In this document: positions 1 through 64,000 of the stretch, piece by piece
How positions within the stretch are numbered: the stretch's first letter is position 1
How the letters are laid out: each line of letters starts with the position of its first letter
Assembly: GCF_000411555.1 (NCBI RefSeq)
Contig: NZ_KE150487.1
Location: 124,001 to 188,000, forward strand
Direction of reading: 5' to 3'
Source: Atopobium sp. oral taxon 199 str. F0494
GTDB lineage: Bacteria > Actinomycetota > Coriobacteriia > Coriobacteriales > Atopobiaceae
Length of the DNA: 64,000 nucleotides
Program-made: the position numbers and the translations under genes
The notes under the pieces: generated by a model
Database searches by the model: none
Told to the model about the DNA's origin: nothing
Seen by the model: the letters and a program-made list of their open reading frames with translations, nothing else

Positions 1-826
1 TGGTGGCGGCAAGAATATCCATATCGGCGGGAGTTACATGAATGCAGTGTCCAAGCATGGTCTTCTCGCCCAAAAGTCCGTGATCGAGCAGGCGATGCAC
101 GGCGGTAGTGCCGTAGTTCAACGCGGAATCATAGACGTCGTCCATGCCTTCACAGACGTGAATATGAAAGCCAGTCAGGCCGTTGTTGGCCTCAACCATC
201 TTGTCCAGCGTCTCATCGGAGAGCGTAAAGAGCGCATGGCCACCAAACATAGCAGCGATCATATCATCGTCTTCAGCTTCTGCCCATGTGGCGAATGCAA
301 CGTTTTCGGCGATAGCCTCATCGCACTTGGTCTGCCCGTCGCGGTCTGACGTCTCATAGCAAAGACACGCGCGGATGCCGAGTTCCTGAGCAACGTCCTT
401 GATGGCAAAAAGCGAACCCGGAATCTCGTAGAAGCTGGCGTGGTGGTCAAAAATAGTTGTAACGCCATTGCGCAGCGAATCAAGAATAGTTGCATACGCG
501 CAGGCGCGAGTACCGTCAAGCGTAAGATGACGGTCGATGTTCCACCATTGCTGCTCGAGATTTTCAAGGAAGTTATGAGGGTTGCAGCCTGTAATGGCAA
601 GACCGCGGGCCAGGCCGGAATAAATGTGGGTGTGACAGTTGATAAGACCCGGCATAATAACGCCGCCATGCGCGTCAAGCTTCTCCGCGTTGGGATACGC
701 GGCTTCGAGCTTCGCGCGCGTGTCAACGGCAACGATCTTCTCGCCCTCGATTGCGACAGCGCCGTCTTCAACGTAAGGATTTGCCTTGTCGCGCGTAATA
801 ACACGACCGTTCACAATAAGCAGCAT
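1..826 (-). CDS. ssnA: SsnA-type aminohydrolase (amidohydrolase superfamily), 3' end outside window
   Basis: Reverse-strand reading frame open from ATG at 826 to the window edge (275 codons visible; the family is about 440 aa). The N-terminus carries the small beta-sandwich of amidohydrolases, then the metal-binding motif NCHTHIYSG near residue 70, a DHHASF motif near residue 125, and further histidines (GFHIHVCEG, LGHCIH) where metal ligands are expected. The overall sequence is SsnA-like, the family found in anaerobic purine/selenium catabolic clusters; it probably deaminates or hydrolyses a cyclic amidine substrate in the cytosol. AGGGG precedes the start at good spacing. It is divergent from the DauR-like regulator at 1170, and the M20 hydrolase beyond that may act in the same pathway. 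The substrate is unproven, and the C-terminal half is not seen. Confidence 0.82.
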   Translation of the reverse strand, partial: MLLIVNGRVITRDKANPYVEDGAVAIEGEKIVAVDTRAKLEAAYPNAEKLDAHGGVIMPGLINCHTHIYSGLARGLAITGCNPHNFLENLEQQWWNIDRHLTLDGTRACAYATILDSLRNGVTTIFDHHASFYEIPGSLFAIKDVAQELGIRACLCYETSDRDGQTKCDEAIAENVAFATWAEAEDDDMIAAMFGGHALFTLSDETLDKMVEANNGLTGFHIHVCEGMDDVYDSALNYGTTAVHRLLDHGLLGEKTMLGHCIHVTPADMDILAAT

Positions 827-1169
827 AGGAACCCCTTTGCCACGTGCCGCAGATCAGCTACGGCTTATAAAATGACGGATGTGCCCTCTCCGGCGCTCCG
901 TTCGGACATATCTAAAGGGAGTCCGACTGCCCCATCCCGCAGAGCGTCCAGATGCTCCTGCAGGCATTTTGCAAACAGTTAGTTATTAAACCTAACTTTT
1001 AATTAGTCTTCATATTCTCACAGTTTTTTTGTATGTAAAAGAATTATCGGTGTACGGTCATTTATCTGGGTAAGCGGTCTTGTTAAACGCATTGCTTCGC
1101 AAAAAGCGCAAAATGCTAGGATATAGATTGCTCTGTGAAACAGATAGTGCTTACAAGGAGTATTCGGAT

Positions 1170-1814
1170 ATGAACAATCAGCAGATTGAATTTCTAAAGC
1201 GCCTGGCTCACGGCATAGCCCTGCAATTCGGCCCTGATTGCGAGGTTGTCGTTCATGACCTGCGCTCCGATGACCCTGCCAGCACTATTGTTGCGATTGA
1301 GAATGGTCATATCACCGGTCGCAAGATTGGCGACGGCCCCTCAAACGTAGTGCTCAAGGCACTTCACTCCGATTCCGGGAAACTCCATGATTCTTACTCC
1401 TACCTTACTAAGACCGAAGATGGCAAGATTCTCAAATCTACTACCATCTACCTGCGCGACGATGACAATAAGCCCATTGCAATCTTTGCCATTAACTATG
1501 ACATCGCGCTCTTCTCGGCAATGGAAGAAGCTTTGCACGCGTTTACCACACACAGTGACCCTTCCGATGCAGCTCCGCAAACCATTCCGCATAACGTTAC
1601 CGATCTTTTGGATGAGCTCATTGATCAAAGCGTCCGCTTAGTCGGCCGTCCGCGCGCACTGATGACAAAAGACGACAAAATCAAGGCGATTCGTTTTCTG
1701 AACGACTCTGGCGCCTTCCTTATCACGAAATCAGGACAGAAAGTCTGTTCCTACTTTGGCATCTCAAAATATACGCTCTACAGCTACCTTGACGAGGCAA
1801 AAAACCAGGACTAG
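1170..1814 (+). CDS. YheO/DauR-type transcriptional regulator
   Basis: 214-aa protein. An N-terminal PAS-like YheO domain (residues about 1-115, with the hallmark GPDCEVVVHDL and later FAINYDIA) is followed by a C-terminal helix-turn-helix (about 155-214, KVCSYFGISKYTLYSYL). This is the architecture of DauR, the D-arginine utilisation regulator, and of YheO. An in-frame TTG lies upstream at 1080, but AAGGAG sits 9 nt before ATG 1170 and that start gives the usual family length. The gene is divergent from ssnA and ends just before the M20 hydrolase, so it probably senses a small nitrogenous ligand and controls one or both neighbours. The ligand is inferred, not seen. Confidence 0.85.
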   Translation: MNNQQIEFLKRLAHGIALQFGPDCEVVVHDLRSDDPASTIVAIENGHITGRKIGDGPSNVVLKALHSDSGKLHDSYSYLTKTEDGKILKSTTIYLRDDDNKPIAIFAINYDIALFSAMEEALHAFTTHSDPSDAAPQTIPHNVTDLLDELIDQSVRLVGRPRALMTKDDKIKAIRFLNDSGAFLITKSGQKVCSYFGISKYTLYSYLDEAKNQD

Positions 1815-1827
1815 ATTGAGGTATATA

Positions 1828-3132
1828 TTGGGGCGATTACCTGAAAATTTACCTGAAACGGCACGACTTACCGCTCAGTTGATAGCCATCGAAAGCACTG
1901 ATCCCGGTACCTATGAGGCGGCTATCGAAGGCTTCATTAAGCAGTGGATTATTAAACACTGCTCGTTCAAGCTTGCAGGACATTCTTTTCCTCTGATACA
2001 AGAACTTGAAGCCCTTCCCGGCCGCACCTGTCTGCGCGCGATACTCCCTGCCACCTGTGCCGATGGCGATACCGATAGCCGGCCTGCCGGTGACAAAACC
2101 TCCCCTGCCGCCTGCAGCGTAGCTTCTGATAGTGAGTCTCTTTCCCCTTCCTACCTCACGTTCATTTGCCATATGGACACCGTGACCGACGGGGACAGCT
2201 GGGATCCTGAAACGCCCGCGTTCACGCCCGTTTACAAAAGCGGTCTCCTCTACGGTCGCGGCTCATGCGACATGAAAGGCGGCCTCGCCTGTGCGCTTCT
2301 CGCCTTCCGCGACGCGTGCCAAGCCGCCGCTCGCACAGGCTCGCTTCCTAAAAAATCTCTCTCCGTCATCTTTACCGTTGACGAAGAGGCCGATATGCGC
2401 GGTGTTGAACATGCCATCGATGCCGGCTGGCTTGGCGAGAAGGGCTGGGTGCTTGATGCCGAGCCCACCAACAACTGCATCCGCGGCTCGCACAAGGGAC
2501 GCACCTGGTTCAAAATCACAGTCGATGGCATCACCGCACATGCCAGCACACCGTGGGAAGGCGCTGATGCCATTGCGGCTCTGGCCGTAGTAATCGACGA
2601 GATTCGCACGGGCATACAGGCGCTGCCCAACCATCCTGAACTGGGCCGCTCAACGGTTACGTTTGGACAGGTCAAGGGAGGATATCAACCCTATGTTGTT
2701 CCCGACAAGGCAGAGCTCTGGATTGATATGCGCCTGGTGCCGCCCGCGAACACTAGAATCGCCGAAGAGATAGTTCAAGCCGCGTTGTCGAGCGCGGAGG
2801 AACAGGTGCCCGGCGTACATGCCCACTACGACATCACCGGTAACCGACCACCCGTAGTACTTCCCGCTGAGTCAGAGCTTCTCGCCGCAGTGCGTTCCTG
2901 CGCTCAGGCATGTGGAACACCGGCGGGGCTTGCTGTCTTCACGGGCTACACAGATACGGCTGTTATAGCGTCTACATGCAAAAACACTGACTGTCTGTCA
3001 TACGGACCGGGTGAGCTCGAACGAGCCCACAAACCCAACGAATACGTTCCTGTCGCCGATCTTGAGCGCGTGTATCATGTGTTCAGGGAGCTGACGTCAA
3101 GACTATCTGATGACACGACTGCAAGCGACTAA
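1828..3132 (+). CDS. M20 family metallo-hydrolase (ArgE/DapE/YgeY-like)
   Basis: About 434-aa cytosolic zinc hydrolase of the peptidase M20 fold, which cleaves amide bonds of small acylated or carbamoylated amino compounds. Metal ligands and catalytic residues are visible: ICHMDTV (His about 115, Asp about 117), GRGSCDMKGG (Asp about 148), and the DEEADM glutamate pair about 186-187. The dimerisation lid lies between, and a C-terminal GPGELERAHKPNEYV contains the last ligand His. Between residues 80 and 107 there is an unusual low-complexity insertion rich in Ser, Asp and Pro. I chose TTG 1828 because GAGG lies 6 nt upstream; no ATG lies near this point. It begins 14 nt after the regulator gene and is probably co-transcribed. 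In enterobacteria an M20 gene (ygeY) and ssnA sit in one cluster, so a shared pathway is plausible. Confidence 0.82.
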   Translation: MGRLPENLPETARLTAQLIAIESTDPGTYEAAIEGFIKQWIIKHCSFKLAGHSFPLIQELEALPGRTCLRAILPATCADGDTDSRPAGDKTSPAACSVASDSESLSPSYLTFICHMDTVTDGDSWDPETPAFTPVYKSGLLYGRGSCDMKGGLACALLAFRDACQAAARTGSLPKKSLSVIFTVDEEADMRGVEHAIDAGWLGEKGWVLDAEPTNNCIRGSHKGRTWFKITVDGITAHASTPWEGADAIAALAVVIDEIRTGIQALPNHPELGRSTVTFGQVKGGYQPYVVPDKAELWIDMRLVPPANTRIAEEIVQAALSSAEEQVPGVHAHYDITGNRPPVVLPAESELLAAVRSCAQACGTPAGLAVFTGYTDTAVIASTCKNTDCLSYGPGELERAHKPNEYVPVADLERVYHVFRELTSRLSDDTTASD

Positions 3133-3153
3133 GGCTTTTTCCGTTTGCACAAC

Positions 3154-3186
3154 AAGCCCCTCTCGCCAATAAGACGAGAAGGGCTT
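3154..3186. terminator. Imperfect hairpin between convergent genes
   Basis: AAGCCC-C-TCTCG pairs with CGAGA-A-GGGCTT (6 + 5 bp, one C/A mismatch, 9-nt loop). It lies between the 3' ends of the M20 gene and the ferritin gene, so it may serve both strands. No clear T-run follows on either strand. The right arm contains CGAGAAG, part of the dispersed word described separately. Confidence 0.4.
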
Positions 3187-3261
3187 CGCAGTACTCTGAA
3201 ACAATGCTACCTGTCACATTGCCATAAAAGACGGCCTCTCCATTATCCTAGCAAGAAGACT

Positions 3262-3780
3262 CTACATTGCCATCGTAGGTGCGGTGTAGACGCGAGCGGC
3301 ATTTTCACGGTCAAGATCAAAGAGGTTCTTGGCATCGCCGCCAAAAAGCTCGACGGCCTTGATTTGGTCGGACGCGTTTGCCTCCTCTTCACCCTGCTCT
3401 TCAACGTACCAATCGAGCAGTTTCATCGTGCGGTAATCGTTAACGCTCTGCGCAACGGCATAGCACTCGTTAATGCTTGCCGTGATGTACTGCTCATGCT
3501 CAAGAGCGGCCTTAAGCGGTTCAATGATTTCCGTAAAGGTAAGATCCGGCTGAGCAATCGCCTCCATCTTGGGCATCCAGTCGTTGTCAAGCAGATAGCG
3601 GCGCAGGATACGAGCGTGCGCCACCTCTTCCTGAGACTGGATGACATACCAATTCGCAAACCCCTTGAGTCCTTTGTCCTCAAAGAAATCAGCAAAGGTC
3701 AGATAGAGATAGGCAGAGTAAAACTCCTTGTTGATTTGCTTGTTAAGAATCTCTCCAACTTTAGCGTCAAGTGCCATCAT
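3262..3780 (-). CDS. ftnA: Non-haem ferritin
   Basis: 172-aa four-helix ferritin-like protein; 24-mers of this family oxidise Fe(II) and store Fe(III). Ferroxidase-centre residues are visible in order: Glu in NKEFYSAYLYL (about 19), the EEVAHAR pair (about 51-54), Glu in LEHEQYI (about 95) and EEQGEEE (about 127-131). The length matches bacterial FtnA and there is no haem-ligand Met typical of bacterioferritin. Two ATGs are adjacent (3780 and 3777); GGGG lies closer to ideal spacing from the second. It is monocistronic, facing the M20 gene. Confidence 0.93.
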   Translation of the reverse strand: MMALDAKVGEILNKQINKEFYSAYLYLTFADFFEDKGLKGFANWYVIQSQEEVAHARILRRYLLDNDWMPKMEAIAQPDLTFTEIIEPLKAALEHEQYITASINECYAVAQSVNDYRTMKLLDWYVEEQGEEEANASDQIKAVELFGGDAKNLFDLDRENAARVYTAPTMAM

Positions 3781-3887
3781 ACGCCCCTTTCAAAGGTAGT
3801 TGTTCTGGCGAGAAGTGCTTGTATTCGGCTCGCCATTCGTTGTATACGGTACCCGCGCCGCACTGATTTAGACAGCTCGGCACACAC

Positions 3888-5567
3888 CTAATCGCGCGTA
3901 AGTTTGCGGCGAAGGCGATGCGGGCGGGATGCCTCGGGACCCAGGCGCTTCTCGCGATCAGCTTGATAGGACTCAAAGTTACCCTCAAACCAATGCCAGC
4001 GGCCCGGATTTTCGTCGTCTCCCTCCCACGCCAAGATATGCGTGGCAACGCGATCCAAAAACCAACGGTCATGGCTGGTAACCACCGAGCAGCCCGGGAA
4101 ACGCTCAAGAGCGGCCTCCAGGCTTTCCAACGTTTCGATATCAAGGTCATTCGTAGGCTCATCGAGCAACAGCAAGTTTCCTCCCTGCTTCAGCGTAAGA
4201 GCAAGGTTAAGACGGTTCCTCTCGCCACCCGAAAGCACGCCAGCACGTTTTTGCTGATCGGAACCTTTGAAGCCAAAACTTGCCACATACGCGCGGCTGG
4301 GAATTTCAGTAGTTCCTATCTTGACGAAATCGTTGCCATCGGAAACCACTTCCCAGAGAGTCTTATTGGGATCAATGCCGGAACGCAGCTGGTCAACGTA
4401 GGAGAGTTTGACAGACTCCCCCATTTCAAGCGCGCCTGAATCTACGGATTCCTCTTTAACGATCATCTTAAACAACGTTGATTTGCCTACGCCGTTGGGG
4501 CCAATCACGCCAACAATGCCGTTACGCGGCAGACTGAACGAGAGATCGTCGATAAGCATACGCTCGCCGAAAGCCTTATGCACGTGGCTGGCCTCCAAAA
4601 CTTTTTGGCCAAGACGTGGACCGACGGGAATCTGAATCTCAGTAAAATCAAGTTTCTTTGACGCGCGGGCTTCTGCTTCCATCTGCTCATACCGATCAAG
4701 GCGAGCGCGGCTCTTGGTTTGGCGAGCCTTCGGAGATGAGCGAATCCAATCCAACTCAGAGCGCATCTTTTTGGCGCGTTTGGCATCTTGCTGGTTTTGA
4801 GCCTCAAGCCGCGCGGCTTTATGCTCCAGGTACGTTGAATAGTTACCCTCATATGGATAGAGCTGTCCCCGGTCAACCTCACAGATCCACTCCGCAACAT
4901 CATCGAGGAAGTAACGGTCGTGCGTAACCGCCATAACGGCGCCAGGATAATCATGCAGGAACTTTTCAAGCCACAGCACAGACTCCGCATCCAAATGGTT
5001 CGTCGGCTCATCTAAAAGCAACAGGTCAGGAGCCTCAAGCAGTAGACGACACAGCGCCACACGACGGCGTTCCCCGCCGGAAAGATGCGTCACCGGAGCG
5101 TCCGGATCCGGACACTGTAGCGCGTCCATCGCCTGCGACAGCCGGCTGTCCAGATCCCAACCGTTAGCAGCGTCAATCTCTGTCTGCAGCTTCCCCATCT
5201 CAGCCATTAGCGCATCGAAATCTGCATCAGGATCAGCCATTTCTTCACCGATAGCGTTAAAGCGGGCGATTTTGGCGAGAAGGTCTCCAAACGCCTGCTC
5301 GATGTTTTCCTTGACGGTCTTATCTTCGTCAAGCGGCGGCTCCTGCTGAAGAAGCCCCACCGTAAAGCCCGGGGTAAGCCGAGCCTCTCCATTGGAGACC
5401 GTTTCAAGCCCCGCGATAACTTTGAGCAGCGTAGACTTACCCATGCCATTAGGACCGACAACGCCAATCTTGGCACCGGGATATACGCCTACGGTAACGT
5501 CATCGAGGATGACCTTGTCTCCAACTGCTTTACGTGCCTGGTACATCTGGTACACAAACTCTGCCAT
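3888..5567 (-). CDS. ettA: Energy-dependent translational throttle protein EttA (ABC-F)
   Basis: 559 aa, close to the 555 aa of E. coli EttA. Two ABC nucleotide-binding domains: Walker A GPNGMGKST (about 39) with LSGGERRR and LLLLDEPTNHLD, and Walker A GPNGVGKST (about 355) with LSGGERNR and LLLLDEPTNDLD. The linker between them is the charged ABC-F P-site tRNA-interaction motif, and no membrane segment is present. EttA binds the ribosomal E site and gates entry into elongation according to the ATP/ADP ratio. I chose ATG 5567 (AAGGA upstream, EttA-like start MAEFVYQM) over a longer frame starting at 5630. Confidence 0.95.
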   Translation of the reverse strand: MAEFVYQMYQARKAVGDKVILDDVTVGVYPGAKIGVVGPNGMGKSTLLKVIAGLETVSNGEARLTPGFTVGLLQQEPPLDEDKTVKENIEQAFGDLLAKIARFNAIGEEMADPDADFDALMAEMGKLQTEIDAANGWDLDSRLSQAMDALQCPDPDAPVTHLSGGERRRVALCRLLLEAPDLLLLDEPTNHLDAESVLWLEKFLHDYPGAVMAVTHDRYFLDDVAEWICEVDRGQLYPYEGNYSTYLEHKAARLEAQNQQDAKRAKKMRSELDWIRSSPKARQTKSRARLDRYEQMEAEARASKKLDFTEIQIPVGPRLGQKVLEASHVHKAFGERMLIDDLSFSLPRNGIVGVIGPNGVGKSTLFKMIVKEESVDSGALEMGESVKLSYVDQLRSGIDPNKTLWEVVSDGNDFVKIGTTEIPSRAYVASFGFKGSDQQKRAGVLSGGERNRLNLALTLKQGGNLLLLDEPTNDLDIETLESLEAALERFPGCSVVTSHDRWFLDRVATHILAWEGDDENPGRWHWFEGNFESYQADREKRLGPEASRPHRLRRKLTRD

Positions 5568-5769
5568 AGCATAGTTCCTTCGGTCAATGCCCCACGGTCC
5601 AAGCATAGGCGCTGGTGGCGAGAAGCCCATACAGAGCCACGGACGTCAAACGGGCGGACGGATTTCTCGCCCTATTATCGCATGAAGAAACAGGCGAGCA
5701 GAGAAAAGAAGAATAGAAAAAACGTCTCGCAGACCACGGGTCCAGAAGAACTATCATTGCAGTGAGTTT

Positions 5770-5790
5770 TGAGACATAAGGGGTGTCTCA
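5770..5790. promoter_or_regulatory. 7-bp inverted repeat upstream of gldA
   Basis: TGAGACA and TGTCTCA are separated by 7 nt, ending about 45 nt before the glycerol dehydrogenase start. It could be an operator or a 5' hairpin; no regulator is identified. The rest of the 5568-5836 gap holds one GGCGAGAAG copy (5617-5625) and nothing else I can name. Confidence 0.3.
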
Positions 5791-5836
5791 GCGGAGAGAA
5801 ACATGAGGGATACCTCGTGTTGGAAGGAGTGTATCG

Positions 5837-6928
5837 ATGGCACGCATTTTTATCAGTCCGAGCAAGTATGTTCAGGGACCCGGGGAACTTACTAAGCTGG
5901 GAACCTACACCAAAGCCTACGGAACAACCGCTTTGGTAATCATTACTTCCGGCGGACTTAAACGTTCCGGCAACGTTATCGCCAAGAGCTTTGAAGACGC
6001 TGGAGTGGAACTTCATTACGACAATTTCAACGGAGAATGCTCGCAAGTTGAAATTGACCGTCTGATTGAGGTCCTTAAGTCTTGCGGCGCTGATATCGTA
6101 GTCGGCGTTGGCGGCGGCAAAATTTTCGATACCGCAAAAGCCGTCGCCGCAGCAAAGGATCTTCCTGTGGTTATCGTTCCGACCATTGCCGCGACAGACG
6201 CTCCTTGCTCAGCGCTTTCAGTCATTTACACCGAAGAGGGACAGTTCAAGGAATATCAATTCTTTAAACAAAATCCCAACCTCGTGCTCATGGACACTGA
6301 GGTGATTGCCAAGAGCCCCGTGCGCCTGACCGTCTCCGGCATGGGCGACGCGCTTGCCACCTTTTTTGAGGCTCGCGCCTGTCAGCGTTCCGACGCGGGC
6401 ACCTGCGCTGGCGGCAAAGTGACAAGCGCCGCGATGGCATTGGCAACGCTTTGCTATGAAACCCTCATGGACGAAGGCATCAAAGCCAAGCTCGCACTTG
6501 AAGCCGGCGCTTGTACGGAAGCTGTCGAGAAAATCATCGAAGCAAACACGCTGCTTTCTGGCCTTGGTTTTGAATCAGCAGGTCTTGCGGGCGCTCATGC
6601 CATTCATAACGGCCTGACCGCTATGAGCGAAACACACGCTATGTACCATGGCGAAAAAGTTGCTTTTGGCACCCTGACACAGCTGGTCCTTGAAAATGCC
6701 GAGGAGCTCTACGATGTGCTCGACTTCTGCGTTGAAGTCGGCCTGCCCATTACTTTCAAGCAGCTTGGCGTAACAGACGTCACCTATGAGCGTGTCCTCG
6801 AAGTAGCTACGCTCGCCTGCGCCGAAAACGATACGCTCCACAATATGCCTTTTGAAGTCACGCCCGAAAAAGTTGCAAATGCCCTGCTGGCTGCTGACGC
6901 TTATGGCCGTGCGGCATTGGAGGCGTAG
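5837..6928 (+). CDS. gldA: Glycerol dehydrogenase (iron/zinc-type, NAD-dependent)
   Basis: 363-aa member of the iron-type alcohol dehydrogenase superfamily, oxidising glycerol to dihydroxyacetone with NAD+. The N-terminal Rossmann-like domain carries VVGVGGGKIFDTAK (about 89-103). The C-terminal helical domain supplies the metal ligands: Asp in SGMGDALATF (about 170), His in AGAHAIHNG (about 253) and His in AMYHGEKVAFG (about 271). Full length is typical. A GGAAGGAG sequence sits upstream of the ATG. The gene stands alone, followed by a repeat tract and a hairpin, so it is probably transcribed singly. Confidence 0.94.
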   Translation: MARIFISPSKYVQGPGELTKLGTYTKAYGTTALVIITSGGLKRSGNVIAKSFEDAGVELHYDNFNGECSQVEIDRLIEVLKSCGADIVVGVGGGKIFDTAKAVAAAKDLPVVIVPTIAATDAPCSALSVIYTEEGQFKEYQFFKQNPNLVLMDTEVIAKSPVRLTVSGMGDALATFFEARACQRSDAGTCAGGKVTSAAMALATLCYETLMDEGIKAKLALEAGACTEAVEKIIEANTLLSGLGFESAGLAGAHAIHNGLTAMSETHAMYHGEKVAFGTLTQLVLENAEELYDVLDFCVEVGLPITFKQLGVTDVTYERVLEVATLACAENDTLHNMPFEVTPEKVANALLAADAYGRAALEA

Positions 6929-6962
6929 CCGCTGAATTTTAGTTATCGGAAATAGAGAACCG

Positions 6963-7042
6963 CGTTCGTTAAGACGCACGCTCATTAAAGTACACGTTTG
7001 TTAAAGCGCACGTTCGCTCAAGCACACGCTTGTCAAACTGCG
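6963..7042. repeat. Five tandem 16-bp degenerate repeats
   Basis: Five consecutive 16-bp units (6963, 6979, 6995, 7011, 7027) follow the pattern CGYTYGTTAAAGCRCA with substitutions but no indels. They lie between gldA and its terminator-like hairpin. Function unknown; the tract could be a slipped-strand array or a protein-binding site. Confidence 0.75.
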
Positions 7043-7074
7043 CGCTGTTGTGATTGTGTTGTGATTGGTAACCC

Positions 7075-7111
7075 GAGCCTCTGGTTGTGTACACCCCACA
7101 ACCGGAGGCTC
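7075..7111. terminator. 15-bp hairpin between convergent gldA and GH2 genes
   Basis: GAGCCTCTGGTTGTG pairs with CACAACCGGAGGCTC (one G/T pair) around a 7-nt loop. It lies 13 nt beyond the stop of the GH2 gene and about 150 nt after gldA, so it probably ends both transcripts. U-tracts are weak. Confidence 0.65.
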
Positions 7112-7124
7112 AACTTTCTGAAAT

Positions 7125-9038
7125 CTAGCAGCTGAGTTTATTGATCTTTCGGTCGTAAGTCAGAAGACCGTTGACTTCCTCTTCAACATCAGAAAGCTGC
7201 GTATAGATATATCCGGCAAGTCCTTCTCCCTGCAAAGATTCCGCTTTTGCAAGCTCTTGCTGAACCGCCGCTTTCCACTCATCAGCGGTAGCAAAATTAC
7301 CGTAACCGTACGCATGGTTGAGCGAGGAGTGTCCGGCGACCATCTGCGCAAGCCCGCCAAATTCGGAAATCACAACAGCGCGACCATCGCCGGGTTTTTG
7401 GCCATGACCCGCGTTTGACGTATGCCTACCCCGCCAGCCCGCGCCAAGCGGCCGAAAGTAATTATGAATGCTGAGAACGTCACCGCAGCCCTGATCATAC
7501 CAGCCGCTTACAGCATCAATGGGTCGTGTCGCATCGAGCGCACGAACGGATTCGACCGCTGTTTTCGCATCAAATTGCCCCCAGCCTTCATTGAAGAGCG
7601 TCCAGACTGCAACCGAAGGATGCCCGTCAAGAAGTCTGACCATCGCATGGCAGGCCGCAGTCCATTCTTGCTGATAGTTAGCATCGGCGGCAGACAGCGC
7701 TTCTTGATGACGTTTCGTCCTGTCTTGAAAACGCGCCCAGGTAAAACTAAACAGCGTCGGTTTTTGACTCGTATGCCAGGAGCTGTACGAATTTCCCCCA
7801 GAAACGCAATCCTGCCATACCAGCATCCCAAGCCGGTCGCAATGGTAGTACCAACGCTCACATTCAATCTTGATGTGCTTACGCAAGGTATTGAAGCCAG
7901 CCGCACGCATAGCCTGTATGTCGTAGAGAAGCGCGACGTCGGACGGAGCCGTCATGAGTCCGTCAGGCCAGTACCCTTGATCGAGCACGCCTTTTATAAA
8001 GAACGGTTTGCCGTTCAGGTGAATCCGCGAGACTCCATTGGCATCAGCCTCTACTTTGACCGTACGAAACGCGCAATAGCTTCGGACAATATCCACAGCG
8101 CTGCCAACATGCAGCGCGACAAGAGCCTCGTAGATATAGGGGGCCTCATGTGACCACAGACGCGGCTCGTCTATGTGCAGCCTTGCGCAAATCTCTCCAT
8201 TCTTTTCTATTGGAAGTGTTGTCTCTAGGACATTTCTCCCGTCGGCGTCAAAAAGCGTCAACTCCAGCGTGGCGTTGTCGAATAGCCTGCTGTTTGATAG
8301 CGCACTGTTTTCAAGATGGACGGAACTTCTCGCATGCAGATCAATATAGCCGTTCATGTCTCCTTGTAAGGTCAGCTCTTCAAGATGAGCCGCCGGCACC
8401 GTCTCGCACCAGACGCTTTGCCAGATACCGCTCTGTGCCGTATACCAAATATCACCGCGCGAAAGCATTTGTTTGCCGCGCAGTTGCGTGCCAGTATCGC
8501 TAGGATCATAGACGCAGACAGCAATCTCAGCTCTTTCTCGCGTATCGAGAAGATCGGTAATGTCATACGAAAATGGCAAGTAGCCTCCCGTATGCGTTCC
8601 AGCAAGCCGTTCATTGACAAAGCAGGCGCATCTCCAGTCAACAGCCTCAAAATGAAGAATGAGCCGCTGTTCAGGCGCCAATTTTGGAAACTCCACCACA
8701 CGCTTATACCAAAGAAGCTCATCAGGATGCAGGGTGCGACCAACGCCCGAAAGAGGCGCTTCAGGCGAGAAGGGCACCACAATCTCCCCATCCCAACGCG
8801 AAGGAATCGTTTCCTGCGCCAGCCCTTCAACATCAGACGCTCCGCTGAACGGCACCATCACATAGTTCCACACGCCGTTCAGCACCACAATATTGTCGCG
8901 CTTCATGCGCGGACGCGGATGTTCGGAAAGCACCTCCGATGGGTTAAGTGCTTCTCCCCATACGGTCATAAGAGCGTTGAGCGTTTCTTCCGTATGCTTT
9001 TTTGGTGCGCTTGCCAGAACACGGCGAATATCAAGCAT
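7125..9038 (-). CDS. Glycoside hydrolase family 2 protein
   Basis: 637-aa cytosolic enzyme without signal peptide. Domain order: jelly-roll sugar-binding domain (about 50-200), immunoglobulin-like domain (about 215-330), TIM barrel (about 335-637). The acid/base Glu is in WTLFNEGWG (about 484) and the probable nucleophile Glu is in VVISEFGG (about 559). GH2 enzymes cleave beta-galactosides, beta-glucuronides or beta-mannosides by a retaining mechanism; which applies here cannot be read from the sequence. I chose ATG 9038 because AGGAGATAC precedes it, rather than an in-frame start at 9095. No sugar transporter is adjacent. Confidence 0.88.
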   Translation of the reverse strand: MLDIRRVLASAPKKHTEETLNALMTVWGEALNPSEVLSEHPRPRMKRDNIVVLNGVWNYVMVPFSGASDVEGLAQETIPSRWDGEIVVPFSPEAPLSGVGRTLHPDELLWYKRVVEFPKLAPEQRLILHFEAVDWRCACFVNERLAGTHTGGYLPFSYDITDLLDTRERAEIAVCVYDPSDTGTQLRGKQMLSRGDIWYTAQSGIWQSVWCETVPAAHLEELTLQGDMNGYIDLHARSSVHLENSALSNSRLFDNATLELTLFDADGRNVLETTLPIEKNGEICARLHIDEPRLWSHEAPYIYEALVALHVGSAVDIVRSYCAFRTVKVEADANGVSRIHLNGKPFFIKGVLDQGYWPDGLMTAPSDVALLYDIQAMRAAGFNTLRKHIKIECERWYYHCDRLGMLVWQDCVSGGNSYSSWHTSQKPTLFSFTWARFQDRTKRHQEALSAADANYQQEWTAACHAMVRLLDGHPSVAVWTLFNEGWGQFDAKTAVESVRALDATRPIDAVSGWYDQGCGDVLSIHNYFRPLGAGWRGRHTSNAGHGQKPGDGRAVVISEFGGLAQMVAGHSSLNHAYGYGNFATADEWKAAVQQELAKAESLQGEGLAGYIYTQLSDVEEEVNGLLTYDRKINKLSC

Positions 9039-9434
9039 CGTATCTCCTAATTCTCTGAGAACAACAAACACTCGCACTCTGTCAGCCATCCGCAATCAGC
9101 AGTCTGCAGCCGCTTACAGCAACCTGAAACGGACCGCTCACAGCCAGTGAAAGCCTTCTTTCAGCTTTGGATGCTTGCCTTATGTATACCACTAAGCGCC
9201 ATCTATAAGGTACTCACCTATAAGCACTCGCGAGAAGAAATACATGAGAGCTTCACAAGTAAAGACAAAGTTCACAATCTCCCATATACTATAAAAGATT
9301 ACTCGTTTCACAACCGCTTCAGTGCACACGACATTGTTTTAGCAGTAGTCGTCCGTGTCCGCCAAGAAAAGATATAAATTGGCATTTTATCCACATTGAA
9401 CGACGTATCACATCGCTTAAAGGATGGTTCTTAC
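9039..9434. other. Non-coding region between GH2 and metal-uptake operon
   Basis: About 400 bases that must hold promoters for both divergent units. An imperfect repeat CTATAAGG / CCTATAAG is seen near 9202-9223, and the stretch 9280-9395 is AT-rich. A 76-codon frame at 9147 has no ribosome binding site and no recognisable product, so I do not call it a gene. No classical ModE box was seen. Confidence 0.4.
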
Positions 9435-10556
9435 GTGAAGGAAACAGATAAAGAAACAGCTACAACAAACAACTATGTACCACATATAGCAAAGGTTCCT
9501 GAAAAAACCGATACGTCATTGCCAATAGGATGCACTAAACGCGGTTTTATCGCCTCGCTCACCATCTTGCTCACAATCGCCCTTCTTACCGTCATGATCT
9601 TATCTATGACGCTTGGACAATACCAGATGAGTCCACAAGAAATTGTAAGCGCATTGATTCATCACTTTCTTGGTATAAAGCTTGAAGGTTTTGCAAACGT
9701 ACATGAAACGGTCATTCTGTCCGTGCGCTTTCCTCGCGTTATTGCAGCCACTTTCATTGGATCAGCGCTTGCCGCTGCAGGCGCTTCTTATCAGGGACTT
9801 TTTCGAAATCCCATGGTCTCCCCCGACTTACTGGGCGCATCATCAGGAGCTGCTTTTGGAGCGGCAATAGCGCTACTGCTTGGAGCCAGTGATATCGGTG
9901 TACAGCTTTCCGCGTTTGCCTGGGGTTTGATAGCTGTCGGACTTTCATATTCTGTCAGCAACGCAGTAAGCCGAGGACAAAATATTATTTTGTCCCTTGT
10001 GCTCACTGGCATGATTGTAAGCAGCATGTTTTCGGCATTCATTTCCATCATAAAATATGTGGCAGATCCTGATACAAAACTACCATCAATAACGTATTGG
10101 CTCCTAGGAGGCCTAACTGGTATCCATACAAACAATTTACCTCTATTATTGCTTCCTATCTTTTTGGGACTCGTGCCCATCCTTCTTTTTCGTTATAGAC
10201 TTAATGTTCTTTCATTCGGCGAAGAAGAGGCTCGGGCTTTAGGGGTCAATACAAAACTGATACGCCTTATATATGTTGTCTGTGCAACGCTCGTTACATC
10301 AGCTTCTGTTGCCGCAGCCGGCATGGTCGGATGGGTCGGCTTGGTCATCCCGCATCTTGCCCGTTTCATTGTAGGGCCGAATTACAAGGTTCTCATGCCT
10401 ATCTCAATTTTGATTGGTGGATTATTTCTGCTCGTCGTGGATAACGTCTCACGCATCTTTTTTTCCGTAGAGGTTCCTTTAGGTATCCTCACCGCTACGA
10501 TTGGAGCGCCTTTCTTTTTGTATTTGCTAACCAAAGGAAAGAAGACTTGGACATGA
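9435..10556 (+). CDS. FecCD-family ABC transporter permease, probable molybdate/tungstate uptake
   Basis: About 373-aa inner-membrane protein with a soluble N-terminal stretch of about 35 residues and then about ten transmembrane helices. Typical BtuC/FecCD signatures are present: SVRFPRVIAATFIGSALAAA, LFRNPMVSPDLLG and AAGMVGWVGLVIPHLAR. It forms the dimeric channel of a type II importer. GTG 9435 is preceded by AAGGATG; an upstream TTG at 9396 is possible. The stop overlaps the next gene's ATG (ATGA). The family serves iron-siderophores, cobalamin, haem and also molybdate (MolB of Haemophilus). A moeA-like gene in the same operon makes molybdate or tungstate the best guess. Confidence 0.85.
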   Translation: MKETDKETATTNNYVPHIAKVPEKTDTSLPIGCTKRGFIASLTILLTIALLTVMILSMTLGQYQMSPQEIVSALIHHFLGIKLEGFANVHETVILSVRFPRVIAATFIGSALAAAGASYQGLFRNPMVSPDLLGASSGAAFGAAIALLLGASDIGVQLSAFAWGLIAVGLSYSVSNAVSRGQNIILSLVLTGMIVSSMFSAFISIIKYVADPDTKLPSITYWLLGGLTGIHTNNLPLLLLPIFLGLVPILLFRYRLNVLSFGEEEARALGVNTKLIRLIYVVCATLVTSASVAAAGMVGWVGLVIPHLARFIVGPNYKVLMPISILIGGLFLLVVDNVSRIFFSVEVPLGILTATIGAPFFLYLLTKGKKTWT

Positions 10557-11380
10557 TATTTGCCGGCACTCATATGGACTGTGGATATGGAAAAATTCGT
10601 ATCCTTCATGACATCTCGCTCAACGCCACGTCAGGTCAAGTCTTTTGTCTGCTTGGACCTAACGGCGTAGGTAAGACCACCCTGTTCAAAACTATGCTGG
10701 GCTTTCTTCCTCTAATGGCGGGATCCATCACTATAGACGGAGAAGATATTACTTCCTGGTCAGACAGACGCAAAGCTCAAGCCATCGGATATGTTCCCCA
10801 AGTACATACGCCACCATTCCCTTTTACCGTTATTGACGTCGTCACCATGGGACGCACCGCACACTTGAGCCCAGTGGCATCACCGAGCAAAAATGATACT
10901 AAAATTGCCAAAGAGGCCCTTAAAGAACTTGGCATCTCATATCTCTCTGATAAGATTTACACCGAAATCTCGAGCGGCGAAAGACAGATGGTACTTGTAG
11001 CACGTGCCCTCGCTCAACAGCCTAAAATCCTTATCATGGATGAACCGACAGCCAACCTTGACTTTGGAAACCAAGTGCGTGTACTCGAGCAAATAAATCG
11101 CCTGGCAGCACAGGGGCTAGTTGTTATTATGACCACACACTTTCCTGACCACGCATTTCTCTGCCCTGGTACTGTAGGACTTTTAGAACACGATCGCTTT
11201 ACCGTCGGAACTGCTAAAGAAGTGGTTACTGAAGAAAGACTTCAGCGAGCCTATGCCGTTGATGTCAGAATCGTTCACCACACGTATCTGGACATAGGTT
11301 TGCTGCACAGCTGCATCCCCGTTGTCAGCGGCATCCCAAAAAGCAAGATTGCCGAATATGCAGGCTCTATAACACGATAA
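10553..11380 (+). CDS. ABC transporter ATP-binding protein of the metal-oxyanion importer
   Basis: 275-aa nucleotide-binding subunit. Walker A LGPNGVGKTT (about 37-46), Q-loop region YVPQVHTP, signature ISSGERQM, Walker B ILIMDEPTANLD and switch His in TTHFPDHA are all intact. Its start ATG overlaps the permease stop (ATGA), which implies translational coupling and a stoichiometric complex. A TTG 6 nt upstream is the alternative start. It powers the FecCD-type permease at 9435; the C-terminal about 50 residues are poorly conserved in the family. Confidence 0.9.
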   Translation: MIFAGTHMDCGYGKIRILHDISLNATSGQVFCLLGPNGVGKTTLFKTMLGFLPLMAGSITIDGEDITSWSDRRKAQAIGYVPQVHTPPFPFTVIDVVTMGRTAHLSPVASPSKNDTKIAKEALKELGISYLSDKIYTEISSGERQMVLVARALAQQPKILIMDEPTANLDFGNQVRVLEQINRLAAQGLVVIMTTHFPDHAFLCPGTVGLLEHDRFTVGTAKEVVTEERLQRAYAVDVRIVHHTYLDIGLLHSCIPVVSGIPKSKIAEYAGSITR

Positions 11381-11449
11381 TCTCATCAGCCTGCAGGCAG
11401 ATGGAATTATAGAAGGTTAGGCACTACAAGGTATGAAAGGAACAGTTGT

Positions 11450-12670
11450 ATGGATGAGAAAAGGATTGATCAGGAAAGAATTGAGCAGGAAGGCAGGTTG
11501 AGAAAGAGTTTCTCGCACAAGGGTTTCTCGCGCAGAACGTTCATGGGCTTGTCAACAGTATTCGGCTCATCACTGCTGCTGACAACGATGGCCGGCTGTA
11601 ACCAAAAATCCGAAACTTCAACGGCAGATACGCAGGAAGCCAACAAGGAAGCGCCAAAGGATCGCACTTACGTTGATGATGCCGATCGTAGTGTCACCAT
11701 TCCGGCAACAGTTGAGCGCGTATACTGCGCTATTCCAACCGCACAGGCCGCAGTAGTAGCTCTGACTCCTGAAAAGCTTGTTGGCTGGGTCAACGAAGTC
11801 TCCGATGCCGCCAAGAAATACCTGCCCGAAAGCACCCATAATCTGCCCGTTCTTGGAGGTTGGATGGGTCAGGTACAAACAGCTAACATAGAAGCAATTA
11901 TCAATGCCAAGCCAGATTTGATCCTCTATTGCTATGGCACAAGCACTGTAAACGAAGATACGTCCACATACGTTAACGCTGCCGATACGATTCAAAATGA
12001 CACAGGTATTCCCGTCTACGTCTTTAAAGGCAATTTGAATCTAATCCCCGAGAAATATCGCACTCTGGGAGAGATTCTCGGCGTTTCCGACCGCGGAGAA
12101 CAGCTTGCCGCATACGCCGAGCAAAAGCTCAAGGCCGTTGGGGATGCAGTAGCCAAAGTTCCTGGTGACAAGGTTGTTACTTGCTATTATGCCGAAGGCA
12201 AGGGCGGTCTTGCTACCGATCCGTCAGGCAGTATGCACACGGAAGTCATCGATTATTGCAATGTTAAAAATGTTGCCGTTGTAGATGGATTCATGGGTGC
12301 CAAAGGCCAGGGCATGATTGAGGTTTCCATGGAGAGTGTTATCAAATGGAATCCTCAAATGATTCTGGTTTCCGGTACAAAACCCGACAACTATGAGCTC
12401 ATCAAAACCAGCCCGTCGTGGCAAGATATTGATGCAGTTAAAAACGGTGCCGTCTATCAAACGCCTATCATACCCTTTGGCTGGTTTGACCGTCCTCCCA
12501 ATATGACTCGTATCATGGGTATACAGTGGTTTGCTAACCTGGTATATCCGGATTATTACACCGCAAACGTCCGAACGGACATGAAAGAGTACTTCAAGCT
12601 GTTCTACAACGCCACTATTACTGACGATGATGTAGACACGATCTTGGCCCCTAATCCAAAGCTGGCATAA
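11450..12670 (+). CDS. Periplasmic-binding-type lipoprotein with Tat signal (metal-oxyanion importer)
   Basis: 406-aa solute-binding protein of the FecB/BtuF class. The N-terminus has an unusually long charged leader, then SRRTFMG (twin-arginine motif, about 27-33), a hydrophobic stretch and the lipobox TMAGC, so the mature protein should begin at Cys near residue 50 and be membrane-anchored. A low-complexity linker (about 51-73) leads to the binding domain, which contains the typical NIEAIINAKPDLIL segment. AAAGGA lies 8 nt before the ATG. It sits 69 nt after the ATPase gene and is probably in the same operon. The ligand is inferred (molybdate/tungstate) from moeA downstream. Confidence 0.87.
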   Translation: MDEKRIDQERIEQEGRLRKSFSHKGFSRRTFMGLSTVFGSSLLLTTMAGCNQKSETSTADTQEANKEAPKDRTYVDDADRSVTIPATVERVYCAIPTAQAAVVALTPEKLVGWVNEVSDAAKKYLPESTHNLPVLGGWMGQVQTANIEAIINAKPDLILYCYGTSTVNEDTSTYVNAADTIQNDTGIPVYVFKGNLNLIPEKYRTLGEILGVSDRGEQLAAYAEQKLKAVGDAVAKVPGDKVVTCYYAEGKGGLATDPSGSMHTEVIDYCNVKNVAVVDGFMGAKGQGMIEVSMESVIKWNPQMILVSGTKPDNYELIKTSPSWQDIDAVKNGAVYQTPIIPFGWFDRPPNMTRIMGIQWFANLVYPDYYTANVRTDMKEYFKLFYNATITDDDVDTILAPNPKLA

Positions 12671-12671
12671 C

Positions 12672-13484
12672 ATGCAGTCGGAAAACATACTGGGTGATCA
12701 AGAGTATTGGAATAAACGAGCGGCAACTTTTTCATGTGGATCAGACGAAGCCTACAAGCAGCGCTTTTCTGAGCTTCTTTCTCTTGAGCCAGGTCAATCC
12801 ATACTTGATATGGGCTGCGCAACCGGGACTTTTGCCATCCCCTTTGGAAGGAAAGGACACAGTGTCCACGCATGCGATTTCGCAAAAGAAATGCTCGAAA
12901 TCCTCGATAAGCGCGCAGCTGCTGAGAATCTTCCTGTCACTTCGCATCTTCTGGCTTGGGACGATGACTGGCAGTCAACAGGCCTTGGTGAGAAGAGCGT
13001 TGATGTTGCTATTGCATCACGCTCCCTCGGCTTCAAGAATAAGCACGAACGCATTCAAAAACTTGATGCCGTAGCGCGTCATAAGGCTGCAATCACCGTT
13101 TCCGCAAGCGTTTTGCCCTCTCGAGAGCCCCAGCTGCTCACGCATTTAGGACGTGAAATCCCACAGTCCGGCGAGGTATCCGAACTAGTAACTCTTCTTA
13201 TTACTATGGGAAGACTCCCCGTAGTATCCTATATGCTTACGCTCCGTCCTATGATTTTTTTGACATTGGCAGACGGGGCCGCTGAGCTGCGCAAAATGGC
13301 AGGACCCGAACCATTCAACGTGCGTGAGCAGACACTATTTGACGCCTTTGTCGCCAGGCACTTCAGACACATGCAAAATACCGACCCTAAAAGCCAGATA
13401 GCTGACGGCTGGGAGCTTGACTATCCGCTTCCTGTAATATGGGCCTTTATCGGGTGGCGCACTGACGGTAAGGTTTGGCTGTAA
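12672..13484 (+). CDS. Class I SAM-dependent methyltransferase in the metal-uptake operon
   Basis: 270-aa Rossmann-fold methyltransferase. Motif I is ILDMGCATGTFAIPF (about 44-58), followed by an acidic post-I residue in VHACDFAKEML and motif III around DVAIASRSLG. The ATG follows the binding-protein stop by one base, so it is translated with the operon. Substrate unknown. Methyltransferases of this kind accompany several FecCD-type metal importers; a role in modifying a chelator or cofactor is possible, but nothing in the sequence proves it. Confidence 0.8.
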   Translation: MQSENILGDQEYWNKRAATFSCGSDEAYKQRFSELLSLEPGQSILDMGCATGTFAIPFGRKGHSVHACDFAKEMLEILDKRAAAENLPVTSHLLAWDDDWQSTGLGEKSVDVAIASRSLGFKNKHERIQKLDAVARHKAAITVSASVLPSREPQLLTHLGREIPQSGEVSELVTLLITMGRLPVVSYMLTLRPMIFLTLADGAAELRKMAGPEPFNVREQTLFDAFVARHFRHMQNTDPKSQIADGWELDYPLPVIWAFIGWRTDGKVWL

Positions 13485-13520
13485 CGCACAATGAACTATC
13501 AAAACATCTGAGGAGTGCAT

Positions 13521-14933
13521 ATGGGCAAGAAGATTATGACGGGGTTTCCCACAAGAGAGAAAGCTTTAACAGACTTCTTTCAGGAATGGGAACCAAAAAG
13601 AGCGGAAGAACTTGTCAGTCTCAATGACTGTATAGGACGCGTTCTGACCCGTAATCTTTTTTCGTCTGTCACATTGCCCGTATGTCGCTCCTCAGCCTGC
13701 GACGGAATCGCAGTCCGTTCGTCGGATTTTACAAATGGGCTACCCGACACTACCTCTTGGCAGCCGAACGTCAACTATATACGAGCCGACACAGGGGATG
13801 ATTTTCCGGATACCTATGACGCGGTCATCATGATCGAGCAAGCACATATACAATCAGACGGTTCGGTCATACTTGATAAAGACATTCAGGTCTTCCCTGG
13901 CTCAAATGTAAATCCGGCAGGGTCAACTATTTCTACCGGACAGCCTCTCTTGTCTGCCGGCCATCTCATACGCCCCACTGATGCAGCAGCCCTATGCATG
14001 GGAGGCATCTCCGTTGTTCCTGTTAGAAAAAAGCCGCTGGTGGCATTCATTCCCACTGGCAGCGAACTTGTCACGGCAGGCATGCGTCCGCGACGAGGAG
14101 AAATGATAGAATCAAATGCGATTATGGTTACGCACATGCTTGAGCAATACGGTGCCGAAACCTTAGCCTTCCCCATCGTACGCGATGATCCGTCAGCACT
14201 TGAAGCTGCCTTCACCGAAGCATTAAACATCGCCGATGTTGTGGTTATCAACGGAGGCTCCGCTGTTGGAAGCGAAGATTTCAATGTTCGCATGATTGAA
14301 ACATACGGGCAGGTCATACACCACTACATTGCTGCAGCACCTGGACGCCCTCTTATGATGGCCGTCGCAGACGGAAAACCGGTCATTGATCTTCCTGGTC
14401 CTATGATTGCCGCATTCTATGGCACTACCTGGTGTCTGCAGGCTATTGTCAAACGTATATTAGATATTCCCATGTCCAAGCGGCAAACAATAACAGCTAC
14501 CACAGCAACACCGGCCGGTGCGCATCCTTCTATTGCTATGTTACAGCGCTGGAATGTCACCCGCACCGATACAGGATACAAAGCTTATTATTGCAATTTT
14601 CAAAAAGGAGAAACGGAGGCTGCACTCACATCAAATGCTTTACGCATTTCACCGCTTGGCGAAAAAAGCCTTGAGGTAGGACAGCAGATTGAGCTTGAAT
14701 TGCTTGAAGGAACCGAATTTCTTGTTTCTGAGACTACAACACTACCATCCGGCTTTGCCTTGCCCTTTGACGATGAGGCACAAGCAGTGGGGCCTCACAC
14801 GGCAGTTGGACTACGTGCATCAATGAACACCGGCGCGCAAACGACCGAAATACCTGCAAACGCGGGTGAGGTTGGTGACTTCTCTGCTGTACGGATTACC
14901 AATGCCATACAGTTTTCTGATAACCGAAGCTGA
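13521..14933 (+). CDS. moeA: MoeA-like molybdopterin molybdenumtransferase
   Basis: 470-aa protein with MoeA domain order: N-terminal domain (about 1-170, with CRSSACDGIAVRS and a NVNPAGSTIS segment), the MoCF/MogA-like domain (about 175-325, FIPTGSELV, VVINGGSAVGSEDF) and a C-terminal barrel (about 335-470). MoeA inserts molybdate into adenylylated molybdopterin. AGGAG lies 5 nt before ATG 13521, and an in-frame GTG at 13515 overlaps that ribosome site. The usual TSGGxSxGDxD motif is altered to NGGSAVGSEDF, and the C-terminal tail is longer than usual, so a specialised (for example tungsten) paralogue is possible. It is the last gene of the importer operon. Confidence 0.86.
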   Translation: MGKKIMTGFPTREKALTDFFQEWEPKRAEELVSLNDCIGRVLTRNLFSSVTLPVCRSSACDGIAVRSSDFTNGLPDTTSWQPNVNYIRADTGDDFPDTYDAVIMIEQAHIQSDGSVILDKDIQVFPGSNVNPAGSTISTGQPLLSAGHLIRPTDAAALCMGGISVVPVRKKPLVAFIPTGSELVTAGMRPRRGEMIESNAIMVTHMLEQYGAETLAFPIVRDDPSALEAAFTEALNIADVVVINGGSAVGSEDFNVRMIETYGQVIHHYIAAAPGRPLMMAVADGKPVIDLPGPMIAAFYGTTWCLQAIVKRILDIPMSKRQTITATTATPAGAHPSIAMLQRWNVTRTDTGYKAYYCNFQKGETEAALTSNALRISPLGEKSLEVGQQIELELLEGTEFLVSETTTLPSGFALPFDDEAQAVGPHTAVGLRASMNTGAQTTEIPANAGEVGDFSAVRITNAIQFSDNRS

Positions 14934-15110
14934 GCATCACTTGAGAGCAAGAGGAGCCGGTCTTACATAGTACGTAAAAGCATGATTGTACACGGCAGTG
15001 ACAAAAGTCATAAGCAGGTTGCATGTAACGTTTCCACTTCTCCAAATGAGATAACAACGGTGCATTTACTTGCTGTCAATCCAAAGCCGCAGATTCAGTC
15101 CTACCTATAC

Positions 15111-15144
15111 CAAGACGGGAATGTCTCGCGACATTCCCGTCTTG
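15111..15144 (+). terminator. Perfect 14-bp hairpin downstream of the moeA operon
   Basis: CAAGACGGGAATGT pairs exactly with ACATTCCCGTCTTG around a 6-nt loop (CTCGCG). It lies about 180 nt beyond moeA and before the convergent surface-protein gene. No strong T-run follows. A 65-codon frame spanning it (14982-15179) is not credible as a gene. I see nothing else in 14934-15224. Confidence 0.65.
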
Positions 15145-15224
15145 CTTCGTACGCTGTCGAAAAGCGATTACTCGCTTAATATTACCTAGGAGCGTTTAAG
15201 ATCCATCTCATCTAGGGGCATTTG

Positions 15225-16820
15225 CTATGAGCGCTTGCGCAGAACAGCACCGGTAGCGATGGTGCCGGAGGCAACGGCTGCAAAACCAAGCGCTGCCGAA
15301 AGAGTAGCCGGATCAGACATGTCAGGAATAATGCTCTTCTTGCCTGACTTTGCCTTCTTACTCGACTTGCTACCTTCGTTAGTCTTGTTTTGCTGCTGGT
15401 CGCCACTCTGATTGTTTCCCTGGTTGTTGTTCTGATTGTCAGGCTGAACCGCCGCTTTAGTAACCTTGAGCGTTCCTGAAACATAGGTGAAATCGTAGTC
15501 GCCAGCAGCTCCTCCCACCGGAGTCAGCTCATGATCACCGACACTTACATCAGAAGCAGTAAGTGTGGGAGCAGTATAGTTGTATGCTGTCTCAGGCGTC
15601 TCACCATTAACGAAACCGGTAACGTTAAGCTTAAGTTCAGGCGTCTTTCCTTCTGTAATGGTCTCACCGTCATACGCAGCGGTCAGGTGCGCCTTACGAA
15701 TGGTCCAACTGGCTGTCTTAGTGCTGGTCGTACCATCTTCCCATGTATAGTTAACGGGGTCGATAAGATCCATTACAACGTTATACGTACCGGCATGTGT
15801 TGCGGCGACGGTTCCATTGATAGCCACATTGAGATGAGCAGAAATGTCATAGCCGCTGTGCTCCTGCCCGTCATAATCGTAATGTGTAGCCGTAGGAACG
15901 GCAACGGTGCCCTTCTCGACATCCATCATCATAGGAATCGTAAAGTCATAGGAGGAGCCGTTTTTGATAGTCGCACGAACCACACGATTCTTCTGAGCAG
16001 TCGTCGGTGTACCGGAAATGGTAGCCGTACTCTTGCGTGCAGCGGCATCATTTTCCATCGGACTCAGTGTCAAACCGTCCGGGAGATTGTCCATCGTAAA
16101 CGTATCGTAGCCCTTAGAAGAGACTGCCCATGGAATGGTAACAGTCTCATGATAAGCCGCACCAGCCTTAGCGGGAGAAATCTTATTTGAGGGCAAAGTA
16201 ATTCCGGCGGAATTGTCGGAATTTTGGAATCTCGTGTTTTCAATGTTAAGAACGCCGTCATCGGTGGTAGTCAGATCAAGCTGAACAACGGTGGAATTCT
16301 TGACGGTGGAGGTTCCTTTGTTGTCAAGGCCCTTGTAGAACGTAACATTATCAAAGGTCACGTTTGCCCCTGCCTCAACGGTCACCTCTCCCTCAAAAAT
16401 CATGTTCGATACGGTTCCGTTAAAGCCGGCGGGAAATACCACACGCGTACCTTTTGCGATATAGCTGCTGTATGGCTGCACGCGCGTACCATCGCCAAGA
16501 TAGCTGCTGGTATACGTGCTGGTAACGTTAGTAACGGTAGTAGGGAACACAAAGTCTTTCTCGGTTGACGAGCTGCCGCCGACAGTGACTCTTGACGTAG
16601 TGAACTTCCAAGTAGACGCCGCGTCCATTGCCGACTTATTATTCCTGTAAATTGACTGGAGACTGCTGGACCCGTAACCGGACAGCCAGTCGCTGATTTC
16701 AAACGAACCGTCCGCCAAAGCCTTTGTGGCAAATGGCGAAAAGAACAGGCAGCAGACAACAACTGCCATCGCAATGGCAAGTGAGGTGTGCAGCCTCTTC
16801 AGTGCGTGCATTTTGTGCAT
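15225..16820 (-). CDS. Secreted, membrane-anchored repeat protein
   Basis: 531 aa. A signal peptide (positive start, hydrophobic core about 15-30, probable cleavage after ATKALA near 36) is followed by a beta-rich right-handed repeat region (about 110-190, runs such as GTVSNMIFEGEVTVEAGANV), a putative-Ig segment around GLTLSP...ISGTPTTAQ, and one or two MBG-type beta-grasp repeats (about 300-440, YDGQEHSGYDIS, AAYDGETITEG). A Gln/Asn and Ser/Lys linker leads to a C-terminal hydrophobic helix ending RKRS. The helix and basic tail look like a sortase signal, but no LPXTG is present (IIPDMSD instead). Start ATG 16820 has AGGAG upstream. Probably an adhesin or envelope structural protein. Confidence 0.75.
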   Translation of the reverse strand: MHKMHALKRLHTSLAIAMAVVVCCLFFSPFATKALADGSFEISDWLSGYGSSSLQSIYRNNKSAMDAASTWKFTTSRVTVGGSSSTEKDFVFPTTVTNVTSTYTSSYLGDGTRVQPYSSYIAKGTRVVFPAGFNGTVSNMIFEGEVTVEAGANVTFDNVTFYKGLDNKGTSTVKNSTVVQLDLTTTDDGVLNIENTRFQNSDNSAGITLPSNKISPAKAGAAYHETVTIPWAVSSKGYDTFTMDNLPDGLTLSPMENDAAARKSTATISGTPTTAQKNRVVRATIKNGSSYDFTIPMMMDVEKGTVAVPTATHYDYDGQEHSGYDISAHLNVAINGTVAATHAGTYNVVMDLIDPVNYTWEDGTTSTKTASWTIRKAHLTAAYDGETITEGKTPELKLNVTGFVNGETPETAYNYTAPTLTASDVSVGDHELTPVGGAAGDYDFTYVSGTLKVTKAAVQPDNQNNNQGNNQSGDQQQNKTNEGSKSSKKAKSGKKSIIPDMSDPATLSAALGFAAVASGTIATGAVLRKRS

Positions 16821-17009
16821 ACATTCACTCCTAACCTTGACTCTTTGGTGTCGATTGCAGGCAGGCCTGCAAGACCTGAACAGAGCCACGTATTCTTACC
16901 GTTTTTGAGCGGTAGTATCGTATCAGATAAGTTAACTGAGGAAAACTAAAAAGAAAAGAAATTTTAAACGTCAGTGTTCAGAGTATTGTTTTCATTAAAA
17001 GACTAATGA

Positions 17010-17342
17010 TGGCGTGTTCCTATAAGGCACAATTATGTTCTCAGCGAGGGCGGAGAGGCTTCCAAGACAGAAGCAACAAAGGCTGCTCTCATAGGCCTTC
17101 GTACCATAATTAGAATTTACGCGCCGGGAGAAGAAGAGACAGATAGAGCTCTTGAATCAACTTGGAGCGATTTTGAAGATGCTTTGCTCTATCAGACAGC
17201 GCTAAGCCTAAAAGCTCGATGCATCATCACCAGAAACACGAGAGACTTTATCCTTAGTTCACTTCCCGTACGCACCTGCCGACAATTTTTTTCCTGGATG
17301 GAGCAGAAGAACCATCTTGCCTACGAAGAGCTCATGTTTTAG
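17010..17342 (+). pseudogene. N-terminally truncated PIN-domain (VapC-like) toxin remnant
   Basis: A stretch open from 17010 to TAG 17340-17342 with no start codon encodes the second half of a PIN nuclease: SDFEDALLYQTALSLKARC, then IITRNTRDFILSSLPVRT. The acidic DxED motif and the TRN(x)RDF strand are the conserved C-terminal active-site part of the family. The first about 50 residues, including the first catalytic Asp, are missing, and no antitoxin gene is adjacent. It is a relic of a toxin-antitoxin pair. The flanks 16821-17009 and 17343-17415 hold nothing I can name. Confidence 0.72.
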
Positions 17343-17415
17343 TGTGGCTCCATTGCTGCGCCCTCATTGTTGAGGCTCCGTTAATGCGCCTTCGCACCTG
17401 TACTACGAGGCCCCC

Positions 17416-17799
17416 CTATGACGAGGGGATCGTTTTGACTATAAAGACAAAATAGATGAGATGAAACACCCAAACACACAACAATACGACACAGCCGATT
17501 ACGATGCCTTTGAGCCCCATGAGTATCAAACCGATGCTCATGAGCAAGGTAACCGTACTCATAATGCGAATCTTGGCCTTTTTGGTCATACCGCGACCCG
17601 CCGTATAATCAGCAAGATTATCCCGGTACAGCTTTGTACCGACAAACCATGTATTGAGTCTCTCGGAACTTCTCGCAAAGCAAAAAGCCGCAAGAAGTAA
17701 GAAAGGCACCGAAGGAATAAAAGGCAGGACGGCGCCTACTGCGCCAAGCGCGACGCTGACGCACCCGACTATGATATACAGAATTTTTTTGATATTCAT
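17416..17799 (-). CDS. DUF454 (YbaN-family) inner-membrane protein
   Basis: 127 aa with hydrophobic segments at about 6-38 and about 80-122. The family signature is visible: GAVGAVLPFIPSVPFLLLAAFCFARSS near residues 20-46 (quoted here in parts: LPFIPSVPFLLLA and CFARSSERL). These proteins are common small membrane proteins of unknown role. The start at 17799 has only a weak ribosome site. The gene follows the YgbA-like gene on the same strand after 38 nt and may be co-transcribed with the CydDC-like operon. Confidence 0.85.
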   Translation of the reverse strand: MNIKKILYIIVGCVSVALGAVGAVLPFIPSVPFLLLAAFCFARSSERLNTWFVGTKLYRDNLADYTAGRGMTKKAKIRIMSTVTLLMSIGLILMGLKGIVIGCVVLLCVWVFHLIYFVFIVKTIPSS

Positions 17800-17837
17800 G
17801 CGTTTTTGCCAATCGTTTCTACTAATCGTTAACTCAG

Positions 17838-18275
17838 TTATCTCTCTCTTTTTGATGTCAGCACATGACGAATCGCCATGATTGGATGGTGAAAAAGCAT
17901 GCGCGGTCCGGAAAACTTCATGACTTCTCTAATCTTTTCCCGCATCTCGGGCCGATAACAATGCACCTTGCAATTCGAGCAAAACGTCTTTGTTTCCATA
18001 AAAGGACACCTGTCGATTTGCTGGCGAGCATAACGGTCCAGCTCGGCACATTCAGCGCAGAGGACAGAAGTGTCCGCACGATGCCCCTTCAAAAAGCCGC
18101 CGCACTTCTTGCCACCGTGTTTCTTGCGACAGTAAAGCGAAATCATGAGCGAAACTATGTTCTTTTCCCGCTCGCATTTGGCGTCCACGCAGCCGCCATC
18201 TGTCCCTTTGGACATCCGATTCGGCCCCGAATGCTTCTCGTCCGCTTTCTTGTCAGAGGTATTCCTTGCCTGCAT
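17838..18275 (-). CDS. YgbA-like (nitrous-oxide-stimulated promoter family) protein
   Basis: 145-aa soluble protein, rich in Cys: CRKKHGGKKCGGF, CAECAELD, RCPFMETKTFCSNC and KVHCYRPEMRE, ending in KFSGPRMLFHHPIMA. This pattern matches the YgbA family, which in E. coli is induced by nitric oxide and helps recovery from nitrosative stress. The clustered cysteines suggest metal or thiol chemistry. Its ATG overlaps the stop of the upstream ABC gene by one base (TGATG), so translation is coupled to a CydC-like exporter. A second Met at about residue 21 is an alternative start. Confidence 0.82.
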   Translation of the reverse strand: MQARNTSDKKADEKHSGPNRMSKGTDGGCVDAKCEREKNIVSLMISLYCRKKHGGKKCGGFLKGHRADTSVLCAECAELDRYARQQIDRCPFMETKTFCSNCKVHCYRPEMREKIREVMKFSGPRMLFHHPIMAIRHVLTSKRER

Positions 18276-19960
18276 CAGCTTGTTCTCCCGTGCTCAACGG
18301 AATAGACCGTATCTGCAATGCCCATGGTTGAAGCGCGATGCGATACCAATACGACAGTCCTGCCCAACCTTTCCTCGTGAAGCGCCTTCAGGATCACCGC
18401 CTCATTGAGACTATCAAGGTTGCTCGTCGGCTCGTCAAGCAGCATAAACGGAGCATCATGGAGAAACGCGCGCGCAAGCCCCAAACGTTGTCGCTCGCCG
18501 CCGGAAAGCGTATCTCCCAACTCTCCCACCGGCGTATCGTAGGCCGCCGGCAACGACATGATGAAATCATGAACAGACGCTTTTTTGCAGGCGGCAATAA
18601 TTTCATCGTCAGTAGCGTCAAGCCTTGCAAGGCGTACGTTATTACGGATTGAGTCGTGAAACAGATAGGTGTCCTGCGTGACGAAACTCTCCATATCTCG
18701 CAGGTTCGAGGTATTAATCTCATTCACGTTTGTATGAGAAATCTGAATGCTCCCCTGCTGAACCTCCCAGAAGCGCATAAAAAGCTTAAGTAATGTTGAT
18801 TTGCCGCTTCCGCTTTTTCCTACAATGCCAACAACCTTGTTGGAAGGCACTTCAACGGAAAGTCTGTCAAGGATTCTCTCTTCCCCGTAAGCAAAGGTGA
18901 CCTGCTCTGCCGCAACGCCGTCAAACTCCACCAAAGCCTTGCCCTTGATCTCCTCCACAACAGGCTCTTCTTCAAGAATGGCGAGTACGCGACTACCGGC
19001 TGCAAGGGTGCTTTGCAAGGTCGCTCCCAACGCCGACAGTGCTACAACAGGGCCAAAGGAACTCATCAAAGCCAGCGTAGCTATCAAACATCCCTCAAAG
19101 CTGCACAACGATGCGGACAATGCCAGCATGGCGAGGTCAAAGAGAAGGATAACGCTGTTTGTCACCGCGCTGTTGCGTCCGGCTATCCGCTTCAGCTGCT
19201 CCTGATTTTGAGCAAGCGCATCAGTCATGCGGTTCATTTCTGACAGGCGAACGCCGCCGCGCCCGTACTGAATGGTTTCAGAGAGGCCGCGAAGGCCATC
19301 AAGCACAAATGACGACAGCTCTCCGGATTTACGACGAAACTCTAAGCCCTTGTCGCCACTGAGTTTTGCCGTCGCCACTGGAATAACGACTCCTATCGTG
19401 CTATATGCGACAGCTGCCAAAACTCCAAGCACAACGTGGAACGAACCGATAAACACCACCATGATGAGACTGAATACGCAGGCGATACAAACCGGCGAAA
19501 TGGTATGCGCGTAAAACACTTCAAGAAGCTCAATATCCGAGGTAATAATGCTGATCAGATTACCTTTATCTCTGCCCTCAAGCTTTGCAGGACAGAGCCT
19601 TCTCAGAGCGCTGAATACCTTGTCGCGAATAAGCGCAAGCAGCTTAAAGGCAATAAAATGATTGCAGGCCTGCTCCGCGTAACGCAACAATCCGCGAGCT
19701 ACCGCGAAAACACCCAGGCAGATGAAGATTCCCGTCAAGGAGAGTTCCGCGCCAAACGGCAGCGCAACTTCCTGCTGCAGCGCAGCCAGAACCGCGTAAC
19801 CTCCGAATATCGTGATGCAAGCGGCGAACAGGTGACCGATAACACCCATACAAACAGCCGCCACCATATACCCTGCAAGCGGTTTAACAAGGCCGATAAG
19901 CGACGCCATTACCGCAAGGCCTTTCCTGCTGCTACCCTCATGCCTTCCGTCCTGTTTCAT
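18275..19960 (-). CDS. CydC-like ABC exporter half (membrane + ATPase)
   Basis: 561 aa: six-helix transmembrane domain (about 20-300), then a nucleotide-binding domain with Walker A GKSGSGKST (about 370), signature LSGGERQRLGLAR, Walker B FMLLDEPTSNLD and switch His in LVSHRAS. The pattern is that of CydC in the heterodimeric CydDC exporter of glutathione/cysteine needed for cytochrome bd assembly, but heterodimeric exporters of other function look alike. It overlaps the partner gene by 4 bp. Co-translation with a YgbA-like gene supports a role in redox or NO tolerance. Confidence 0.8.
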   Translation of the reverse strand: MKQDGRHEGSSRKGLAVMASLIGLVKPLAGYMVAAVCMGVIGHLFAACITIFGGYAVLAALQQEVALPFGAELSLTGIFICLGVFAVARGLLRYAEQACNHFIAFKLLALIRDKVFSALRRLCPAKLEGRDKGNLISIITSDIELLEVFYAHTISPVCIACVFSLIMVVFIGSFHVVLGVLAAVAYSTIGVVIPVATAKLSGDKGLEFRRKSGELSSFVLDGLRGLSETIQYGRGGVRLSEMNRMTDALAQNQEQLKRIAGRNSAVTNSVILLFDLAMLALSASLCSFEGCLIATLALMSSFGPVVALSALGATLQSTLAAGSRVLAILEEEPVVEEIKGKALVEFDGVAAEQVTFAYGEERILDRLSVEVPSNKVVGIVGKSGSGKSTLLKLFMRFWEVQQGSIQISHTNVNEINTSNLRDMESFVTQDTYLFHDSIRNNVRLARLDATDDEIIAACKKASVHDFIMSLPAAYDTPVGELGDTLSGGERQRLGLARAFLHDAPFMLLDEPTSNLDSLNEAVILKALHEERLGRTVVLVSHRASTMGIADTVYSVEHGRTS

Positions 19961-21693
19961 GCGGCGTCACCCCCTTGCGCATAACGCTCAAGCTCTTGTT
20001 GAGCGCCCCAAAGCCTCGCGTATGTTCCCTCTTTAGCGAGAAGATCCTCGTGGACACCCTCTTCAACAACGCTCCCTTGATCGAGAACGTAGATCTTATC
20101 TGCGTCCGTAACGTTCGCGAGTCGATGAGAAATCAGAATGACCGTCTTTTTCTTCGCCAGCGCATGGATCTGAGCTATGATGTCATTCTCGCTTTCAACA
20201 TCTATGTTTGACGTCGCTTCGTCAAAGATATAGACGGGACTGTCATGCAAAAGAGCCCTTGCGAGCGCCAGCCGCTGCCGCTGTCCTCCGGAGAGGTTGG
20301 AGGCCATCTCGTCAAGTTTCATATCGAGGCCCTTCTCGCTTTGTAAAAATCCCGCGAGATTGACCTGTTCAAGAACGCGCCAAAACGTCTCATCCTGAGC
20401 GGTCGAACATGCCATCAGAAGATTATCGCGGACCGTGCCTTTGAAGAGGTAACTTTGATGACCAACATACGTAACGCTTTGCATAAGGCTCGCTTCAGAA
20501 ATTTCAGTCAAAGACCTGTCGCCAAAAAGCACCGCTCCCTCATAGCCTTTATTGCGACCCATAAGGATGGAGGCGATGGTGGATTTTCCGCAGCCCGATT
20601 CGCCGACCAGCGCCGTAAAGCTCCCTTTTGGAAAAGCCATATCAATGCCGTGGAGAATCTCACGCTCCGACTCGTAGGAATAGTGAACATCCCTGCAGGT
20701 AATCGTAGCGCCTGTGGGAACTTCGCCTGTTTTTGCTTCCGCCTCGGGAAGATCAAGCAAGCGAAAAATCTTCTCGGAAGCCGCCATGCCATTCATGGCA
20801 ATATGGAAGAAACTGCCCAGCATTCGCATGGGTAAAAAGAAATCTGCCGCCAAAAGGATAATCAACAGGCAACCCGCCAAATCAACGGCGCCCGCCTGAA
20901 ATTGCGTCACGGCAAGGCCAACACCAAGCGCCGCGCCGCCATATGCAATAAGGTCCATTACGGTAATGGAGTTCAGCTGCATGGTCAGCACTTTCATGGT
21001 GATACGCCTGAACTGTTCAGCCTGTTCGTTCATCTCGTTGTGCTTGAACTCATCGGCTTGATAGATTTTTGCGGTGGTCAAACCCTGCAAATTCTCCAAA
21101 AACGTATCGCCAAGAGCGGTATATCGACCCCAATATTTTGCCAGCAATTTCTTCGCAAAGCGCTGCACCGCTACGATGGTGAGCGGAATGAGCGGCACAC
21201 AGATAAGTAAGACCGCAGCGGATGGCAAATTTACAAAGCCAAGTGCCACAAAGAGTGTCAGTGGAGCAAGCAGGGCATAGAAAAATTGCGGAAGGTACTG
21301 ACCAAAATAGGTTTCAAGCTGGTCAACACCCTCGACAGCCACCTGAACAACTTCGCTGGTCTGCACCTGCTCGTTATAGGAGCTGCCCAGCCTGAGTAGT
21401 TTTTTGTAGATGTTCTCCCGCAGAATTTTTTTGACCGATTTTGAACTGAGGTATGCCATACGGCTTGATATGACGCTACACACAAAACGCACGATAACAG
21501 CAATCGCAGCTATAACCGCCACAAAGATTACCTGGTTCTGGCTGAGTGTCTTTTCATATAGACTCTGCAGCAGATGAGCTATCTCCCACATCATGACGAT
21601 GTTTGCCAAAAGAGAGATCCACTGCAAGGCAACGTGTGCGGCAATATATTTCTTACTTTCGCCGATCATGGCGATAAGTCGCTTATTAAACAT
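19957..21693 (-). CDS. CydD-like ABC exporter half (membrane + ATPase)
   Basis: 578 aa: N-terminal six-helix domain (about 20-310) and ATPase domain with Walker A GESGCGKST (about 362), signature LSGGQRQRLALAR and Walker B VYIFDEATSNID. It resembles CydD and other type IV exporter halves. First gene of a coupled set CydD-like, CydC-like, YgbA-like (4-bp overlap, then TGATG). The ribosome site before ATG 21693 is weak. No cydAB genes lie in the window, so assignment to cytochrome bd maturation is by resemblance only. Confidence 0.8.
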   Translation of the reverse strand: MFNKRLIAMIGESKKYIAAHVALQWISLLANIVMMWEIAHLLQSLYEKTLSQNQVIFVAVIAAIAVIVRFVCSVISSRMAYLSSKSVKKILRENIYKKLLRLGSSYNEQVQTSEVVQVAVEGVDQLETYFGQYLPQFFYALLAPLTLFVALGFVNLPSAAVLLICVPLIPLTIVAVQRFAKKLLAKYWGRYTALGDTFLENLQGLTTAKIYQADEFKHNEMNEQAEQFRRITMKVLTMQLNSITVMDLIAYGGAALGVGLAVTQFQAGAVDLAGCLLIILLAADFFLPMRMLGSFFHIAMNGMAASEKIFRLLDLPEAEAKTGEVPTGATITCRDVHYSYESEREILHGIDMAFPKGSFTALVGESGCGKSTIASILMGRNKGYEGAVLFGDRSLTEISEASLMQSVTYVGHQSYLFKGTVRDNLLMACSTAQDETFWRVLEQVNLAGFLQSEKGLDMKLDEMASNLSGGQRQRLALARALLHDSPVYIFDEATSNIDVESENDIIAQIHALAKKKTVILISHRLANVTDADKIYVLDQGSVVEEGVHEDLLAKEGTYARLWGAQQELERYAQGGDAA

Positions 21694-21808
21694 CCAAACA
21701 AGGCTTCCAATGAGAGTTTACAGTTTCTAACTCTCTATTGTAGGTATCGTCGCTAAAAAAGCTACCTTGAACAGGATGGCAACCTTTCGCGCTCCGGGGA
21801 CTTCTCGC

Positions 21809-21899
21809 CCTCTTTTTGGCGATTTTCCTCTTTTGGCGGTTTCCTATTCTCTTTTCAGTAGTTTTCTGTCCTCTTCCAGCGGTTTATTGCTCTCTACAG
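21809..21899. repeat. Degenerate ~20-bp C/T-rich tandem repeats
   Basis: Four to five imperfect units of the form CCTCTTTTNGGCGGTTTTC start near 21809, 21827, 21849, 21870 and 21891, with unit lengths of 18-22. They lie between the CydD-like gene and the 3' end of the methyltransferase gene. A GGCGAGAAG copy (reverse) abuts them at 21801. Confidence 0.5.
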
Positions 21900-22703
21900 T
21901 TGCAGGTGCACAAAGATAGCGCGCTTTTTGTCGTCACAGACCTTCATGGCAATTCTGGTATACAGCTTCAATTTCTTGCCAAGAAGCTGTCGAGCCTCCG
22001 TGTAAAATACCCGCTCATCAAGAAGACGCATGCCAACCTTGTGAGCGAATTCTTGAGCGTCATTGATATAAAAACAAATTTCCGCCGACACGTTGCCCGT
22101 CTTTTTCACATACCGATTAGCATACTTGGCGCCAACTTCGTTGGTGGAGTCAAAAATAATCTCGCTGTCCGGAAGATGTCTACTCAGAGCCTGAATGAAC
22201 GATGTGTTTTTCTCCTCTGAGAAGTATTGAAATACACCGGAGACGATGATGAGTAGTGGCACCGTTGTGTCAATCTTATGTATCCAGCTCAGCTCAAACA
22301 TATCACCAGCAATAACAACCTCGTTTGGCAGCGGTTCAAGAAAAGCCTCTCTCAATTCAACGGTCTCGGGCAGATCAACCTCATAAAACATAACTTTCGG
22401 CAGATTAAGCCTTGCTGCCATAGTTTCAAGCCCCGCGCCAAGATTGATAATGCCGCAGCCTTCGGGATGCTCTGACACAAACGTGCGCACTACCCTGTCA
22501 AGCACATGATAACGAGCTACCGACGCGATCATCGCATATTCCGAAGATTTTTTTCTGATTCGATTGAGCGCTTCAGGAGGAATCTTCTTCCCTACCTCGA
22601 CAGCCTTCTCGTCACAAAAGAACTCAGGAAAATGCTCAGTGACATAGATTCTGGCAACCAGAGGAATATAGGTCGTATCCGCAACGCCTTGTAGATTTTG
22701 CAT
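21894..22703 (-). CDS. Leucine-carboxyl-methyltransferase-like (LCMT/PPM family) SAM methyltransferase
   Basis: 269-aa methyltransferase. The LCMT-family N-terminus (GVADTTYIPLVARIYVTE), SAM-binding strand GIINLGAGLETMAARL (about 85-100) and acidic loop YEVDLPETVE are visible. These small bacterial homologues methylate unknown, often secondary-metabolite substrates. In-frame Mets exist at 22742, 22715 and 22703; GGGG sits 6 nt before 22703 and that start matches family length. It shares the strand with the flavodoxin and cysteine hydrolase genes upstream. Confidence 0.8.
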   Translation of the reverse strand: MQNLQGVADTTYIPLVARIYVTEHFPEFFCDEKAVEVGKKIPPEALNRIRKKSSEYAMIASVARYHVLDRVVRTFVSEHPEGCGIINLGAGLETMAARLNLPKVMFYEVDLPETVELREAFLEPLPNEVVIAGDMFELSWIHKIDTTVPLLIIVSGVFQYFSEEKNTSFIQALSRHLPDSEIIFDSTNEVGAKYANRYVKKTGNVSAEICFYINDAQEFAHKVGMRLLDERVFYTEARQLLGKKLKLYTRIAMKVCDDKKRAIFVHLQL

Positions 22704-22802
22704 TTTGTGCCCCATACCATTCCGTGAAACCCTTAGTGTCATGCCCTAAGCGCTGTATATTTTCAGCCTGTCCCAGACCACCTTTATGCGGTCAGACCAC
22801 CC

Positions 22803-23249
22803 TTATACGGTTGCAATTTCCTTATAAAACTCTACGGCGCCTCGGATTTCTTCCGCATTTGGATGACCTTTTCCCTTTCCGCCTATCAACTTCAAGGGAC
22901 CAAAGGTGTCAAATCCAATACATCCGTATTCGCCCAGAATCTCCGCATGCTTCTCTTCCGCGATCTTTCGTATGCTATTGGTGTGAGCAGCTCGCACTAT
23001 ACCGCAGGTATACATAAAAAAGACCTTTTTATGTTCAGGGAGGTTCTTCTCAGCATACTGAAGCACTGCTTTGTGCATTTTTCCGTAATAAATCCCTGAG
23101 GCAAAACCAACAAAATCGTACTCTGACAAGTCATCCGTCTCTGGACATGTCACATTGATCAGAGTTACTTCATATTTTTGCGCTATCGCGTCAAGCAGCT
23201 TTTTTGTATTCTCATGATGCTTGGAGTAATACACTATCGCAGTTTTCAT
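22803..23249 (-). CDS. Flavodoxin-fold protein
   Basis: 148 aa. The N-terminal FMN phosphate-binding loop is YYSKHHENTKKLLDAIA (residues about 7-23), followed by the FVGFASGIYYGKMHKAV strand-loop that packs on the flavin. It lacks extra domains, so it is a short flavodoxin or flavodoxin-domain oxidoreductase used as an electron carrier in the cytosol. An AGGAGGAAAC ribosome site precedes the ATG. Confidence 0.87.
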   Translation of the reverse strand: MKTAIVYYSKHHENTKKLLDAIAQKYEVTLINVTCPETDDLSEYDFVGFASGIYYGKMHKAVLQYAEKNLPEHKKVFFMYTCGIVRAAHTNSIRKIAEEKHAEILGEYGCIGFDTFGPLKLIGGKGKGHPNAEEIRGAVEFYKEIATV

Positions 23250-23358
23250 GTTTCCTCCTACCGCTTCCGACTGAAAACTTTCTCCTTTGAAGAATCTTTT
23301 AGCATACCGGAGAAGATGCTCTGAGAGAGCGGCGTGAGAAGATAGAACCTGCGCCGCA

Positions 23359-23811
23359 CTACTTAGAAGTGATATTTACCCCAGCATCGCGCAGACATTG
23401 CTCGGTATCCCCAAACGCTTTCTCGTTTTTTGAAACAACCGCACGCGTATTGACCGTTGTTTTTAGCCCGTTTTCCAAAGCGCCAAGAGCTGTTTCTTTG
23501 ATGCAATAGTTGCCGTCAATGCCAATAATCTCAACTTCATCAACGCTCAACTTTTGAAGTTTCTGCAGCAATTCGGGATTTGAAAAAGCGTTACTTTCGC
23601 GCTTGTCAAACACGCAATCCGAAACAACTGCAAGCCCAGCGCCAAATTCTTTCTTTTTTGAGGCGCGTTCCCAGGGAAGCTTGTGTACCACATATATAAC
23701 CTGCTCAGGAGTATAGCGACTGATTATGTCATTACATGCCTCAATAAGACCTTCAGTATTGCGGCGCTTCATAACATTAGTTTGCACATCAACAACAAGT
23801 AGAACTTTCAT
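23359..23811 (-). CDS. Isochorismatase-family cysteine hydrolase
   Basis: 150-aa alpha/beta hydrolase of the isochorismatase/nicotinamidase superfamily. The catalytic triad can be read as Asp8 (VVDVQ), Lys70 (FDKRESNAF) and Cys103 (GIDGNYCI). The compact length and the absence of the nicotinamidase metal-site motif leave the substrate open. It is read on the same strand as the flavodoxin gene 109 nt downstream and is divergent from asnA. Confidence 0.86.
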   Translation of the reverse strand: MKVLLVVDVQTNVMKRRNTEGLIEACNDIISRYTPEQVIYVVHKLPWERASKKKEFGAGLAVVSDCVFDKRESNAFSNPELLQKLQKLSVDEVEIIGIDGNYCIKETALGALENGLKTTVNTRAVVSKNEKAFGDTEQCLRDAGVNITSK

Positions 23812-23916
23812 GACGTTCCTTCCTGTATGGACTCACAAAAGTTACCTCATGGCAACAGCTGTTTGCAGTGTACCAGAAACCCACGGCAGGTATGCTATTA
23901 TCCCCTTTTAAACGAA

Positions 23917-23942
23917 CAGTCCTCAGAATCTGCAGAGGACTG
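23917..23942 (+). promoter_or_regulatory. 8-bp hairpin in the asnA leader
   Basis: CAGTCCTC and GAGGACTG form a perfect 8-bp stem with a 10-nt loop, ending 26 nt before the asnA start. A TATTAT-type -10 lies just upstream near 23895. It could modulate asnA expression. It is too small to be a T-box, and no specifier structure is seen. Confidence 0.35.
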
Positions 23943-23968
23943 CCAACGTACCTTTGACGAGGAGAGGT

Positions 23969-24970
23969 ATGACTATCATTCCAAAAGGCTACGAATCACA
24001 GCTGTCGCTTTACGACACCCAACGTGCCATAGAGCGTATCAAGTACATCTTTCTTGCAAAACTTTGCGCCGCGCTCCACCTTGTACGTGTCACGGCTCCC
24101 CTCGTGGTAGACCCGACTACCGGTATGAACGACAACCTTAGCGGCATTGAACGACCTGTGCATTTTGACACGCCGGCTGTAGGCAAAAATGCCGAAGTCG
24201 TGCAGTCGCTTGCAAAGTGGAAACGCTATGCACTCCACCGCTACGACTTTAATGTGGGAAAAGGCCTCGTATGTGACATGAACGCCATCCGTCGTGACGA
24301 AGAGCTCGATAACTTGCACTCCATTTATGTTGATCAGTGGGACTGGGAAAAGGTCATTGACGAGAAGGACCGCTCTTCTGCCTATCTTCAAGATACCGTC
24401 AGCCGTATCGTCACCGCCATCTGCGGAACGCTTGACGAGCTGAAATGGCATTATCCCCAGCTGGAAACAGAGCTGGACCGCGCGGTTACCTTTGTAACCG
24501 CACAGGATCTGGAGGATCTCTATCCTGAGCTTACGCCCGCTGAGCGAGAAAACCGTTTCGTAGCCACGTACCATACGACTTTCATCAGCGGCATCGGAGG
24601 AGCGCTTCGCTCAGGCAAACCGCACGACAGGCGCTCTCCCGACTATGATGACTGGAATCTCAATGGAGACCTTCTCTTCTGGGACGAGGTCCTCGGTTGC
24701 GCTCTTGAAATCAGCAGTATGGGCATTCGCGTAAATCCCGCGACACTTGATCGACAGCTGTCTGTCTCCGGTTGCGATAACCGCCGAGAGCTGTCATTCC
24801 ACAAGATACTCCTTGAAGGCAAGCTACCGCATACTATTGGAGGAGGTATCGGACAGAGCCGCCTTTGCATGCTGCTTTTAGGCAAGGCGCATGTGGGAGA
24901 AGTACAGGCATCCATTTGGGATAGCGATACCATCCAGGCATGCCAAGAGGCCGGAGTTCAGCTGCTGTAG
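23969..24970 (+). CDS. asnA: Aspartate-ammonia ligase (asparagine synthetase A)
   Basis: 333 aa, typical for AsnA, which makes asparagine from aspartate, ammonia and ATP. Class II aminoacyl-tRNA-synthetase-like motifs are visible: MNDNLSGIERPV (about 54-65), WKRYALHRYDF, LHSIYVDQWDWEK and the C-terminal GGGIGQSRLCMLLLGKAHVGEVQ. GAGGAGAGG lies just before ATG 23969; an in-frame TTG at 23954 would overlap that site and is rejected. It ends 5 nt from the convergent MacB-like permease gene. Confidence 0.96.
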   Translation: MTIIPKGYESQLSLYDTQRAIERIKYIFLAKLCAALHLVRVTAPLVVDPTTGMNDNLSGIERPVHFDTPAVGKNAEVVQSLAKWKRYALHRYDFNVGKGLVCDMNAIRRDEELDNLHSIYVDQWDWEKVIDEKDRSSAYLQDTVSRIVTAICGTLDELKWHYPQLETELDRAVTFVTAQDLEDLYPELTPAERENRFVATYHTTFISGIGGALRSGKPHDRRSPDYDDWNLNGDLLFWDEVLGCALEISSMGIRVNPATLDRQLSVSGCDNRRELSFHKILLEGKLPHTIGGGIGQSRLCMLLLGKAHVGEVQASIWDSDTIQACQEAGVQLL

Positions 24971-24975
24971 GATCT

Positions 24976-26181
24976 CTATTGGTAGCGGAGCGATTCTATC
25001 GGATTGAGCTTTGCTGCCCGTCGTGCGGGCCACCAGCCAAACACAAGCCCAATTCCAATACAAATTCCTGAGGTCACGGCCACGATTGACGGGGTAATGA
25101 TAGGCGTAATCGCGGTCTCCAAGTGCATAAGGGTTGAAGCCGATCCCGCCAAAGCCAACGCTCCGGCGTAACCGAGAGCAACTCCAATAACACCACCCGA
25201 GATGCAGAGCAGTATCGATTCACATAAGAACTGCTTTGTAATATCGGCGGCACGCGCGCCAAGCGCCTTACGCAGGCCAATCTCACGAATTCGCTCCGTC
25301 ACATTGGTAAGCATCATATTCATGATGCCAATACCGCCAACCAAAAGTGAAATACTGGCGATGGCTGTTACAAGTATCTGAAATGAAGCCATTGTGGAGT
25401 TGAGCTGGTCAATGATGGAGGACAATGTCATGACGTACACACGATCGTCTTCCCCTTCAGGAATGGCAAACCAATCAAACAACCAGGCCTTTGTTTGATC
25501 CGCCAGAGACTTCATGTCAACATTTTCGCGTGCATATCCAAAAATCTGACTGATTGTTTTGGTACCCGAAACGCGTGTTGTAAACGTTGAATACGGCAGA
25601 TAGCACAGAAGAGTATCACTTCCTCCTCCCATCCTTTGACCACTGTCGCATACGCCGATTACGGTATAAGTATTGTCATCGATACGGACTGTCTTACCAA
25701 TGGCATCTTTCTCATTTCCGTAGAGCTTCTCGGCAGCCACTCGATCAAGAACAACGTTTTTTGCCACATTGTCCACATCCGATTGCGAGAAGAGCGAGCC
25801 GGCCGAAGCCTTGAATCCCATTGCAGTGAAGTACTCAGGCTGACAACCGATAATCTGCGTGTCAAACTGCTTCTCGATAGAATCAATGCGACCGGCACTG
25901 GAGTCAATACCGGTAACAAATTCATAGCCGGGAACACTCATTGCCAGCTGATCTAAATCCTGCTGCGTCACCCCTCGATCAGGCCACGCATATATGCTCA
26001 CCATCCTGGATTGATTGAGACCCAGTGAGCCCACCAGGGAGTATTTAATGCCATCGATAAGAGCCGTCATGGCAATGACCGCACTGATTCCAATTACAAT
26101 TCCAAGCACGGTCAATAGACTGCGCGCACGATTGGCATTGAAAGCAGAGAGGGTTTCATGAAGCAGGTCGCGAAGCCTCAT
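24976..26181 (-). CDS. MacB-like FtsX-family ABC permease
   Basis: 401 aa. A first membrane helix (about 20-42), a large extracytoplasmic MacB-PCD-type domain (about 45-270) and three C-terminal helices (about 275-395) form the type VII (mechanotransmission) ABC fold. NMMLTNVTERIREIGLRKA is the conserved cytoplasmic coupling segment. Its ATG overlaps the ATPase stop (ATGA). With the adaptor and ATPase it should form a MacAB-like export or envelope-signalling complex. Confidence 0.9.
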   Translation of the reverse strand: MRLRDLLHETLSAFNANRARSLLTVLGIVIGISAVIAMTALIDGIKYSLVGSLGLNQSRMVSIYAWPDRGVTQQDLDQLAMSVPGYEFVTGIDSSAGRIDSIEKQFDTQIIGCQPEYFTAMGFKASAGSLFSQSDVDNVAKNVVLDRVAAEKLYGNEKDAIGKTVRIDDNTYTVIGVCDSGQRMGGGSDTLLCYLPYSTFTTRVSGTKTISQIFGYARENVDMKSLADQTKAWLFDWFAIPEGEDDRVYVMTLSSIIDQLNSTMASFQILVTAIASISLLVGGIGIMNMMLTNVTERIREIGLRKALGARAADITKQFLCESILLCISGGVIGVALGYAGALALAGSASTLMHLETAITPIITPSIVAVTSGICIGIGLVFGWWPARRAAKLNPIESLRYQ

Positions 26182-26918
26182 AGAGATGCACCTCCTGCCA
26201 TCCTCTGCACACCATGATGCAACACATATTCTTGTTCCTGCTCAGCCGTAAGCAAGCGTCCGTCGCGGATATGCACAACGCGATCAGCCCATGTGGCAAT
26301 TTCGGGATCATGGGTAATGAGTACGATGGTCTTGCCGCGATCCTGCATGGCTCGAAACGTTTTGAGCACCATTTCGCCCGTTGCGGAATCAAGATTGCCC
26401 GTGGGTTCATCGGCAAGAATCACTGCAGGATCGTTAACCAAGGCACGCGCAATGGCCACACGTTGAATCTGACCGCCGGAAAGTTCATTGGATTTATGGT
26501 CATAGTAATCCTCAGGTAAGCCCACCGATCGCAGCGCCTTCCAGGCACGCAGTTCCCTTTCTGCAACAGGTATATCGGAGTAGATGAGCGGAAGAACAAC
26601 ATTGCGCAACACGGTAGTTCGGGGCAGAAGATTAAACGACTGGAATACAAAGCCAAGACGCGTTGCGCGAATCTCAGCCAGATCATCATCGGAAAGATTG
26701 GCAACCTCAAGACCTTCAAGCTTATAAGAACCCGAGGTAGGCGTATCAAGACAACCGAGGATATTCATAAGGGTTGATTTGCCCGATCCTGAAGGGCCCA
26801 TAATGCAGAGAAACTCGCCCTTCTCGACGCTTAAAGATACGCCACGCAACGCATGAGTAAGTCCTGCAGCTGTCTCATATATGCGGTGCAGCTTATGTGC
26901 CTCGATTACCTTTGGCAT
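26178..26918 (-). CDS. MacB/LolD-like ABC transporter ATP-binding protein
   Basis: 246 aa. Walker A GPSGSGKSTL (about 43-52), Q-loop FVFQSFNLLPR, signature LSGGQIQRVAIAR, Walker B VILADEPTGNLD and switch His in LITHDPE are complete. I chose ATG 26918, one base after the stop of the adaptor gene. The longer frame to 27185 only reads the adaptor gene in another frame. It energises the FtsX-type permease encoded next. Confidence 0.93.
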   Translation of the reverse strand: MPKVIEAHKLHRIYETAAGLTHALRGVSLSVEKGEFLCIMGPSGSGKSTLMNILGCLDTPTSGSYKLEGLEVANLSDDDLAEIRATRLGFVFQSFNLLPRTTVLRNVVLPLIYSDIPVAERELRAWKALRSVGLPEDYYDHKSNELSGGQIQRVAIARALVNDPAVILADEPTGNLDSATGEMVLKTFRAMQDRGKTIVLITHDPEIATWADRVVHIRDGRLLTAEQEQEYVLHHGVQRMAGGASL

Positions 26919-26919
26919 C

Positions 26920-28506
26920 TTATCTACCGCCGCCTGCCACGTCTTTATCGCTCGAAGAGTCACTGCTTGAGCCGTTTGAGGTGCCACTTGCGCCACCGCT
27001 TGAGCCGTCTTTTTCGCCGCCATCGGGATTGTCCAAAATCCCAACATCAGGGTTTTCCCTACCGCCGGCGAGAAGTACCTCGGTGCCGTCATTGATGCCC
27101 TCGCCCTCAATGACGGCGGTAGTCGAACTCTTTGCCTTGACCGTAACGGGCACTCGTTTAACCTGAGGATTGTTCTTGTCATCACGAGAAGTGACGACGT
27201 TCACATAGGTTCCCGTCTCGTCCTCTGCCAATGCAAAGAGAGGTACCGTGAGCACGTTTTCCATATGCTGGATCATAATGTCTGCATTGGCGGTCATACC
27301 GGGCTTTATGGAGGCATCGGGGTTTTCTATCAGAAGTTCAACATCATACGTAACAATGGCGCGTCCCCTACCGTCATAGCTCATCCCTGAGGTGTCCCCA
27401 CCTGAAGACGATACGGTAGAGACGTGCGTCACGGTTGCTTCACAGCTAAGTTCCCGAAGGGCCGCAAATGTTACCTGTGCTTTTTGATCAACGGCAATAC
27501 GGGAAATATCCACTTCATTTATCTGAACATTTACCTTCATTTTTGAGAGATCGGCAATGGTAATCAAAGACCCTGACGCACCTGATCCGGAATTCGAACC
27601 TACCCCGGCGCCTCCGGAAGATCCAACCGATGCACCGTTGACCGCATTCATGACAATGACCGTACCATCGCAAGGAGCCGTTACCGTGCGTTTATCCGCT
27701 TGAGCAACCGCGTCATTGTAGGCTGAACGAGCCTCTTCAAGAGCGATTTGCGCACTTTCAAGGTTTGCCTGCGCTGTTTCAACTGATGCCTCGACCGAAG
27801 AGGCATTGGCGCCACCGTTTTCCTGATCATCTTCGCCAACACCCGCAGCTCCACTACGGGCAGCTGCCAAAGCGGCTTTTGCCTTACTCACTTCATTCTC
27901 TGCCGCTTTCACTTGCTGCGCGGCTTTACGTACAGCTTTATCAAGCTCGTCGTTTTTAATGGTAAAGAGCTTATCGCCCTTTTTAACAACAGATCCCTCC
28001 GTAACTTGAACATCCTGTATGATGCCATCGACTTCAGGAGTCACCACTGTTGAAGAGATGGGTTTGATGGAGCCTGAAGCCGATACGGAATCGCTGAATT
28101 CCCCGCGCGTAATGAAAGCGGTGCTTGCGGTAGGGGCGTCAACCTGTTTGTCACTCTCGAATAAACGCGCAACAAACGCAATGCCGATAAGTACAACAAC
28201 GCCCAGCGCAATGCCCACTTTTATGAATTTCTTCCTAAGGCGGATTTTACGATGACGCATAAGGCTTTCATAGGCTTCACGAGCTTCGGCATCCTCTTCA
28301 TCCTCAGCTGAAGTTATGACCTCTATGCGGGAATTGATATCCGCCGTTTTGTCGGAAATATCCGGCACCTTGTGAGCACTAACGGTATGTCGCTCGTTGT
28401 CGGGCGACGCATTGCCATCTGGCGGAGTACTGCGGTCAGATGAAGGGTTATCGCCAGATGACGTATCAACTTTTTCCTGCTGGAGCTTACGATCAAAATG
28501 AAACAT
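26920..28506 (-). CDS. HlyD/RND-type membrane-fusion adaptor of the MacAB-like exporter
   Basis: 528 aa. An unusually long hydrophilic, Ser/Asp-rich cytoplasmic N-terminus (about 1-88) precedes one membrane helix (about 93-112). The extracytoplasmic part follows adaptor order: lipoyl half (GSIKPISSTVVTPEVDG), a coiled coil (about 170-260, split by a Gly/Asn-rich insert), second lipoyl half, beta-barrel (NVQINEVDISRIAV) and a membrane-proximal domain. It ends in a Gly/Ser/Asp tail. ATG 28506 has GGAGG 4 nt upstream; GTG 28521 is the alternative start. First gene of a three-gene operon. Confidence 0.88.
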   Translation of the reverse strand: MFHFDRKLQQEKVDTSSGDNPSSDRSTPPDGNASPDNERHTVSAHKVPDISDKTADINSRIEVITSAEDEEDAEAREAYESLMRHRKIRLRKKFIKVGIALGVVVLIGIAFVARLFESDKQVDAPTASTAFITRGEFSDSVSASGSIKPISSTVVTPEVDGIIQDVQVTEGSVVKKGDKLFTIKNDELDKAVRKAAQQVKAAENEVSKAKAALAAARSGAAGVGEDDQENGGANASSVEASVETAQANLESAQIALEEARSAYNDAVAQADKRTVTAPCDGTVIVMNAVNGASVGSSGGAGVGSNSGSGASGSLITIADLSKMKVNVQINEVDISRIAVDQKAQVTFAALRELSCEATVTHVSTVSSSGGDTSGMSYDGRGRAIVTYDVELLIENPDASIKPGMTANADIMIQHMENVLTVPLFALAEDETGTYVNVVTSRDDKNNPQVKRVPVTVKAKSSTTAVIEGEGINDGTEVLLAGGRENPDVGILDNPDGGEKDGSSGGASGTSNGSSSDSSSDKDVAGGGR

Positions 28507-28570
28507 AACTCCTCCGAACACACACCTCGTAATGACTGTTCAACCCATATAACATTTTATAGAACATATA

Positions 28571-29596
28571 CTATGCCTGTCGAATCATCTCTTCATACCG
28601 TTGAGAATTCTCAGGAGTAAACCCAACCAAAACCGTTGGATTTTTGGCACTAACAGCAGCAGAAATCAGTTGAGTAACTTCTTCAGAGCTCTTCTTTCTA
28701 GTCTTAAGCCCAAGGCCGACCGTTTGGGAACCATTCAGTCGGCATATCAAACTACGACTGGTTACTACAAAGTTTCTCCGCACAACATGCCGGTAAATCC
28801 AGAGAATATCCGTATAGGCCATAATCGCCCCGTCCTGTCTGGAAATAATAAAATTCTCGGACAGTAACATTCCCGGCAATTCCGGAACCATAACTGAATC
28901 CTTCAGGCATACTTGCAACTCATCCCACGCTTTCTGGGTGAGCCCTTCCGCATCAAGACGATCCAAGCACGTACGAATCGTTTTTACGTGGCTGAAGTGG
29001 CTTGCAAGCATGATAATCCCCACAATGGCAGAAGCAATCGCAGCCGCAAAGAGCGGAAATGATAGGGAATCCTTCGCAGTAACCATCGTGTTAAGGTAGA
29101 ACGTACCTACCTTGTTGGTTAGCGTGGTAGAGCTTATACCATACGTACTGGAAAGAACACTGATTAAATTGCCTGGCATCTTGGTTACGGTGCCATACAC
29201 CCGTATCGGCGACGGAACCGTAGCAGTCGTTCCGTCTTTGGTGTGCTGTGCCCAGTATTCTTTCTGACTACTGAATTTACTTTCATCGGAGGGTTTCATA
29301 CAGAGGATTGACAGTTGACCATCCTTATCCACACACAAATACATGTACTTGTCATCAGAGCGCGCTGACCATTCATCAAGACCCACTACATCAACATAGG
29401 CGTATTTTCCCTCCTGTACGCCGCTCATAGCGCCAAAGGGCACGGCATCAGCCTTACTTGTTGCGCCGATGATCCCAGCATTGATAAGACCACCGAGAAG
29501 GCCAAGAACAACCGCAATGATACAGCCGGCCACGCCCACCATAAAACGGAACTTTCCGGGTCTTAGATACTGCTCGAGGTTGTTTCTTGCGCTCAT
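28571..29596 (-). CDS. Membrane protein of unknown function
   Basis: 341 aa. Two membrane segments (about 18-42 and about 188-210) enclose an extracytoplasmic domain of about 145 residues. The cytosolic C-terminal domain (about 215-341) contains SENFIISRQDGAIMAYTDI and VTSRSLICRL, which look like a beta-rich PH-like or bPH fold by pattern only. I do not recognise the family. AAGG precedes ATG 29596; a GTG at 29626 is possible. It lies 64 nt upstream of the MacAB-like operon on the same strand and may belong to it. Confidence 0.6.
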   Translation of the reverse strand: MSARNNLEQYLRPGKFRFMVGVAGCIIAVVLGLLGGLINAGIIGATSKADAVPFGAMSGVQEGKYAYVDVVGLDEWSARSDDKYMYLCVDKDGQLSILCMKPSDESKFSSQKEYWAQHTKDGTTATVPSPIRVYGTVTKMPGNLISVLSSTYGISSTTLTNKVGTFYLNTMVTAKDSLSFPLFAAAIASAIVGIIMLASHFSHVKTIRTCLDRLDAEGLTQKAWDELQVCLKDSVMVPELPGMLLSENFIISRQDGAIMAYTDILWIYRHVVRRNFVVTSRSLICRLNGSQTVGLGLKTRKKSSEEVTQLISAAVSAKNPTVLVGFTPENSQRYEEMIRQA

Positions 29597-29745
29597 AGTA
29601 TGACTACCTTCTGCATCAATATGCACTAATACAGCACTTCAAACATATACTTTGTCTACCACGATTGATTGTACTACAGCGATTTCCATACGAAATGAGC
29701 AGTGCTTCTAACGATAAACACAGTAAGTCTTCCAACTCTATTACT

Positions 29746-29832
29746 ACATGAATTTCTGAAACGTTATCAGCATAAAAGCAGCATTATTTGGAATCAGTTG
29801 AAAGACGCGCGTGAGATTGAAACATTAGAGTT
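29746..29832 (+). repeat. Dispersed repeat, copy 1
   Basis: Begins ACATGAATTTCTGAAACG and continues to ...ACATTAGAGTT. The 53-bp core from 29780 (AGCATTATTTGGAATCAG...) matches 37363-37415 with about ten substitutions, in the same orientation, and the first 30 bp match 30337-30366. A frame across it reads HEFLKRYQHKSSIIWNQLKD, which looks like a protein-coding scrap that I cannot assign. Confidence 0.7.
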
Positions 29833-29942
29833 ACGTCCCAAAAAGTGGTCTGGAAGCCAAAATCCACCAACTGTAGGCCATTCTTTAGCAGATTTTGAAG
29901 AACGAGGATCACTTAGAAGTTATCATGCTTCAAAAGCGACAC

Positions 29943-30097
29943 CTGTGTAGTAGATTTCAAAAAGCTGTGTAGTACATTTTACGGCGAGAAAAGAGGTCTT
30001 CTCGCCACGTCAACTCAATTAGCTGGGACTTTGCAAATGAAGGCTGTAACAGAGCTCGAAAAAAGTACTACACAGGTTTTCAAGAAGTACTACACAG
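29943..30097. repeat. Two opposed pairs of CTGTGTAGTAC boxes
   Basis: CTGTGTAGTAG (29943) and CTGTGTAGTAC (29965) are spaced 22 bp apart. Their reverse complements GTACTACACAG lie at 30065 and 30087, also 22 bp apart. About 90 bp separate the two pairs, and a perfect 8-bp hairpin (29983-30006) lies between. This resembles protein-binding or recombination-site architecture. Confidence 0.7.
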
Positions 30098-30336
30098 CTC
30101 CACTTTTGAAGCGAAACCAAGTCAAGTCCAAATATCACTGCGCATCTTCGATCATCCTCACTGCAAGATGATCGAAAAATTGGCTGCTTCGTTCTCAGTT
30201 CTAAAGGGTTCAACCATATTCTCAGGAAGTCTTACATCAAAGGGAAAGTCCCGATGTTGCATTAAATGCAGAAACAATGATGATACTTGCTACAATTATC
30301 AGAATGGAGGCGTCCAAACTGCTGTACAACATTGCC

Positions 30337-30376
30337 ACATGGATTTCTGAAACGTTATCAACATAAAGGCAGCAGC
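30337..30376 (+). repeat. Dispersed repeat, copy 2 (partial)
   Basis: ACATGGATTTCTGAAACGTT and the following bases repeat the start of copy 1 at 29746 (three substitutions in the first 30 bp). It ends inside the PTS operon terminator. Confidence 0.7.
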
Positions 30377-30396
30377 AAGGCTACCCTGCTGCTGCC
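30368..30396 (-). terminator. Rho-independent-type terminator of the PTS operon
   Basis: GGCAGCAGCA and TGCTGCTGCC form a 10-bp stem with a 9-nt loop. On the reverse strand the stem is followed by TTTATGTTG. It lies 46 nt after the stop of the IID gene. Confidence 0.7.
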
Positions 30397-30441
30397 CATT
30401 TACCCAAAGAGTACAGACAAGTCCAAAGTACAATTTACGCT

Positions 30442-31320
30442 CTAGGCCAAGAAGCCAAAGTACGCTCCAATGACTCCCAAAACCATGGTGCCTAAAATAA
30501 GCCACATGGGATTGATCTTCTTGGCAAGAAGCCGGTAATAGATCCAAAACGCACTCATACCAACGATACCAGGCATGATGCTGTCAAGTACGGTTTGAAT
30601 GGTGGTTGGATCCTGGCCCTCAACGGCCTGACCGATCTGCACGGGAATAGTTGCCCAGAACATGTCTTTTGTCATACCACCAATAACCATCGCACCCACG
30701 ATGCCAATGGCAGCTATGACCTTCTGCATCAGCCCGTTTTCCGATGCCTTCTCAAGAAAGCCCACTCCCATTGAGTAGCCCTTCTGAACACCCCAAACAC
30801 GAAGCCAGAACGCGGGAATGTTGTAGATAAGCAAAAAGACAATAGGTCCGGCTGCATTACCGGCCTGACAAAGTGAAATGCCTACGGCTGCCGCAACAAC
30901 ACGGATGGTAGTAAGGAAAATGGCATCTCCAATGCCGGAAAGCGGACCCATGAGAGCGGCTTTGACATCGTTGACCGAATCGGGCTCAATCTCACCTCGA
31001 GCAACACGCTCCTCCATGGCCATTGCAATGCCACCGACAAACGGGGCGAACTGTACCGTAATATTGAAGAATGCCGCATGACGACGAAGCGCCGCCGCAT
31101 AGTCATCGGGACGGCCGTGATAAATCTTTTTGAGCATTCCGGCAACCATAAGACAAAATGCAAGGTTCATCTGCTTATAGTACGTCCAAGAAAACTCCAT
31201 ACCCAAAGCACCCGTGTTGAGCGAAGACTTGATAAGATCGCTCTTGGTAATCTTATACTGATTATTATTCGCAGATACGTCAGTTTGAGCCGTAGCAGTT
31301 CTGGTCTCATTAGAAGTCAT
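30442..31320 (-). CDS. PTS mannose/fructose/sorbose-family IID component
   Basis: 292-aa membrane component of the mannose-type phosphotransferase system, which forms the channel with IIC. The hydrophilic N-terminus leads to the family core: LGMEFSWTYYKQMNLAF, AFFNITVQFAPFVGGIAMAM and AALMGPLSGIGDAIF, then C-terminal helices. ATG 31320 lies 9 nt after AAGGAG. It overlaps the IIC gene by 11 bp. Last gene of the operon. Confidence 0.94.
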   Translation of the reverse strand: MTSNETRTATAQTDVSANNNQYKITKSDLIKSSLNTGALGMEFSWTYYKQMNLAFCLMVAGMLKKIYHGRPDDYAAALRRHAAFFNITVQFAPFVGGIAMAMEERVARGEIEPDSVNDVKAALMGPLSGIGDAIFLTTIRVVAAAVGISLCQAGNAAGPIVFLLIYNIPAFWLRVWGVQKGYSMGVGFLEKASENGLMQKVIAAIGIVGAMVIGGMTKDMFWATIPVQIGQAVEGQDPTTIQTVLDSIMPGIVGMSAFWIYYRLLAKKINPMWLILGTMVLGVIGAYFGFLA

Positions 31321-32089
31321 CGTCGTCATCTCCTTCCGTTGCAAGCTGGGGACCACCGGAATTAGTACCAAAGTTCAGCAGGCCGAACTTCTCGATACCA
31401 ATAATAATCGCGATAAGAGCAACACCCAGCGACGGAACGTTCATATACGAGGCAAGCAAGAAGCCCAGGAAGAAGAAGGGCAGGATCTCGCGCTTGAGAA
31501 CAAGTCTGCCAAGCATAGCAAAACCCATGGCAGGAAGAATATTGGCGGCAATACCAAAACCGTCCATAATGAACGCCGGAATCCAGTCAAGAAGGTTCTG
31601 TACGGCACCGGCACCCAGATAATATGCCAGACCAACAAGAAGAACGTTCTTTGCAAGGCCGATAAGACCAATCGCCCAATGTGCTGCATAAATGCTTTTA
31701 AGATTACCTTTGGATGCACATACGTCGGCTTTGTCAACAATAATTGGCATAACACCATTGATAACATTGCTGATGGCAAGTGAAAGCGTAGCAATAGGCA
31801 TGGCCAGTGCAAGCGCTGCCTCAGTACCCTTACCCAACGTAATGGCAAAAGCACAGGCGAGAATACTACCTACCTTTTCATCAGGCGGCAGATATGCACC
31901 GATGGAAATATTTCCCATAAAAAGAAGTTCAAGACTGGCTCCGATAGCCAATCCCGTCGGCAGATCTCCCAGAATAAGACCAATCAAGGGACACGTGACA
32001 ATGGGTCTGAACGCATAGAGTGTGCCGAGCTGATAGTCAAACATCGCAAATGCCGTGACGAGCGATATCAGCAGTGTCTGTACAAGCAT
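31310..32089 (-). CDS. PTS mannose/fructose/sorbose-family IIC component
   Basis: 259-aa polytopic membrane protein. GDLPTGLAIGASLELLFMG and GAYLPPDEKVGSILACAFAI are the conserved sugar-channel signatures. The C-terminus is an acidic run (EGDDDDDF). ATG 32089 has GGAGGAAAG upstream; an in-frame start at 32104 would overlap this ribosome site. It pairs with the IID product. Confidence 0.93.
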   Translation of the reverse strand: MLVQTLLISLVTAFAMFDYQLGTLYAFRPIVTCPLIGLILGDLPTGLAIGASLELLFMGNISIGAYLPPDEKVGSILACAFAITLGKGTEAALALAMPIATLSLAISNVINGVMPIIVDKADVCASKGNLKSIYAAHWAIGLIGLAKNVLLVGLAYYLGAGAVQNLLDWIPAFIMDGFGIAANILPAMGFAMLGRLVLKREILPFFFLGFLLASYMNVPSLGVALIAIIIGIEKFGLLNFGTNSGGPQLATEGDDDDDF

Positions 32090-32146
32090 CTTTCCTCCAA
32101 TCAAACTGTCTCAAACGTTACGTTGGTCGTGCAAAATCATGCGGGA

Positions 32147-32623
32147 CTACCTACCAAGGACATCTTTGATATCAACCTTGGGATCGTCAGCAAGGGGTCG
32201 TATCTCCACCTCCACCCCCTTATCAAGCAACTCGTAGATGATCTTCTCCTCTTCAGGTTCAAGGAAAACCTGACGCGCAACTTCACGCGTAGTTGGGCTT
32301 CCCTTGGTATTGCCTAAATTAAGACTTGTGATCTGTGGACAGCCGTCAATAAGCTGCTTGGCTTCTGCAATGGTCTGCACACAAATGAGCATGCGATATG
32401 CATCCGTTACTCCTGAATTAATAGCTTCGATTGCGTGAGCCATATCCTTAATAACCAGCTTGCAATCGGCTGGTTTGCCCATCTTAAGCGTCATTTTCCA
32501 AATAGGATCATTTGCCACATGATCCCCCACACAAAAAATGCAGTTGGCCTGCAGGCCCTGAACCCAGGAAACCGCAACCTGCCCATGCAATAGGCGATGA
32601 TCGACCCTCGTAAGCAAAATCAT
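32147..32623 (-). CDS. PTS mannose/fructose/sorbose-family IIB component
   Basis: 158-aa cytosolic phosphocarrier. The phospho-accepting His is His13 in RVDHRLLHGQV, exactly as in mannose-type IIB. It passes phosphate from IIA to the sugar crossing IIC/IID. Same operon, 57 nt before IIC and 22 nt after IIA. Confidence 0.94.
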   Translation of the reverse strand: MILLTRVDHRLLHGQVAVSWVQGLQANCIFCVGDHVANDPIWKMTLKMGKPADCKLVIKDMAHAIEAINSGVTDAYRMLICVQTIAEAKQLIDGCPQITSLNLGNTKGSPTTREVARQVFLEPEEEKIIYELLDKGVEVEIRPLADDPKVDIKDVLGR

Positions 32624-32645
32624 ATTCAGCCTCTTTTCCTAAAAG

Positions 32646-33065
32646 CTAGAAGGTTTCATCTTCTTCAACTATCGATACATCGTTTACAAACTTCGGGCGT
32701 ACATCGTTGTCTGCTACAAGTTGTCTCAAAAGATCTGCTGTATCCTCAGTCTCACTGGAGAGAAAGAGTGTAAGTACCAGCGGAAGATTTATATTTGTGA
32801 CCAGATACACATTCTTGCGAGAAAGCATGAGTTTGGTGAACTCATTGTTTATGCTTCCTCCCATAAGGTCCGTAAGTACCACCACATCCACGTTGTCGGA
32901 ACAAGCATCTACAAGAGCCAGAGCTTCTTTCTCAATGTCATCATTTCCGTCTACAAATGCGTTAAGTATGTCTACGTCAGCATGCTCCCCAACCAAAAGT
33001 TTCACGCTCTCGTAAAGACCTTTGGCAAAGTGTGCATGAGAAGCAATGATATAGTGCCTGTTCAT
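32646..33065 (-). CDS. PTS mannose/fructose-family IIA component
   Basis: 139-aa IIA domain encoded separately from IIB. His10 in IIASHAHFAKGL is the probable phosphorylation site, and VVVLTDLMGGSINNE is the conserved IIA strand-loop. It starts 4 bp inside the end of the epimerase gene (overlap 33062-33065), so the PTS and the catabolic enzymes are translated as one unit. Confidence 0.92.
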   Translation of the reverse strand: MNRHYIIASHAHFAKGLYESVKLLVGEHADVDILNAFVDGNDDIEKEALALVDACSDNVDVVVLTDLMGGSINNEFTKLMLSRKNVYLVTNINLPLVLTLFLSSETEDTADLLRQLVADNDVRPKFVNDVSIVEEDETF

Positions 33066-33910
33066 GAATGAATCTCCTCCAGTGCCCTTTTATAAGCCGC
33101 AAGTGATCTTCTGTCCGCAGATGCGGGATCGGCGTAGTATTGCGAACCAACAATCTCAAAACTCAGGTAGCCTTTGTAGTCATTTCTTGTCAAAGCGAGA
33201 AGATCGGCCTCCAGGTTCCTCTCGCCATCTCCCCACGCCAAATGCGATACGGTTCCCGCATCTGTGAAATGACAATGCACGACATCCTTTCCAAAGGCAT
33301 CAAAATAATCCTGCATCGTTTCATGGGCTCGCCACATGGCGCCCGTATCAAGTAGAACCTTGAGGGCGCTGCTTCCAACCTCATCAATCAGCCTGCGAAG
33401 ATCCTCACACCTGTTGCAAAGATTTGACTCTTCCGGCTGAAGCGCCTCCACGGCGAGTACGATGCCTTTGCAAGTGGCATACGATGACAAATCACCCAAC
33501 ATATAAACGCTGCGCTTCCAGGCTTCCGTGCGTTCTTCATCCAGAAAGCCCCAGCCCGGAGTTACGACAACTATCCCCACTCCCAGCTCGGAAGCAACGT
33601 TAATGGCACGGAGAAAGTAATTCTTGGTTCTTTTAATTGATTCTTCTCCTCTGGCAGCAATGTTGGCCGGTTTGGGATTGTTCTGCTCGGGACAGAGCGC
33701 GCATACATCTAACCCAAAGCTATTAGCAAGACGGGTAATCTTTTCAGGCGTATCGTTTGAAGCATAATCAAGAAAGAAGTGCATGGGCCCGGTCCAAAGT
33801 TCAACGGCTTCAAACCCCGAATCTGCCGCAGATGCAAAAAACGCTTCCAGCGAGAAGAACCTGTGGGAGCAATTCATTGCCGCAGGACGAAATCTCACAT
33901 CAGAACCCAT
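33062..33910 (-). CDS. Sugar-phosphate isomerase/epimerase family TIM barrel (FrlC-like)
   Basis: 282-aa AP-endonuclease-2-type TIM barrel. Probable metal ligands are Glu in LAVEALQPEESN (about 153), Asp in VLLDTGAM (about 187), His in VHCHFTD (about 213) and Glu in LSFEIVGS (about 248). FrlC, the fructoselysine 3-epimerase, belongs to this family and sits beside frlB, so by context this may epimerise an Amadori sugar. A GGAGG ribosome site precedes ATG 33910. Xylose-isomerase-like enzymes of other pathways look similar, so the substrate is inferred. Confidence 0.8.
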   Translation of the reverse strand: MGSDVRFRPAAMNCSHRFFSLEAFFASAADSGFEAVELWTGPMHFFLDYASNDTPEKITRLANSFGLDVCALCPEQNNPKPANIAARGEESIKRTKNYFLRAINVASELGVGIVVVTPGWGFLDEERTEAWKRSVYMLGDLSSYATCKGIVLAVEALQPEESNLCNRCEDLRRLIDEVGSSALKVLLDTGAMWRAHETMQDYFDAFGKDVVHCHFTDAGTVSHLAWGDGERNLEADLLALTRNDYKGYLSFEIVGSQYYADPASADRRSLAAYKRALEEIHS

Positions 33911-33946
33911 ACCAACCTCCTTTCCAATCTCCGAACCACTCGAACA

Positions 33947-35008
33947 CTAATACTCAAACTGATGGTAGTAGCGGCGATATTTGAGATTGTGCTTGGTTAC
34001 CATCTCATAGTGTCTGGCTAAACGATCAGTCGTAAGAAGCGAGATAATATAGGACGAAACGATCGTACGGAATTTCTCGTCAAGGCCGGGAATGGCGTAT
34101 TCTTTGGTATCGATAACGGTAATGTCGGTATCACCGGTACGACCGCTCATAAGGAATTTCTCGACACGTTCGTCCAGCGCACGGCACTCGTCCTCGCCTT
34201 TGAAGAGAACCACGGGTACGCCGGGCTCCACAAGCTCAAGCGTTCCATGGAAGAAATCGGCTGAGGTGATATAGCGCGTACGCTTCCACTGCATTTCTTC
34301 AAGAATGCACATGGAGAAGAGGATTGTCTCGCCCCACAGCGCTCCGGAGCCGATAAACATGGTGTACGGCGCAAGAGCATACTTTTTGGCAAACTCTTCG
34401 GCTTTTGGCTCAAATCTTTTACGAATGTCGAGAAACGCTGACCATATATTCTTGGTTTGCTCGATAAAGGCATCATAATCGGGGAAGAAGCCTTCACGGT
34501 TAAGAATGCGCAGGCCAAAGCAGTCGGCCAGATAGTAGCCCTTTTCGCAACCGCCGCTTCCGTGATCGTTTTTCATAGACACACATCGATCGACGCCAAC
34601 AACTTGTCCGATAGGACTGTCTGCCTGAGTCATGGCGTATATTCTCACGCCCTTGTTTTTCATGGTCTTGAGCGCCTGCAATACCTCGGGAGTGGTGCCG
34701 GACTCGGATGAAGTGAGAACAACGGACTTCTCGGTCATGGTTTTGTCACCCATGACATTAAACTCGGCTGCGTGAAGCAGCGTAACTTGATGGTTAGCAT
34801 CCGCATATTTATTCATAAGATACTGCATACGCAAAAATTCATCCCATGTGCCGCCCACACCCAAAAGATACAGCCGATCAAACCCCTCGTTACAGACATC
34901 GTCGGCAAACTGTTTCATACGCTGACCTACGGCGTAGAGCTCTTCTCCGTCTTCAAGATAACCTTCTTGGTCAAAGTGCATAATCTCTACTTTTTCGGTT
35001 TCTTCCAT
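33947..35008 (-). CDS. SIS-domain sugar-phosphate deglycase (FrlB-like)
   Basis: 353 aa with two SIS domains (about 30-170 and about 195-330). The first carries LLGVGGTWDEF and VVLTSSESGTTPEVLQAL; the second carries the segment FFHGTLELVEPGVPVVLF and the C-terminal end RRYYHQFEY, both closely matching the pattern of fructoselysine-6-phosphate deglycase FrlB and the related GfrE/GfrF. Such enzymes split 6-phospho-Amadori compounds into glucose 6-phosphate and the amino acid. ATG 35008 has GGAAAG upstream; the extension to 35071 lacks a site. First gene of the PTS operon, so PTS uptake would deliver its phosphorylated substrate. Confidence 0.85.
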   Translation of the reverse strand: MEETEKVEIMHFDQEGYLEDGEELYAVGQRMKQFADDVCNEGFDRLYLLGVGGTWDEFLRMQYLMNKYADANHQVTLLHAAEFNVMGDKTMTEKSVVLTSSESGTTPEVLQALKTMKNKGVRIYAMTQADSPIGQVVGVDRCVSMKNDHGSGGCEKGYYLADCFGLRILNREGFFPDYDAFIEQTKNIWSAFLDIRKRFEPKAEEFAKKYALAPYTMFIGSGALWGETILFSMCILEEMQWKRTRYITSADFFHGTLELVEPGVPVVLFKGEDECRALDERVEKFLMSGRTGDTDITVIDTKEYAIPGLDEKFRTIVSSYIISLLTTDRLARHYEMVTKHNLKYRRYYHQFEY

Positions 35009-35156
35009 ATTGCTTTCCTTCCCCGCAAAACATCCCAATTGCTCTTCCTCATAACCGCACTGTCTTACCAATTAAAGCGCCTTGTGGATGCGTGCGCATG
35101 GCCTTCAAAGCGCTTTGACCTTCCAAAGAACCATAGAACTATAAGTTCGTACTTTT

Positions 35157-35274
35157 TATTACCACTTTTGTGTATAAGATAGCAAAATACCGAACCACTT
35201 TAACGAAAAAAGATCATATACACGTGCCCATACGGGTAAATGGTATTAAATTGTCGCTCAGTGGTATATATGGG
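35157..35274. promoter_or_regulatory. Promoter region of PTS operon with ATACCA/TGGTAT half-sites
   Basis: The gap between the GntR gene and the deglycase gene contains several related boxes: ATTACCACTT (35157), GAACCACTTT (about 35192), ATGGTATTAA (35240) and AGTGGTATAT (35260), in both orientations. HutC/FrlR-type GntR proteins bind TGGT...ACCA-like palindromes, so these are candidate operators for the adjacent regulators. The assignment is by pattern only. Confidence 0.4.
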
Positions 35275-35302
35275 ATTGGCTGCTTGGCAAAATACCCGAA
35301 CA

Positions 35303-36031
35303 TCAGTGGGAAACCGAATAGCCGCCTAGATCTCCCCTTCTGAATGCCGAAACGTATTCAACAGCCTTGCCGTCTTCATCATAGCTCACGCATTCGTATG
35401 AAATAACAGGCGCACCCTCGCTCACACCTAAAAGATGTGCATCTCTCACACCCAAACGAACCATATCCAAGTGCTCAACTGCAGATACTACCGGATGGCC
35501 AAACATGCTGTAGGCTTCATACAGTGAAAACACTCCGACATCCACACTCTCTATCTGGGGAAATAATGGGATGGGAATATAGGTTTTTTCTATCATAAGG
35601 GGAGCATCGTTTGCATAATTCAGGCGCTTGATGGCGAGAAGATCAGCATTACAATCTATTTCAAAAAGATGTGCAAAGAACTCGCCTGCCGGCCTCACGG
35701 TCTTTGAAAGAACCTTGACCGAAGGTACCGCACTACGTGCACGAACGCTCTCACGAAATCCCGCAAGCTTTACCGCATCCGACTCCCCCAAATGCTCGTT
35801 CATGACATAGACACCCTTGCCCTGAACACGTCGTAAAAGACCTCCCGCCACAAGTGCATCGACAGCGTTTCTCACGGTCAAACGTGTTACGTCAAAGCGC
35901 TCGGCAAGTTCATTTTCCGAAGGTATGGCACTCCCAGGCTGATAGAACCCATCCTCTATTTCGTCGCGGATAGCTTCACGTATTTGAAGGTATTTGGGCT
36001 TCTCGATATGTTGTAAGTTCACCTGCGTCAC
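35303..36031 (-). CDS. GntR-family regulator, HutC/FrlR subfamily (1)
   Basis: 242 aa: winged helix-turn-helix (about 12-78, SENELAERFDVTRLTVRNAV, RRVQGKGVYV) and a C-terminal UTRA ligand-binding domain (about 95-240). GTG 36031 overlaps the stop of the preceding GntR gene (GTGA) and has AGAGG 8 nt upstream. It lies directly before the PTS/deglycase operon and probably senses its sugar-phosphate intermediate. Confidence 0.9.
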   Translation of the reverse strand: MTQVNLQHIEKPKYLQIREAIRDEIEDGFYQPGSAIPSENELAERFDVTRLTVRNAVDALVAGGLLRRVQGKGVYVMNEHLGESDAVKLAGFRESVRARSAVPSVKVLSKTVRPAGEFFAHLFEIDCNADLLAIKRLNYANDAPLMIEKTYIPIPLFPQIESVDVGVFSLYEAYSMFGHPVVSAVEHLDMVRLGVRDAHLLGVSEGAPVISYECVSYDEDGKAVEYVSAFRRGDLGGYSVSH

Positions 36032-36780
36032 CAAAACGTCCTCTCAAGGCTCATTGGCCTACCGCATAAGCTGACAAACGTATACCTGTCGGGCCGTATG
36101 ACGGACTTGTAGTACTCAAGAGGCTCTTTATCTCTCCCAAAGTTAATGCCCGATTGGAAAAAGACCGCATCTCCCTCGTACATGTCGAGAAGATCAGCTT
36201 CTTGAGAATCAAGATGAGTAATGGAAAGGGTATCCGTGCCGTGTGTGAGAGAAAACCCGTATTCGTTTCTCATCACATCAAAGAGAGATTCTTTTGAGAA
36301 ATCATGACTCTCGATACCGGGACATAATGCTTCATTCACATAGGAGGTCTCAATCATACAGGGGAGGCCATCCACATAGCGCAAACGCATAAGCTGCAGG
36401 ACGTTGCAACTTCGATCTATAGTCAGTTTTCGAGCGACGTGAGCATTACCCGAACAGATTTTTTGCCTAATCACCATAGAGTTAGGTGTATGTCCGGATT
36501 TTCTGACATTGTCGCTAAATCCGTATGTTTCTACCATTCCCGTAACCGAGATTGGACGTTCCGGAGCCACATACGTACCCGACCCCTGACGGCTCTCTAA
36601 AACATGCATGGTAGTGAGATAGCGCACGGCACTCCGTAAGGCAGAACGCGAGATTTCCCACATTTCGCACATATCCCGCTCGGAAGGAAGCCTGTCACCC
36701 TCCTTAAGATGGTTGACCATGATGTAATTCTTAACACTCTCAAGTGCATTATCAAGAGGCGGGATCTTCTTGCGTGACAC
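36028..36780 (-). CDS. GntR-family regulator, HutC/FrlR subfamily (2)
   Basis: 250 aa: winged helix-turn-helix (about 10-72, PSERDMCEMWEISRSALRSAV, given here as family pattern; RQGSGTYV wing) and UTRA domain (about 90-245). GTG start overlaps the stop of the upstream gene (TAGTG) with GGGAGG before it. Two paralogous GntR genes translated as a coupled pair is unusual; they may form hetero-oligomers or answer different ligands. Confidence 0.88.
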   Translation of the reverse strand: MSRKKIPPLDNALESVKNYIMVNHLKEGDRLPSERDMCEMWEISRSALRSAVRYLTTMHVLESRQGSGTYVAPERPISVTGMVETYGFSDNVRKSGHTPNSMVIRQKICSGNAHVARKLTIDRSCNVLQLMRLRYVDGLPCMIETSYVNEALCPGIESHDFSKESLFDVMRNEYGFSLTHGTDTLSITHLDSQEADLLDMYEGDAVFFQSGINFGRDKEPLEYYKSVIRPDRYTFVSLCGRPMSLERTFW

Positions 36781-37292
36781 TATCTGCCTCCCGATCTACC
36801 CTTATCCGCTTGATCTCGCATAGCGAGTATATCTTTGCAGACGTTGTCGGCTCCTTCACGAAGCAGCTTATACATACGCGATGCACGCAGTATTTCTCGC
36901 CTCACCAAAGGAATGCCCAGGACAAACCCTTTACCGTCGATTCCTTTAACGGTGAGCATGACGTTCATTGAGGTGCAATACTTGCCGTCTTTTCCTGCAT
37001 TGGCACGAGAAACGGCCGCGGGGTTCATGAGCACACTCTCAAACAAATCTTTACGGCTCATATCCTTATTGACATCGATGCTTTCGTTTTCGATGACCTT
37101 GCAATCCAATATGTCAGCATACTCGTGAATGGCAGGTTCCATTCCCGGAAGCGACACGGCCCATTGCTGATGTGTCTCATCTTGATAGATGGACGGCACC
37201 GCAGAGAATTTAGGTGCTTCAAAGATGGCTTTTGTAACTGAAAAGCCCTTATCGGCCAGTTTTTTAGAAACTGATTTTCCAAAGAGTGTCAC
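36780..37292 (-). CDS. Hypothetical protein co-translated with GntR regulators
   Basis: About 170 aa, soluble, not recognised. The sequence is beta-rich with a helical C-terminus (REILRASRMYKLLREGADNV) and no metal, signal or membrane motifs. GTG 37292 has GGAG 5 nt upstream; a TTG at 37328 would give 182 aa but lacks a site. The stop overlaps the next GTG, tying it to the regulator pair. Perhaps a ligand-sensing or partner protein of those regulators; this is a guess from position. Confidence 0.55.
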   Translation of the reverse strand: MTLFGKSVSKKLADKGFSVTKAIFEAPKFSAVPSIYQDETHQQWAVSLPGMEPAIHEYADILDCKVIENESIDVNKDMSRKDLFESVLMNPAAVSRANAGKDGKYCTSMNVMLTVKGIDGKGFVLGIPLVRREILRASRMYKLLREGADNVCKDILAMRDQADKGRSGGR

Positions 37293-37338
37293 GTCTTCTC
37301 CGATTCGTATCCCGTATAAGAGGGTCAAGCAAGTGCCG

Positions 37339-37415
37339 CATGAATTTCATTATATACAAGACAGCATTATTTAGAATCAGTTGAAAGACACACGTAAGAT
37401 GGAGACGCTAGAGTT
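37339..37415 (+). repeat. Dispersed repeat, copy 3
   Basis: The core AGCATTATTTAGAATCAG (37363) and the following bases through GAGTT match copy 1 at 29780-29832 in the same orientation. The leader CATGAATTTC also matches. Copies 1/2 and 3 bracket the whole PTS/deglycase/GntR block. Confidence 0.7.
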
Positions 37416-37453
37416 CAAACGCGCTTTACTCGAATATTCCTCCCCACAATCTC

Positions 37454-38740
37454 TTATGCCCCCAAAGTATCAATCGGAATAACATATATCCCATCCGAGC
37501 GCCGTCTACGCGCCATCGTCCCCTTACCGAGCAACACAGCCATAAAACTAGGCTTAGGATTTCTTGCTGCAGGATTAGCAGCCACCTTTCTCGCAACTCT
37601 TATGAGATTCGCAGCCGCATCTTCCACTTTAGATTCCCCCATCTTGATTTCAATGGCTGCCCATCGACCATCCATCAATTCAATAATGGCGTCAACCTCA
37701 AGCCCGTCGGCGTCCGCATAATATCGTAAAGATCCCCCATACGATTTAGGCAAAGCAGAAACGTAAACGGACAAATCATGAATGCAGAGTGACTCAATCA
37801 ATAAACCAAAAAGCTGTCCGTCTTTAAGTAAGCGTGAAGAGTCGACACCTAATAAACTGGCCACGAGAGACGTATCACAGAAATATCGTTTTGGTTTCGT
37901 GCGCAGCCTTGACTTTGACCTGATTGGCGCATCCCAGCCCGAGAGCTCCTCAATAAAATAGTTGCACCTAAACTCTTCAAGGTATGAGGATATGGTCCCA
38001 TCCACCGGAGCTATATTGTCAAAGGCAGCAATATCATCTCTCACGGTGCCCAGCGTTGCACTCGTTGCTACATTTCGTGCAAGAGATGCAGCTATGCGGC
38101 GGGACAGAAGTGGACTTTTTCCCGCGCGAGGCATGCTTACATCAAAAAGTGCATTAAGATACTCGTCGGCAACGGCCCTTGGATCCGTCAATTTTTTTGT
38201 TTGAAGAGCCGGCCACCCACCGCGGCATACAATATTGGCTAAATCGGCAAGATCAATATGAGATTGTGCCGGCTGGAAGGAATCTTCAAAGAGTCCCAAA
38301 AGGGATACTGCTCCCGTAGAATCTCCAGTCTCTGCAAGACTCATAGTATGCATACGCAACCGTGCAATGCGTCCTGCTCCACTATGTCTTTTTTCATCCT
38401 CGGGAGAAGTAGAGGAGCCTGTCAAAATAAACTGGCCCGGCTTATTTGCACTATCATCAATTCTGTGACGTACAATATTCCATATAGCAGGTATATCTTG
38501 CCATTCGTCAATAACATGAGGGGTATCACCAACAAGAGCAAGTTGTGGATCATCCATATAGATCTGTTCGGATTCATCCACACGTGTCACACTCTCGCCA
38601 AATGACTGTGCCGTCCAGGATTTCCCCGACCAGCGAGGACCACAAAGTTCTATACCACCAAAGGTATCCAGAAGGACCTGCACCTGTGAATCGATAATAC
38701 GAGGAATGTACGTTTTCGGCTTAAACTTTGAATATCTCAT
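37454..38740 (-). CDS. AAA ATPase with DUF4143 domain (1)
   Basis: 428 aa. N-terminal AAA domain: Walker A LCGPRWSGKSW (about 32-42), Walker B-like HVIDEWQDIP (about 75) and sensor FILTGSSTS (about 104). The C-terminal DUF4143 region carries a nuclease-like core (GLEVDAIIELMDGRWAAIEIK, where the spaced D...E.K pattern resembles PD-(D/E)xK). These common ATPases have no settled function. A four-unit repeat array lies 57-147 nt upstream of its start. Monocistronic. Confidence 0.85.
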   Translation of the reverse strand: MRYSKFKPKTYIPRIIDSQVQVLLDTFGGIELCGPRWSGKSWTAQSFGESVTRVDESEQIYMDDPQLALVGDTPHVIDEWQDIPAIWNIVRHRIDDSANKPGQFILTGSSTSPEDEKRHSGAGRIARLRMHTMSLAETGDSTGAVSLLGLFEDSFQPAQSHIDLADLANIVCRGGWPALQTKKLTDPRAVADEYLNALFDVSMPRAGKSPLLSRRIAASLARNVATSATLGTVRDDIAAFDNIAPVDGTISSYLEEFRCNYFIEELSGWDAPIRSKSRLRTKPKRYFCDTSLVASLLGVDSSRLLKDGQLFGLLIESLCIHDLSVYVSALPKSYGGSLRYYADADGLEVDAIIELMDGRWAAIEIKMGESKVEDAAANLIRVARKVAANPAARNPKPSFMAVLLGKGTMARRRRSDGIYVIPIDTLGA

Positions 38741-38796
38741 AAGACCCCCTCGTAAGAACTATTGTAATGCCTGATGATAGCATAAATTCAACTCTT

Positions 38797-38887
38797 CATT
38801 GATGATTTTCGAGGGATTCCATTTATGATTTTCGAGCAAACTCAACTATGTTTTTCGAGCCATTACATTGATGATTTTCGAGGGATT
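38797..38887. repeat. Four TGATTTTCGAG boxes at exact 23-bp spacing
   Basis: TGATTTTCGAG at 38803, 38826 and 38872 and TGTTTTTCGAG at 38849: start-to-start distances are 23, 23 and 23. The outer copies share the longer context CATTGATGATTTTCGAGG. The array sits upstream of the DUF4143 ATPase start (38740) and downstream of the AraC gene stop (38903). The regular two-turn spacing suggests cooperative protein binding on one face of the helix. Confidence 0.85.
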
Positions 38888-38902
38888 AACCGCAGTGACG
38901 GT

Positions 38903-39874
38903 TCACTGAACGCTATTGCTTTTTCTAAAGTCCACCGGCGAGAAGCCCTTGTTTCTTCGAAATGCTTCCGTAAACGCACCTGGTTTGCGGTAACCGACCG
39001 CCTTACCGATGCTTGCGATCGGAAGATCGGTTTCCTTGAGCAGCCGAACAGCCTCTTCCATTCGTTCCCGTATGACATAAGCAGAAGGTGAAAGCCCCGT
39101 CGCTGTTTTGAACAGTCTTTTCAGCTTGGTTTGCCCGATGTACAGCTCTGAGGCAAGCCGTGCACAGGAGAGGTCTCCACTCAGGTTGTCGGCAATGTAG
39201 GCACTGATATGGCGGATAGCGCGTGTATCATCCTGAGACAGAGCCTTATGTTCTTCGCTTCCATCTTCTCGGGTAGCGTATTCCATAACAAGAGCGACAG
39301 CCTCTGCAATCACGCCCTCATAGAACAGCTCCGCGGCAATTCCCTTGCCCTGATACGCACGTGCCTTGCGGAGCAGATCGACAAGTTCGGGAAGATCATG
39401 TTTTCCGTCAACTTTGATAAAGGCTTCCCGGACATCTCTGATGTCCCCAAACCTGCTTTGTAGATAATCCCGATAGTAGTCGGGAGAAATAGTGATAGAC
39501 GAAGCCCTTGCTACGGCCCCTTTTGAGAATCGCATCTCATATTCTTCATTCTCACCCCCAAGATATACCATGATGGCCCCCGGAGCGAGCGGCGCACCCT
39601 GACGTTGCACCATACCCTTGACATCATCGTAGCATCCCAGGCAGATGTGCTCGGTACAGCGGTACCGCATGATCCCGCTTTTTGCAAAGTTCATCCTGAA
39701 TGCATTCACGGCAAAAAGATTTCCGCGAAAGTACGCCCAGTACTCACCGGATCCCAGCTCATTTTCAAAGGTGTGTAGGACGCCTTCAGGGCCATAACCA
39801 CGAACTTCCTTCAAAAGCTTGAGATCCCATCCTTGAAACGCCCCACGGTAAAGATCTGTCTCAATACTTTTCAT
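38903..39874 (-). CDS. AraC-family regulator (YbtA-like)
   Basis: 323 aa. An N-terminal ligand-binding region of about 200 residues precedes a C-terminal AraC double helix-turn-helix (about 225-320), with LASELYIGQTKLKRLFK and GYRKPGAFTEAFRRNKGFSP. The tail resembles regulators of siderophore loci such as YbtA/PchR. GGAGGGAAG precedes the ATG. It is divergent from the ECF/ABC operon starting at 40079, which it probably controls through the palindromic region between them. Confidence 0.86.
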   Translation of the reverse strand: MKSIETDLYRGAFQGWDLKLLKEVRGYGPEGVLHTFENELGSGEYWAYFRGNLFAVNAFRMNFAKSGIMRYRCTEHICLGCYDDVKGMVQRQGAPLAPGAIMVYLGGENEEYEMRFSKGAVARASSITISPDYYRDYLQSRFGDIRDVREAFIKVDGKHDLPELVDLLRKARAYQGKGIAAELFYEGVIAEAVALVMEYATREDGSEEHKALSQDDTRAIRHISAYIADNLSGDLSCARLASELYIGQTKLKRLFKTATGLSPSAYVIRERMEEAVRLLKETDLPIASIGKAVGYRKPGAFTEAFRRNKGFSPVDFRKSNSVQ

Positions 39875-40032
39875 CTTCCCTCCTTTCCGCTCGTCCGGTT
39901 CCCAGGCTTCTTCCTTGATCAGGCCTCCTCATTCCGTATAGGGACGCATCTCATCAATGCAGTTGTCAGGAACATGCTGTTTATCCATTATAAAGCAGAG
40001 TTTCCTATAGCTAACAATTGATCGGCGAATCG

Positions 40033-40048
40033 ATCGATGTGCATCGAT
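40033..40048. promoter_or_regulatory. Palindrome ATCGAT-N4-ATCGAT in the divergent promoter region
   Basis: ATCGATGTGCATCGAT is an exact 16-bp palindrome 31 nt before the ECF S-component start. A second inverted pair GATCG/CGATC (about 40020-40035) overlaps its left edge. It is a candidate operator for the AraC-type protein or an iron regulator; the promoter elements cannot be fixed. Confidence 0.4.
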
Positions 40049-40078
40049 ATAAAGAGTCGACAGTAAGGAGGATCATCT

Positions 40079-40702
40079 ATGAAAACGGAAGTTGAAAGCT
40101 CCAAAAATACCAGGTGGACCATGCACGACATCCTGACATTTGTAATATTCAATCTCATCATCATGATACTTATCACGGTGGCAAAAGTAGTCGAAGACAT
40201 GGTGTTGACACCACAAAATACGTTCTTCGTTGGCTCATGGCTGTTTCCGTTACTGGCAACGCCGTTCTATCTCGTCATGGCCGACCGCATCGGCAAACGT
40301 GGCGTACTTTCCGGATCGATCCTCATATTTGGTGTCCTCTACACCTTCACGGGCGGACTCTACTGTGCACCGGTCGCTATTGTGGGCGCAGTCATAGGCG
40401 AGCTGGTTATGTGGGGTAAAGATTCTTATCACGATATCAAACGCGTCATCGGCGGCTATATCGTCTATTGGGTGACGTTTGGTTTTTATGGAATCATACC
40501 GTATGTACTGTTCAGAGAAGCCTACATGAAACAGTTGGAAATCTACTACAATGCCGCCGACGTTACCGCGATGATCGCCCAATATACCGAACTCCCCTGG
40601 ATCCTTCTGATGATGGCTTTGTTTGCAGCGGGAACGATTGTTGGCGGCCTTATTGGATCAAAATTCTTGAAAAAGCACGTCCGTAAAGCGAAAATCGCAT
40701 AA
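40079..40702 (+). CDS. ECF transporter S component, MptD family
   Basis: 207-aa membrane protein with about five or six helices: DILTFVIFNLIIMILITVAK, LFPLLATPFYLVMADRIGKRG, and the GGLYCAPVAIVGAVIGELVM segment typical of the MptD/Trep-Strep family. S components bind the substrate. Members next to AraC and exporter-fold ABC genes have been tied to haem or iron acquisition in streptococci, so iron or a metallophore is the best guess. GTAAGGAGG precedes the ATG. First gene of a five-gene operon. Confidence 0.86.
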   Translation: MKTEVESSKNTRWTMHDILTFVIFNLIIMILITVAKVVEDMVLTPQNTFFVGSWLFPLLATPFYLVMADRIGKRGVLSGSILIFGVLYTFTGGLYCAPVAIVGAVIGELVMWGKDSYHDIKRVIGGYIVYWVTFGFYGIIPYVLFREAYMKQLEIYYNAADVTAMIAQYTELPWILLMMALFAAGTIVGGLIGSKFLKKHVRKAKIA

Positions 40703-40707
40703 ACGAC

Positions 40708-41406
40708 ATGGAAGAGACGGACATCAAGTGCGGTCTTCTCGGCCTTGATCCAAGAACACATCTGTTGTCGTTCTTTCTTGTGGGGATCGTATCCATGCTG
40801 ATAGTGAACCTCCTTGAGACGGTGCTTTTACAGGCATTCGCTACAGCTTATCTCGCCGCAAACGGACGGACGAGAAGTGCGACAAGGACCTGTGTGAGCT
40901 TCACAGTCATATGCGGCCTGAGCTTCCTTCCCCTCCCAGGGCTATACGGAGTTCTTTTTGTAAGCATGCTGCACATGATTCCCCCGTTTACGACCGGCTG
41001 CGCGTTCTTCTCGCTTTCTCCTTTGGCGATCATGTGCGCACTCGACCGGTGGCATCTCCCGCAAAAATTCCTCGTTGGGATCTGCATGATATTCAGATTT
41101 GCCTCGATCCTTCCGTTTGAGATGCGCTCAATACTTCGCGGAATCCGCATGCGGGGCATCTTCCCCAGCTTACTGGGTATTGTGAGACACCCCGCGCTCG
41201 CATACGAATGCTTTTACACGCCGCTTGTCATGCGCTCGCTGAGACTCTCAAACGAACTCGCCGCATCGGCCGAACTGCGAGGGATTGGGATAGGTACAGG
41301 ACGAACGTCGGTATATCACGTGGGATTCACCTTGCGCGACGCAATGTGCGCTCTTGTTGTAACTGCAGCCGTCGCCGGCATATATGCGTTGGAGGCGGTT
41401 TTGTGA
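40708..41406 (+). CDS. ECF transporter T component (EcfT)
   Basis: 232-aa membrane protein coupling S component and ATPases. The CbiQ/EcfT helix with the coupling motif ASAELRGIGIG (about 193-203) is clear, and an earlier RGIRMRGIFPS segment supplies the second coupling helix. It starts 5 nt after the S-component stop and overlaps the ATPase start (GTGA). Confidence 0.88.
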   Translation: MEETDIKCGLLGLDPRTHLLSFFLVGIVSMLIVNLLETVLLQAFATAYLAANGRTRSATRTCVSFTVICGLSFLPLPGLYGVLFVSMLHMIPPFTTGCAFFSLSPLAIMCALDRWHLPQKFLVGICMIFRFASILPFEMRSILRGIRMRGIFPSLLGIVRHPALAYECFYTPLVMRSLRLSNELAASAELRGIGIGTGRTSVYHVGFTLRDAMCALVVTAAVAGIYALEAVL

Positions 41407-42884
41407 GAGGTACGGAAACCGTCGCTTTGAAGAACGTTTCGTTTTACTACCTCGACGAGTCTGAGCTTTCAGATGAAACATCAGCTGATAGTGAGGTATC
41501 AGCCGGCAGATACGAATCTACGGAAAGCTGTGTACAGGATATCTGCCTCAACATCCCGGCAGGCTCATGCACCGTACTCTGCGGACGCTCCGGCAGCGGA
41601 AAATCAACGGTTCTGCGCCTGATCGACGGCCTCGCAGGAACCTTCTTTCCCGGCGAGAAGAGCGGAGTGGTCCTTGTACACGGAACGGACGTGTTTGATC
41701 TGTCCCCGCGCAATCGCACGAAAAGCATAGGCGTAGTCACACAAGATCCGAGAAGTCAATTCTTCATGAGGACGGTAGGCGACGAAATTGCATTTTCCCT
41801 GGAAAATCTGGGTACTGATCCCTCTGATACCGTTAGGCGTATCCAAGAGGCGGCAACACTCAGCGGTGTCAGCCGACTTCTTGCCGAGAAGCTCACCGAG
41901 CTCTCAAGCGGACAAAAACAGCGCGTCGCTCTTGCGGCTGCAATAGCCAACCGTCCGCAGATCCTGATACTTGACGAACCCACCTCGAATTTGGATGCAG
42001 AGGGGTCTCAGTCGCTTATCAAGATCCTCGGAGAGCTTAAAAGAAACGGCGTGGCACTGATCATCTCCGAGCATAGACTCCATCAATTTTTGCCTGTAGC
42101 CGATGAGTTTGTATATCTTCAGGAAGGACGCATAGCCGCTCGGTGGGATGTCGAGAAGTTCACGTCTCTTTCCGAACACGAAACGGCAAAGTTTGGGCTT
42201 CGACACCCCGACATGAAATCCGACTCTGAAATCAAATCCTATCCCGCAAAGGATGCGGACGGTTGGCACATGACAGATGTGACCTATCTATACCCTTCAA
42301 CAAAACGCGGAATCAAGGGCATTACCGCTGAATTTCCATTCGGATCCGTAACGGTCATATGTGGTGAAAACGGAACAGGCAAAACTACGCTCGCAAAAGT
42401 CCTTGTAGGAGCCGCTCGAGAGCAGAGAGGCATCGTCGCCAGAAACGGGAAACATCTTTCCCGTAAAGAACGCCGCCTCCTCAGCTACTTTGTCATGCAG
42501 GACGTTGACTATCAGCTGTATGCCGGCAGCGTAGCGGACGAAGTGGTGCTTGGCCGACAGGTGGATGATGCACTCAAGGCACGCGCCTGGGAGGCACTGG
42601 CAGCTTTTGGTCTGACGGATTTGGCCGACCGACATCCGGCCAGTCTTTCCGGCGGGCAGAAGCAGCGCGTCATACTTGCGACGGCATACTGCTCAGATGC
42701 CGAGCTTATTGTACTTGACGAGCCCACAAGCGGACTTGACGGACACGGGATGCACGAGGTGGTGCATTGGTGCCGCAAACTCGCATCCGAGAAAAAAGCA
42801 GTTGTGGTTATAACGCACGACGAACTGTTGGCGCAACTGGCAGGCGATTACATCGTTGACTTGTCATTGCAGAAAAGAGGTTGA
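41403..42884 (+). CDS. ECF transporter duplicated ATPase (A1-A2 fusion)
   Basis: 494 aa with two nucleotide-binding domains in one chain. First: Walker A CGRSGSGKST, signature LSSGQKQRVALAA, Walker B ILILDEPTSNLD. Second: Walker A CGENGTGKTT, signature LSGGQKQRVILAT, Walker B LIVLDEPTSGLD. Most ECF systems use two separate ATPases. GTG 41403 overlaps the EcfT stop, with GGAGG 7 nt upstream; the longer frame to 41208 is an overlap artefact of EcfT. Confidence 0.92.
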   Translation: MRGTETVALKNVSFYYLDESELSDETSADSEVSAGRYESTESCVQDICLNIPAGSCTVLCGRSGSGKSTVLRLIDGLAGTFFPGEKSGVVLVHGTDVFDLSPRNRTKSIGVVTQDPRSQFFMRTVGDEIAFSLENLGTDPSDTVRRIQEAATLSGVSRLLAEKLTELSSGQKQRVALAAAIANRPQILILDEPTSNLDAEGSQSLIKILGELKRNGVALIISEHRLHQFLPVADEFVYLQEGRIAARWDVEKFTSLSEHETAKFGLRHPDMKSDSEIKSYPAKDADGWHMTDVTYLYPSTKRGIKGITAEFPFGSVTVICGENGTGKTTLAKVLVGAAREQRGIVARNGKHLSRKERRLLSYFVMQDVDYQLYAGSVADEVVLGRQVDDALKARAWEALAAFGLTDLADRHPASLSGGQKQRVILATAYCSDAELIVLDEPTSGLDGHGMHEVVHWCRKLASEKKAVVVITHDELLAQLAGDYIVDLSLQKRG

Positions 42885-42891
42885 TGTCTCC

Positions 42892-44679
42892 ATGAGTCAC
42901 ATTACGCCAAAAGACCGGACGGCACGTCCCAGTGCATTTTCAAAGCTTTTCTATTTTATGCGGCCCGACAGGAATCGAATGCTCTTCTCGCTTCTTCTAG
43001 CATGCATAGGCGAGGCGGCAGGCATGGTTCCTTATATTGTCGTTGCCTTACTTGCCGCGGGATTGGCGGAAGGGACGCTCACGCTTGAGTCAGCTGCTCT
43101 CCTATCAGCCGCAGCAGCAGCGGCCCAGATTGCAAAGTTCCTGTTCACCTGGCGCTCTTCCATGATCAGCCACGGGATCGCCTTCAAGGCTCTACGCACC
43201 ATGCGTGAGCAGATGGCAGAGAAGATGGCTCGTGTGCCCATGGGGACCATCGTCGACACGCCGACGGGCACGTTCAAGAACCGGTTCGTAGACAACGTGA
43301 ACCAACTTGAGGACGCCATTGCGCACTTCATGCCCGAGCTTCCAAGCACGGTATTTGCGCCGCTTTTGGCAATGATCATCGTATTCGCCATCAACTGGCG
43401 TATGGGACTTGCCGGGATTGCCACGATCCCCTTATGCCTGCTCTTCTATCTTGGCATGATGCGGGACTATAAGCCCAAAATGGCCCGCTATATTGCGAGC
43501 GAACAGCGGATGAACTCAACGCTGGTAGAGTATGTCAACGGTATCCAGGTGATCAAAGCGTTCGGACGCACCGCATCCTCATACGGCTCGTTTTCCGAGG
43601 CGGTAGCCGAATATCACGACTCCACGCTTGCATGGTTTCACCAAAGCTGGATATGGATGGCGGCGATACGGGCTATCGTCCCCTGTACGCTGCTCTTCTC
43701 GCTACCGCTCGGCGTTTGGCTGCTTTCGGTCGGACGGATCACATTACCTGCCTTCATGGTGTGCATCACCATCCCATTGGGATTCATCGGAGGAATACTC
43801 AAGTTCTCCCAGGCGGCAGGCCAAATTTCACGTATGGATACCTGCCTGAACGTAGTCTGGGACTTTTTAGGAGAGCCTGAGCTCTCACGGCCAAGTGAGC
43901 GCGTAATGCTTGACGGCAAGTCATTCACTTTTGAGAACGTCTCTTTTTCTTATCATGAGGGTACGGAGGTGTTGCACGATATCAACTTTAAGACGGAGCC
44001 GGGGCAGATCACGGCTATCGTAGGACCCAGCGGATCGGGCAAATCAACGGTAGCTAAGCTTATGGCCGGTTTCTGGGATGTACGTTCCGGATGCATTTCA
44101 TTCGGCGGTACCGATGTGCGAGACATTCCCTTCGAGCAGCTTATGGAGCACGTCTCGTATGTGGCACAGGACACGTTTTTGTTTGATAGGACCATCGCCG
44201 ACAACATCCGCATGGGCATGCCGGATGCAACCGATGAAGAGGTCGAGACTGCTGCACGTGCAGCCGGCGCTCATGAGTTCATCAGCCGGCTTCCTCAAGG
44301 GTATCGCACTCCTGCCGGTGAGGCAGGTGCAAGGCTTTCCGGCGGCGAGCGCCAACGCATCACCATTGCCCGCGCCATCTTAAAAGATGCTTCCATCGTC
44401 ATTCTTGATGAGGCCACTGCCTATGCCGATCCTGAAAACGAAGCTCTGGTAGAGCGAGCCTTGAGCAAGCTTGTAGCAGGAAAAACACTTGTTACTATCG
44501 CCCACCGCCTATCAACGATCACAGGCGCCGACCAGATCCTCGTCATGGACGGCGGACGCATCGTTGCGCGCGGACGTCACGGTGAATTGCTGAAAACCTG
44601 TCCTTTGTATGCTCGCATGTGGAAAGAACATATGAGCTCTACCGTCAACGCAGAAGAGGAGCCCTCATGTTTGCAATAA
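42892..44679 (+). CDS. Exporter-fold ABC transporter half (YbtP/IrtA-like)
   Basis: 595 aa: six-helix transmembrane domain (about 25-320) and ATPase domain with Walker A GPSGSGKST (about 385), signature LSGGERQRITIAR, Walker B IVILDEATAYAD and switch His in TIAHRLS. Although of exporter fold, the Ybt/Irt relatives import metallophores. ATG 42892 lies 7 nt after the ECF ATPase stop with AGAGG at marginal spacing. The stop overlaps the partner gene by 13 bp, so a heterodimer is likely. Confidence 0.86.
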   Translation: MSHITPKDRTARPSAFSKLFYFMRPDRNRMLFSLLLACIGEAAGMVPYIVVALLAAGLAEGTLTLESAALLSAAAAAAQIAKFLFTWRSSMISHGIAFKALRTMREQMAEKMARVPMGTIVDTPTGTFKNRFVDNVNQLEDAIAHFMPELPSTVFAPLLAMIIVFAINWRMGLAGIATIPLCLLFYLGMMRDYKPKMARYIASEQRMNSTLVEYVNGIQVIKAFGRTASSYGSFSEAVAEYHDSTLAWFHQSWIWMAAIRAIVPCTLLFSLPLGVWLLSVGRITLPAFMVCITIPLGFIGGILKFSQAAGQISRMDTCLNVVWDFLGEPELSRPSERVMLDGKSFTFENVSFSYHEGTEVLHDINFKTEPGQITAIVGPSGSGKSTVAKLMAGFWDVRSGCISFGGTDVRDIPFEQLMEHVSYVAQDTFLFDRTIADNIRMGMPDATDEEVETAARAAGAHEFISRLPQGYRTPAGEAGARLSGGERQRITIARAILKDASIVILDEATAYADPENEALVERALSKLVAGKTLVTIAHRLSTITGADQILVMDGGRIVARGRHGELLKTCPLYARMWKEHMSSTVNAEEEPSCLQ

Positions 44680-46415
44680 TGAAACGCATCCTTGACTTAG
44701 CCGGAAGCTTCTCACCGGCATCACGCCGCAGCCTCATGGCAGGCATGGTCTGTAATGTCATTAAAGCGTTCTTCATGTCCGGAATGCTCATAGCGGTATG
44801 GTGGGCCCTTGAGATGCGAAGTCACCTGAGCGCCGGAGTTGCCCTGCAATGTTTAGGGATCCTCGCCATCAGCGTAGCGGGTCAGTTTGCCTTCCAATAT
44901 CTCGTGGACATACAGATGGACGCCGAGGGGTTCCACATCTTCCGTGATCTGCGGCTACGGGTGGGCGACCGCTTAAAAGGCGCTCCCATGGGCTACTTCT
45001 CAGAGCAGCGTCTCTCGGCGATAACCACCACACTCACTACCACGGTGCACCAACTCGAAGAGTTCATGACCATCTGTCTCACGGGACTCTCGGGCGGCGT
45101 AGCCATGGCAGTGATCATGAGTCTGTTCTTCCTGTTTCAAGCGCCACCGGTTGCCTTCATTACCTTTGTCGGCATTGCCGTAGGCCTTATTGTTTTGGAT
45201 TGGCTGAGAAGACGCTCGACCGCCGTCACACGGGAGGTCACTGCCGCACAGGAGGAAATGACTGACAAGGTGATCGAATACGCCCGCGGCATGGCTGTAT
45301 TGCGGGCATTCGCGACACCCGATGACGCACTTGCCGCAGCAAAGGCATCCTTTGAGCGGAAACGCCAGGCAGATTACGATCAAGAGCAGGCGGCACAAGG
45401 TATCCTCAAGCTCTATGCGCTCGTGTTCAACCTTGCAAGCTGCGGAGTTCTTCTCGCCGCATGCACACTGTATCTGACAGGCGCTCTGTCTCTCTCGTGG
45501 GCGCTCACGCTGCTGGTTGCCGCTTTCATGATCTATGGAGAGCTTATCAGCGCGAACAACAGTGCGTTTCTCACCAAGAAGATCGAAGGAGAGCTTAACC
45601 GCATTGACGAGGTATGCTCGGTGCCAAAGCAAGACCTTACGGATGAGACGCTCTCTCCTGACGGATTTGCCCTGGCCATGGAGGATGTCTCATTCGGCTA
45701 CGGAGACGGTCGTCGTGTCATAGACGGAGTAACGCTTTTTATTCCCGAAGGCTCAACCTGCGCGCTTGTCGGCCCGAGCGGCTCGGGTAAAACAACGCTG
45801 GTAAACCTGCTTGCGCGCTTTTGGGATGTCGAGAGGGGCAGCATTACCATAGGCGGCATTGATGTCCGCGAAGGAACAGCGGAAAGCTTGCTTGTCAACA
45901 TATCGATGGTGTTCCAGAACGTATATCTGTTCAATGACACCATCGAGAATAACATCCGCTTCGGTTGCCCCGATGCACCGCGTGAAGAGGTCATCGCTGT
46001 GGCCAAACGCGCACGCTGCCATGATTTCATCATGGAACTTCCTGACGGCTACGACACGGTGCTTGAGGAAGGCGGGGAAAACCTTTCCGGTGGAGAGCGC
46101 CAGAGAGTATCCATTGCACGCGCCATCATGAAGGATGCACCGATCGTCATCCTTGACGAGGCTACGAGCTCGGTCGACCCGGAAAACGAGCACCTGCTTA
46201 TGCAAGCAGTAACGGAACTGACACGAGGAAAGACCCTTGTTACCATTGCACATCGCCTGAACACGGTGCGCGATGCTGACCAGATCCTTGTGATCGACGG
46301 CGGGCGCATCGTTCAGCGTGGTACACATAATGAGCTAATGAAGGAGGCGGGCATCTACCGGCGCTTCATTGAGATGCGCCGGGAAGCTGCTGGATGGCGT
46401 ATCATACGCTCTTAA
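44667..46415 (+). CDS. Exporter-fold ABC transporter half (YbtQ/IrtB-like)
   Basis: 582 aa: transmembrane domain (about 15-310), ATPase domain with Walker A GPSGSGKTT (about 372), signature LSGGERQRVSIAR, Walker B IVILDEATSSVD and switch His in TIAHRLN. ATG 44667 is preceded by AGAGGAG and lies inside the end of the partner gene. Last gene of the AraC-linked ECF/ABC operon. Both halves have intact ATP sites, unlike degenerate-site heterodimers. Confidence 0.86.
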   Translation: MFAIMKRILDLAGSFSPASRRSLMAGMVCNVIKAFFMSGMLIAVWWALEMRSHLSAGVALQCLGILAISVAGQFAFQYLVDIQMDAEGFHIFRDLRLRVGDRLKGAPMGYFSEQRLSAITTTLTTTVHQLEEFMTICLTGLSGGVAMAVIMSLFFLFQAPPVAFITFVGIAVGLIVLDWLRRRSTAVTREVTAAQEEMTDKVIEYARGMAVLRAFATPDDALAAAKASFERKRQADYDQEQAAQGILKLYALVFNLASCGVLLAACTLYLTGALSLSWALTLLVAAFMIYGELISANNSAFLTKKIEGELNRIDEVCSVPKQDLTDETLSPDGFALAMEDVSFGYGDGRRVIDGVTLFIPEGSTCALVGPSGSGKTTLVNLLARFWDVERGSITIGGIDVREGTAESLLVNISMVFQNVYLFNDTIENNIRFGCPDAPREEVIAVAKRARCHDFIMELPDGYDTVLEEGGENLSGGERQRVSIARAIMKDAPIVILDEATSSVDPENEHLLMQAVTELTRGKTLVTIAHRLNTVRDADQILVIDGGRIVQRGTHNELMKEAGIYRRFIEMRREAAGWRIIRS

Positions 46416-46438
46416 ACTTCATGGCTACAACTCTATTG

Positions 46439-47109
46439 TCACTTATAACTTTTCATCACAGTGGCAATTGCTGCAGCAGTCTCTCCAGCAACTGTCTGTA
46501 AGAGTGCACGGTCTGCTTTGGTACCTCCACGGCGAGACCATTCGCACAAGGTTTCGACCCAGTACATTACCATGGCTGACGCCTTAAGGTGCATTGAGAA
46601 AGCATCATCATGTGCCGTACGTAGTGAATTGGTAAGAAGAGCATCCACGACCCGTATCCACTGGGGAATGCGCGCATACAGAGCCTTCAAGAGTGTAGGA
46701 TTTTCGTGAACGATGGAAAGTCTAAGGGCAATATCAGAGAGTCCATCGGTACCGAGTTCCTCCACGGCCGCATCTAAGACAATGCGAGCAATCTCAAACG
46801 GCTGCAGGCTTTTGTTTGTGCCAGTAAGCACATGCTCGGCAACTACGATACCGGCGCTATCGGGAGGCAGTCCAAGAACGACACCCTCTTTGGAGGGAAA
46901 ATGGCGAAAGAAGGTCATGGTAGGACTCCGGCAGCCTGGACTGTATCCTGAGCCGCCGTTTCATCATACCCATGCTCAACAATAAGCTTGAGTCCACAAG
47001 AGCACAAACGGGAACGTGTGGAATGAAGACGCTATTCTTGCCATGCCTCACGAGCCTGTTTAGCCAGTAATGAAATACCACGTTTATTAACTTTTTCGTT
47101 TTCCTGCAT
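46439..47109 (-). pseudogene. TetR-family regulator, broken by a stop and a frameshift
   Basis: From ATG 47109 the frame reads a normal TetR start (KQAREAWQE) and is cut by TAG near 47032. The same frame continues with the helix-turn-helix (LIVEHGYDETAAQDT, QAAGV) and then needs a one-base shift near 46920 to enter MTFFRHFPSKE and the intact C-terminal ligand domain down to 46439. An isolated start at 46918 would lack the first two DNA-binding helices. The gene is therefore probably inactive. It is convergent with the ABC operon and adjacent to a decayed MFS gene it may once have regulated. Confidence 0.75.
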
Positions 47110-47121
47110 GTTCTTCTCGCT

Positions 47122-47757
47122 CTAATTTCGATATATATGCGACAAATCCTGCCACCAGAAGGAGCAGAGAGCAGCCGTCACACAGAACGCAATTAGAATA
47201 GCATAGGCATACGCACTACTTGCGGCGGAGCGTAGTGCCTGCGCTTGCATAGCATCCTGCCCATGTGCCGTTTCAAAGGCAAGTGAGATGGATGCAAAGC
47301 CTTCTGCAGTGGTTCCCTTACATGTTGCTGTATACCATGATTCCGTGGGCGACCAAGAATTCCGATTCCCAAAAGACACTCCAGCTGCTGGAAAGTAGAA
47401 ATGAGAGTAGCTCCACCGTCTGCTTGTTGATTGAGAACGCGTTCCATGCCCCAGCTTTGCATGGCGGGCAATCCCATGCCCACCCCCAAACCACAAATAC
47501 ACTGACCGGCAGCCATGAGATAATAATTTGCAGACGTCGTCGACAAAGCCATAACGGCCAAACCTACTACTATGAAAAGGAGAAGAGTCATTGCAATGGC
47601 GCGTATGGTAAGGGCACGGGTCACATCCCCAAAATGGTGTAAAAGATGGAAATGAGTCAGAGGTCCACTTCCAAGTAAACTTGTAATCGTCAGAAAACAG
47701 AAGAGGCTTGGAGGTAAAACATGGCTTAAATCAATAGTACTCTCGATTAAGAAGAGA
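47122..47757 (-). pseudogene. MFS transporter remnant (C-terminal part, frameshifted)
   Basis: An open stretch from about 47757 without a proper start reads MFS-like helices (LTIRAIAMTLLLFIVVGLAV, GQCICGLGVGMGLPAMQSW). Near 47350 it must shift frame to continue as GFASISLAFETAHG and a last helix (AILIAFCVTAALCSFWW) ending at 47122. Only about four helices of the usual 12-14 remain. Probably a drug-efflux gene paired with the broken TetR gene. Confidence 0.7.
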
Positions 47758-47799
47758 TTCTACAGTTGCTTTCTAGGGACAGAAGCGATGCATTTCGCA

Positions 47800-48530
47800 T
47801 ACTGCTCCAACAAACATTGAATGCTATATTGCACAGAGAATCAGAAGAGCAACTTTGTGCTTGCTCTATGAGCGCTCAGATATGCGTACCGACAGTCGTA
47901 ATGGCACAAAAGAGCGAACTCTAATCGCGAGAGTAGGTACTCTTGAGTTGCAAGTGCCAAGGCATATAGAAACGTACCCTTTAAGACCCTTGTCTTTGAG
48001 AACTACAGAAGAAGTGAGGCGGCACTTGTTACCACAATGGCAGAGATGGTTATCTCTGGAGTTTCAACGGCTAAGGTCGGAAGAGTTATGGAAGAAATCT
48101 GTGGGAAATCATTTTCAAAACAGAGTGTCTCTGAGGCATACATTGAGCTCGATGTGGCCGTCGATGCATTTTGTAACCATCGCCTTAAGACAACTACCTG
48201 TTTGTAGTGGTAGATGCTACCTATATAAAGGTACGAGAGAACCATCGTATCGTGTCAAAAGCACTGATGGTTGCCATAGGACTTACTGATGGTAGGTCAA
48301 AGGTAATCGGAATATTTCCCAATGTATCCTCTGTAATAAGACTCATGGGTACTTTTCTTATGGAAGAAAATGAATGTTGGAAAGCTAAGCGTAAGATCTA
48401 CTACACTCCGGCTTGCAAGGAACTTAAGGCCAAGATCCCAACCTTGGCAAAGATTACCCGTAGCCAAATCGAACTCAAAAAAAGTAGCGTAGACAGTAAC
48501 AGATTCGATGATTACAAATTTACACACTAA
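47800..48530 (+). mobile_element. IS256-family (mutator-type) transposase remnant
   Basis: Successive frames give segments of an IS256 transposase: DSRNGTKERTLIARVGTLEL, then ENYRRSEAALVTTMAEMVIS and the GVSTAKVGRVMEEICGKSFS region, then VDATYIKVRENHRIVSKAL containing the catalytic DATY motif, and a C-terminal piece LMGTFLMEENECWKAKRK. At least three frameshifts (near 47850, 47985 and 48205) and an internal deletion (near 48330) separate them. No terminal inverted repeats were found. The element is dead but marks this zone as a former insertion site. Nothing else is seen up to 48714 except a TATAAT at 48637. Confidence 0.8.
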
Positions 48531-48714
48531 TATGGACTTGACTCGAAAGACTTGCTGTCCGTCGTTATTCCTCCTGAAATTCGCCAGCGAGAAGCCTGTT
48601 GTATCTCCAACTTCGAAAATATCGAGGCAATCTCACAAGGTATAATAGCCGGTGTTATAAAGTGCGTACGCCATACGTATACAGCAATTATAAAAGCGGA
48701 GGGATCTGTGTTTT

Positions 48715-49350
48715 ATGAGTGAGCAGAATCATGCTGCGCGCAAGAAAAATACAACCCGATCCAAAGAGGTGGATGACAGTGCCGCTCAAAAAGAAAGAAT
48801 CATTGCAGCCGCCTATTCTATTGGGGCAAAACAAGGACTTGCCGCAATTTCCGCACGAGGAGTCGCACGGAATGCGAATGTTTCAGTCGGCTACTTGTAC
48901 AAACTCTTTCCTTCAAAGAGCGACATCATGGTCGCGGCCGCTGAACGTTACTTTGAGCACACTCTCTTCCAGGAAATATGTCATATCAACGTGGAAGAAT
49001 CATACGTCGAGTATTGCAAGAGACTTTGGGATTGCACCTCTGAAGCAGTTGCTGTCTTTAGGAGAGACTGGCTAAGGGACTGGAAAGATCTTCCAAAAGC
49101 CGATCTTATCGCCGCTCAAATTCGCATGGATACCATGCTTGAACATGCAAAAGCGGGACTTGAAAAAGTTCTCACACAAGATGAGCATATTGATTGGAAA
49201 ACACTACCGGCAGAAATAGATATAGCGTCTATTACGACGTTTACCGTACGTTCCATGTTGGATTCCCTACGCGAGAAGAACGCCGATTGCACGGTACTGT
49301 TTACGCTCCTTGAACGTGGTCTTTACGATACCGACCGGCATAATCTCTGA
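48715..49350 (+). CDS. TetR/AcrR-family regulator
   Basis: 211 aa. The N-terminal helix-turn-helix (about 27-75) is complete: RIIAAAYSIGAKQGLAAISA, VARNANVSVGYLYKLFPSKS. The C-terminal domain (about 85-211) binds an unknown ligand. GGAGG is present about 12 nt before the ATG, which is wide. It precedes the HsmA-like gene by 138 nt on the same strand and probably regulates it. Confidence 0.87.
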   Translation: MSEQNHAARKKNTTRSKEVDDSAAQKERIIAAAYSIGAKQGLAAISARGVARNANVSVGYLYKLFPSKSDIMVAAAERYFEHTLFQEICHINVEESYVEYCKRLWDCTSEAVAVFRRDWLRDWKDLPKADLIAAQIRMDTMLEHAKAGLEKVLTQDEHIDWKTLPAEIDIASITTFTVRSMLDSLREKNADCTVLFTLLERGLYDTDRHNL

Positions 49351-49488
49351 AACAGCGTCTTGACAAAAGCATCGTGAACCAAACCGTATTGTTGTTCACG
49401 CTATGGCAACTAGCATCAATACCGTCCATAAATCACAACCAAATGCTTGAACTAAAAGGTAGAGCAATATGTATGGGACGGTGTCTTT

Positions 49489-49953
49489 ATGCTTGGATTT
49501 GCCACGATAGCAATTACGGGTGCGCTTGTTTTTTATACTATTGGCGTTTTTGCCGAGCGTCGATCAGGCACGCTCAAACGAAATCATATCGTGCTTTTTT
49601 ACTTGGGGCTTGCGTGTGACACAACAGGAACAGCATGTATGTCTTTTATTGCGCAAAACGGCTCTCAGAGTCCGGTACATGCGACGACCGGAGCACTTGC
49701 AATTATCCTTATGATCGTACACGCAGTATGGGCAACCGTTGTGTATTCCAAGAAAAATCCTGCAACGCTCGCTCGCTTCCATCGTCTCAGTATTGGAGTT
49801 TGGCTTGTGTGGCTTGTACCTTACATTTGCGGCATGCTCATGGGAATACCGGCTCTTGCCATGGGACCAAACTTCGCCCTTGGTATAGCGATTGGCATAG
49901 CCTTCGTCATTGGCCTCATTGTATATCGATGCAAACCATGCGCCCGCACGTAG
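49489..49953 (+). CDS. HsmA-like (TIGR03987-type) membrane protein
   Basis: 154 aa with four hydrophobic helices (about 3-20, 33-52, 68-88, 102-145). The pattern HIVLFYLGLACDTTGTACMS with a central VHATTGALAIILMIVHAVWA fits the HsmA/TIGR03987 family of small membrane proteins, whose role is unsettled. The start ATG has no strong ribosome site. The gene is found here beside a TetR regulator. Confidence 0.72.
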   Translation: MLGFATIAITGALVFYTIGVFAERRSGTLKRNHIVLFYLGLACDTTGTACMSFIAQNGSQSPVHATTGALAIILMIVHAVWATVVYSKKNPATLARFHRLSIGVWLVWLVPYICGMLMGIPALAMGPNFALGIAIGIAFVIGLIVYRCKPCART

Positions 49954-50025
49954 CCATGAAAGGATAATTTGGCGATATAATGTGTCGGCACTACATTACA
50001 TCAGCCGACCGACAGGAGTTCTTAC

Positions 50026-50508
50026 ATGAATCCTTTGATTGTGTACTACTCATATTCAGGCATAACAAGAAAGCTCGCGGAAGATATCGCACTCATTACG
50101 GATGGAGAATTGCAAGAGCTGAAACCTCAAGATCCGTATTCCTTTTCATATAACACGGCAGTAAAAGAAGTGCGGGCTCAAATTGAGAAGGGGTATTGTC
50201 CCCCGCTGCGTCAAGGTCTTGCAAATATAGATGACTTTAAAACAATCTTCATAGGCTCTCCTAACTGGCTGAAAACGTTTGCACCTCCTGTTCTTTCATT
50301 TTTGAGAACAACGGATTTAAGCGGAAAGACAATCATTCCGTTCTGCACACATGGTGGTGGAGGCTTCGGCCACATGCTTGATGACTACAAAAGAGAATGC
50401 GGTGCGTCTCATATAAAAAAGGGTATCGCTCTGAAAGGCGATTACAGCTTTGACGAATTACAAAAATGGTTGGAAACGTCAGGAGTTTATCGGGATTCAA
50501 GAGACTAA
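50026..50508 (+). CDS. Flavodoxin family protein
   Basis: 160 aa. FMN phosphate loop YYSYSGITRKLAEDIA (about 7-22), GSPNWLKTFAPPVLSFL around the flavin and FCTHGGGGFGHMLDDYK later are typical of flavodoxins of the flavodoxin_4 type. A TATAAT lies at about 49975, 50 nt upstream. It likely carries electrons or reduces a small molecule in the cytosol. Transcribed alone. Confidence 0.88.
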   Translation: MNPLIVYYSYSGITRKLAEDIALITDGELQELKPQDPYSFSYNTAVKEVRAQIEKGYCPPLRQGLANIDDFKTIFIGSPNWLKTFAPPVLSFLRTTDLSGKTIIPFCTHGGGGFGHMLDDYKRECGASHIKKGIALKGDYSFDELQKWLETSGVYRDSRD

Positions 50509-50582
50509 AGAGTGTTCCTTTTCCAGCGCGCTAAGTGTACTCAATTCGCCTACTCTTTCTTTTTATTGTTGCCCTAATCGCT

Positions 50583-51443
50583 CTACAAAAATGGCAATAC
50601 GTAGGTATCCATCCAGTTCCAAGAAGCCATATCCCACGACTCCAGGCCCAGCTCTTCTGAAGTTACCACTCTGGCCGACGTACCCTCAACCAGAAGCATG
50701 CTGCCATCTCCAACGGCTATCAAATGTGGCGTAAGACTGAACGTATCGCAAAAAATCAACTTTGATTTTGTACGTGCACCATCTTTGGTAGGAATCTCCC
50801 ATATATCAATGGATTCAACGGGAGTATGTCCAACGATTTGATTGACACCAGGAAGCGGATCTTGATAGAGCTCTGATAAATCCGCCCAAAGTGGACTGGC
50901 AATTTCGTTTCCACCACGACCCGGCCCTGCACTGTCAAGTGCCGCGAGAGCTTTATCGTCTCCACGTCGAAACATTTCATTGAGAGCATCGGAAAGCGTA
51001 CAAGGAGTTTCCCTTTGGTCTGACGTAAGAAAGCGATAAGCCCACTCCCTTGTTATGCCCGCGTGAGTTACTACATAATTGCCCACAACGCATGCCATCT
51101 GAACCTTCATATAGGTAAGTGCTTCCGAAACTTCTTTATAGAGATCGGTATGCGTACCAGGCCCTGGAATACCTCGTAGATATTGCATGTCATGGTTGCC
51201 AAGGACAAAATCAACATCAAAACCGTGTCTCCTTTTACCGTCAATCCATGTTAAAAAGTCATCAATCGCATCCAACATAATCGAGCGGTTGGAATGCCAC
51301 TCATCAACATAGTCCCCGCAAAATACAACGCGATTAACATTCAGTTTCTTTATCGCTTGGTCAACCCGACTTAAAATGAGATCTTCTTTAAGGTGCATAT
51401 CCCCTATGACAAGTGTTTTTGCTTTGTTTTCGGAATTACTCAT
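50583..51443 (-). CDS. Metallophosphoesterase
   Basis: 286-aa calcineurin-like phosphoesterase. Motifs in order: GDMH (14-17), FCGDYVDEW (about 42), LGNHDMQYL (about 81), VTHAGI (about 125) and GHTPVES (about 205), giving a complete two-metal site. It resembles PPP-type bacterial phosphatases acting on proteins or dinucleotides. Its ATG overlaps the stop of a toxin remnant, and its GAGAGG ribosome site lies inside that remnant, so it may be read from the antitoxin promoter. Confidence 0.88.
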   Translation of the reverse strand: MSNSENKAKTLVIGDMHLKEDLILSRVDQAIKKLNVNRVVFCGDYVDEWHSNRSIMLDAIDDFLTWIDGKRRHGFDVDFVLGNHDMQYLRGIPGPGTHTDLYKEVSEALTYMKVQMACVVGNYVVTHAGITREWAYRFLTSDQRETPCTLSDALNEMFRRGDDKALAALDSAGPGRGGNEIASPLWADLSELYQDPLPGVNQIVGHTPVESIDIWEIPTKDGARTKSKLIFCDTFSLTPHLIAVGDGSMLLVEGTSARVVTSEELGLESWDMASWNWMDTYVLPFL

Positions 51444-51546
51444 CTTTGCCTCTCAAGAATTTCCTCAAGCTTTGCAAGGTTTTTACCCTGCTTTTTTGAT
51501 CTTTTGTAGTCCTTTTAAACTTGACTGTAAATTTCAGCTCTAACAT
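51440..51546 (-). pseudogene. YafQ/RelE-type toxin remnant (frameshifted and truncated)
   Basis: Begins with ATG two nt after the antitoxin stop, reads MLELKFTVKFKR, then needs one extra base in an A-run to continue as YKRSKKQGKNLAKLEEILER before TGA. This is the N-terminal third of a YafQ-like mRNA interferase; the catalytic C-terminal part is lost. Confidence 0.75.
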
Positions 51547-51548
51547 GC

Positions 51549-51830
51549 CTACTCTCTATTAAGAGCATCCATGGCTTCCTTGACAGAACGATAAGAACCA
51601 GAAAGATTCCTACCAACCACCGCATCATCCATTGCTGCAAGTGTCTCAGCATCAAATCCATAAGGGTTAGATGGATCAAAAGGAAAACCGCCACGACGAT
51701 TGAATGCAGACACAAACATGCGAATGGCATTACTTGGAGATGTTCCAATCTCATCGCAAATGGCAGAAAAGCGATCTTTCTCATCTTTACGAAGCTTTGC
51801 AGAAATTGATTCTGTAGCAGCAGTCATCAT
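51549..51830 (-). CDS. RelB/DinJ-family antitoxin (orphan)
   Basis: 93 aa. A ribbon-helix-helix N-terminus (ESISAKLRKDEKDRFSAICD, EIGTSPSNAIRMFVSAF) and a toxin-wrapping C-terminus (FDAETLAAMDDAV) match RelB/DinJ. Two ATGs (51830, 51827) follow AAGGAATT; the second has better spacing. Its cognate toxin gene downstream is broken, so it may persist as an anti-addiction or autoregulatory factor. Confidence 0.87.
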   Translation of the reverse strand: MMTAATESISAKLRKDEKDRFSAICDEIGTSPSNAIRMFVSAFNRRGGFPFDPSNPYGFDAETLAAMDDAVVGRNLSGSYRSVKEAMDALNRE

Positions 51831-51923
51831 AATTCCTTACTACAATGTCTGACAATGTCATCTATTCTATTCTAAATAAAGCATTACTAAAACGCTGAAC
51901 GTAATTCAAAAGTATCCAGTCAA

Positions 51924-52337
51924 ATGAGCTGGCAAAACTACTTACGTGCTTATGCGGTATCACTACATGACACGCTTCTACAGCATCCAAATGCCATTAT
52001 GCTAGTGCTCACTCACCCGATTTCTACTCCTGGGCAGCTCTCACTTTTTGCTAAGATGCTTGCAAATCTCTCGAAAACCGGCTTTTCTGCACCTTTGGAT
52101 ATACTCGGGATTGCAACCGCCGTTACGGTATATACCACGGGTTTTTCTGCTTCGGAAGCTGTGCCTCCTGTGGGAAGTACCTCCAACGAAGATGCTCCTA
52201 GTCTCTCTGAAGCAATTAAGTCTCTGCCGGCTGATGAGCTTGATTCGCTCAATATGCTCATTAGAGACATAATGGAAGGTAAGTGGGGCTTCAGCACCCA
52301 GTTTGAAAGAGGACTTGACGCCATTCTTAAAGGGTGA
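51924..52337 (+). pseudogene. TetR-family C-terminal fragment lacking the DNA-binding domain
   Basis: 137 codons resemble the ligand-binding domain of TetR/AcrR proteins (WQNYLRAYAVSLHDTLLQHP, LPADELDSLNML). No helix-turn-helix is encoded upstream; the preceding bases belong to the antitoxin promoter region. There is no good ribosome site before ATG 51924. Best read as a truncated gene. Confidence 0.6.
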
Positions 52338-52447
52338 GAATAGCGGAAGGCTTTGTAATACCAACGCCTCATCAGGGGATACTTTAGTTTTTCTTACATA
52401 GACTCTCATACCAAACATAGACTTAAGGTTAATACGTTTGCTAGACA

Positions 52448-53014
52448 TCATTTAGCATTACGAATTAGATCTTCTTTAGCTTCATCACCTGAGTCATAAA
52501 ATCTTGCCCATTTTGTTGAAAATGTATCTATAAAACCGATGCTTTTAACTTTATATTTATCGTGAGTAGGTTGAATACAAATCGGACTATAGTCCTGTTC
52601 CGTTTCAACTCGCTTCAAATAAGTAAAGTATTTCTTTTCTTTGCAATACGATGTTACAAAATTGCCTACCGGGATTATCGGATATGTATTTATCGTAGGA
52701 GCAGTTAAATCCACCCCATTCCAAATTACCTTGATTTTTACATTTCGAATCGGTCCGGAAGAATTATTACAGAGGTATAGACTGTAAAATTCCGCTCCTC
52801 CTTCTTTTTTTACTTCAATCCAAGCATTAACTCCATAAGCTAAGCTTTTTTGATTTCGTTTTTCTTCTTCAATTCGAAACTCTCTATCTTTCTTCTGTTC
52901 ACTTTTAAATTGCTCAATACTTATTAAAATTGCTGATAATGCTATTATGGCTGCTAAAATTTCTGCTACCGCTCCGATTAATCCTGAGTATGTATTCAAT
53001 ACTTCTAACATCAT
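52448..53014 (-). CDS. Hypothetical single-pass membrane protein
   Basis: 188 aa, unrecognised. One N-terminal membrane helix (about 8-32), a charged coiled stretch (QFKSEQKKDREFRIEEEKR), then a beta-rich cytosolic domain (about 60-188). Two adjacent ATGs with GGAG upstream. The composition is clearly AT-richer than most of the window, suggesting recent acquisition. It lies 17 nt downstream of the second DUF4143 ATPase on the same strand and may form a pair with it. Confidence 0.65.
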   Translation of the reverse strand: MMLEVLNTYSGLIGAVAEILAAIIALSAILISIEQFKSEQKKDREFRIEEEKRNQKSLAYGVNAWIEVKKEGGAEFYSLYLCNNSSGPIRNVKIKVIWNGVDLTAPTINTYPIIPVGNFVTSYCKEKKYFTYLKRVETEQDYSPICIQPTHDKYKVKSIGFIDTFSTKWARFYDSGDEAKEDLIRNAK

Positions 53015-53031
53015 TTCTCCAATCTATCTCC

Positions 53032-54336
53032 TTAAACCCACTGTTCATATTGGGCAATTGCCCACAGCGGTATATTGACCAACCAACCGTCATCTCGGTA
53101 TGAAGACAAAGAAGTTCGAATTGCATGAGATAAGTCAAATTTCTCAACCGCAATTTTTAAACTCTTTGATTGAAGGTTTTCCCCAGCTTTAACCTCAATG
53201 GGATACGGTTGACTCTTATACTCCACAGCAAAATCAGTTTCAGCTCTTCCAGATTCAGAAGACCAATATACAGGGGCTTTATTTTGACTCAATAACGATT
53301 GAGCAACATATTGCTCAGTTATAGCTCCTTTGAATTCTGTAAATAGACGCATTGAATCTGAAAGTATAATCGCAGGATCCAGATTAGAAAGAGCTCCCAA
53401 AAGACCAACATCAAGACAGAAAATCTTAAATGCTTGCGCATCCTCATAGCTCGCAAACGGAAATCTTAATGCGGCAACACGAGAAACTTTATAGAGTATC
53501 CCGTAATCAATCAGCCATTGAATGCTTTCCTCAAAGTCTCTTGCCCGTCCACCCTTTCGGACAACCCCATAAATGAATTTTTTATTTTCTTTCGCCAATT
53601 GACTTGGCAGTGAATGCCAAACGAGTCTCATACGTTCTTGAATTCTTGCTGGCGCATATTTTCCAAAATCACTTTCATAATCATTGATGATTTGCGACTG
53701 AATACGTCTACATGCCGAAAGATTTTGATGTAAAACATACGAATTAACCACTCCCGGCATTCCGCCAACAATCAAGTATTCTTTAAGCTTTGCTTGAAGA
53801 ATATCCTCTACAGCCTTAAGGTTACTTTTATTCGCCTGAAGAAGTTCATCTGCCAGCGGATCACCTGAAGTTGCGCGAACAAACTCAACAAAACTCATTG
53901 GATAGAGTATGAGCTGGTCAACCTTTCCTACAGGAAATGACACTCCTTCTCCGCGCATAGAGATGCCCATATAAGATCCTGCAGCAATAATATGATACTC
54001 GCTGGCTTGCTCGCAAAAATACTTAAGTGAGACAAGACCTTGTGGAGCTTCCTGAATCTCATCAAAAAGTATTAATGTATTAGACGGATCAATAACATTG
54101 CCAGTACGCAGCTCGATCTGTCGAACTATTTTGTGTGGATCCAAATCTTGTTCAAATAAAGAGCAGGCTGATGGCTCCATTAAAAAGTCGATACGAACAA
54201 CGTTTTTATATTCTTTCCTAGCAAACTCATTCATTAACCAAGTCTTACCAGTTTGTCTGGCACCTTTCAGAATAAGTGGCTTTCTTTCTATACTATTTTT
54301 CCACGCAATGAGGTCTTCCATAAGAGATCTATACAT
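53032..54336 (-). CDS. AAA ATPase with DUF4143 domain (2)
   Basis: 434 aa. Walker A LKGARQTGKTW (about 25), Walker B LILFDEIQEAP (about 83), sensor IIAAGSYMG (about 115). The C-terminal DUF4143 part has the nuclease-like pattern (AETDFAVEYKSQPYPIEVKAG near 385-405, quoted in its core DFAVEYK and PIEVKAG). ATG 54336 is preceded by AGAGG at 8 nt. Extending to 54498 would translate an upstream DNA repeat into a repeated peptide, which argues for the shorter form. AT-rich like its neighbour. Confidence 0.85.
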   Translation of the reverse strand: MYRSLMEDLIAWKNSIERKPLILKGARQTGKTWLMNEFARKEYKNVVRIDFLMEPSACSLFEQDLDPHKIVRQIELRTGNVIDPSNTLILFDEIQEAPQGLVSLKYFCEQASEYHIIAAGSYMGISMRGEGVSFPVGKVDQLILYPMSFVEFVRATSGDPLADELLQANKSNLKAVEDILQAKLKEYLIVGGMPGVVNSYVLHQNLSACRRIQSQIINDYESDFGKYAPARIQERMRLVWHSLPSQLAKENKKFIYGVVRKGGRARDFEESIQWLIDYGILYKVSRVAALRFPFASYEDAQAFKIFCLDVGLLGALSNLDPAIILSDSMRLFTEFKGAITEQYVAQSLLSQNKAPVYWSSESGRAETDFAVEYKSQPYPIEVKAGENLQSKSLKIAVEKFDLSHAIRTSLSSYRDDGWLVNIPLWAIAQYEQWV

Positions 54337-54397
54337 CGCCATCACCTCTTTGTTGAACAAGCTTTCAGGCCAGTATAGCGCTTTTAGTAATAACTTA

Positions 54398-54454
54398 CAC
54401 ATTTCTCGTACGACTTTTGTGAAAATCTTGCACATTTCTCGTACGACTTTTGTG
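54398..54454. repeat. Two 24-bp near-palindromic repeats upstream of ATPase (2)
   Basis: CACATTTCTCGTACGACTTT followed by TGTG occurs identically at 54398-54421 and 54431-54454, 33 bp apart. Each copy has CACA/TGTG ends and a central CGTACG palindrome. The pair lies 62-118 nt before the start of the DUF4143 ATPase, the same relative place as the 23-bp array of the other such ATPase. Confidence 0.85.
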
Positions 54455-54587
54455 CATATAGGATTCTCATACTCATTAATACTTAGCTTAACGAACACTC
54501 TATTACGAGCTTCTCGCTTCTCATATATTTAGTAGTCGCTGCCCATTAAAATCGACTCTTTATGCACAGCGCTCCCTGACTAAATCA

Positions 54588-55091
54588 CTATTCAGCCTTC
54601 GGGAACCACGGAATGCAACGATTGACTCGCTTGCAGTAATCTCTATATTCATCACCAAATTGCTCTAGCAACCATTTTTCTTCCGTTGCTCGCATCATTA
54701 TGGTCAGTAAAGCCCAATACACAAAAGGCAGCAGAAGCAAATAGAGATTGCCATAAATCAGCAAAACACCAGTAAGAACAAAGGTGAATGCAGAGTAAAT
54801 GGGATTGCGCACCACTGAATATACACCCGTAGTTATCAACTTGTTCTCAATAATATTGTCTTGGAGCTTTTCTTTAATTGCAGCCGAAACCCACAGCCAA
54901 ATACCCACCGCAAAAAAGATCGTTCCTGCTGTATGAAACATTGCAATGATCGCCCGGATACGGAGGTAAGGCAAAACTCCCATCTGAGATAATACAATGC
55001 AAGTCATGGTCAGAACCACGATGGTAATCACATACGCAGGCCCGGCTCCAAGCACTGGGAGATGATCCTTCTCGTCTTTTTGAGGTGTCAT
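54588..55091 (-). CDS. Isoprenylcysteine carboxyl methyltransferase (ICMT/PEMT) family membrane protein
   Basis: 167 aa with four membrane segments. The C-terminal signature TTGVYSVVRNPIYSAF (about 86-101) and EEKWLLEQFGDEYRDYCKRV (about 137-156) are the conserved SAM/lipid methyltransferase motifs. Bacterial members methylate unknown membrane-associated substrates. ATG 55091 has GGAG 9 nt upstream; a TTG at 55109 is less likely. Confidence 0.85.
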   Translation of the reverse strand: MTPQKDEKDHLPVLGAGPAYVITIVVLTMTCIVLSQMGVLPYLRIRAIIAMFHTAGTIFFAVGIWLWVSAAIKEKLQDNIIENKLITTGVYSVVRNPIYSAFTFVLTGVLLIYGNLYLLLLPFVYWALLTIMMRATEEKWLLEQFGDEYRDYCKRVNRCIPWFPKAE

Positions 55092-55369
55092 GGCCTCAAC
55101 TCCACTCAATGTATTGTAATGTTAGTGTCATCTAACTGTACGCAAGTAAGTATACCGTACGCACAAGACCCTTCGTATTGAGTAAATGTGCAGAGCACCG
55201 TCGTTCGCATTGATTTGTAAATATCTGGTCCAATAAGTCCAGCGTCTACCTTTTGACCAGTCTATACGAATCTAAAATTATTGAATTTGCTAGATTTGTT
55301 GTAACATATTGACTGTTAAAAAGCTTATTTTTGCTTTAATAGTGCACCCCTCCCCTGAAAGGATGCTCA

Positions 55370-56320
55370 ATGAAACAACGTCAATTGGTACTGGCACTTG
55401 TACTTTTCTTTATACTTTCTTTTGGCGCTGTATTTACTGCTTGTTCTACAGAAACCCCTGAACCGTCTGCTGAAGAGATTGCAGCTCAGAAAGCAGAAGA
55501 AGAGAAGAAAGCTGCGATGGCTCCATTCATAGGCATCTGGGAAGCTAAGTCCATCAACGACCCAGATCAGGGAGAAATTGTTGAAAGCGTTTATCCAACT
55601 GCAAGAGATGCGTACAAGGCAATTTATGGTTACGATTTTGCTGAGGACGGCACCGGTTTGTTTATTCGTTTTGGTGCTCAAAAGCCATTTACTTGGTCTG
55701 TTGATGCTGACGGTAAACTTACGATAACTCTTGCAGGAAACGCCGGAAGCTACACGGCAACCGTAGACTCCAGTACGGGTCAGATGACCATTGAAGGTTC
55801 CGACGGATCAAAGGCTATTCTTACGCAGGTCACTAAAACATCTGGTGATTATTCGAGTTTGAAATATAAACCTTTTGACGCAATGGCAGATAGAGGTACT
55901 ATTGGCCGCAATTTCTCTAGCAAAATTGAATCCTCTATGCGCTTTAAGCTGAAGACTGAAGTGGATAAAGTACTTATTGATAACGATGACATCTATGTCC
56001 GGTATATGGGCATAGCAAAAAGTCCAGACGGTTATATGGAAGGCTATGTCTTTGAGATTATCAATAAGTCTGATACATGGATTGCTTGCGATTTTCGATT
56101 AGATAATTCAGATCATACGCTGTGGTCCTATGATTCTAACTATCTAGAGCGTGGCGAGAGAGTCTATGCCTTTGTTATTAACAGCTCCAATAAAAAAATG
56201 CCTCTCGCCGATCTCACTAAGGCTGAGGGAGTCATTGAGTATTACCACATCAAGGATGGTAAGAGCCTGGAAGATAATCAAAAACAAGATATCGACTTGG
56301 CAGTTACTCAGAACAAGTGA
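55370..56320 (+). CDS. Secreted lipoprotein of unknown function
   Basis: 316 aa. Signal peptide with lipobox FTACS (Cys about 25), a short Glu/Ala-rich helix (about 33-50), a first beta domain (about 52-160, GIWEAKSINDP, DGTGLFIRFG, lipocalin-like by pattern) and a second domain (about 185-310, YVFEIINKSDTWIACDF) that resembles DUF5067-type immunoglobulin folds. It stands alone, 130 nt upstream of the two-component system. A TTGACT element near 55309 may be its promoter. Confidence 0.75.
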   Translation: MKQRQLVLALVLFFILSFGAVFTACSTETPEPSAEEIAAQKAEEEKKAAMAPFIGIWEAKSINDPDQGEIVESVYPTARDAYKAIYGYDFAEDGTGLFIRFGAQKPFTWSVDADGKLTITLAGNAGSYTATVDSSTGQMTIEGSDGSKAILTQVTKTSGDYSSLKYKPFDAMADRGTIGRNFSSKIESSMRFKLKTEVDKVLIDNDDIYVRYMGIAKSPDGYMEGYVFEIINKSDTWIACDFRLDNSDHTLWSYDSNYLERGERVYAFVINSSNKKMPLADLTKAEGVIEYYHIKDGKSLEDNQKQDIDLAVTQNK

Positions 56321-56450
56321 CTCTAGACCATTACTTACATGGTACGTATGTTATGGGCATGATCTCTCTTGTTTCCCGGCTACATAATCCAACTACTACC
56401 AAGGTATTCTTACGCTTATTAGGTACCATAATGTTAAAGGTGGTGATAGT

Positions 56451-57134
56451 ATGCGGGTTCTTCTAGCTGAAGATGAAAAAAGAATGGCTGCAGCCATTGT
56501 GGCTCTCTTAAAGCAGGAAAAATACGACGTCGATCACATGGCGGACGGCGTATCCGCACTTCTCGCCTTAGAAAGCAACGTTTACGATATCGCAATCCTT
56601 GATGTCATGATGCCTAAAATGAGTGGCTTTGAAGTCTCTCGTAAGGCTCGGAGCAAGGGAATCAACATTCCCATTTTGATGTTGACGGCAAAAAGTCAGC
56701 TTGACGATAAGGTCGAGGGTCTTGATAACGGTGCCGATGACTACCTGACAAAACCGTTCCATACCGCAGAACTTCTCGCCCGCTTGCGCGCCTTGGGACG
56801 GAGAAGCTCCAGCTTCCAAGATAGTATTCTGCACTTTGGAGATTTATCGCTTGATACTTCAACCGCAACGCTTACCTGTAATTCTTCGGGACAGAGCGTT
56901 CGCTTGAGCGAGAAGGAATTGCGCATCCTGGAGTATATGATTGGAAGCCATGGTCGGATTATGACACGCGACCAGCTTGCCATTAAGATCTGGGGTTTTG
57001 AAAGCGACGCTGAATACAACAACGTGGAAGTGTATATGTCTTTCACGCGTAAAAAGCTGGCATTCGTTGGCTCAAAAGTAGAGATCAAAGCCGTTCGCGG
57101 TTTGGGATATGAATTGAGGGAACAAACTGTTTAG
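56451..57134 (+). CDS. OmpR-family response regulator
   Basis: 227 aa. Receiver domain with acidic pocket (AEDEK, about 6-10), phosphoacceptor Asp51 in AILDVMMPKMSG, Thr/Lys in LMLTAKSQ and DDYLTKPF; then an OmpR winged helix (about 130-225, ELRILEYMIGSHGRIMTRDQ). AAAGGTGG precedes the ATG. It partners the kinase that follows directly and probably controls the VTC/DUF4956 module downstream. Confidence 0.94.
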   Translation: MRVLLAEDEKRMAAAIVALLKQEKYDVDHMADGVSALLALESNVYDIAILDVMMPKMSGFEVSRKARSKGINIPILMLTAKSQLDDKVEGLDNGADDYLTKPFHTAELLARLRALGRRSSSFQDSILHFGDLSLDTSTATLTCNSSGQSVRLSEKELRILEYMIGSHGRIMTRDQLAIKIWGFESDAEYNNVEVYMSFTRKKLAFVGSKVEIKAVRGLGYELREQTV

Positions 57135-57165
57135 GCAATCCAAAAGAAAAATCATTCTCTCCATT

Positions 57166-58413
57166 ATGGTGTCGCTCGTCCTGTTGTTTGTGGTAACACT
57201 GTCCGTAATCCTGTTTGCTAGCTCTCAGGAAATCAGACAGAAAAACATGGACATGCTCAACCGTTATGCCGATCAGTATTCAATGCAGCAGAAATCGGAA
57301 ACCTCTGGTCAGTCTCACACTGACGGAAAACTGGACAGCCAACCGAAAAACAAGCCAGAAAATCAGCCTCCGGAAGACAAGCCAGACTACGAGCTTTCCA
57401 CATTCTACTCGGTTACCTTTTCGTCTGACGGAAACGTTCTCTCTGTGTACGATGGAGAAAAAACAATCTATTCAAATGATGAGCTGACAACGCTTGCACG
57501 ACAAATCTTGAACGAAGGCTACCCTTCCGGAAGAAAAGACAATCTTTCGTATGTAATACGTCAGAAAGACGGCTATATCCTTGTAGCATTTATGGACAAC
57601 ACGGTATCGGAAGGCGGCCTTAGGACGATGATGCGCAATGTTTTCATCGTAGGAGGAGCTTCCATTGTTGTGCTGTTCTTCATTTCTGTGTTCCTGGCAG
57701 AGCGAATCATCCGTCCCTTGGAAGAAAACGATACGAGACAAAAACAGTTTATCTCAAATGCAAGCCATGAGCTCAAGACCCCTATTTCAGTAATTGGTGT
57801 TAATGCAGAAATATTGTCTCGGGAACTTAGTCAAAATGAATGGCTCTCTAACATCCAATATGAGAATAATCGCATGGGTGAGTTGGTAGAACAGCTCCTT
57901 GAACTGTCGAGCGCGGAAAATAAAGAAGTGTCCATGGAAGAGCTTGACTTCTCCTATGTTGTTACGGGAGAAGCTCTCGCCTTTGAGACACTTGCTTTTG
58001 AGAGAGGAACAACACTTCAGAGCACTATTGAAGAGGAAATCACTCTTACCGGCAATCAGAATCAGCTCACGCAGGTTGTAGCCGTATTGTTGGACAATGC
58101 CCTAAGACACACAACAGGCAACTATATTGATCTGACCCTACAGAAGCGAGCACATAACGCCGTTCTCAGCGTTACCAATGACGGTAAAGAGATTCCACCT
58201 GAAAAGTTGGAGCATCTCTTTGACCGTTTTTATCGCGTTGATGAAGCAAGAAATAGTGAGGATCATCACTATGGACTGGGCCTCTCGATTGCAAAAGCGA
58301 TTGTCGAGAAGCACGGTGGAAGCATTAATGTTTCCTGCTCTGGAGGCAAGGTAACCTTTGTTGTCGTACTTCCGACCAAACTTGCAAGGCATCGTTCTCA
58401 AAAATTCTTGTAA
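57166..58413 (+). CDS. Sensor histidine kinase
   Basis: 415 aa. Two membrane helices (about 2-20 and 158-178) flank an extracytoplasmic sensor of about 135 residues with a Lys/Pro/Gln-rich insert. Then comes the DHp domain with His201 in SNASHELKTP, N box LLDNALRHT, G1 FDRFYRVDEARN and G2 GLGLSIAKAIVEKHGG. No HAMP motif is evident. ATG 57166 lacks a ribosome site. A CTG at 57127, in frame and 7 nt after GAGGG, would add 13 residues and a typical basic leader (FRQSKRKIIL), so the true start may be there, overlapping the regulator stop. Confidence 0.9.
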   Translation: MVSLVLLFVVTLSVILFASSQEIRQKNMDMLNRYADQYSMQQKSETSGQSHTDGKLDSQPKNKPENQPPEDKPDYELSTFYSVTFSSDGNVLSVYDGEKTIYSNDELTTLARQILNEGYPSGRKDNLSYVIRQKDGYILVAFMDNTVSEGGLRTMMRNVFIVGGASIVVLFFISVFLAERIIRPLEENDTRQKQFISNASHELKTPISVIGVNAEILSRELSQNEWLSNIQYENNRMGELVEQLLELSSAENKEVSMEELDFSYVVTGEALAFETLAFERGTTLQSTIEEEITLTGNQNQLTQVVAVLLDNALRHTTGNYIDLTLQKRAHNAVLSVTNDGKEIPPEKLEHLFDRFYRVDEARNSEDHHYGLGLSIAKAIVEKHGGSINVSCSGGKVTFVVVLPTKLARHRSQKFL

Positions 58414-58458
58414 ATTCAATCTTTGTTCAATCTTCGTTTTTTACTATGTCCTCGTCAG

Positions 58459-58491
58459 ATGCAAGGAAGTAACAAACTTACTTCCTTGCAT
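58459..58491. terminator. Perfect 14-bp hairpin between kinase and Tat lipoprotein genes
   Basis: ATGCAAGGAAGTAA pairs exactly with TTACTTCCTTGCAT around a 5-nt loop. It lies 45 nt after the kinase stop and 32 nt before the next start. No T-run follows, so it may be a processing or pausing hairpin as well as a terminator. Confidence 0.6.
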
Positions 58492-58523
58492 ACATCAAAT
58501 GAGACGCAAAGGAGGCGCTCATT

Positions 58524-59861
58524 ATGAAATGGACGAGAAGAGACGTAGTGCTTGGTCTGCCTACCTTGATGGCTTTCAACCTTATCGGCTGCACGGCAAA
58601 GACCACTGCCGCCACGAACGATGAAACTGCAACTACCGCAGAAACTGATAAAAAGGCATCTGGTGCCACACAGATTACTGCTGCCGAAATTCTGGATGGT
58701 TATGCATTCACCAGCACCGTCGCCGATGAAAATGCAGTTCTTGTAAACACGGCGGACGAAGTAACCATCAGCAATTCAACAGTCGATAAAACCGGGAATT
58801 CCGACGGCGGAGATAACTGCAACTTCTACGGCCAGAATGCTGCAGTTCTTGTTGAGGGAGGTTCAACCACTACACTCACAAACCTCACCGTTACTTCAGA
58901 CGCAAAGGGTGCCAACGGTATCTTCAGCTACGGTGGCAACGGAGGCCACAACGGTGGTGATGGCGATGGCACCAAGGTTGTCATCAAAGACTCTATCATC
59001 ACGACAACCGGCGATGGCTCTGGCGGCATCATGACAACCGGAGGTGGTATCACCAACGCTTCTAATCTGACGATTACCACCAACGGTCAATCTTCTGCAG
59101 CTATCCGTACCGACAGAGGTGGCGGAACGGTCTATGTAGATGGCGGCACTTATACTTCCAACGGTCTGGGCTCGCCGGCTATCTATTCCACGGCAGAGAT
59201 TCACGTTGCTAACGCCGTGCTTGTCTCTAACCTCTCCGAGGGAGTTTGTATTGAGGGTCTGAACTCCATTGAGCTCACCGATTGTGACCTTACGGCAAAC
59301 AACACCAAGTGCAACGGCAACGCAACCTTCATGGATACCATCATGATCTACCAGTCCATGTCCGGAGATGCGGCAAGCGGCAATTCTACCTTTGCTATGA
59401 CCGGCGGATCGCTTACCAGCAAGAATGGCCACATGTTCCACGTTACTAATACGAACGCTGACATTGAGCTCAACGGCATTAAGCTCACCAACGAAGACGC
59501 TGCTAATGTCCTCATTTCTGTCTGCGATGACGGCTGGAATGGCGGTAACAATCAGGCCACCTTTAACGCTAAGGCACAGGATCTGGTAGGAGCAGTGCTT
59601 GTTGGTAATAACTCCACGCTTGCTCTGAACCTTACCGAGGGATCTACGCTTGAAGGCTATGTTGACGGCAACATTGTTAACGCCACTAACCAGACTGTTT
59701 CCACCGAGGTCGGCACCGTTACCGTAACGCTGGACAACAACAGCACTTGGACTCTGACGGCAGATAGCTACGTCACCGAGTTTACCGGCACTGCAGCAAA
59801 CGTTATTACTAACGGTCACACATTGTACGTAAACGGCACGGCACTTACCGGAACTAACTAA
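58524..59861 (+). CDS. Tat-type beta-helix lipoprotein
   Basis: 445 aa. The N-terminus combines a twin-arginine motif (TRRDVVLG) with a lipobox (NLIGC, Cys about 23). After a Thr/Ala linker the rest is a right-handed parallel beta-helix rich in Thr, Asn and Gly (TLTNLTVTSDAKGANGIFSY, AAIRTDRGGGTVYVDGG), as in pectate-lyase-like adhesins and polysaccharide-binding proteins. It has no recognisable catalytic residues. It precedes the VTC gene and, by composition, resembles the large surface protein at 61376, so both may act on the same extracellular polymer. Confidence 0.75.
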   Translation: MKWTRRDVVLGLPTLMAFNLIGCTAKTTAATNDETATTAETDKKASGATQITAAEILDGYAFTSTVADENAVLVNTADEVTISNSTVDKTGNSDGGDNCNFYGQNAAVLVEGGSTTTLTNLTVTSDAKGANGIFSYGGNGGHNGGDGDGTKVVIKDSIITTTGDGSGGIMTTGGGITNASNLTITTNGQSSAAIRTDRGGGTVYVDGGTYTSNGLGSPAIYSTAEIHVANAVLVSNLSEGVCIEGLNSIELTDCDLTANNTKCNGNATFMDTIMIYQSMSGDAASGNSTFAMTGGSLTSKNGHMFHVTNTNADIELNGIKLTNEDAANVLISVCDDGWNGGNNQATFNAKAQDLVGAVLVGNNSTLALNLTEGSTLEGYVDGNIVNATNQTVSTEVGTVTVTLDNNSTWTLTADSYVTEFTGTAANVITNGHTLYVNGTALTGTN

Positions 59862-59955
59862 GGGAGCACACAAGATGAAAGAAACATCGAGAAGATCAGA
59901 CAAATAGACAGGCTCTTTTCAAACGAGTTTCTCGATTCAATGTTTCTTCAATCTT

Positions 59956-59991
59956 CCTCCCTTACGATGTGTTCCACAAACGTAAGGGAGG
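59956..59991 (+). promoter_or_regulatory. 11-bp hairpin covering the ribosome binding site of the VTC gene
   Basis: CCTCCCTTACG pairs exactly with CGTAAGGGAGG (14-nt loop). The right arm contains the GGGAGG ribosome site of the gene starting at 59998, and TGTTTT follows. The structure could end transcription from the lipoprotein gene, block translation initiation, or both. Confidence 0.65.
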
Positions 59992-59997
59992 TGTTTT

Positions 59998-60675
59998 ATG
60001 GCAACCGATTTCCGACATGAATGGAAACATGTCATCAACTACGCAGATCTTTTAACACTGCGACATCGGCTCGGAGCCGTCATGGAGCGCGATCCTCACA
60101 CCATTGACGGAAAGTACCACATCCGCAGTTTGTACTTTGACAATCCAGATGACAAAGCACTTCGCGAGAAAATCGACGGAGTGAACATCAGAGAGAAGTT
60201 CCGTATCCGTTTGTATAACCGGGACACCTCACTGATTAAGTTAGAAAAGAAGAGTAAGAGAAACGGTCTTGGTACTAAGTATTCAGCCAATCTAACAGCA
60301 GAAGAGGCACAAAAGATTGTAGATGGAAACCTGGATTGGATGATGGCTTCAGATCAGGCGCTGGTACAAGAACTGTATTGCAAGATGCGCCACCAGAGAC
60401 TAGAGCCCAAAACCATTGTTGATTACACTAGGGAGCCGTTTATTTTCAAGCCAGGAAATGTCCGCGTCACACTTGATTACGACATTCGCACTGGTCAGGA
60501 GCGCACTGATTTTCTCGACCCTGAGGTAGTAACTATTCCTGCGGGAGATGCACCCATGTTGGTTGAAGTGAAGTGGGACGAGTTTCTCCCCACCATTATC
60601 AAAGACGCGGTTACCCTTCCAGATCGCCGCGTTGGATCGTTTTCTAAGTACGCGCAATGTCGCGTTTACGGTTAG
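59998..60675 (+). CDS. VTC-domain polyphosphate polymerase-like protein
   Basis: 225 aa, a stand-alone VTC domain. Conserved tunnel residues are visible: RHEWKHVI (basic, about 6-13), YHIRSLYFDN (about 41-50), EKFRIRLYN (about 64-72), LIKLEKKSKRNG (about 78-89), RVTLDYDIR (about 154-162) and the metal-binding VEVKWDE (about 190-196). Yeast Vtc4 and bacterial homologues make polyphosphate from ATP. The start follows a hairpin-embedded GGGAGG. It is 16 nt before the DUF4956 gene, with which it co-occurs widely. Confidence 0.88.
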   Translation: MATDFRHEWKHVINYADLLTLRHRLGAVMERDPHTIDGKYHIRSLYFDNPDDKALREKIDGVNIREKFRIRLYNRDTSLIKLEKKSKRNGLGTKYSANLTAEEAQKIVDGNLDWMMASDQALVQELYCKMRHQRLEPKTIVDYTREPFIFKPGNVRVTLDYDIRTGQERTDFLDPEVVTIPAGDAPMLVEVKWDEFLPTIIKDAVTLPDRRVGSFSKYAQCRVYG

Positions 60676-60691
60676 ATGAAAGGAGTTTAAG

Positions 60692-61363
60692 ATGACTTTC
60701 TCAGATATTTTCAAGTCCAGTTTTCTTCAGAACGTTACCAGTGTCAGTATTTTAGACATGGTACTTGCACTGGTACTTGCATTTGGCGTTGGCCTGTTTA
60801 TTTTCTTTGTGTATAAGAAGACCTACGTAGGAGTTATGTATTCGTCCTCTTTTGGTGTCACCTTAGTTGCACTGACGATGATTACCACTCTTGTCATCCT
60901 AGCCGTTACCAGCAACATTGTGCTGTCCCTTGGCATGGTTGGCGCACTGTCTATTGTCAGGTTTCGTACAGCAATTAAGGAGCCAATGGATATTGCATTT
61001 CTGTTCTGGTCCATCGCGGTAGGCATTGTTCTAGCTGCAGGTCTTATTCCTTTGGCGGTTTTTGGCACCGTTATTATCGGCATTATTTTGCTGATATTTG
61101 CTAACCAGAAGGACAACACCAATCCTTACATTGTTGTTCTTGCTCTTGACGGCAACGATGCTGAGAAGGCAGCAACTGAGTATCTGGCACAGAACACCAA
61201 GAAGTGCGTTGTGAAGAGTAAGACTGCTCGTAAGGATAAGGTAGAGGTCAACCTGGAGGTTCGCCTCAACAACGACAACACCGATTTCATCAACACTTTG
61301 GCTACCATACCTGGTGTTCAGAATGCGGTTCTTGTCAGTTACAACGGAGACTATATGGGTTAA
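60692..61363 (+). CDS. DUF4956 membrane protein
   Basis: 223 aa. About four membrane helices in the first 135 residues with the family hallmark SLGMVGALSIVRFRTAIKEP (about 90-109), then a cytosolic alpha/beta domain (about 150-223). Function unknown. AAAGGAG precedes the ATG. It probably forms a membrane complex with the VTC protein encoded just upstream, perhaps for polymer translocation; this is inferred from constant gene neighbourhood. Confidence 0.88.
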   Translation: MTFSDIFKSSFLQNVTSVSILDMVLALVLAFGVGLFIFFVYKKTYVGVMYSSSFGVTLVALTMITTLVILAVTSNIVLSLGMVGALSIVRFRTAIKEPMDIAFLFWSIAVGIVLAAGLIPLAVFGTVIIGIILLIFANQKDNTNPYIVVLALDGNDAEKAATEYLAQNTKKCVVKSKTARKDKVEVNLEVRLNNDNTDFINTLATIPGVQNAVLVSYNGDYMG

Positions 61364-61375
61364 GGAGGAAACGAC

Positions 61376-63244
61376 GTGGCCACGGATAAAAATATCAACA
61401 AGATTTGTATAGTCGTTCTCGTGTTCACGCTTTTTCTGACCATCGCCTTCATGAATGGCGAAAAGCTGGGAATTACACCTGTAGCAGATCAAGACGCGGA
61501 GAATTACACCACAAACGCTTACTTTACGGACAACGATCAAGATGGGAATTGGGCAGACAATGCTTATACCACCCACATTACACTTAACGGTACGAATGGA
61601 ACTATTAGCGGTAACGGTGCTTACTTCCAGGATGGCAATCTGGTGATTGCAAACGGTGGCTGGTATGAGATAACGGGCACCCTGGATAACGGCAGCATTA
61701 TTGTTAAGGCAGACAATTCTTCTAAGGTTTGGATTCGCCTTAACGGAGTTTCTGTTACCTGCGCCGACGACGCCTGTCTCAGAATTGATCAAGCCGAGAA
61801 GGTCTTTCTCACTCTTGCAGAGGATGCGGATAATACCTTTACAAGCGGTGAAACGTATTCCGAGGAGGCACTGGCAGACAATACCGGTGGTGTAATTTAT
61901 GCACACGACGATCTAACCATCAACGGTACGGGCAACCTTACTATTACTGCTGGTTACAAGCACGGTATTGATGCTAACGATTCTCTTGTTATTACAGGCG
62001 GCAACATTAGCATCACGGCTCCTCAAGATGGCATTCACGCCAATGATGGTTTCAGCTTTACATCGGCTCACCTCACCATTGACGCCGGCGATGACGGTAT
62101 CCACAGCGACACGTTCATCTACACAGAAGGTGGCGCCATTTTGGTCAACTCCTGCTATGAAGGTCTTGAGGCAAAGACCATCGACATTACAGGTGGAGAC
62201 ATCACCATCTATCCAACTGACGATGGCATTAATGCCAATGGCGATACCGCTACAAACGGAGGTATGGGCGGTGGACCTGGCGGTGGAGGCGCTCCTCCAG
62301 GTGGCGACAACGGTAACCAGGGCGGTCAAAGTGACAATGGCGAGAAGAACGACACGACCAAGACTAATGAGACTACTGAAGAGGAGGAAACCTACATTCG
62401 CATTTCTGGTGGTACGGTAACCATTATCAACACAACCGGTAACGATGCAGACGGATTGGATTCCAACGGCAGTATCTATATCGACGGTGGCGCCATTCTT
62501 GTCAGCCTTCCAGGCGGAAGCACCAACAATGCTATCGACTACGGTAGTGAGAATAACGGTAAAGCCATTGTTACAGGCGGTACGGTACTTGGTTTTGGTG
62601 GATCTGGTATGGCTGAGGAGTTCAGCTCTGATTCTACTCAAGTAGCAGTTCTTTATAACTTGGACGAAACCGTAGAAGCGGGAACTACTTTCCGTGTTCT
62701 TAATCAAGATGGTACAGAGATTTTAGCCTACACGCCAACCACCACCTATTCTTCCATCGCATTCAGCTCTCCACAGCTGGTTGTTGGAAAGACGTACACC
62801 ATAGAGTACGGCGATACAACTGCTGAGCTTACTATTGAAAGCACTGCGCAAGCCGTTGGAACAACTGGCGGCATGGGTGGAGGTCCGGGACAGGGACAAG
62901 GTGGAGGACCTGACCAGGGCAGTGTCTCTGACCAGGGTGGTGGTCCCGGACAGGACGGCAATCTACCAAGCCAAGGCAGTAATTCAAGCCAAAGTGAAAA
63001 TATAGGTGACAGCAACCAGCAGAGAGGGCCAGGAGGAACACCTCCACAGCAAAATGGTGGAAACGGTGGTCCAAATGGCCAAGAAGCGGAGAAGAACACT
63101 GAAGCTAAGGAGACCAACACAACGACATCTGACAACTTTATTTCTCTTGATGAGATTGACGGGACTGTCTGGAAGCTGTTAGGCGGATCAGTACTTGTGC
63201 TGATACCTGCAATTCTCTTCGCAATGAAGTATAAAAAGAGCTGA
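61376..63244 (+). CDS. Cthe_2159-like carbohydrate-binding surface protein
   Basis: 622 aa. An N-terminal membrane helix (about 9-26), then a right-handed beta-helix with Asp/Gly turns (HGIDANDSLVITGGNISITA, DGIHANDGF, DDGIHSDTF, DDGINANGD) typical of the Cthe_2159 family, whose founder binds calcium and acidic polysaccharide. A Gly/Pro/Asn-rich insert splits the helix (about 300-335). A second Gly/Gln/Ser-rich linker (about 500-580) leads to a C-terminal membrane helix and KYKKS. GTG 61376 has AGGAGG upstream. Third gene of the VTC/DUF4956 operon. Confidence 0.85.
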   Translation: MATDKNINKICIVVLVFTLFLTIAFMNGEKLGITPVADQDAENYTTNAYFTDNDQDGNWADNAYTTHITLNGTNGTISGNGAYFQDGNLVIANGGWYEITGTLDNGSIIVKADNSSKVWIRLNGVSVTCADDACLRIDQAEKVFLTLAEDADNTFTSGETYSEEALADNTGGVIYAHDDLTINGTGNLTITAGYKHGIDANDSLVITGGNISITAPQDGIHANDGFSFTSAHLTIDAGDDGIHSDTFIYTEGGAILVNSCYEGLEAKTIDITGGDITIYPTDDGINANGDTATNGGMGGGPGGGGAPPGGDNGNQGGQSDNGEKNDTTKTNETTEEEETYIRISGGTVTIINTTGNDADGLDSNGSIYIDGGAILVSLPGGSTNNAIDYGSENNGKAIVTGGTVLGFGGSGMAEEFSSDSTQVAVLYNLDETVEAGTTFRVLNQDGTEILAYTPTTTYSSIAFSSPQLVVGKTYTIEYGDTTAELTIESTAQAVGTTGGMGGGPGQGQGGGPDQGSVSDQGGGPGQDGNLPSQGSNSSQSENIGDSNQQRGPGGTPPQQNGGNGGPNGQEAEKNTEAKETNTTTSDNFISLDEIDGTVWKLLGGSVLVLIPAILFAMKYKKS

Positions 63245-63248
63245 CTCT

Positions 63249-63282
63249 AGCGGTGGCGGTTGAGTTTTTGCCCGCCACCGCT
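63249..63282 (+). terminator. 11-bp hairpin ending the VTC/DUF4956 operon
   Basis: AGCGGTGGCGG pairs with CCGCCACCGCT around a 12-nt loop, 5 nt after the stop of the surface-protein gene. No T-run follows, but the stem is GC-rich and well placed. Confidence 0.65.
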
Positions 63283-63432
63283 CCTCGCTATCGCTCGCAT
63301 CTGAAATAGCATATTATTGTTATCAAGAGTTTTCATTTGCACGTATGTTTTGTGTATACAACTTATGGTGTCCGCTGATTGATTACGTGTTACAACTTGC
63401 TCTGTGAGACACCCAAGGAGAGAGGAACTATC

Positions 63433-63843
63433 ATGGCATGCTTTCTTGTCAGCGGTGGAGAAGCCATCGTAGTCACAGCTATTCGCACTAAAGTTAGGAA
63501 GAAGGAAGAACAAGAAGGCATCGTCGATGCCAAAGGCAACCAGCTGACAGATCCTTCTCAACATGGAATCTGCTGGACACGCAAACTGAGCTGGCTCATG
63601 AACATGCTTTGGGGCGGCGTGCTGCTTCTCTGCATTGAGCACATGTGGCACGGCGAGGTTGTACCGTTTCCTCCCTTCCTCACGGCTATGAATACGCCGG
63701 AAGAAATACCGGCCATGCTCGGTGAAATGGCAACGGTTGGCGTGAGTATGGCCATTCTCGTCACCGCTATCTGGTTCGTAACCACACTTGTTGCTGACTA
63801 TACGGTTAAGCACACAACGCTTCTTGCGGTTCAGGAGGCATAA
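63433..63843 (+). CDS. Hypothetical membrane protein
   Basis: 136 aa, not recognised. Two membrane segments (about 55-72 and 100-122) are joined by a short loop. The N-terminal part is basic (RTKVRKKEEQEG). ATG 63433 follows GAGAGGAACT; the frame extends to 63379 but lacks a site there. It is 2 nt before the next gene and is read with it. Confidence 0.6.
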   Translation: MACFLVSGGEAIVVTAIRTKVRKKEEQEGIVDAKGNQLTDPSQHGICWTRKLSWLMNMLWGGVLLLCIEHMWHGEVVPFPPFLTAMNTPEEIPAMLGEMATVGVSMAILVTAIWFVTTLVADYTVKHTTLLAVQEA

Positions 63844-63845
63844 CC

Positions 63846-64000
63846 ATGACCTTAGCCATTACACTTGCATGCGCAGCTATCGCTACGGTGCTTTGGTACG
63901 CAAAGGCGCCCGACAACTCCATGAGGTTTGGCGTTCTTGCCCTTATGTATTGGGGTGCCGTGCTTATGTGGTTTGTCGATGGTATCTATCGCCTGTTAGA
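63846..64000 (+). CDS. Membrane protein, 3' end outside window
   Basis: 51 codons visible. Two hydrophobic helices (MTLAITLACAAIATVLWY and FGVLALMYWGAVLMWF) with a short turn. Starts 2 nt after the preceding stop, so co-translated with it. Family not recognised. Confidence 0.6.
   Translation, partial: MTLAITLACAAIATVLWYAKAPDNSMRFGVLALMYWGAVLMWFVDGIYRLL

What the first reader, a model, noticed from the sequence alone, without database searches (positions are those of the whole stretch)
38797..38887. Four TGATTTTCGAG boxes at exact 23-bp intervals before a DUF4143 ATPase
Perfectly regular two-turn spacing, with variable sequence between boxes, indicates selection for cooperative binding. The array lies 57-147 nt upstream of the ATPase start, where an autoregulator or recruited complex would bind. 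DUF4143 ATPases have no known function, so this is a lead on what DNA they or a partner recognise.
Basis: partly seen in the sequence, partly recalled or inferred. Interest (0 to 1): 0.62.

Follow-up and report, generated by a model that had tools for sequence, protein, structure and literature searches.

The report
Self-specific DNA-box arrays before nuclease ATPases
Genes of a very common but uncharacterised bacterial ATPase-nuclease family, suspected of anti-virus defence, carry just upstream a row of short DNA boxes every 23 bases whose sequence differs from gene to gene, apparently matched to the DNA-reading part of the ATPase itself.

Summary
The array is real: four boxes at an exact 23-bp step, the only such array among 152 window tiles and unique in its genome. 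It is also a hallmark of one branch of DUF4143 ATPases (AAA+ / winged helix / PD-(D/E)XK nuclease; PADLOC candidate PDC-S01). A strict detector finds arrays upstream of 93 of 132 homologues in the order (86 at 23 bp, 7 at 22) and 25 of 30 Prevotellaceae homologues, against 0 of 264 in-gene segments and 0 of 396 shuffles. Plasmid copies in Bacteroides, Lentilactobacillus and Collinsella have them too. The pitch is fixed, but the box changes with the ATPase: box similarity follows ATPase identity, and paralogues in one genome have different boxes. Box similarity covaries best with the predicted recognition helix of the ATPase's own winged helix (positions 249 and 253 rank first and second); a tree-based simulation at the matched rate never reached this. 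That signal comes from Coriobacteria with changed 249/253 and is not significant on 67 phylogenetically disjoint pairs. Best reading: the ATPase binds its own promoter array cooperatively and autoregulates; sign and link to nuclease activity are undetermined. More distant relatives mostly lack arrays. No description in print was found in the library searched.

The parts
38797..38887 (-). four-unit direct-repeat array, 23-bp pitch, upstream of the ATPase gene
38872..38882 (-). box 1 (distal), CTCGAAAATCA on the gene strand
   Evidence: exact match
38849..38859 (-). box 2, CTCGAAAAACA on the gene strand (one mismatch)
38826..38836 (-). box 3, CTCGAAAATCA
   Evidence: exact match
38803..38813 (-). 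box 4 (gene-proximal), CTCGAAAATCA; starts 34 nt upstream of the -10-like hexamer
38774..38779 (-). -10-like hexamer TATCAT, 39 nt before the ATG; no recognisable -35 hexamer (best 2 of 6)
   Evidence: consensus match only
37454..38740 (-). ATPase gene, 428 aa: AAA_14 + DUF4143 (Pfam), PDC-S01 (PADLOC)
38126..38725 (-). NTPase domain, residues about 6-205; Walker A K40, Walker B D78/E79
37871..38125 (-). winged helix-turn-helix, residues about 206-290
   Evidence: AlphaFold2 model; alignment to archaeal and STAND ATPases
37964..38002 (-). predicted recognition helix, residues 247-259; T249 and Y253 covary most with the box
37457..37735 (-). PD-(D/E)XK-like nuclease domain, residues about 336-428; D350, E364, K366
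   Evidence: fusion to PD-(D/E)XK also stated in PMC12988326 (passage)

Best explanation
The array is the cognate operator of the ATPase encoded next to it. Several ATPase molecules bind in a row, one per 23-bp unit, each reading a site of roughly 17 bp with the winged helix that lies between its NTPase and nuclease domains, and the assembly controls the gene's own promoter. Array and protein travel and diverge together, so each paralogue in a genome has a private box. Shown: the array, its family-wide conservation, its place at the promoter, and gene-specific divergence. Supported statistically: recognition by the ATPase's own helix. Inferred: cooperative assembly, autoregulation, and its sign; repression is slightly preferred because box-to-promoter distances vary and the box often overlaps the promoter. 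How this ties to the nuclease or to defence is not known.
For: Arrays upstream of 93 of 132 order homologues (strict), 86 at 23 bp and 7 at 22, against 0/264 in-gene and 0/396 shuffled. 163 of 179 pooled genes pass a relaxed finder at a 1% shuffle threshold; 430 of 485 steps are 23 bp, 45 are 22 and 10 are 24, with only 22-24 allowed. 25 of 30 Prevotellaceae. Box similarity rises with protein identity between genomes (0.22 at 20-30% to 0.76 above 80%), while same-genome paralogues are no more alike than identity-matched pairs, so a host-wide regulator is unlikely. Of 428 positions, T249 and Y253 in the predicted recognition helix are the top two covarying with the box after removal of overall identity; wHTH identity has standardised coefficient 0.46, other domains 0.05 or less. 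Simulation on the protein tree: helix window r 0.334 against a maximum of 0.284 in 150 null runs at the matched rate; Coriobacteria alone 0.359 against 0.342. The array abuts the N-terminal coding end, so physical linkage alone would favour the NTPase domain, not the wHTH (inference). Promoter: TAnnTTTG follows the last box in 25 of 28 Prevotellaceae (0.9 expected) and a -10-like hexamer in 57 of 122 Coriobacteria (20 expected); the last box starts within 33 nt upstream of the -10 in 41 of 53.
Against: On 67 phylogenetically disjoint pairs the wHTH partial correlation is 0.20 (p 0.10), below that of residues 291-335 (0.25, p 0.04). In genes with T249/Y253 (120 of 163) and in 41 non-Coriobacteria the helix signal is not significant. 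With a slower null rate p(any window) is 0.047-0.053. Cis linkage makes some codivergence inevitable. -35 hexamers were at chance in 53 genes, but also in a small control of 13 other genes, so the sign of control is open. No binding or expression data.
Confidence: 0.62

Rival explanations
1. Assembly platform or self-recognition site: the ATPase binds the array not mainly to regulate transcription but to hold or license an oligomer of a STAND-like NTPase-nuclease, somewhat as iterons hold initiators; private boxes keep sister elements from interfering.
For: Fold is closest to archaeal ATPases and then STAND/NB-ARC oligomers (2qen Z 14.9, 2fna 13.2, RPP1 12.8, CED-4 12.3). Catalytic residues almost fully kept: D350 179/179, E364 179/179, K366 176/179, more than an autoregulator needs. 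3-7 boxes, beyond what a simple operator needs. Paralogues above 50% identity tend to have less similar boxes than matched pairs (0.31 against 0.38, n=11, p 0.053). One gene has the same boxes on its 3' side as well (L176).
Against: Arrays sit at the gene's promoter rather than at a neutral place. The avoidance signal is not significant over all 64 pairs (p 0.18). No element with an array but no gene was established.
Confidence: 0.17
2. A partner or neighbouring regulator, not the ATPase, binds the array.
For: Some loci have a small HTH gene directly upstream (Collinsella plasmids), and the window has an AraC gene upstream. Covariation with the ATPase helix is weak on disjoint pairs.
Against: In the annotated plasmid loci read, upstream neighbours differ (hypothetical genes, Y-family polymerase, Cas3, transposase, dehydrogenase), though neighbours were not counted systematically. 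Boxes differ between paralogues in one genome, which a shared host regulator cannot explain. Helix covariation.
Confidence: 0.14
3. The repeats are a by-product: tandem duplication, a mobile-element end, or a 5' UTR/RNA element.
For: In Collinsella the right edge of the present/absent segment lies just past the array in some relatives, so array and gene come and go together.
Against: Units keep a 23-bp pitch while the sequence between boxes drifts, across phyla; no inverted repeats at the window array; where a promoter-like element is found it lies downstream of the last box, so the boxes would be outside the transcript.
Confidence: 0.05

Closest known systems
PDC-S01 phage-defence candidate (PADLOC PDLC04790)
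   Same: Window ATPase matches at E 4e-52; ATPase fused to PD-(D/E)XK, described as fourth most common defence across prokaryotes, validation pending for most such candidates (PMC12988326, passages)
   Different: No upstream array mentioned in the passages read; members with stronger profile scores (Neorhizobium, Aliarcobacter) lack arrays, so the array marks a sub-branch
Archaeal Walker ATPases (PABY2304, Sso1545) and STAND/NB-ARC NTPases
   Same: NTPase plus winged-helix fold, best structural matches
   Different: Here a C-terminal nuclease domain and an upstream array of apparent cognate sites; no significant sequence match in PDB (best E 0.95)
Iteron arrays of plasmid initiators
   Same: Direct repeats at about two helical turns next to the gene of the binding protein (recalled general knowledge; a review was seen in a search listing only)
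   Different: No origin or replication role tested; the protein is an AAA+/STAND-like ATPase-nuclease, not a Rep protein
MalT boxes and SARP-LAL direct repeats
   Same: Direct-repeat operators bound cooperatively by regulators (SARP-LAL: heptamers with 4-nt spacers, 22-nt boxes; PMC5930380, passages; MalT recalled)
   Different: Those activate target operons; here the array occurs once in the genome, before the gene itself

Membership tests
PDC-S01 (PADLOC) | match to PDC-S01 profiles | tested here: met
   PDLC04790 E 4e-52 over residues 10-388
PDC-S01 (PADLOC) | anti-phage activity | not testable with these tools
   validation pending for most PDCs according to PMC12988326 (passage)
AAA_14 / DUF4143 ATPases (Pfam) | both domains above gathering score | tested here: met
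   41.6 and 90 bits against 27 and 28.1
PD-(D/E)XK nucleases | conserved D...ExK active site | tested here: met
   D350 179/179, E364 179/179, K366 176/179; strands in AF2 model
PD-(D/E)XK nucleases | cleavage activity | not testable with these tools
   needs an assay
STAND / archaeal ATPase fold | NTPase core followed by winged helix in the same arrangement | tested here: met
   Z 14.9 over 247 residues to 2qen; 12-13 to NB-ARC proteins; a shared fold shows no function
Iteron-type replication control | repeats act as replication origin bound by Rep | not tested
   no origin analysis was made
Regulator with regulon (MalT type) | same boxes in front of other genes | tested here: not met
   own genome: 4 of 6 exact sites in this array, near-matches at control level

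The most novel reading that the evidence does not exclude
One branch of a very widespread, uncharacterised group of defence-candidate nucleases uses a private, gene-linked DNA array as an assembly and control site for a STAND-like ATPase-nuclease: occupancy of its own 23-bp-pitched boxes keeps the nuclease in check or counts copies, and foreign DNA that disturbs this, or carries a related array, triggers it. Box and recognition helix then diversify together as a specificity system, like plasmid incompatibility groups.
Probability: 0.17. Interest if true: 0.92.

Novelty: new variant of a known kind. Interest (0 to 1): 0.76.

Why it matters
PDC-S01 was reported as the fourth most common defence across prokaryotes (29,494 in bacteria, 9,986 in archaea), with experimental validation pending for most such candidates (PMC12988326, passages). 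I found no statement of its DNA target or control. For one branch the likely cognate DNA can now be read from each genome, which makes the function testable at once: bind, footprint, swap the winged helix, delete the array. The many paralogous pairs with private boxes are also a natural set for learning a protein-DNA recognition code.

Tried and rejected
Chance and simple tandem duplication: rejected by the detector controls. One of five loci from the two-box genome scan looks like a chance duplication inside a phage-like gene (L005). A regulon elsewhere in the genome: not found. Other DUF4143 subfamilies: five further genes in this genome (L006-L009, L011) have no array. Distant relatives: of 26 further Bacteroidota loci 15 pass the relaxed threshold and 11 do not (strict: 11 of 26, 8 of them at lag 23); all 11 without have profile E-values of 2.6e-54 or weaker, and one of the 15 with (L269, 1.8e-37) does too. 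Of 21 plasmid or phage loci 12 pass the relaxed threshold and 9 do not; among the nine from Pseudomonadota/Campylobacterota only L273 passes, marginally. Phylum loci: 7 of 23 strict (one of these, L158, at lag 24).

Sign of regulation: -35 matches at chance in 53 genes, but the control of 13 other genes was too small and also at chance. Helical phasing of box-to--10 distance: p 0.09. Box avoidance between paralogues: p 0.18 overall, 0.053 above 50% identity. Covariation on disjoint pairs, T/Y-only genes and non-Coriobacteria: not significant. L003 (Prevotellaceae, 21-bp array at a contig end) and L004 (Deltaproteobacteria) have related-looking arrays but no ATPase was found in those genomes (L004's class, 5 genomes, none). 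Rows dropped: L098 and L132 (short frames), L153 (no start), L198 (short), the unusable second and third matches in L023, and L032. The paper search for AAA_14 was useless because the term matched unrelated words.

Full report
Observation. The window has four copies of TGATTTTCGAG (one with a mismatch) at 38803, 38826, 38849 and 38872, exactly 23 bp apart. It is the best-scoring tandem repeat of the window and the only strict 18-29-bp chain in 152 tiles. The array lies between the end of an AraC gene (38903-39874, minus) and the start of a 428-aa ATPase (37454-38740, minus) with AAA_14 and DUF4143 domains.

Family-wide test. A scan of public genomes with a two-box pattern gave 5 loci; two were Coriobacteria with the array directly before a DUF4143 ATPase. 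A protein search of 247 genomes of the order found matches in 178. I took 133 homologous genes, of which 132 had enough upstream DNA. A strict detector (three or more 9-mers, each at least 8/9 identical to the previous, at one lag of 18-29) found arrays in 93 of 132: 86 at lag 23 and 7 at lag 22, and the same with lags 10-59 allowed. Controls: 0 of 264 in-gene segments, 0 of 396 shuffles, 1 of 32 downstream segments. Many of the remaining 39 show degenerate arrays by eye, for example boxes alternating TTCGGAAAATC and TTCGGATTTTC (L049). A relaxed finder on 179 pooled genes, whose threshold was set on one shuffle per gene, gave 163 of 179 and steps of 23 (430), 22 (45) and 24 (10).

Reach. 25 of 30 Prevotellaceae homologues have strict 23-bp arrays with other boxes, such as CCAAATnACCGAA. 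Named plasmid copies with arrays include Collinsella aerofaciens, Bacteroides ovatus, B. uniformis and Lentilactobacillus hilgardii (strict), and Mycobacterium riyadhense and Prosthecochloris aestuarii (relaxed). The Prosthecochloris box GGCGAAACGGTAGCGTA resembles that of an actinobacterial relative at 61% protein identity (L161). The feature stops at a boundary: in Bacteroidota all 11 array-less loci of 26 have profile E-values of 2.6e-54 or weaker, with one exception (L269) among those that have arrays; rhizobial, Moraxella and Aliarcobacter relatives mostly lack arrays, and so do five other DUF4143 genes of this genome. In 817 kb of fetched DNA, 133 distinct strict chains lie at ATPase starts and 16 elsewhere.

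Who reads the box. Box sequence differs between genes while the pitch does not. Between genomes, box similarity climbs with protein identity; 64 same-genome pairs are no more alike than identity-matched pairs (0.275 against 0.287), and neighbours in one cluster (L124, L023, L112) have different boxes. So the recognising factor most likely belongs to the gene, not to the host. The AlphaFold2 model (mean pLDDT 93.4) shows an NTPase domain, a winged helix with helices 210-222, 230-238 and 247-259, and a PD-(D/E)XK-like domain. Over 10,008 pairs, after removing overall identity, positions 249 and 253 rank first and second of 428 for association with box similarity, and wHTH identity carries nearly all the regression weight. 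Because the pairs share a tree, I evolved artificial boxes on the protein tree: at the rate that matches the data none of 150 runs reached the observed window correlation of 0.334 (maximum 0.284); at a slower rate p was 0.047 for any window and 0.007 for the helix. Coriobacteria alone repeat this; T249/Y253 genes alone and the 41 non-Coriobacteria do not, and 67 disjoint pairs give only r 0.20, p 0.10, less than the neighbouring segment 291-335. I read this as real but carried by lineages where 249/253 changed.

Place at the promoter. In 25 of 28 Prevotellaceae a TAnnTTTG element follows the last box (0.9 expected by shuffling); in 57 of 122 Coriobacteria a -10-like hexamer does (20 expected). 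The last box starts within 33 nt upstream of the -10 in 41 of 53. Distances vary (8 to 65 nt) without significant phasing, which fits a repressor better than an activator of fixed geometry, but -35 tests were uninformative.

Protein. NTPase and nuclease residues are almost invariant: K40 179/179, D78 and E79 178/179, D350 and E364 179/179, K366 176/179. The fold is nearest archaeal ATPases, then STAND/NB-ARC proteins; Foldseek also lists Orc1/Cdc6 and RuvB. PADLOC calls it PDC-S01. In Collinsella, array plus gene are present or absent between relatives, some keeping remnants, with the right edge of the variable segment just past the array in several of them.

Known or not. DUF4143 occurs in one paper of the library (listing only); COG1373 and PDC-S01 searches, a search for guilt-by-embedding, a combined-term search and searches for analogues showed no mention of such arrays in what I read; only passages of PMC12988326, PMC13356809 and PMC5930380 were read. 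Preprints and most subscription papers are not in the library.

Verdict. A real, conserved, gene-specific cis element of one branch of a very common candidate defence family, most likely bound by the ATPase itself for autoregulation; an assembly or self-recognition role for the nuclease is not excluded.

Noticed in passing
L228, L257, L266, L267, L275, L276 (upstream of distant homologues): Array-less relatives often show, by eye, inverted repeats near the start instead (for example CCTTGCA...TGCAAGG-like or TTCATGACATGAA-like), as if sister branches use palindromic operators.
   Followed up: no
L176:3086-3170: A second array of the same box (CCGGAACGAAATCGTCACAAA) lies 3' of the ATPase gene as well as 5'.
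   Followed up: no
L004:6540-6710: Deltaproteobacterial MAG NP119 has an intergenic 21-bp array of CTCGAAAATCAAAAA-like units; no related ATPase found in that genome.
   Followed up: partly
L003:1929-2010: Prevotellaceae contig end with a 21-bp array of GCGTCTCGAAAATCACAA; the contig stops there, and the genome has no profile match.
   Followed up: partly
L016:4038-4145; L194:1177-1257; L196:3713-3790: Other 21-23-bp arrays with quite different boxes, away from the detected ATPase starts; owner genes not identified.
   Followed up: no
window 53182-53676 (-): Another DUF4143 ATPase of a different subfamily lies in the window, without an array upstream.
   Followed up: partly
L208 and L234-L243: Collinsella locus where the ATPase with its array is present, absent or reduced to remnants in close relatives.
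   Followed up: partly
L212 (G167:C41:70000-84000): Tandem cluster of three family members, each with a different box.
   Followed up: partly
window 6963-7037: Imperfect 32-bp tandem repeat (score 80), the second-best repeat of the window.
   Followed up: no

What the first reader, a model, noticed from the sequence alone, without database searches (positions are those of the whole stretch)
54398..54454. Second DUF4143 ATPase also has upstream repeats: duplicated 24-bp palindrome-like box
Two identical 24-bp copies, 33 bp apart, with CACA/TGTG ends and a CGTACG centre lie 62-118 nt before this ATPase, the same relative position as in the first. Each ATPase may have its own cognate box, as in a self/non-self or copy-control system. 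The repeat also misleads gene callers into a false N-terminal extension with a duplicated peptide.
Basis: partly seen in the sequence, partly recalled or inferred. Interest (0 to 1): 0.62.

Follow-up and report, generated by a model that had tools for sequence, protein, structure and literature searches.

The report
Self-operator boxes before DUF4143 ATPases
Just upstream of a solitary ATPase-nuclease gene of unknown function lie two identical DNA boxes; relatives of this gene in three bacterial phyla carry similarly spaced boxes built into their promoters, each in its own version, so the gene most likely switches itself on and off by binding its own private boxes.

Summary
The two 24-bp boxes are real (54398-54421, 54431-54454; spacing 33) and occur nowhere else in the genome. 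They belong to a widespread pattern. Upstream of homologous AAA_14-DUF4143 ATPases in Actinomycetota, Firmicutes and Bacteroidota lie 2-4 direct copies of a 24-bp box spaced 32-33 bp. In 38 of 53 Firmicutes loci the last box contains the -35 element, with TATAAT 35-36 nt from its start. The window's other ATPase belongs to a subfamily with 23-bp-period repeats (24/28 loci); a third subfamily has one palindrome next to the -35. Box sequence follows the protein subfamily: pairs 10-20% diverged in protein but with dissimilar flanks share a box in 88% of cases, against about 5% beyond 50% divergence. Paralogues in one genome have unlike boxes. No neighbouring gene is conserved, so the likely reader is the ATPase; the protein stretch that best tracks box sequence is its winged helix. 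PADLOC files the gene as PDC-S01, an abundant untested phage-defence candidate. Best explanation: a cognate, autoregulatory operator array. 'Each ATPase has its own box' is supported; self/non-self or copy control is not shown. Binding and repression are inferred, not measured.

The parts
54431..54454 (-). Box 1 (distal), gene-sense CACAAAAGTCGTACGAGAAATGTG
   Evidence: matches the family-wide motif
54398..54421 (-). Box 2 (proximal), identical; its right end overlaps the presumed -35
54395..54400 (-). weak -35-like hexamer GTGTAA at 17-bp spacing from the -10, overlapping the end of box 2
   Evidence: read from sequence; in Firmicutes homologues the -35 sits inside the last box
54372..54377 (-). 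-10-like TATACT
   Evidence: read from sequence, by analogy with homologues aligned on the last box
54343..54349 (-). Shine-Dalgarno AGAGGTG
   Evidence: read from sequence
53032..54336 (-). AAA_14-DUF4143 ATPase, 434 aa: AAA+ module, winged helix, PD-(D/E)XK nuclease-like domain; PADLOC PDC-S01
   Evidence: Pfam, PADLOC E=1e-166, alignment, AlphaFold2 model pLDDT 88, fold match
53416..53649 (-). winged-helix region, residues about 230-307; residues 237-270 track box sequence best in the pooled set
53188..53241 (-). PD-(D/E)XK core residues E366, D368, E381, K383, invariant in 51 homologues
38797..38882 (-). upstream array of the first ATPase: four CTCGAAAAtCATnAaTG copies (one degenerate), 23-bp period
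37454..38740 (-). first AAA_14-DUF4143 ATPase (other PDC-S01 subfamily, PDLC04790)

Best explanation
The boxes are a cognate, autoregulatory operator array. The ATPase, acting as an oligomer through its own winged helix, binds two to four direct copies of a half-palindromic box phased about three helical turns apart (32-33 bp) over its promoter, and so represses its own transcription. ATP/ADP state or a signal such as infection would change occupancy and release expression. Each subfamily reads its own box, which insulates the many paralogues of one genome from each other. Shown by computation: the arrays, the fixed spacing, the promoter embedding, co-inheritance with the protein, uniqueness in the own genome, and absence of any other conserved gene. 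Inferred: direct binding by the ATPase, repression as the sign of regulation, the triggering signal, and a defence role.
For: Tandem repeats in 45/79 broad homologue loci, all with period 32 or 33, against 2/76 with unrelated periods in far-upstream controls; 49/86 in the Coriobacteriia set, 46 of them at period 32-33, against 2/84 far upstream. One PWM finds 203 boxes in 84 of 86 loci with 107 of 119 spacings at 32-33. In Firmicutes the -35 is inside the last box and TATAAT lies 35-36 nt from the box start in 38 of 53 loci. Boxes are about 100-250 times denser, in gene-sense orientation, within 300 nt upstream than elsewhere in the loci. No neighbouring protein is shared by more than 8 of 79 loci. 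Box similarity follows protein similarity where flanks are dissimilar (Mantel). The protein stretch tracking boxes best is residues 237-270, the winged helix. The box is unique in the own genome and, among 140 genomes of the family, occurs only in the same species and in one congener at the same locus.
Against: No binding or expression data. The winged-helix peak is clear in the pooled set but, in the two subsets taken alone, other stretches (e.g. 105, 361-405) score as high or higher. About 40% of loci show no significant tandem repeat by the self-comparison test, although the PWM finds boxes in most of them. In some Coriobacteriia subfamilies the boxes lie at other places relative to the -10. 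The -35 of the window gene itself is weak.
Confidence: 0.7

Rival explanations
1. Self/non-self or copy-control marks: the ATPase-nuclease recognises the boxes on incoming DNA (another copy of its own element, or a virus) and the copies at its own promoter are a decoy or identity tag.
For: Intact PD-(D/E)XK core, STAND-like fold shared with NLRs and Avs5, PDC-S01 classification, private box per ATPase.
Against: The box pattern has no exact match in viral contigs; boxes overlap the promoter core rather than lying anywhere; boxes of other genes of the family lie at their promoters only.
Confidence: 0.12
2. Initiator-and-iteron type element: the AAA+ winged-helix protein binds direct repeats next to its own gene to start replication, as archaeal Orc1/Cdc6 does at origin recognition boxes.
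For: Foldseek ranks DNA-bound ORC/Cdc6 structures high; repeats lie next to the gene.
Against: Many paralogues per chromosome; no conserved replication gene nearby; promoter core embedded in the boxes; presence/absence of the gene at one locus within the genus.
Confidence: 0.05
3. The boxes are an operator, but for a separate, unlinked host regulator.
For: No direct binding data for the ATPase.
Against: Boxes differ between paralogues of one genome and follow the ATPase subfamily across genomes; one host regulator could not read them all.
Confidence: 0.1
4. Terminal repeats or an insertion site of a mobile element carrying the ATPase.
For: Patchy distribution; congener G024 keeps the boxes but lacks ATPase and the next ORF.
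Against: Boxes are not found at the 3' side of the gene (1 hit in 23 kb); no transposase-like neighbour is conserved.
Confidence: 0.03

Closest known systems
PDC-S01 phage-defence candidate (PADLOC); AAA_14-DUF4143 / COG1373 ATPases
   Same: The protein is a clear member (E=1e-166); same AAA+ plus PD-(D/E)XK make-up as described in PMC12988326.
   Different: No report of cognate upstream box arrays was found; searches for DUF4143, COG1373 and PDC-S01 in the open-access library returned nothing on regulation.
RptR repressor of restriction-modification islands (PMC12255303)
   Same: Three direct repeats with a palindromic core in a defence-island promoter, bound by a repressor.
   Different: RptR is a separate small regulator with one conserved site; here no separate regulator exists and every subfamily has its own box.
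C (controller) proteins of restriction-modification systems (own knowledge)
   Same: Autoregulation through tandem operators overlapping the promoter, specific to each system.
   Different: Small HTH proteins beside the nuclease; here the presumed regulator is the 434-aa ATPase-nuclease itself.
Archaeal Orc1/Cdc6 with origin recognition boxes (own knowledge; fold match)
   Same: AAA+ plus winged helix reading repeats next to its own gene.
   Different: No origin features tested or seen; promoter embedding; nuclease domain.
Archaeal AAA+ ATPases PABY2304 (2QEN) and SSO1545 (2FNA); STAND NTPases
   Same: Best fold matches over residues 1-318 (Z 16.3 and 15.4), followed by NLR and CED-4 cores.
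   Different: No sensor repeat domain; C-terminal nuclease-like domain; about 13-15% identity.

Membership tests
AAA_14-DUF4143 ATPase / PDC-S01 | Pfam AAA_14 and DUF4143 above cut-off; PDC-S01 profile | tested here: met
AAA_14-DUF4143 ATPase / PDC-S01 | intact Walker A/B and PD-(D/E)XK residues | tested here: met
   G25-T32 (bar position 29), D92-E93, E366, D368, E381, K383 invariant in 51 sequences
AAA_14-DUF4143 ATPase / PDC-S01 | anti-phage activity | not testable with these tools
   unvalidated also in the literature (PMC12988326)
Autoregulatory operator | repeated sites overlapping the gene's own promoter | tested here: met
Autoregulatory operator | site sequence co-varies with the encoded protein | tested here: met
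   same-genome paralogues differ
Autoregulatory operator | co-variation located in the DNA-binding domain | tested here: inconclusive
   pooled peak at residues 237-270, not unique in subsets
Autoregulatory operator | direct binding and repression | not testable with these tools
   needs gel shift, footprint and reporter
STAND NTPase | NBD-helical-winged-helix core of the NLR/CED-4 type | tested here: met
   Z 13.9 to RPP1, 13.8 to CED-4 over residues 1-319/337
STAND NTPase | C-terminal sensor repeats | tested here: inconclusive
   C-terminus is DUF4143; fold search barely tests that part
Mobile element with terminal repeats | boxes at both ends of the unit | tested here: not met
Structured RNA / attenuator | Rfam match | tested here: not met
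   no match up to E=1; in the Firmicutes loci boxes lie upstream of the -10

The most novel reading that the evidence does not exclude
The boxes are more than operators: the STAND-like ATPase-nuclease assembles along its phased private array as an armed sensor, and loss or titration of that assembly, or meeting its box on foreign DNA, triggers nuclease activity, so that the array is a self-identity and arming device of a very abundant defence gene.
Probability: 0.12. Interest if true: 0.88.

Novelty: new variant of a known kind. Interest (0 to 1): 0.64.

Why it matters
PDC-S01 is reported as the fourth most common predicted defence system in prokaryotes (PMC12988326) and its function is untested. 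A cognate, promoter-embedded box array for each family member gives a direct experimental handle: the DNA ligand can be read from the genome for thousands of ATPases, their DNA specificity can be matched to a winged helix, and 'what releases the ATPase from its box' becomes a testable question about what the system senses.

Tried and rejected
A chance repeat was rejected. RNA element: no Rfam match. Boxes in viruses: pattern scan of viral contigs gave no exact match. A conserved neighbouring regulator: none shared by more than 8 of 79 loci, those being mostly ABC-transporter-like. Mobile-element ends: rejected. Sequence search of solved structures gave nothing. NCBIfam and PHROGs gave nothing. 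In own-genome paralogue L008 the palindrome score was not above shuffles. Archaeal homologues were not sampled, as no archaeal handle was at hand.

Full report
Observation. Neither the window nor the 1.67-Mb genome holds another copy, even with three mismatches. The gene downstream on the minus strand is an AAA_14-DUF4143 ATPase. Fifty-one homologues place its start at ATG 54336 (MYR), so the boxes are 62-118 nt upstream.

The pattern across relatives. Eighty homologous loci from Actinomycetota, Firmicutes, Bacteroidota and others were fetched, then further Coriobacteriia loci. In a blind test for tandem similarity at periods 28-38 upstream of the gene, 47 of 80 loci were significant, 46 of them with period 32 or 33. 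With a wider period range the result held, and far-upstream control stretches of the same loci were at background (2 of 76 and 2 of 84). An iterative motif search seeded with the window box found 203 boxes in 84 of 86 loci, with 107 of 119 spacings at 32 or 33 bp. The gene-sense consensus is roughly CACA-(A/T)4-TCGTTGnAAAA(A/T)TGTG, the right half being better conserved than the left. The motif is about 100-250 times denser, in gene-sense orientation, in the 300 nt upstream of the ATPase than elsewhere in the loci, and is not found at the 3' side.

Promoter architecture. When 56 Firmicutes loci are aligned on the last box, a -35 hexamer (TTGTAA, TTGACT, TTGATT) falls inside the box, and a -10 hexamer matching TATAAT in at least 5 of 6 positions lies 35 nt (34 loci) or 36 nt (4 loci) after the box start, out of 53 with such a hexamer. 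The promoter core is therefore built into the operator-like array. In the window, TATACT at 54377-54372 puts the weak -35 position on the right end of box 2 (read).

Other subfamilies. The first ATPase of the window (37454-38740) has four CTCGAAAATCATnAATG-type copies spaced 23 bp at 38797-38882. The clean copies occur only there in the genome; one further two-mismatch hit lies inside the second ATPase gene. Its own subfamily in other genera shows repeats in 24 of 28 loci, 20 with period 23, one 22 and three 44 (2 x 22), against 2 of 27 in controls. Box sequences differ between members. A third subfamily (own-genome locus L003) has mostly a single palindrome, AATTTGGGAATATAATTCCCAAATT, abutting TTGACA; 12 of 26 members exceed all 20 shuffles for palindromes, against 2 of 26 in controls.

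Co-variation. For pairs of ATPases whose far-upstream flanks are dissimilar, the best 20-nt match between box regions is at least 16/20 in 88% of pairs at 10-20% protein divergence, 67% at 20-30%, 50% at 30-40%, and about 5% beyond 50%; the control region stays flat. A Mantel test agrees (Spearman 0.45 for the box region against 0.18 for the far control; none of 199 permutations reached it; note that the weaker control correlation also exceeded its permutations). Forty pairs of paralogues in the same genome have box regions no more alike than background. The box thus follows the protein subfamily, not the genome.

Who reads the box. No flanking protein is shared by more than 8 of 79 loci, so only the ATPase is constantly linked to the boxes. 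A sliding-window partial Mantel test points to residues 237-270 (partial correlation about -0.37 to -0.40 by k-mers, -0.30 by best match; permutation null -0.08, sd 0.018). In the AlphaFold2 model (pLDDT 88) this is the winged helix between the AAA+ module and the nuclease-like domain, including a poorly ordered, basic and conserved stretch at 250-262. This localisation is suggestive only: within the two subsets other stretches, such as 361-405, score as well.

The protein. Walker motifs and the PD-(D/E)XK residues E366, D368, E381 and K383 are invariant among 51 homologues. The model matches archaeal AAA+ ATPases 2QEN and 2FNA best (Z 16.3, 15.4), then NLR, CED-4 and Avs5 cores; Foldseek also lists DNA-bound ORC/Cdc6. 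PADLOC identifies it, and the first ATPase, as PDC-S01. A recent survey calls PDC-S01 the fourth most common defence system in prokaryotes, not yet validated, with an ATPase domain fused to a PD-(D/E)XK superfamily member (PMC12988326). Searches for DUF4143, COG1373 and PDC-S01 in the open-access library found nothing on upstream boxes; subscription papers and preprints are not covered.

A natural comparison. In congener G024 the same locus, 92% identical in the flank, lacks the ATPase and the next ORF but keeps both boxes, one intact and one altered. The simplest reading is deletion of the gene leaving orphan boxes; insertion next to pre-existing boxes is not excluded. In G023 the interval between the same two neighbours holds a flavodoxin-like gene instead; in G026 only the methyltransferase side was seen and the gene next to it is a different one.

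Interpretation. The best-supported account is a private autoregulatory operator array. Shown here: arrays, phasing, promoter embedding, co-inheritance, uniqueness and absence of another linked gene. Inferred: binding by the ATPase, repression, and the releasing signal. The nearest functional analogue is RptR, which represses a defence island through three direct repeats (PMC12255303), but here regulator and effector would be one protein.

Noticed in passing
G000:C1:387828-388511 (L005): N-terminally truncated paralogue of the window ATPase (45% identical over residues 201-428) with a different, apparently decayed box (CAAAAAGTCGTTTGATATTTTG) just upstream of the remaining open frame.
   Followed up: partly
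L119 (G024:C7), versus window 52345-54393: Presence/absence polymorphism: congener lacks ATPase and 188-aa ORF but keeps orphan boxes, the second altered to CACAAAAGTCGTACGACTTATGTG.
   Followed up: yes
window 52448-53014 (-): 188-aa ORF directly downstream of the ATPase, one predicted membrane segment by eye, no Pfam/NCBIfam/PADLOC/PHROG match; absent together with the ATPase in G024.
   Followed up: no
window 51924-52337 (+): 137-aa C-terminal part of a TetR-like regulator that is 246 aa in congener G024: probably truncated in the window.
   Followed up: no
window 37454-38740 (-): First ATPase is absent (no match at 1e-40) from the same-species genome G025 but 98% identical in congener G026, which suggests horizontal transfer with its array.
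   Followed up: partly
L102-L118, L131-L147: In some Coriobacteriia subfamilies the array ends in a long inverted pair (e.g. TTACGGCCTTATTTTCGCCA...GCGAAAATAAGGCCGTA) just before the Shine-Dalgarno, a different geometry from the direct repeats.
   Followed up: no
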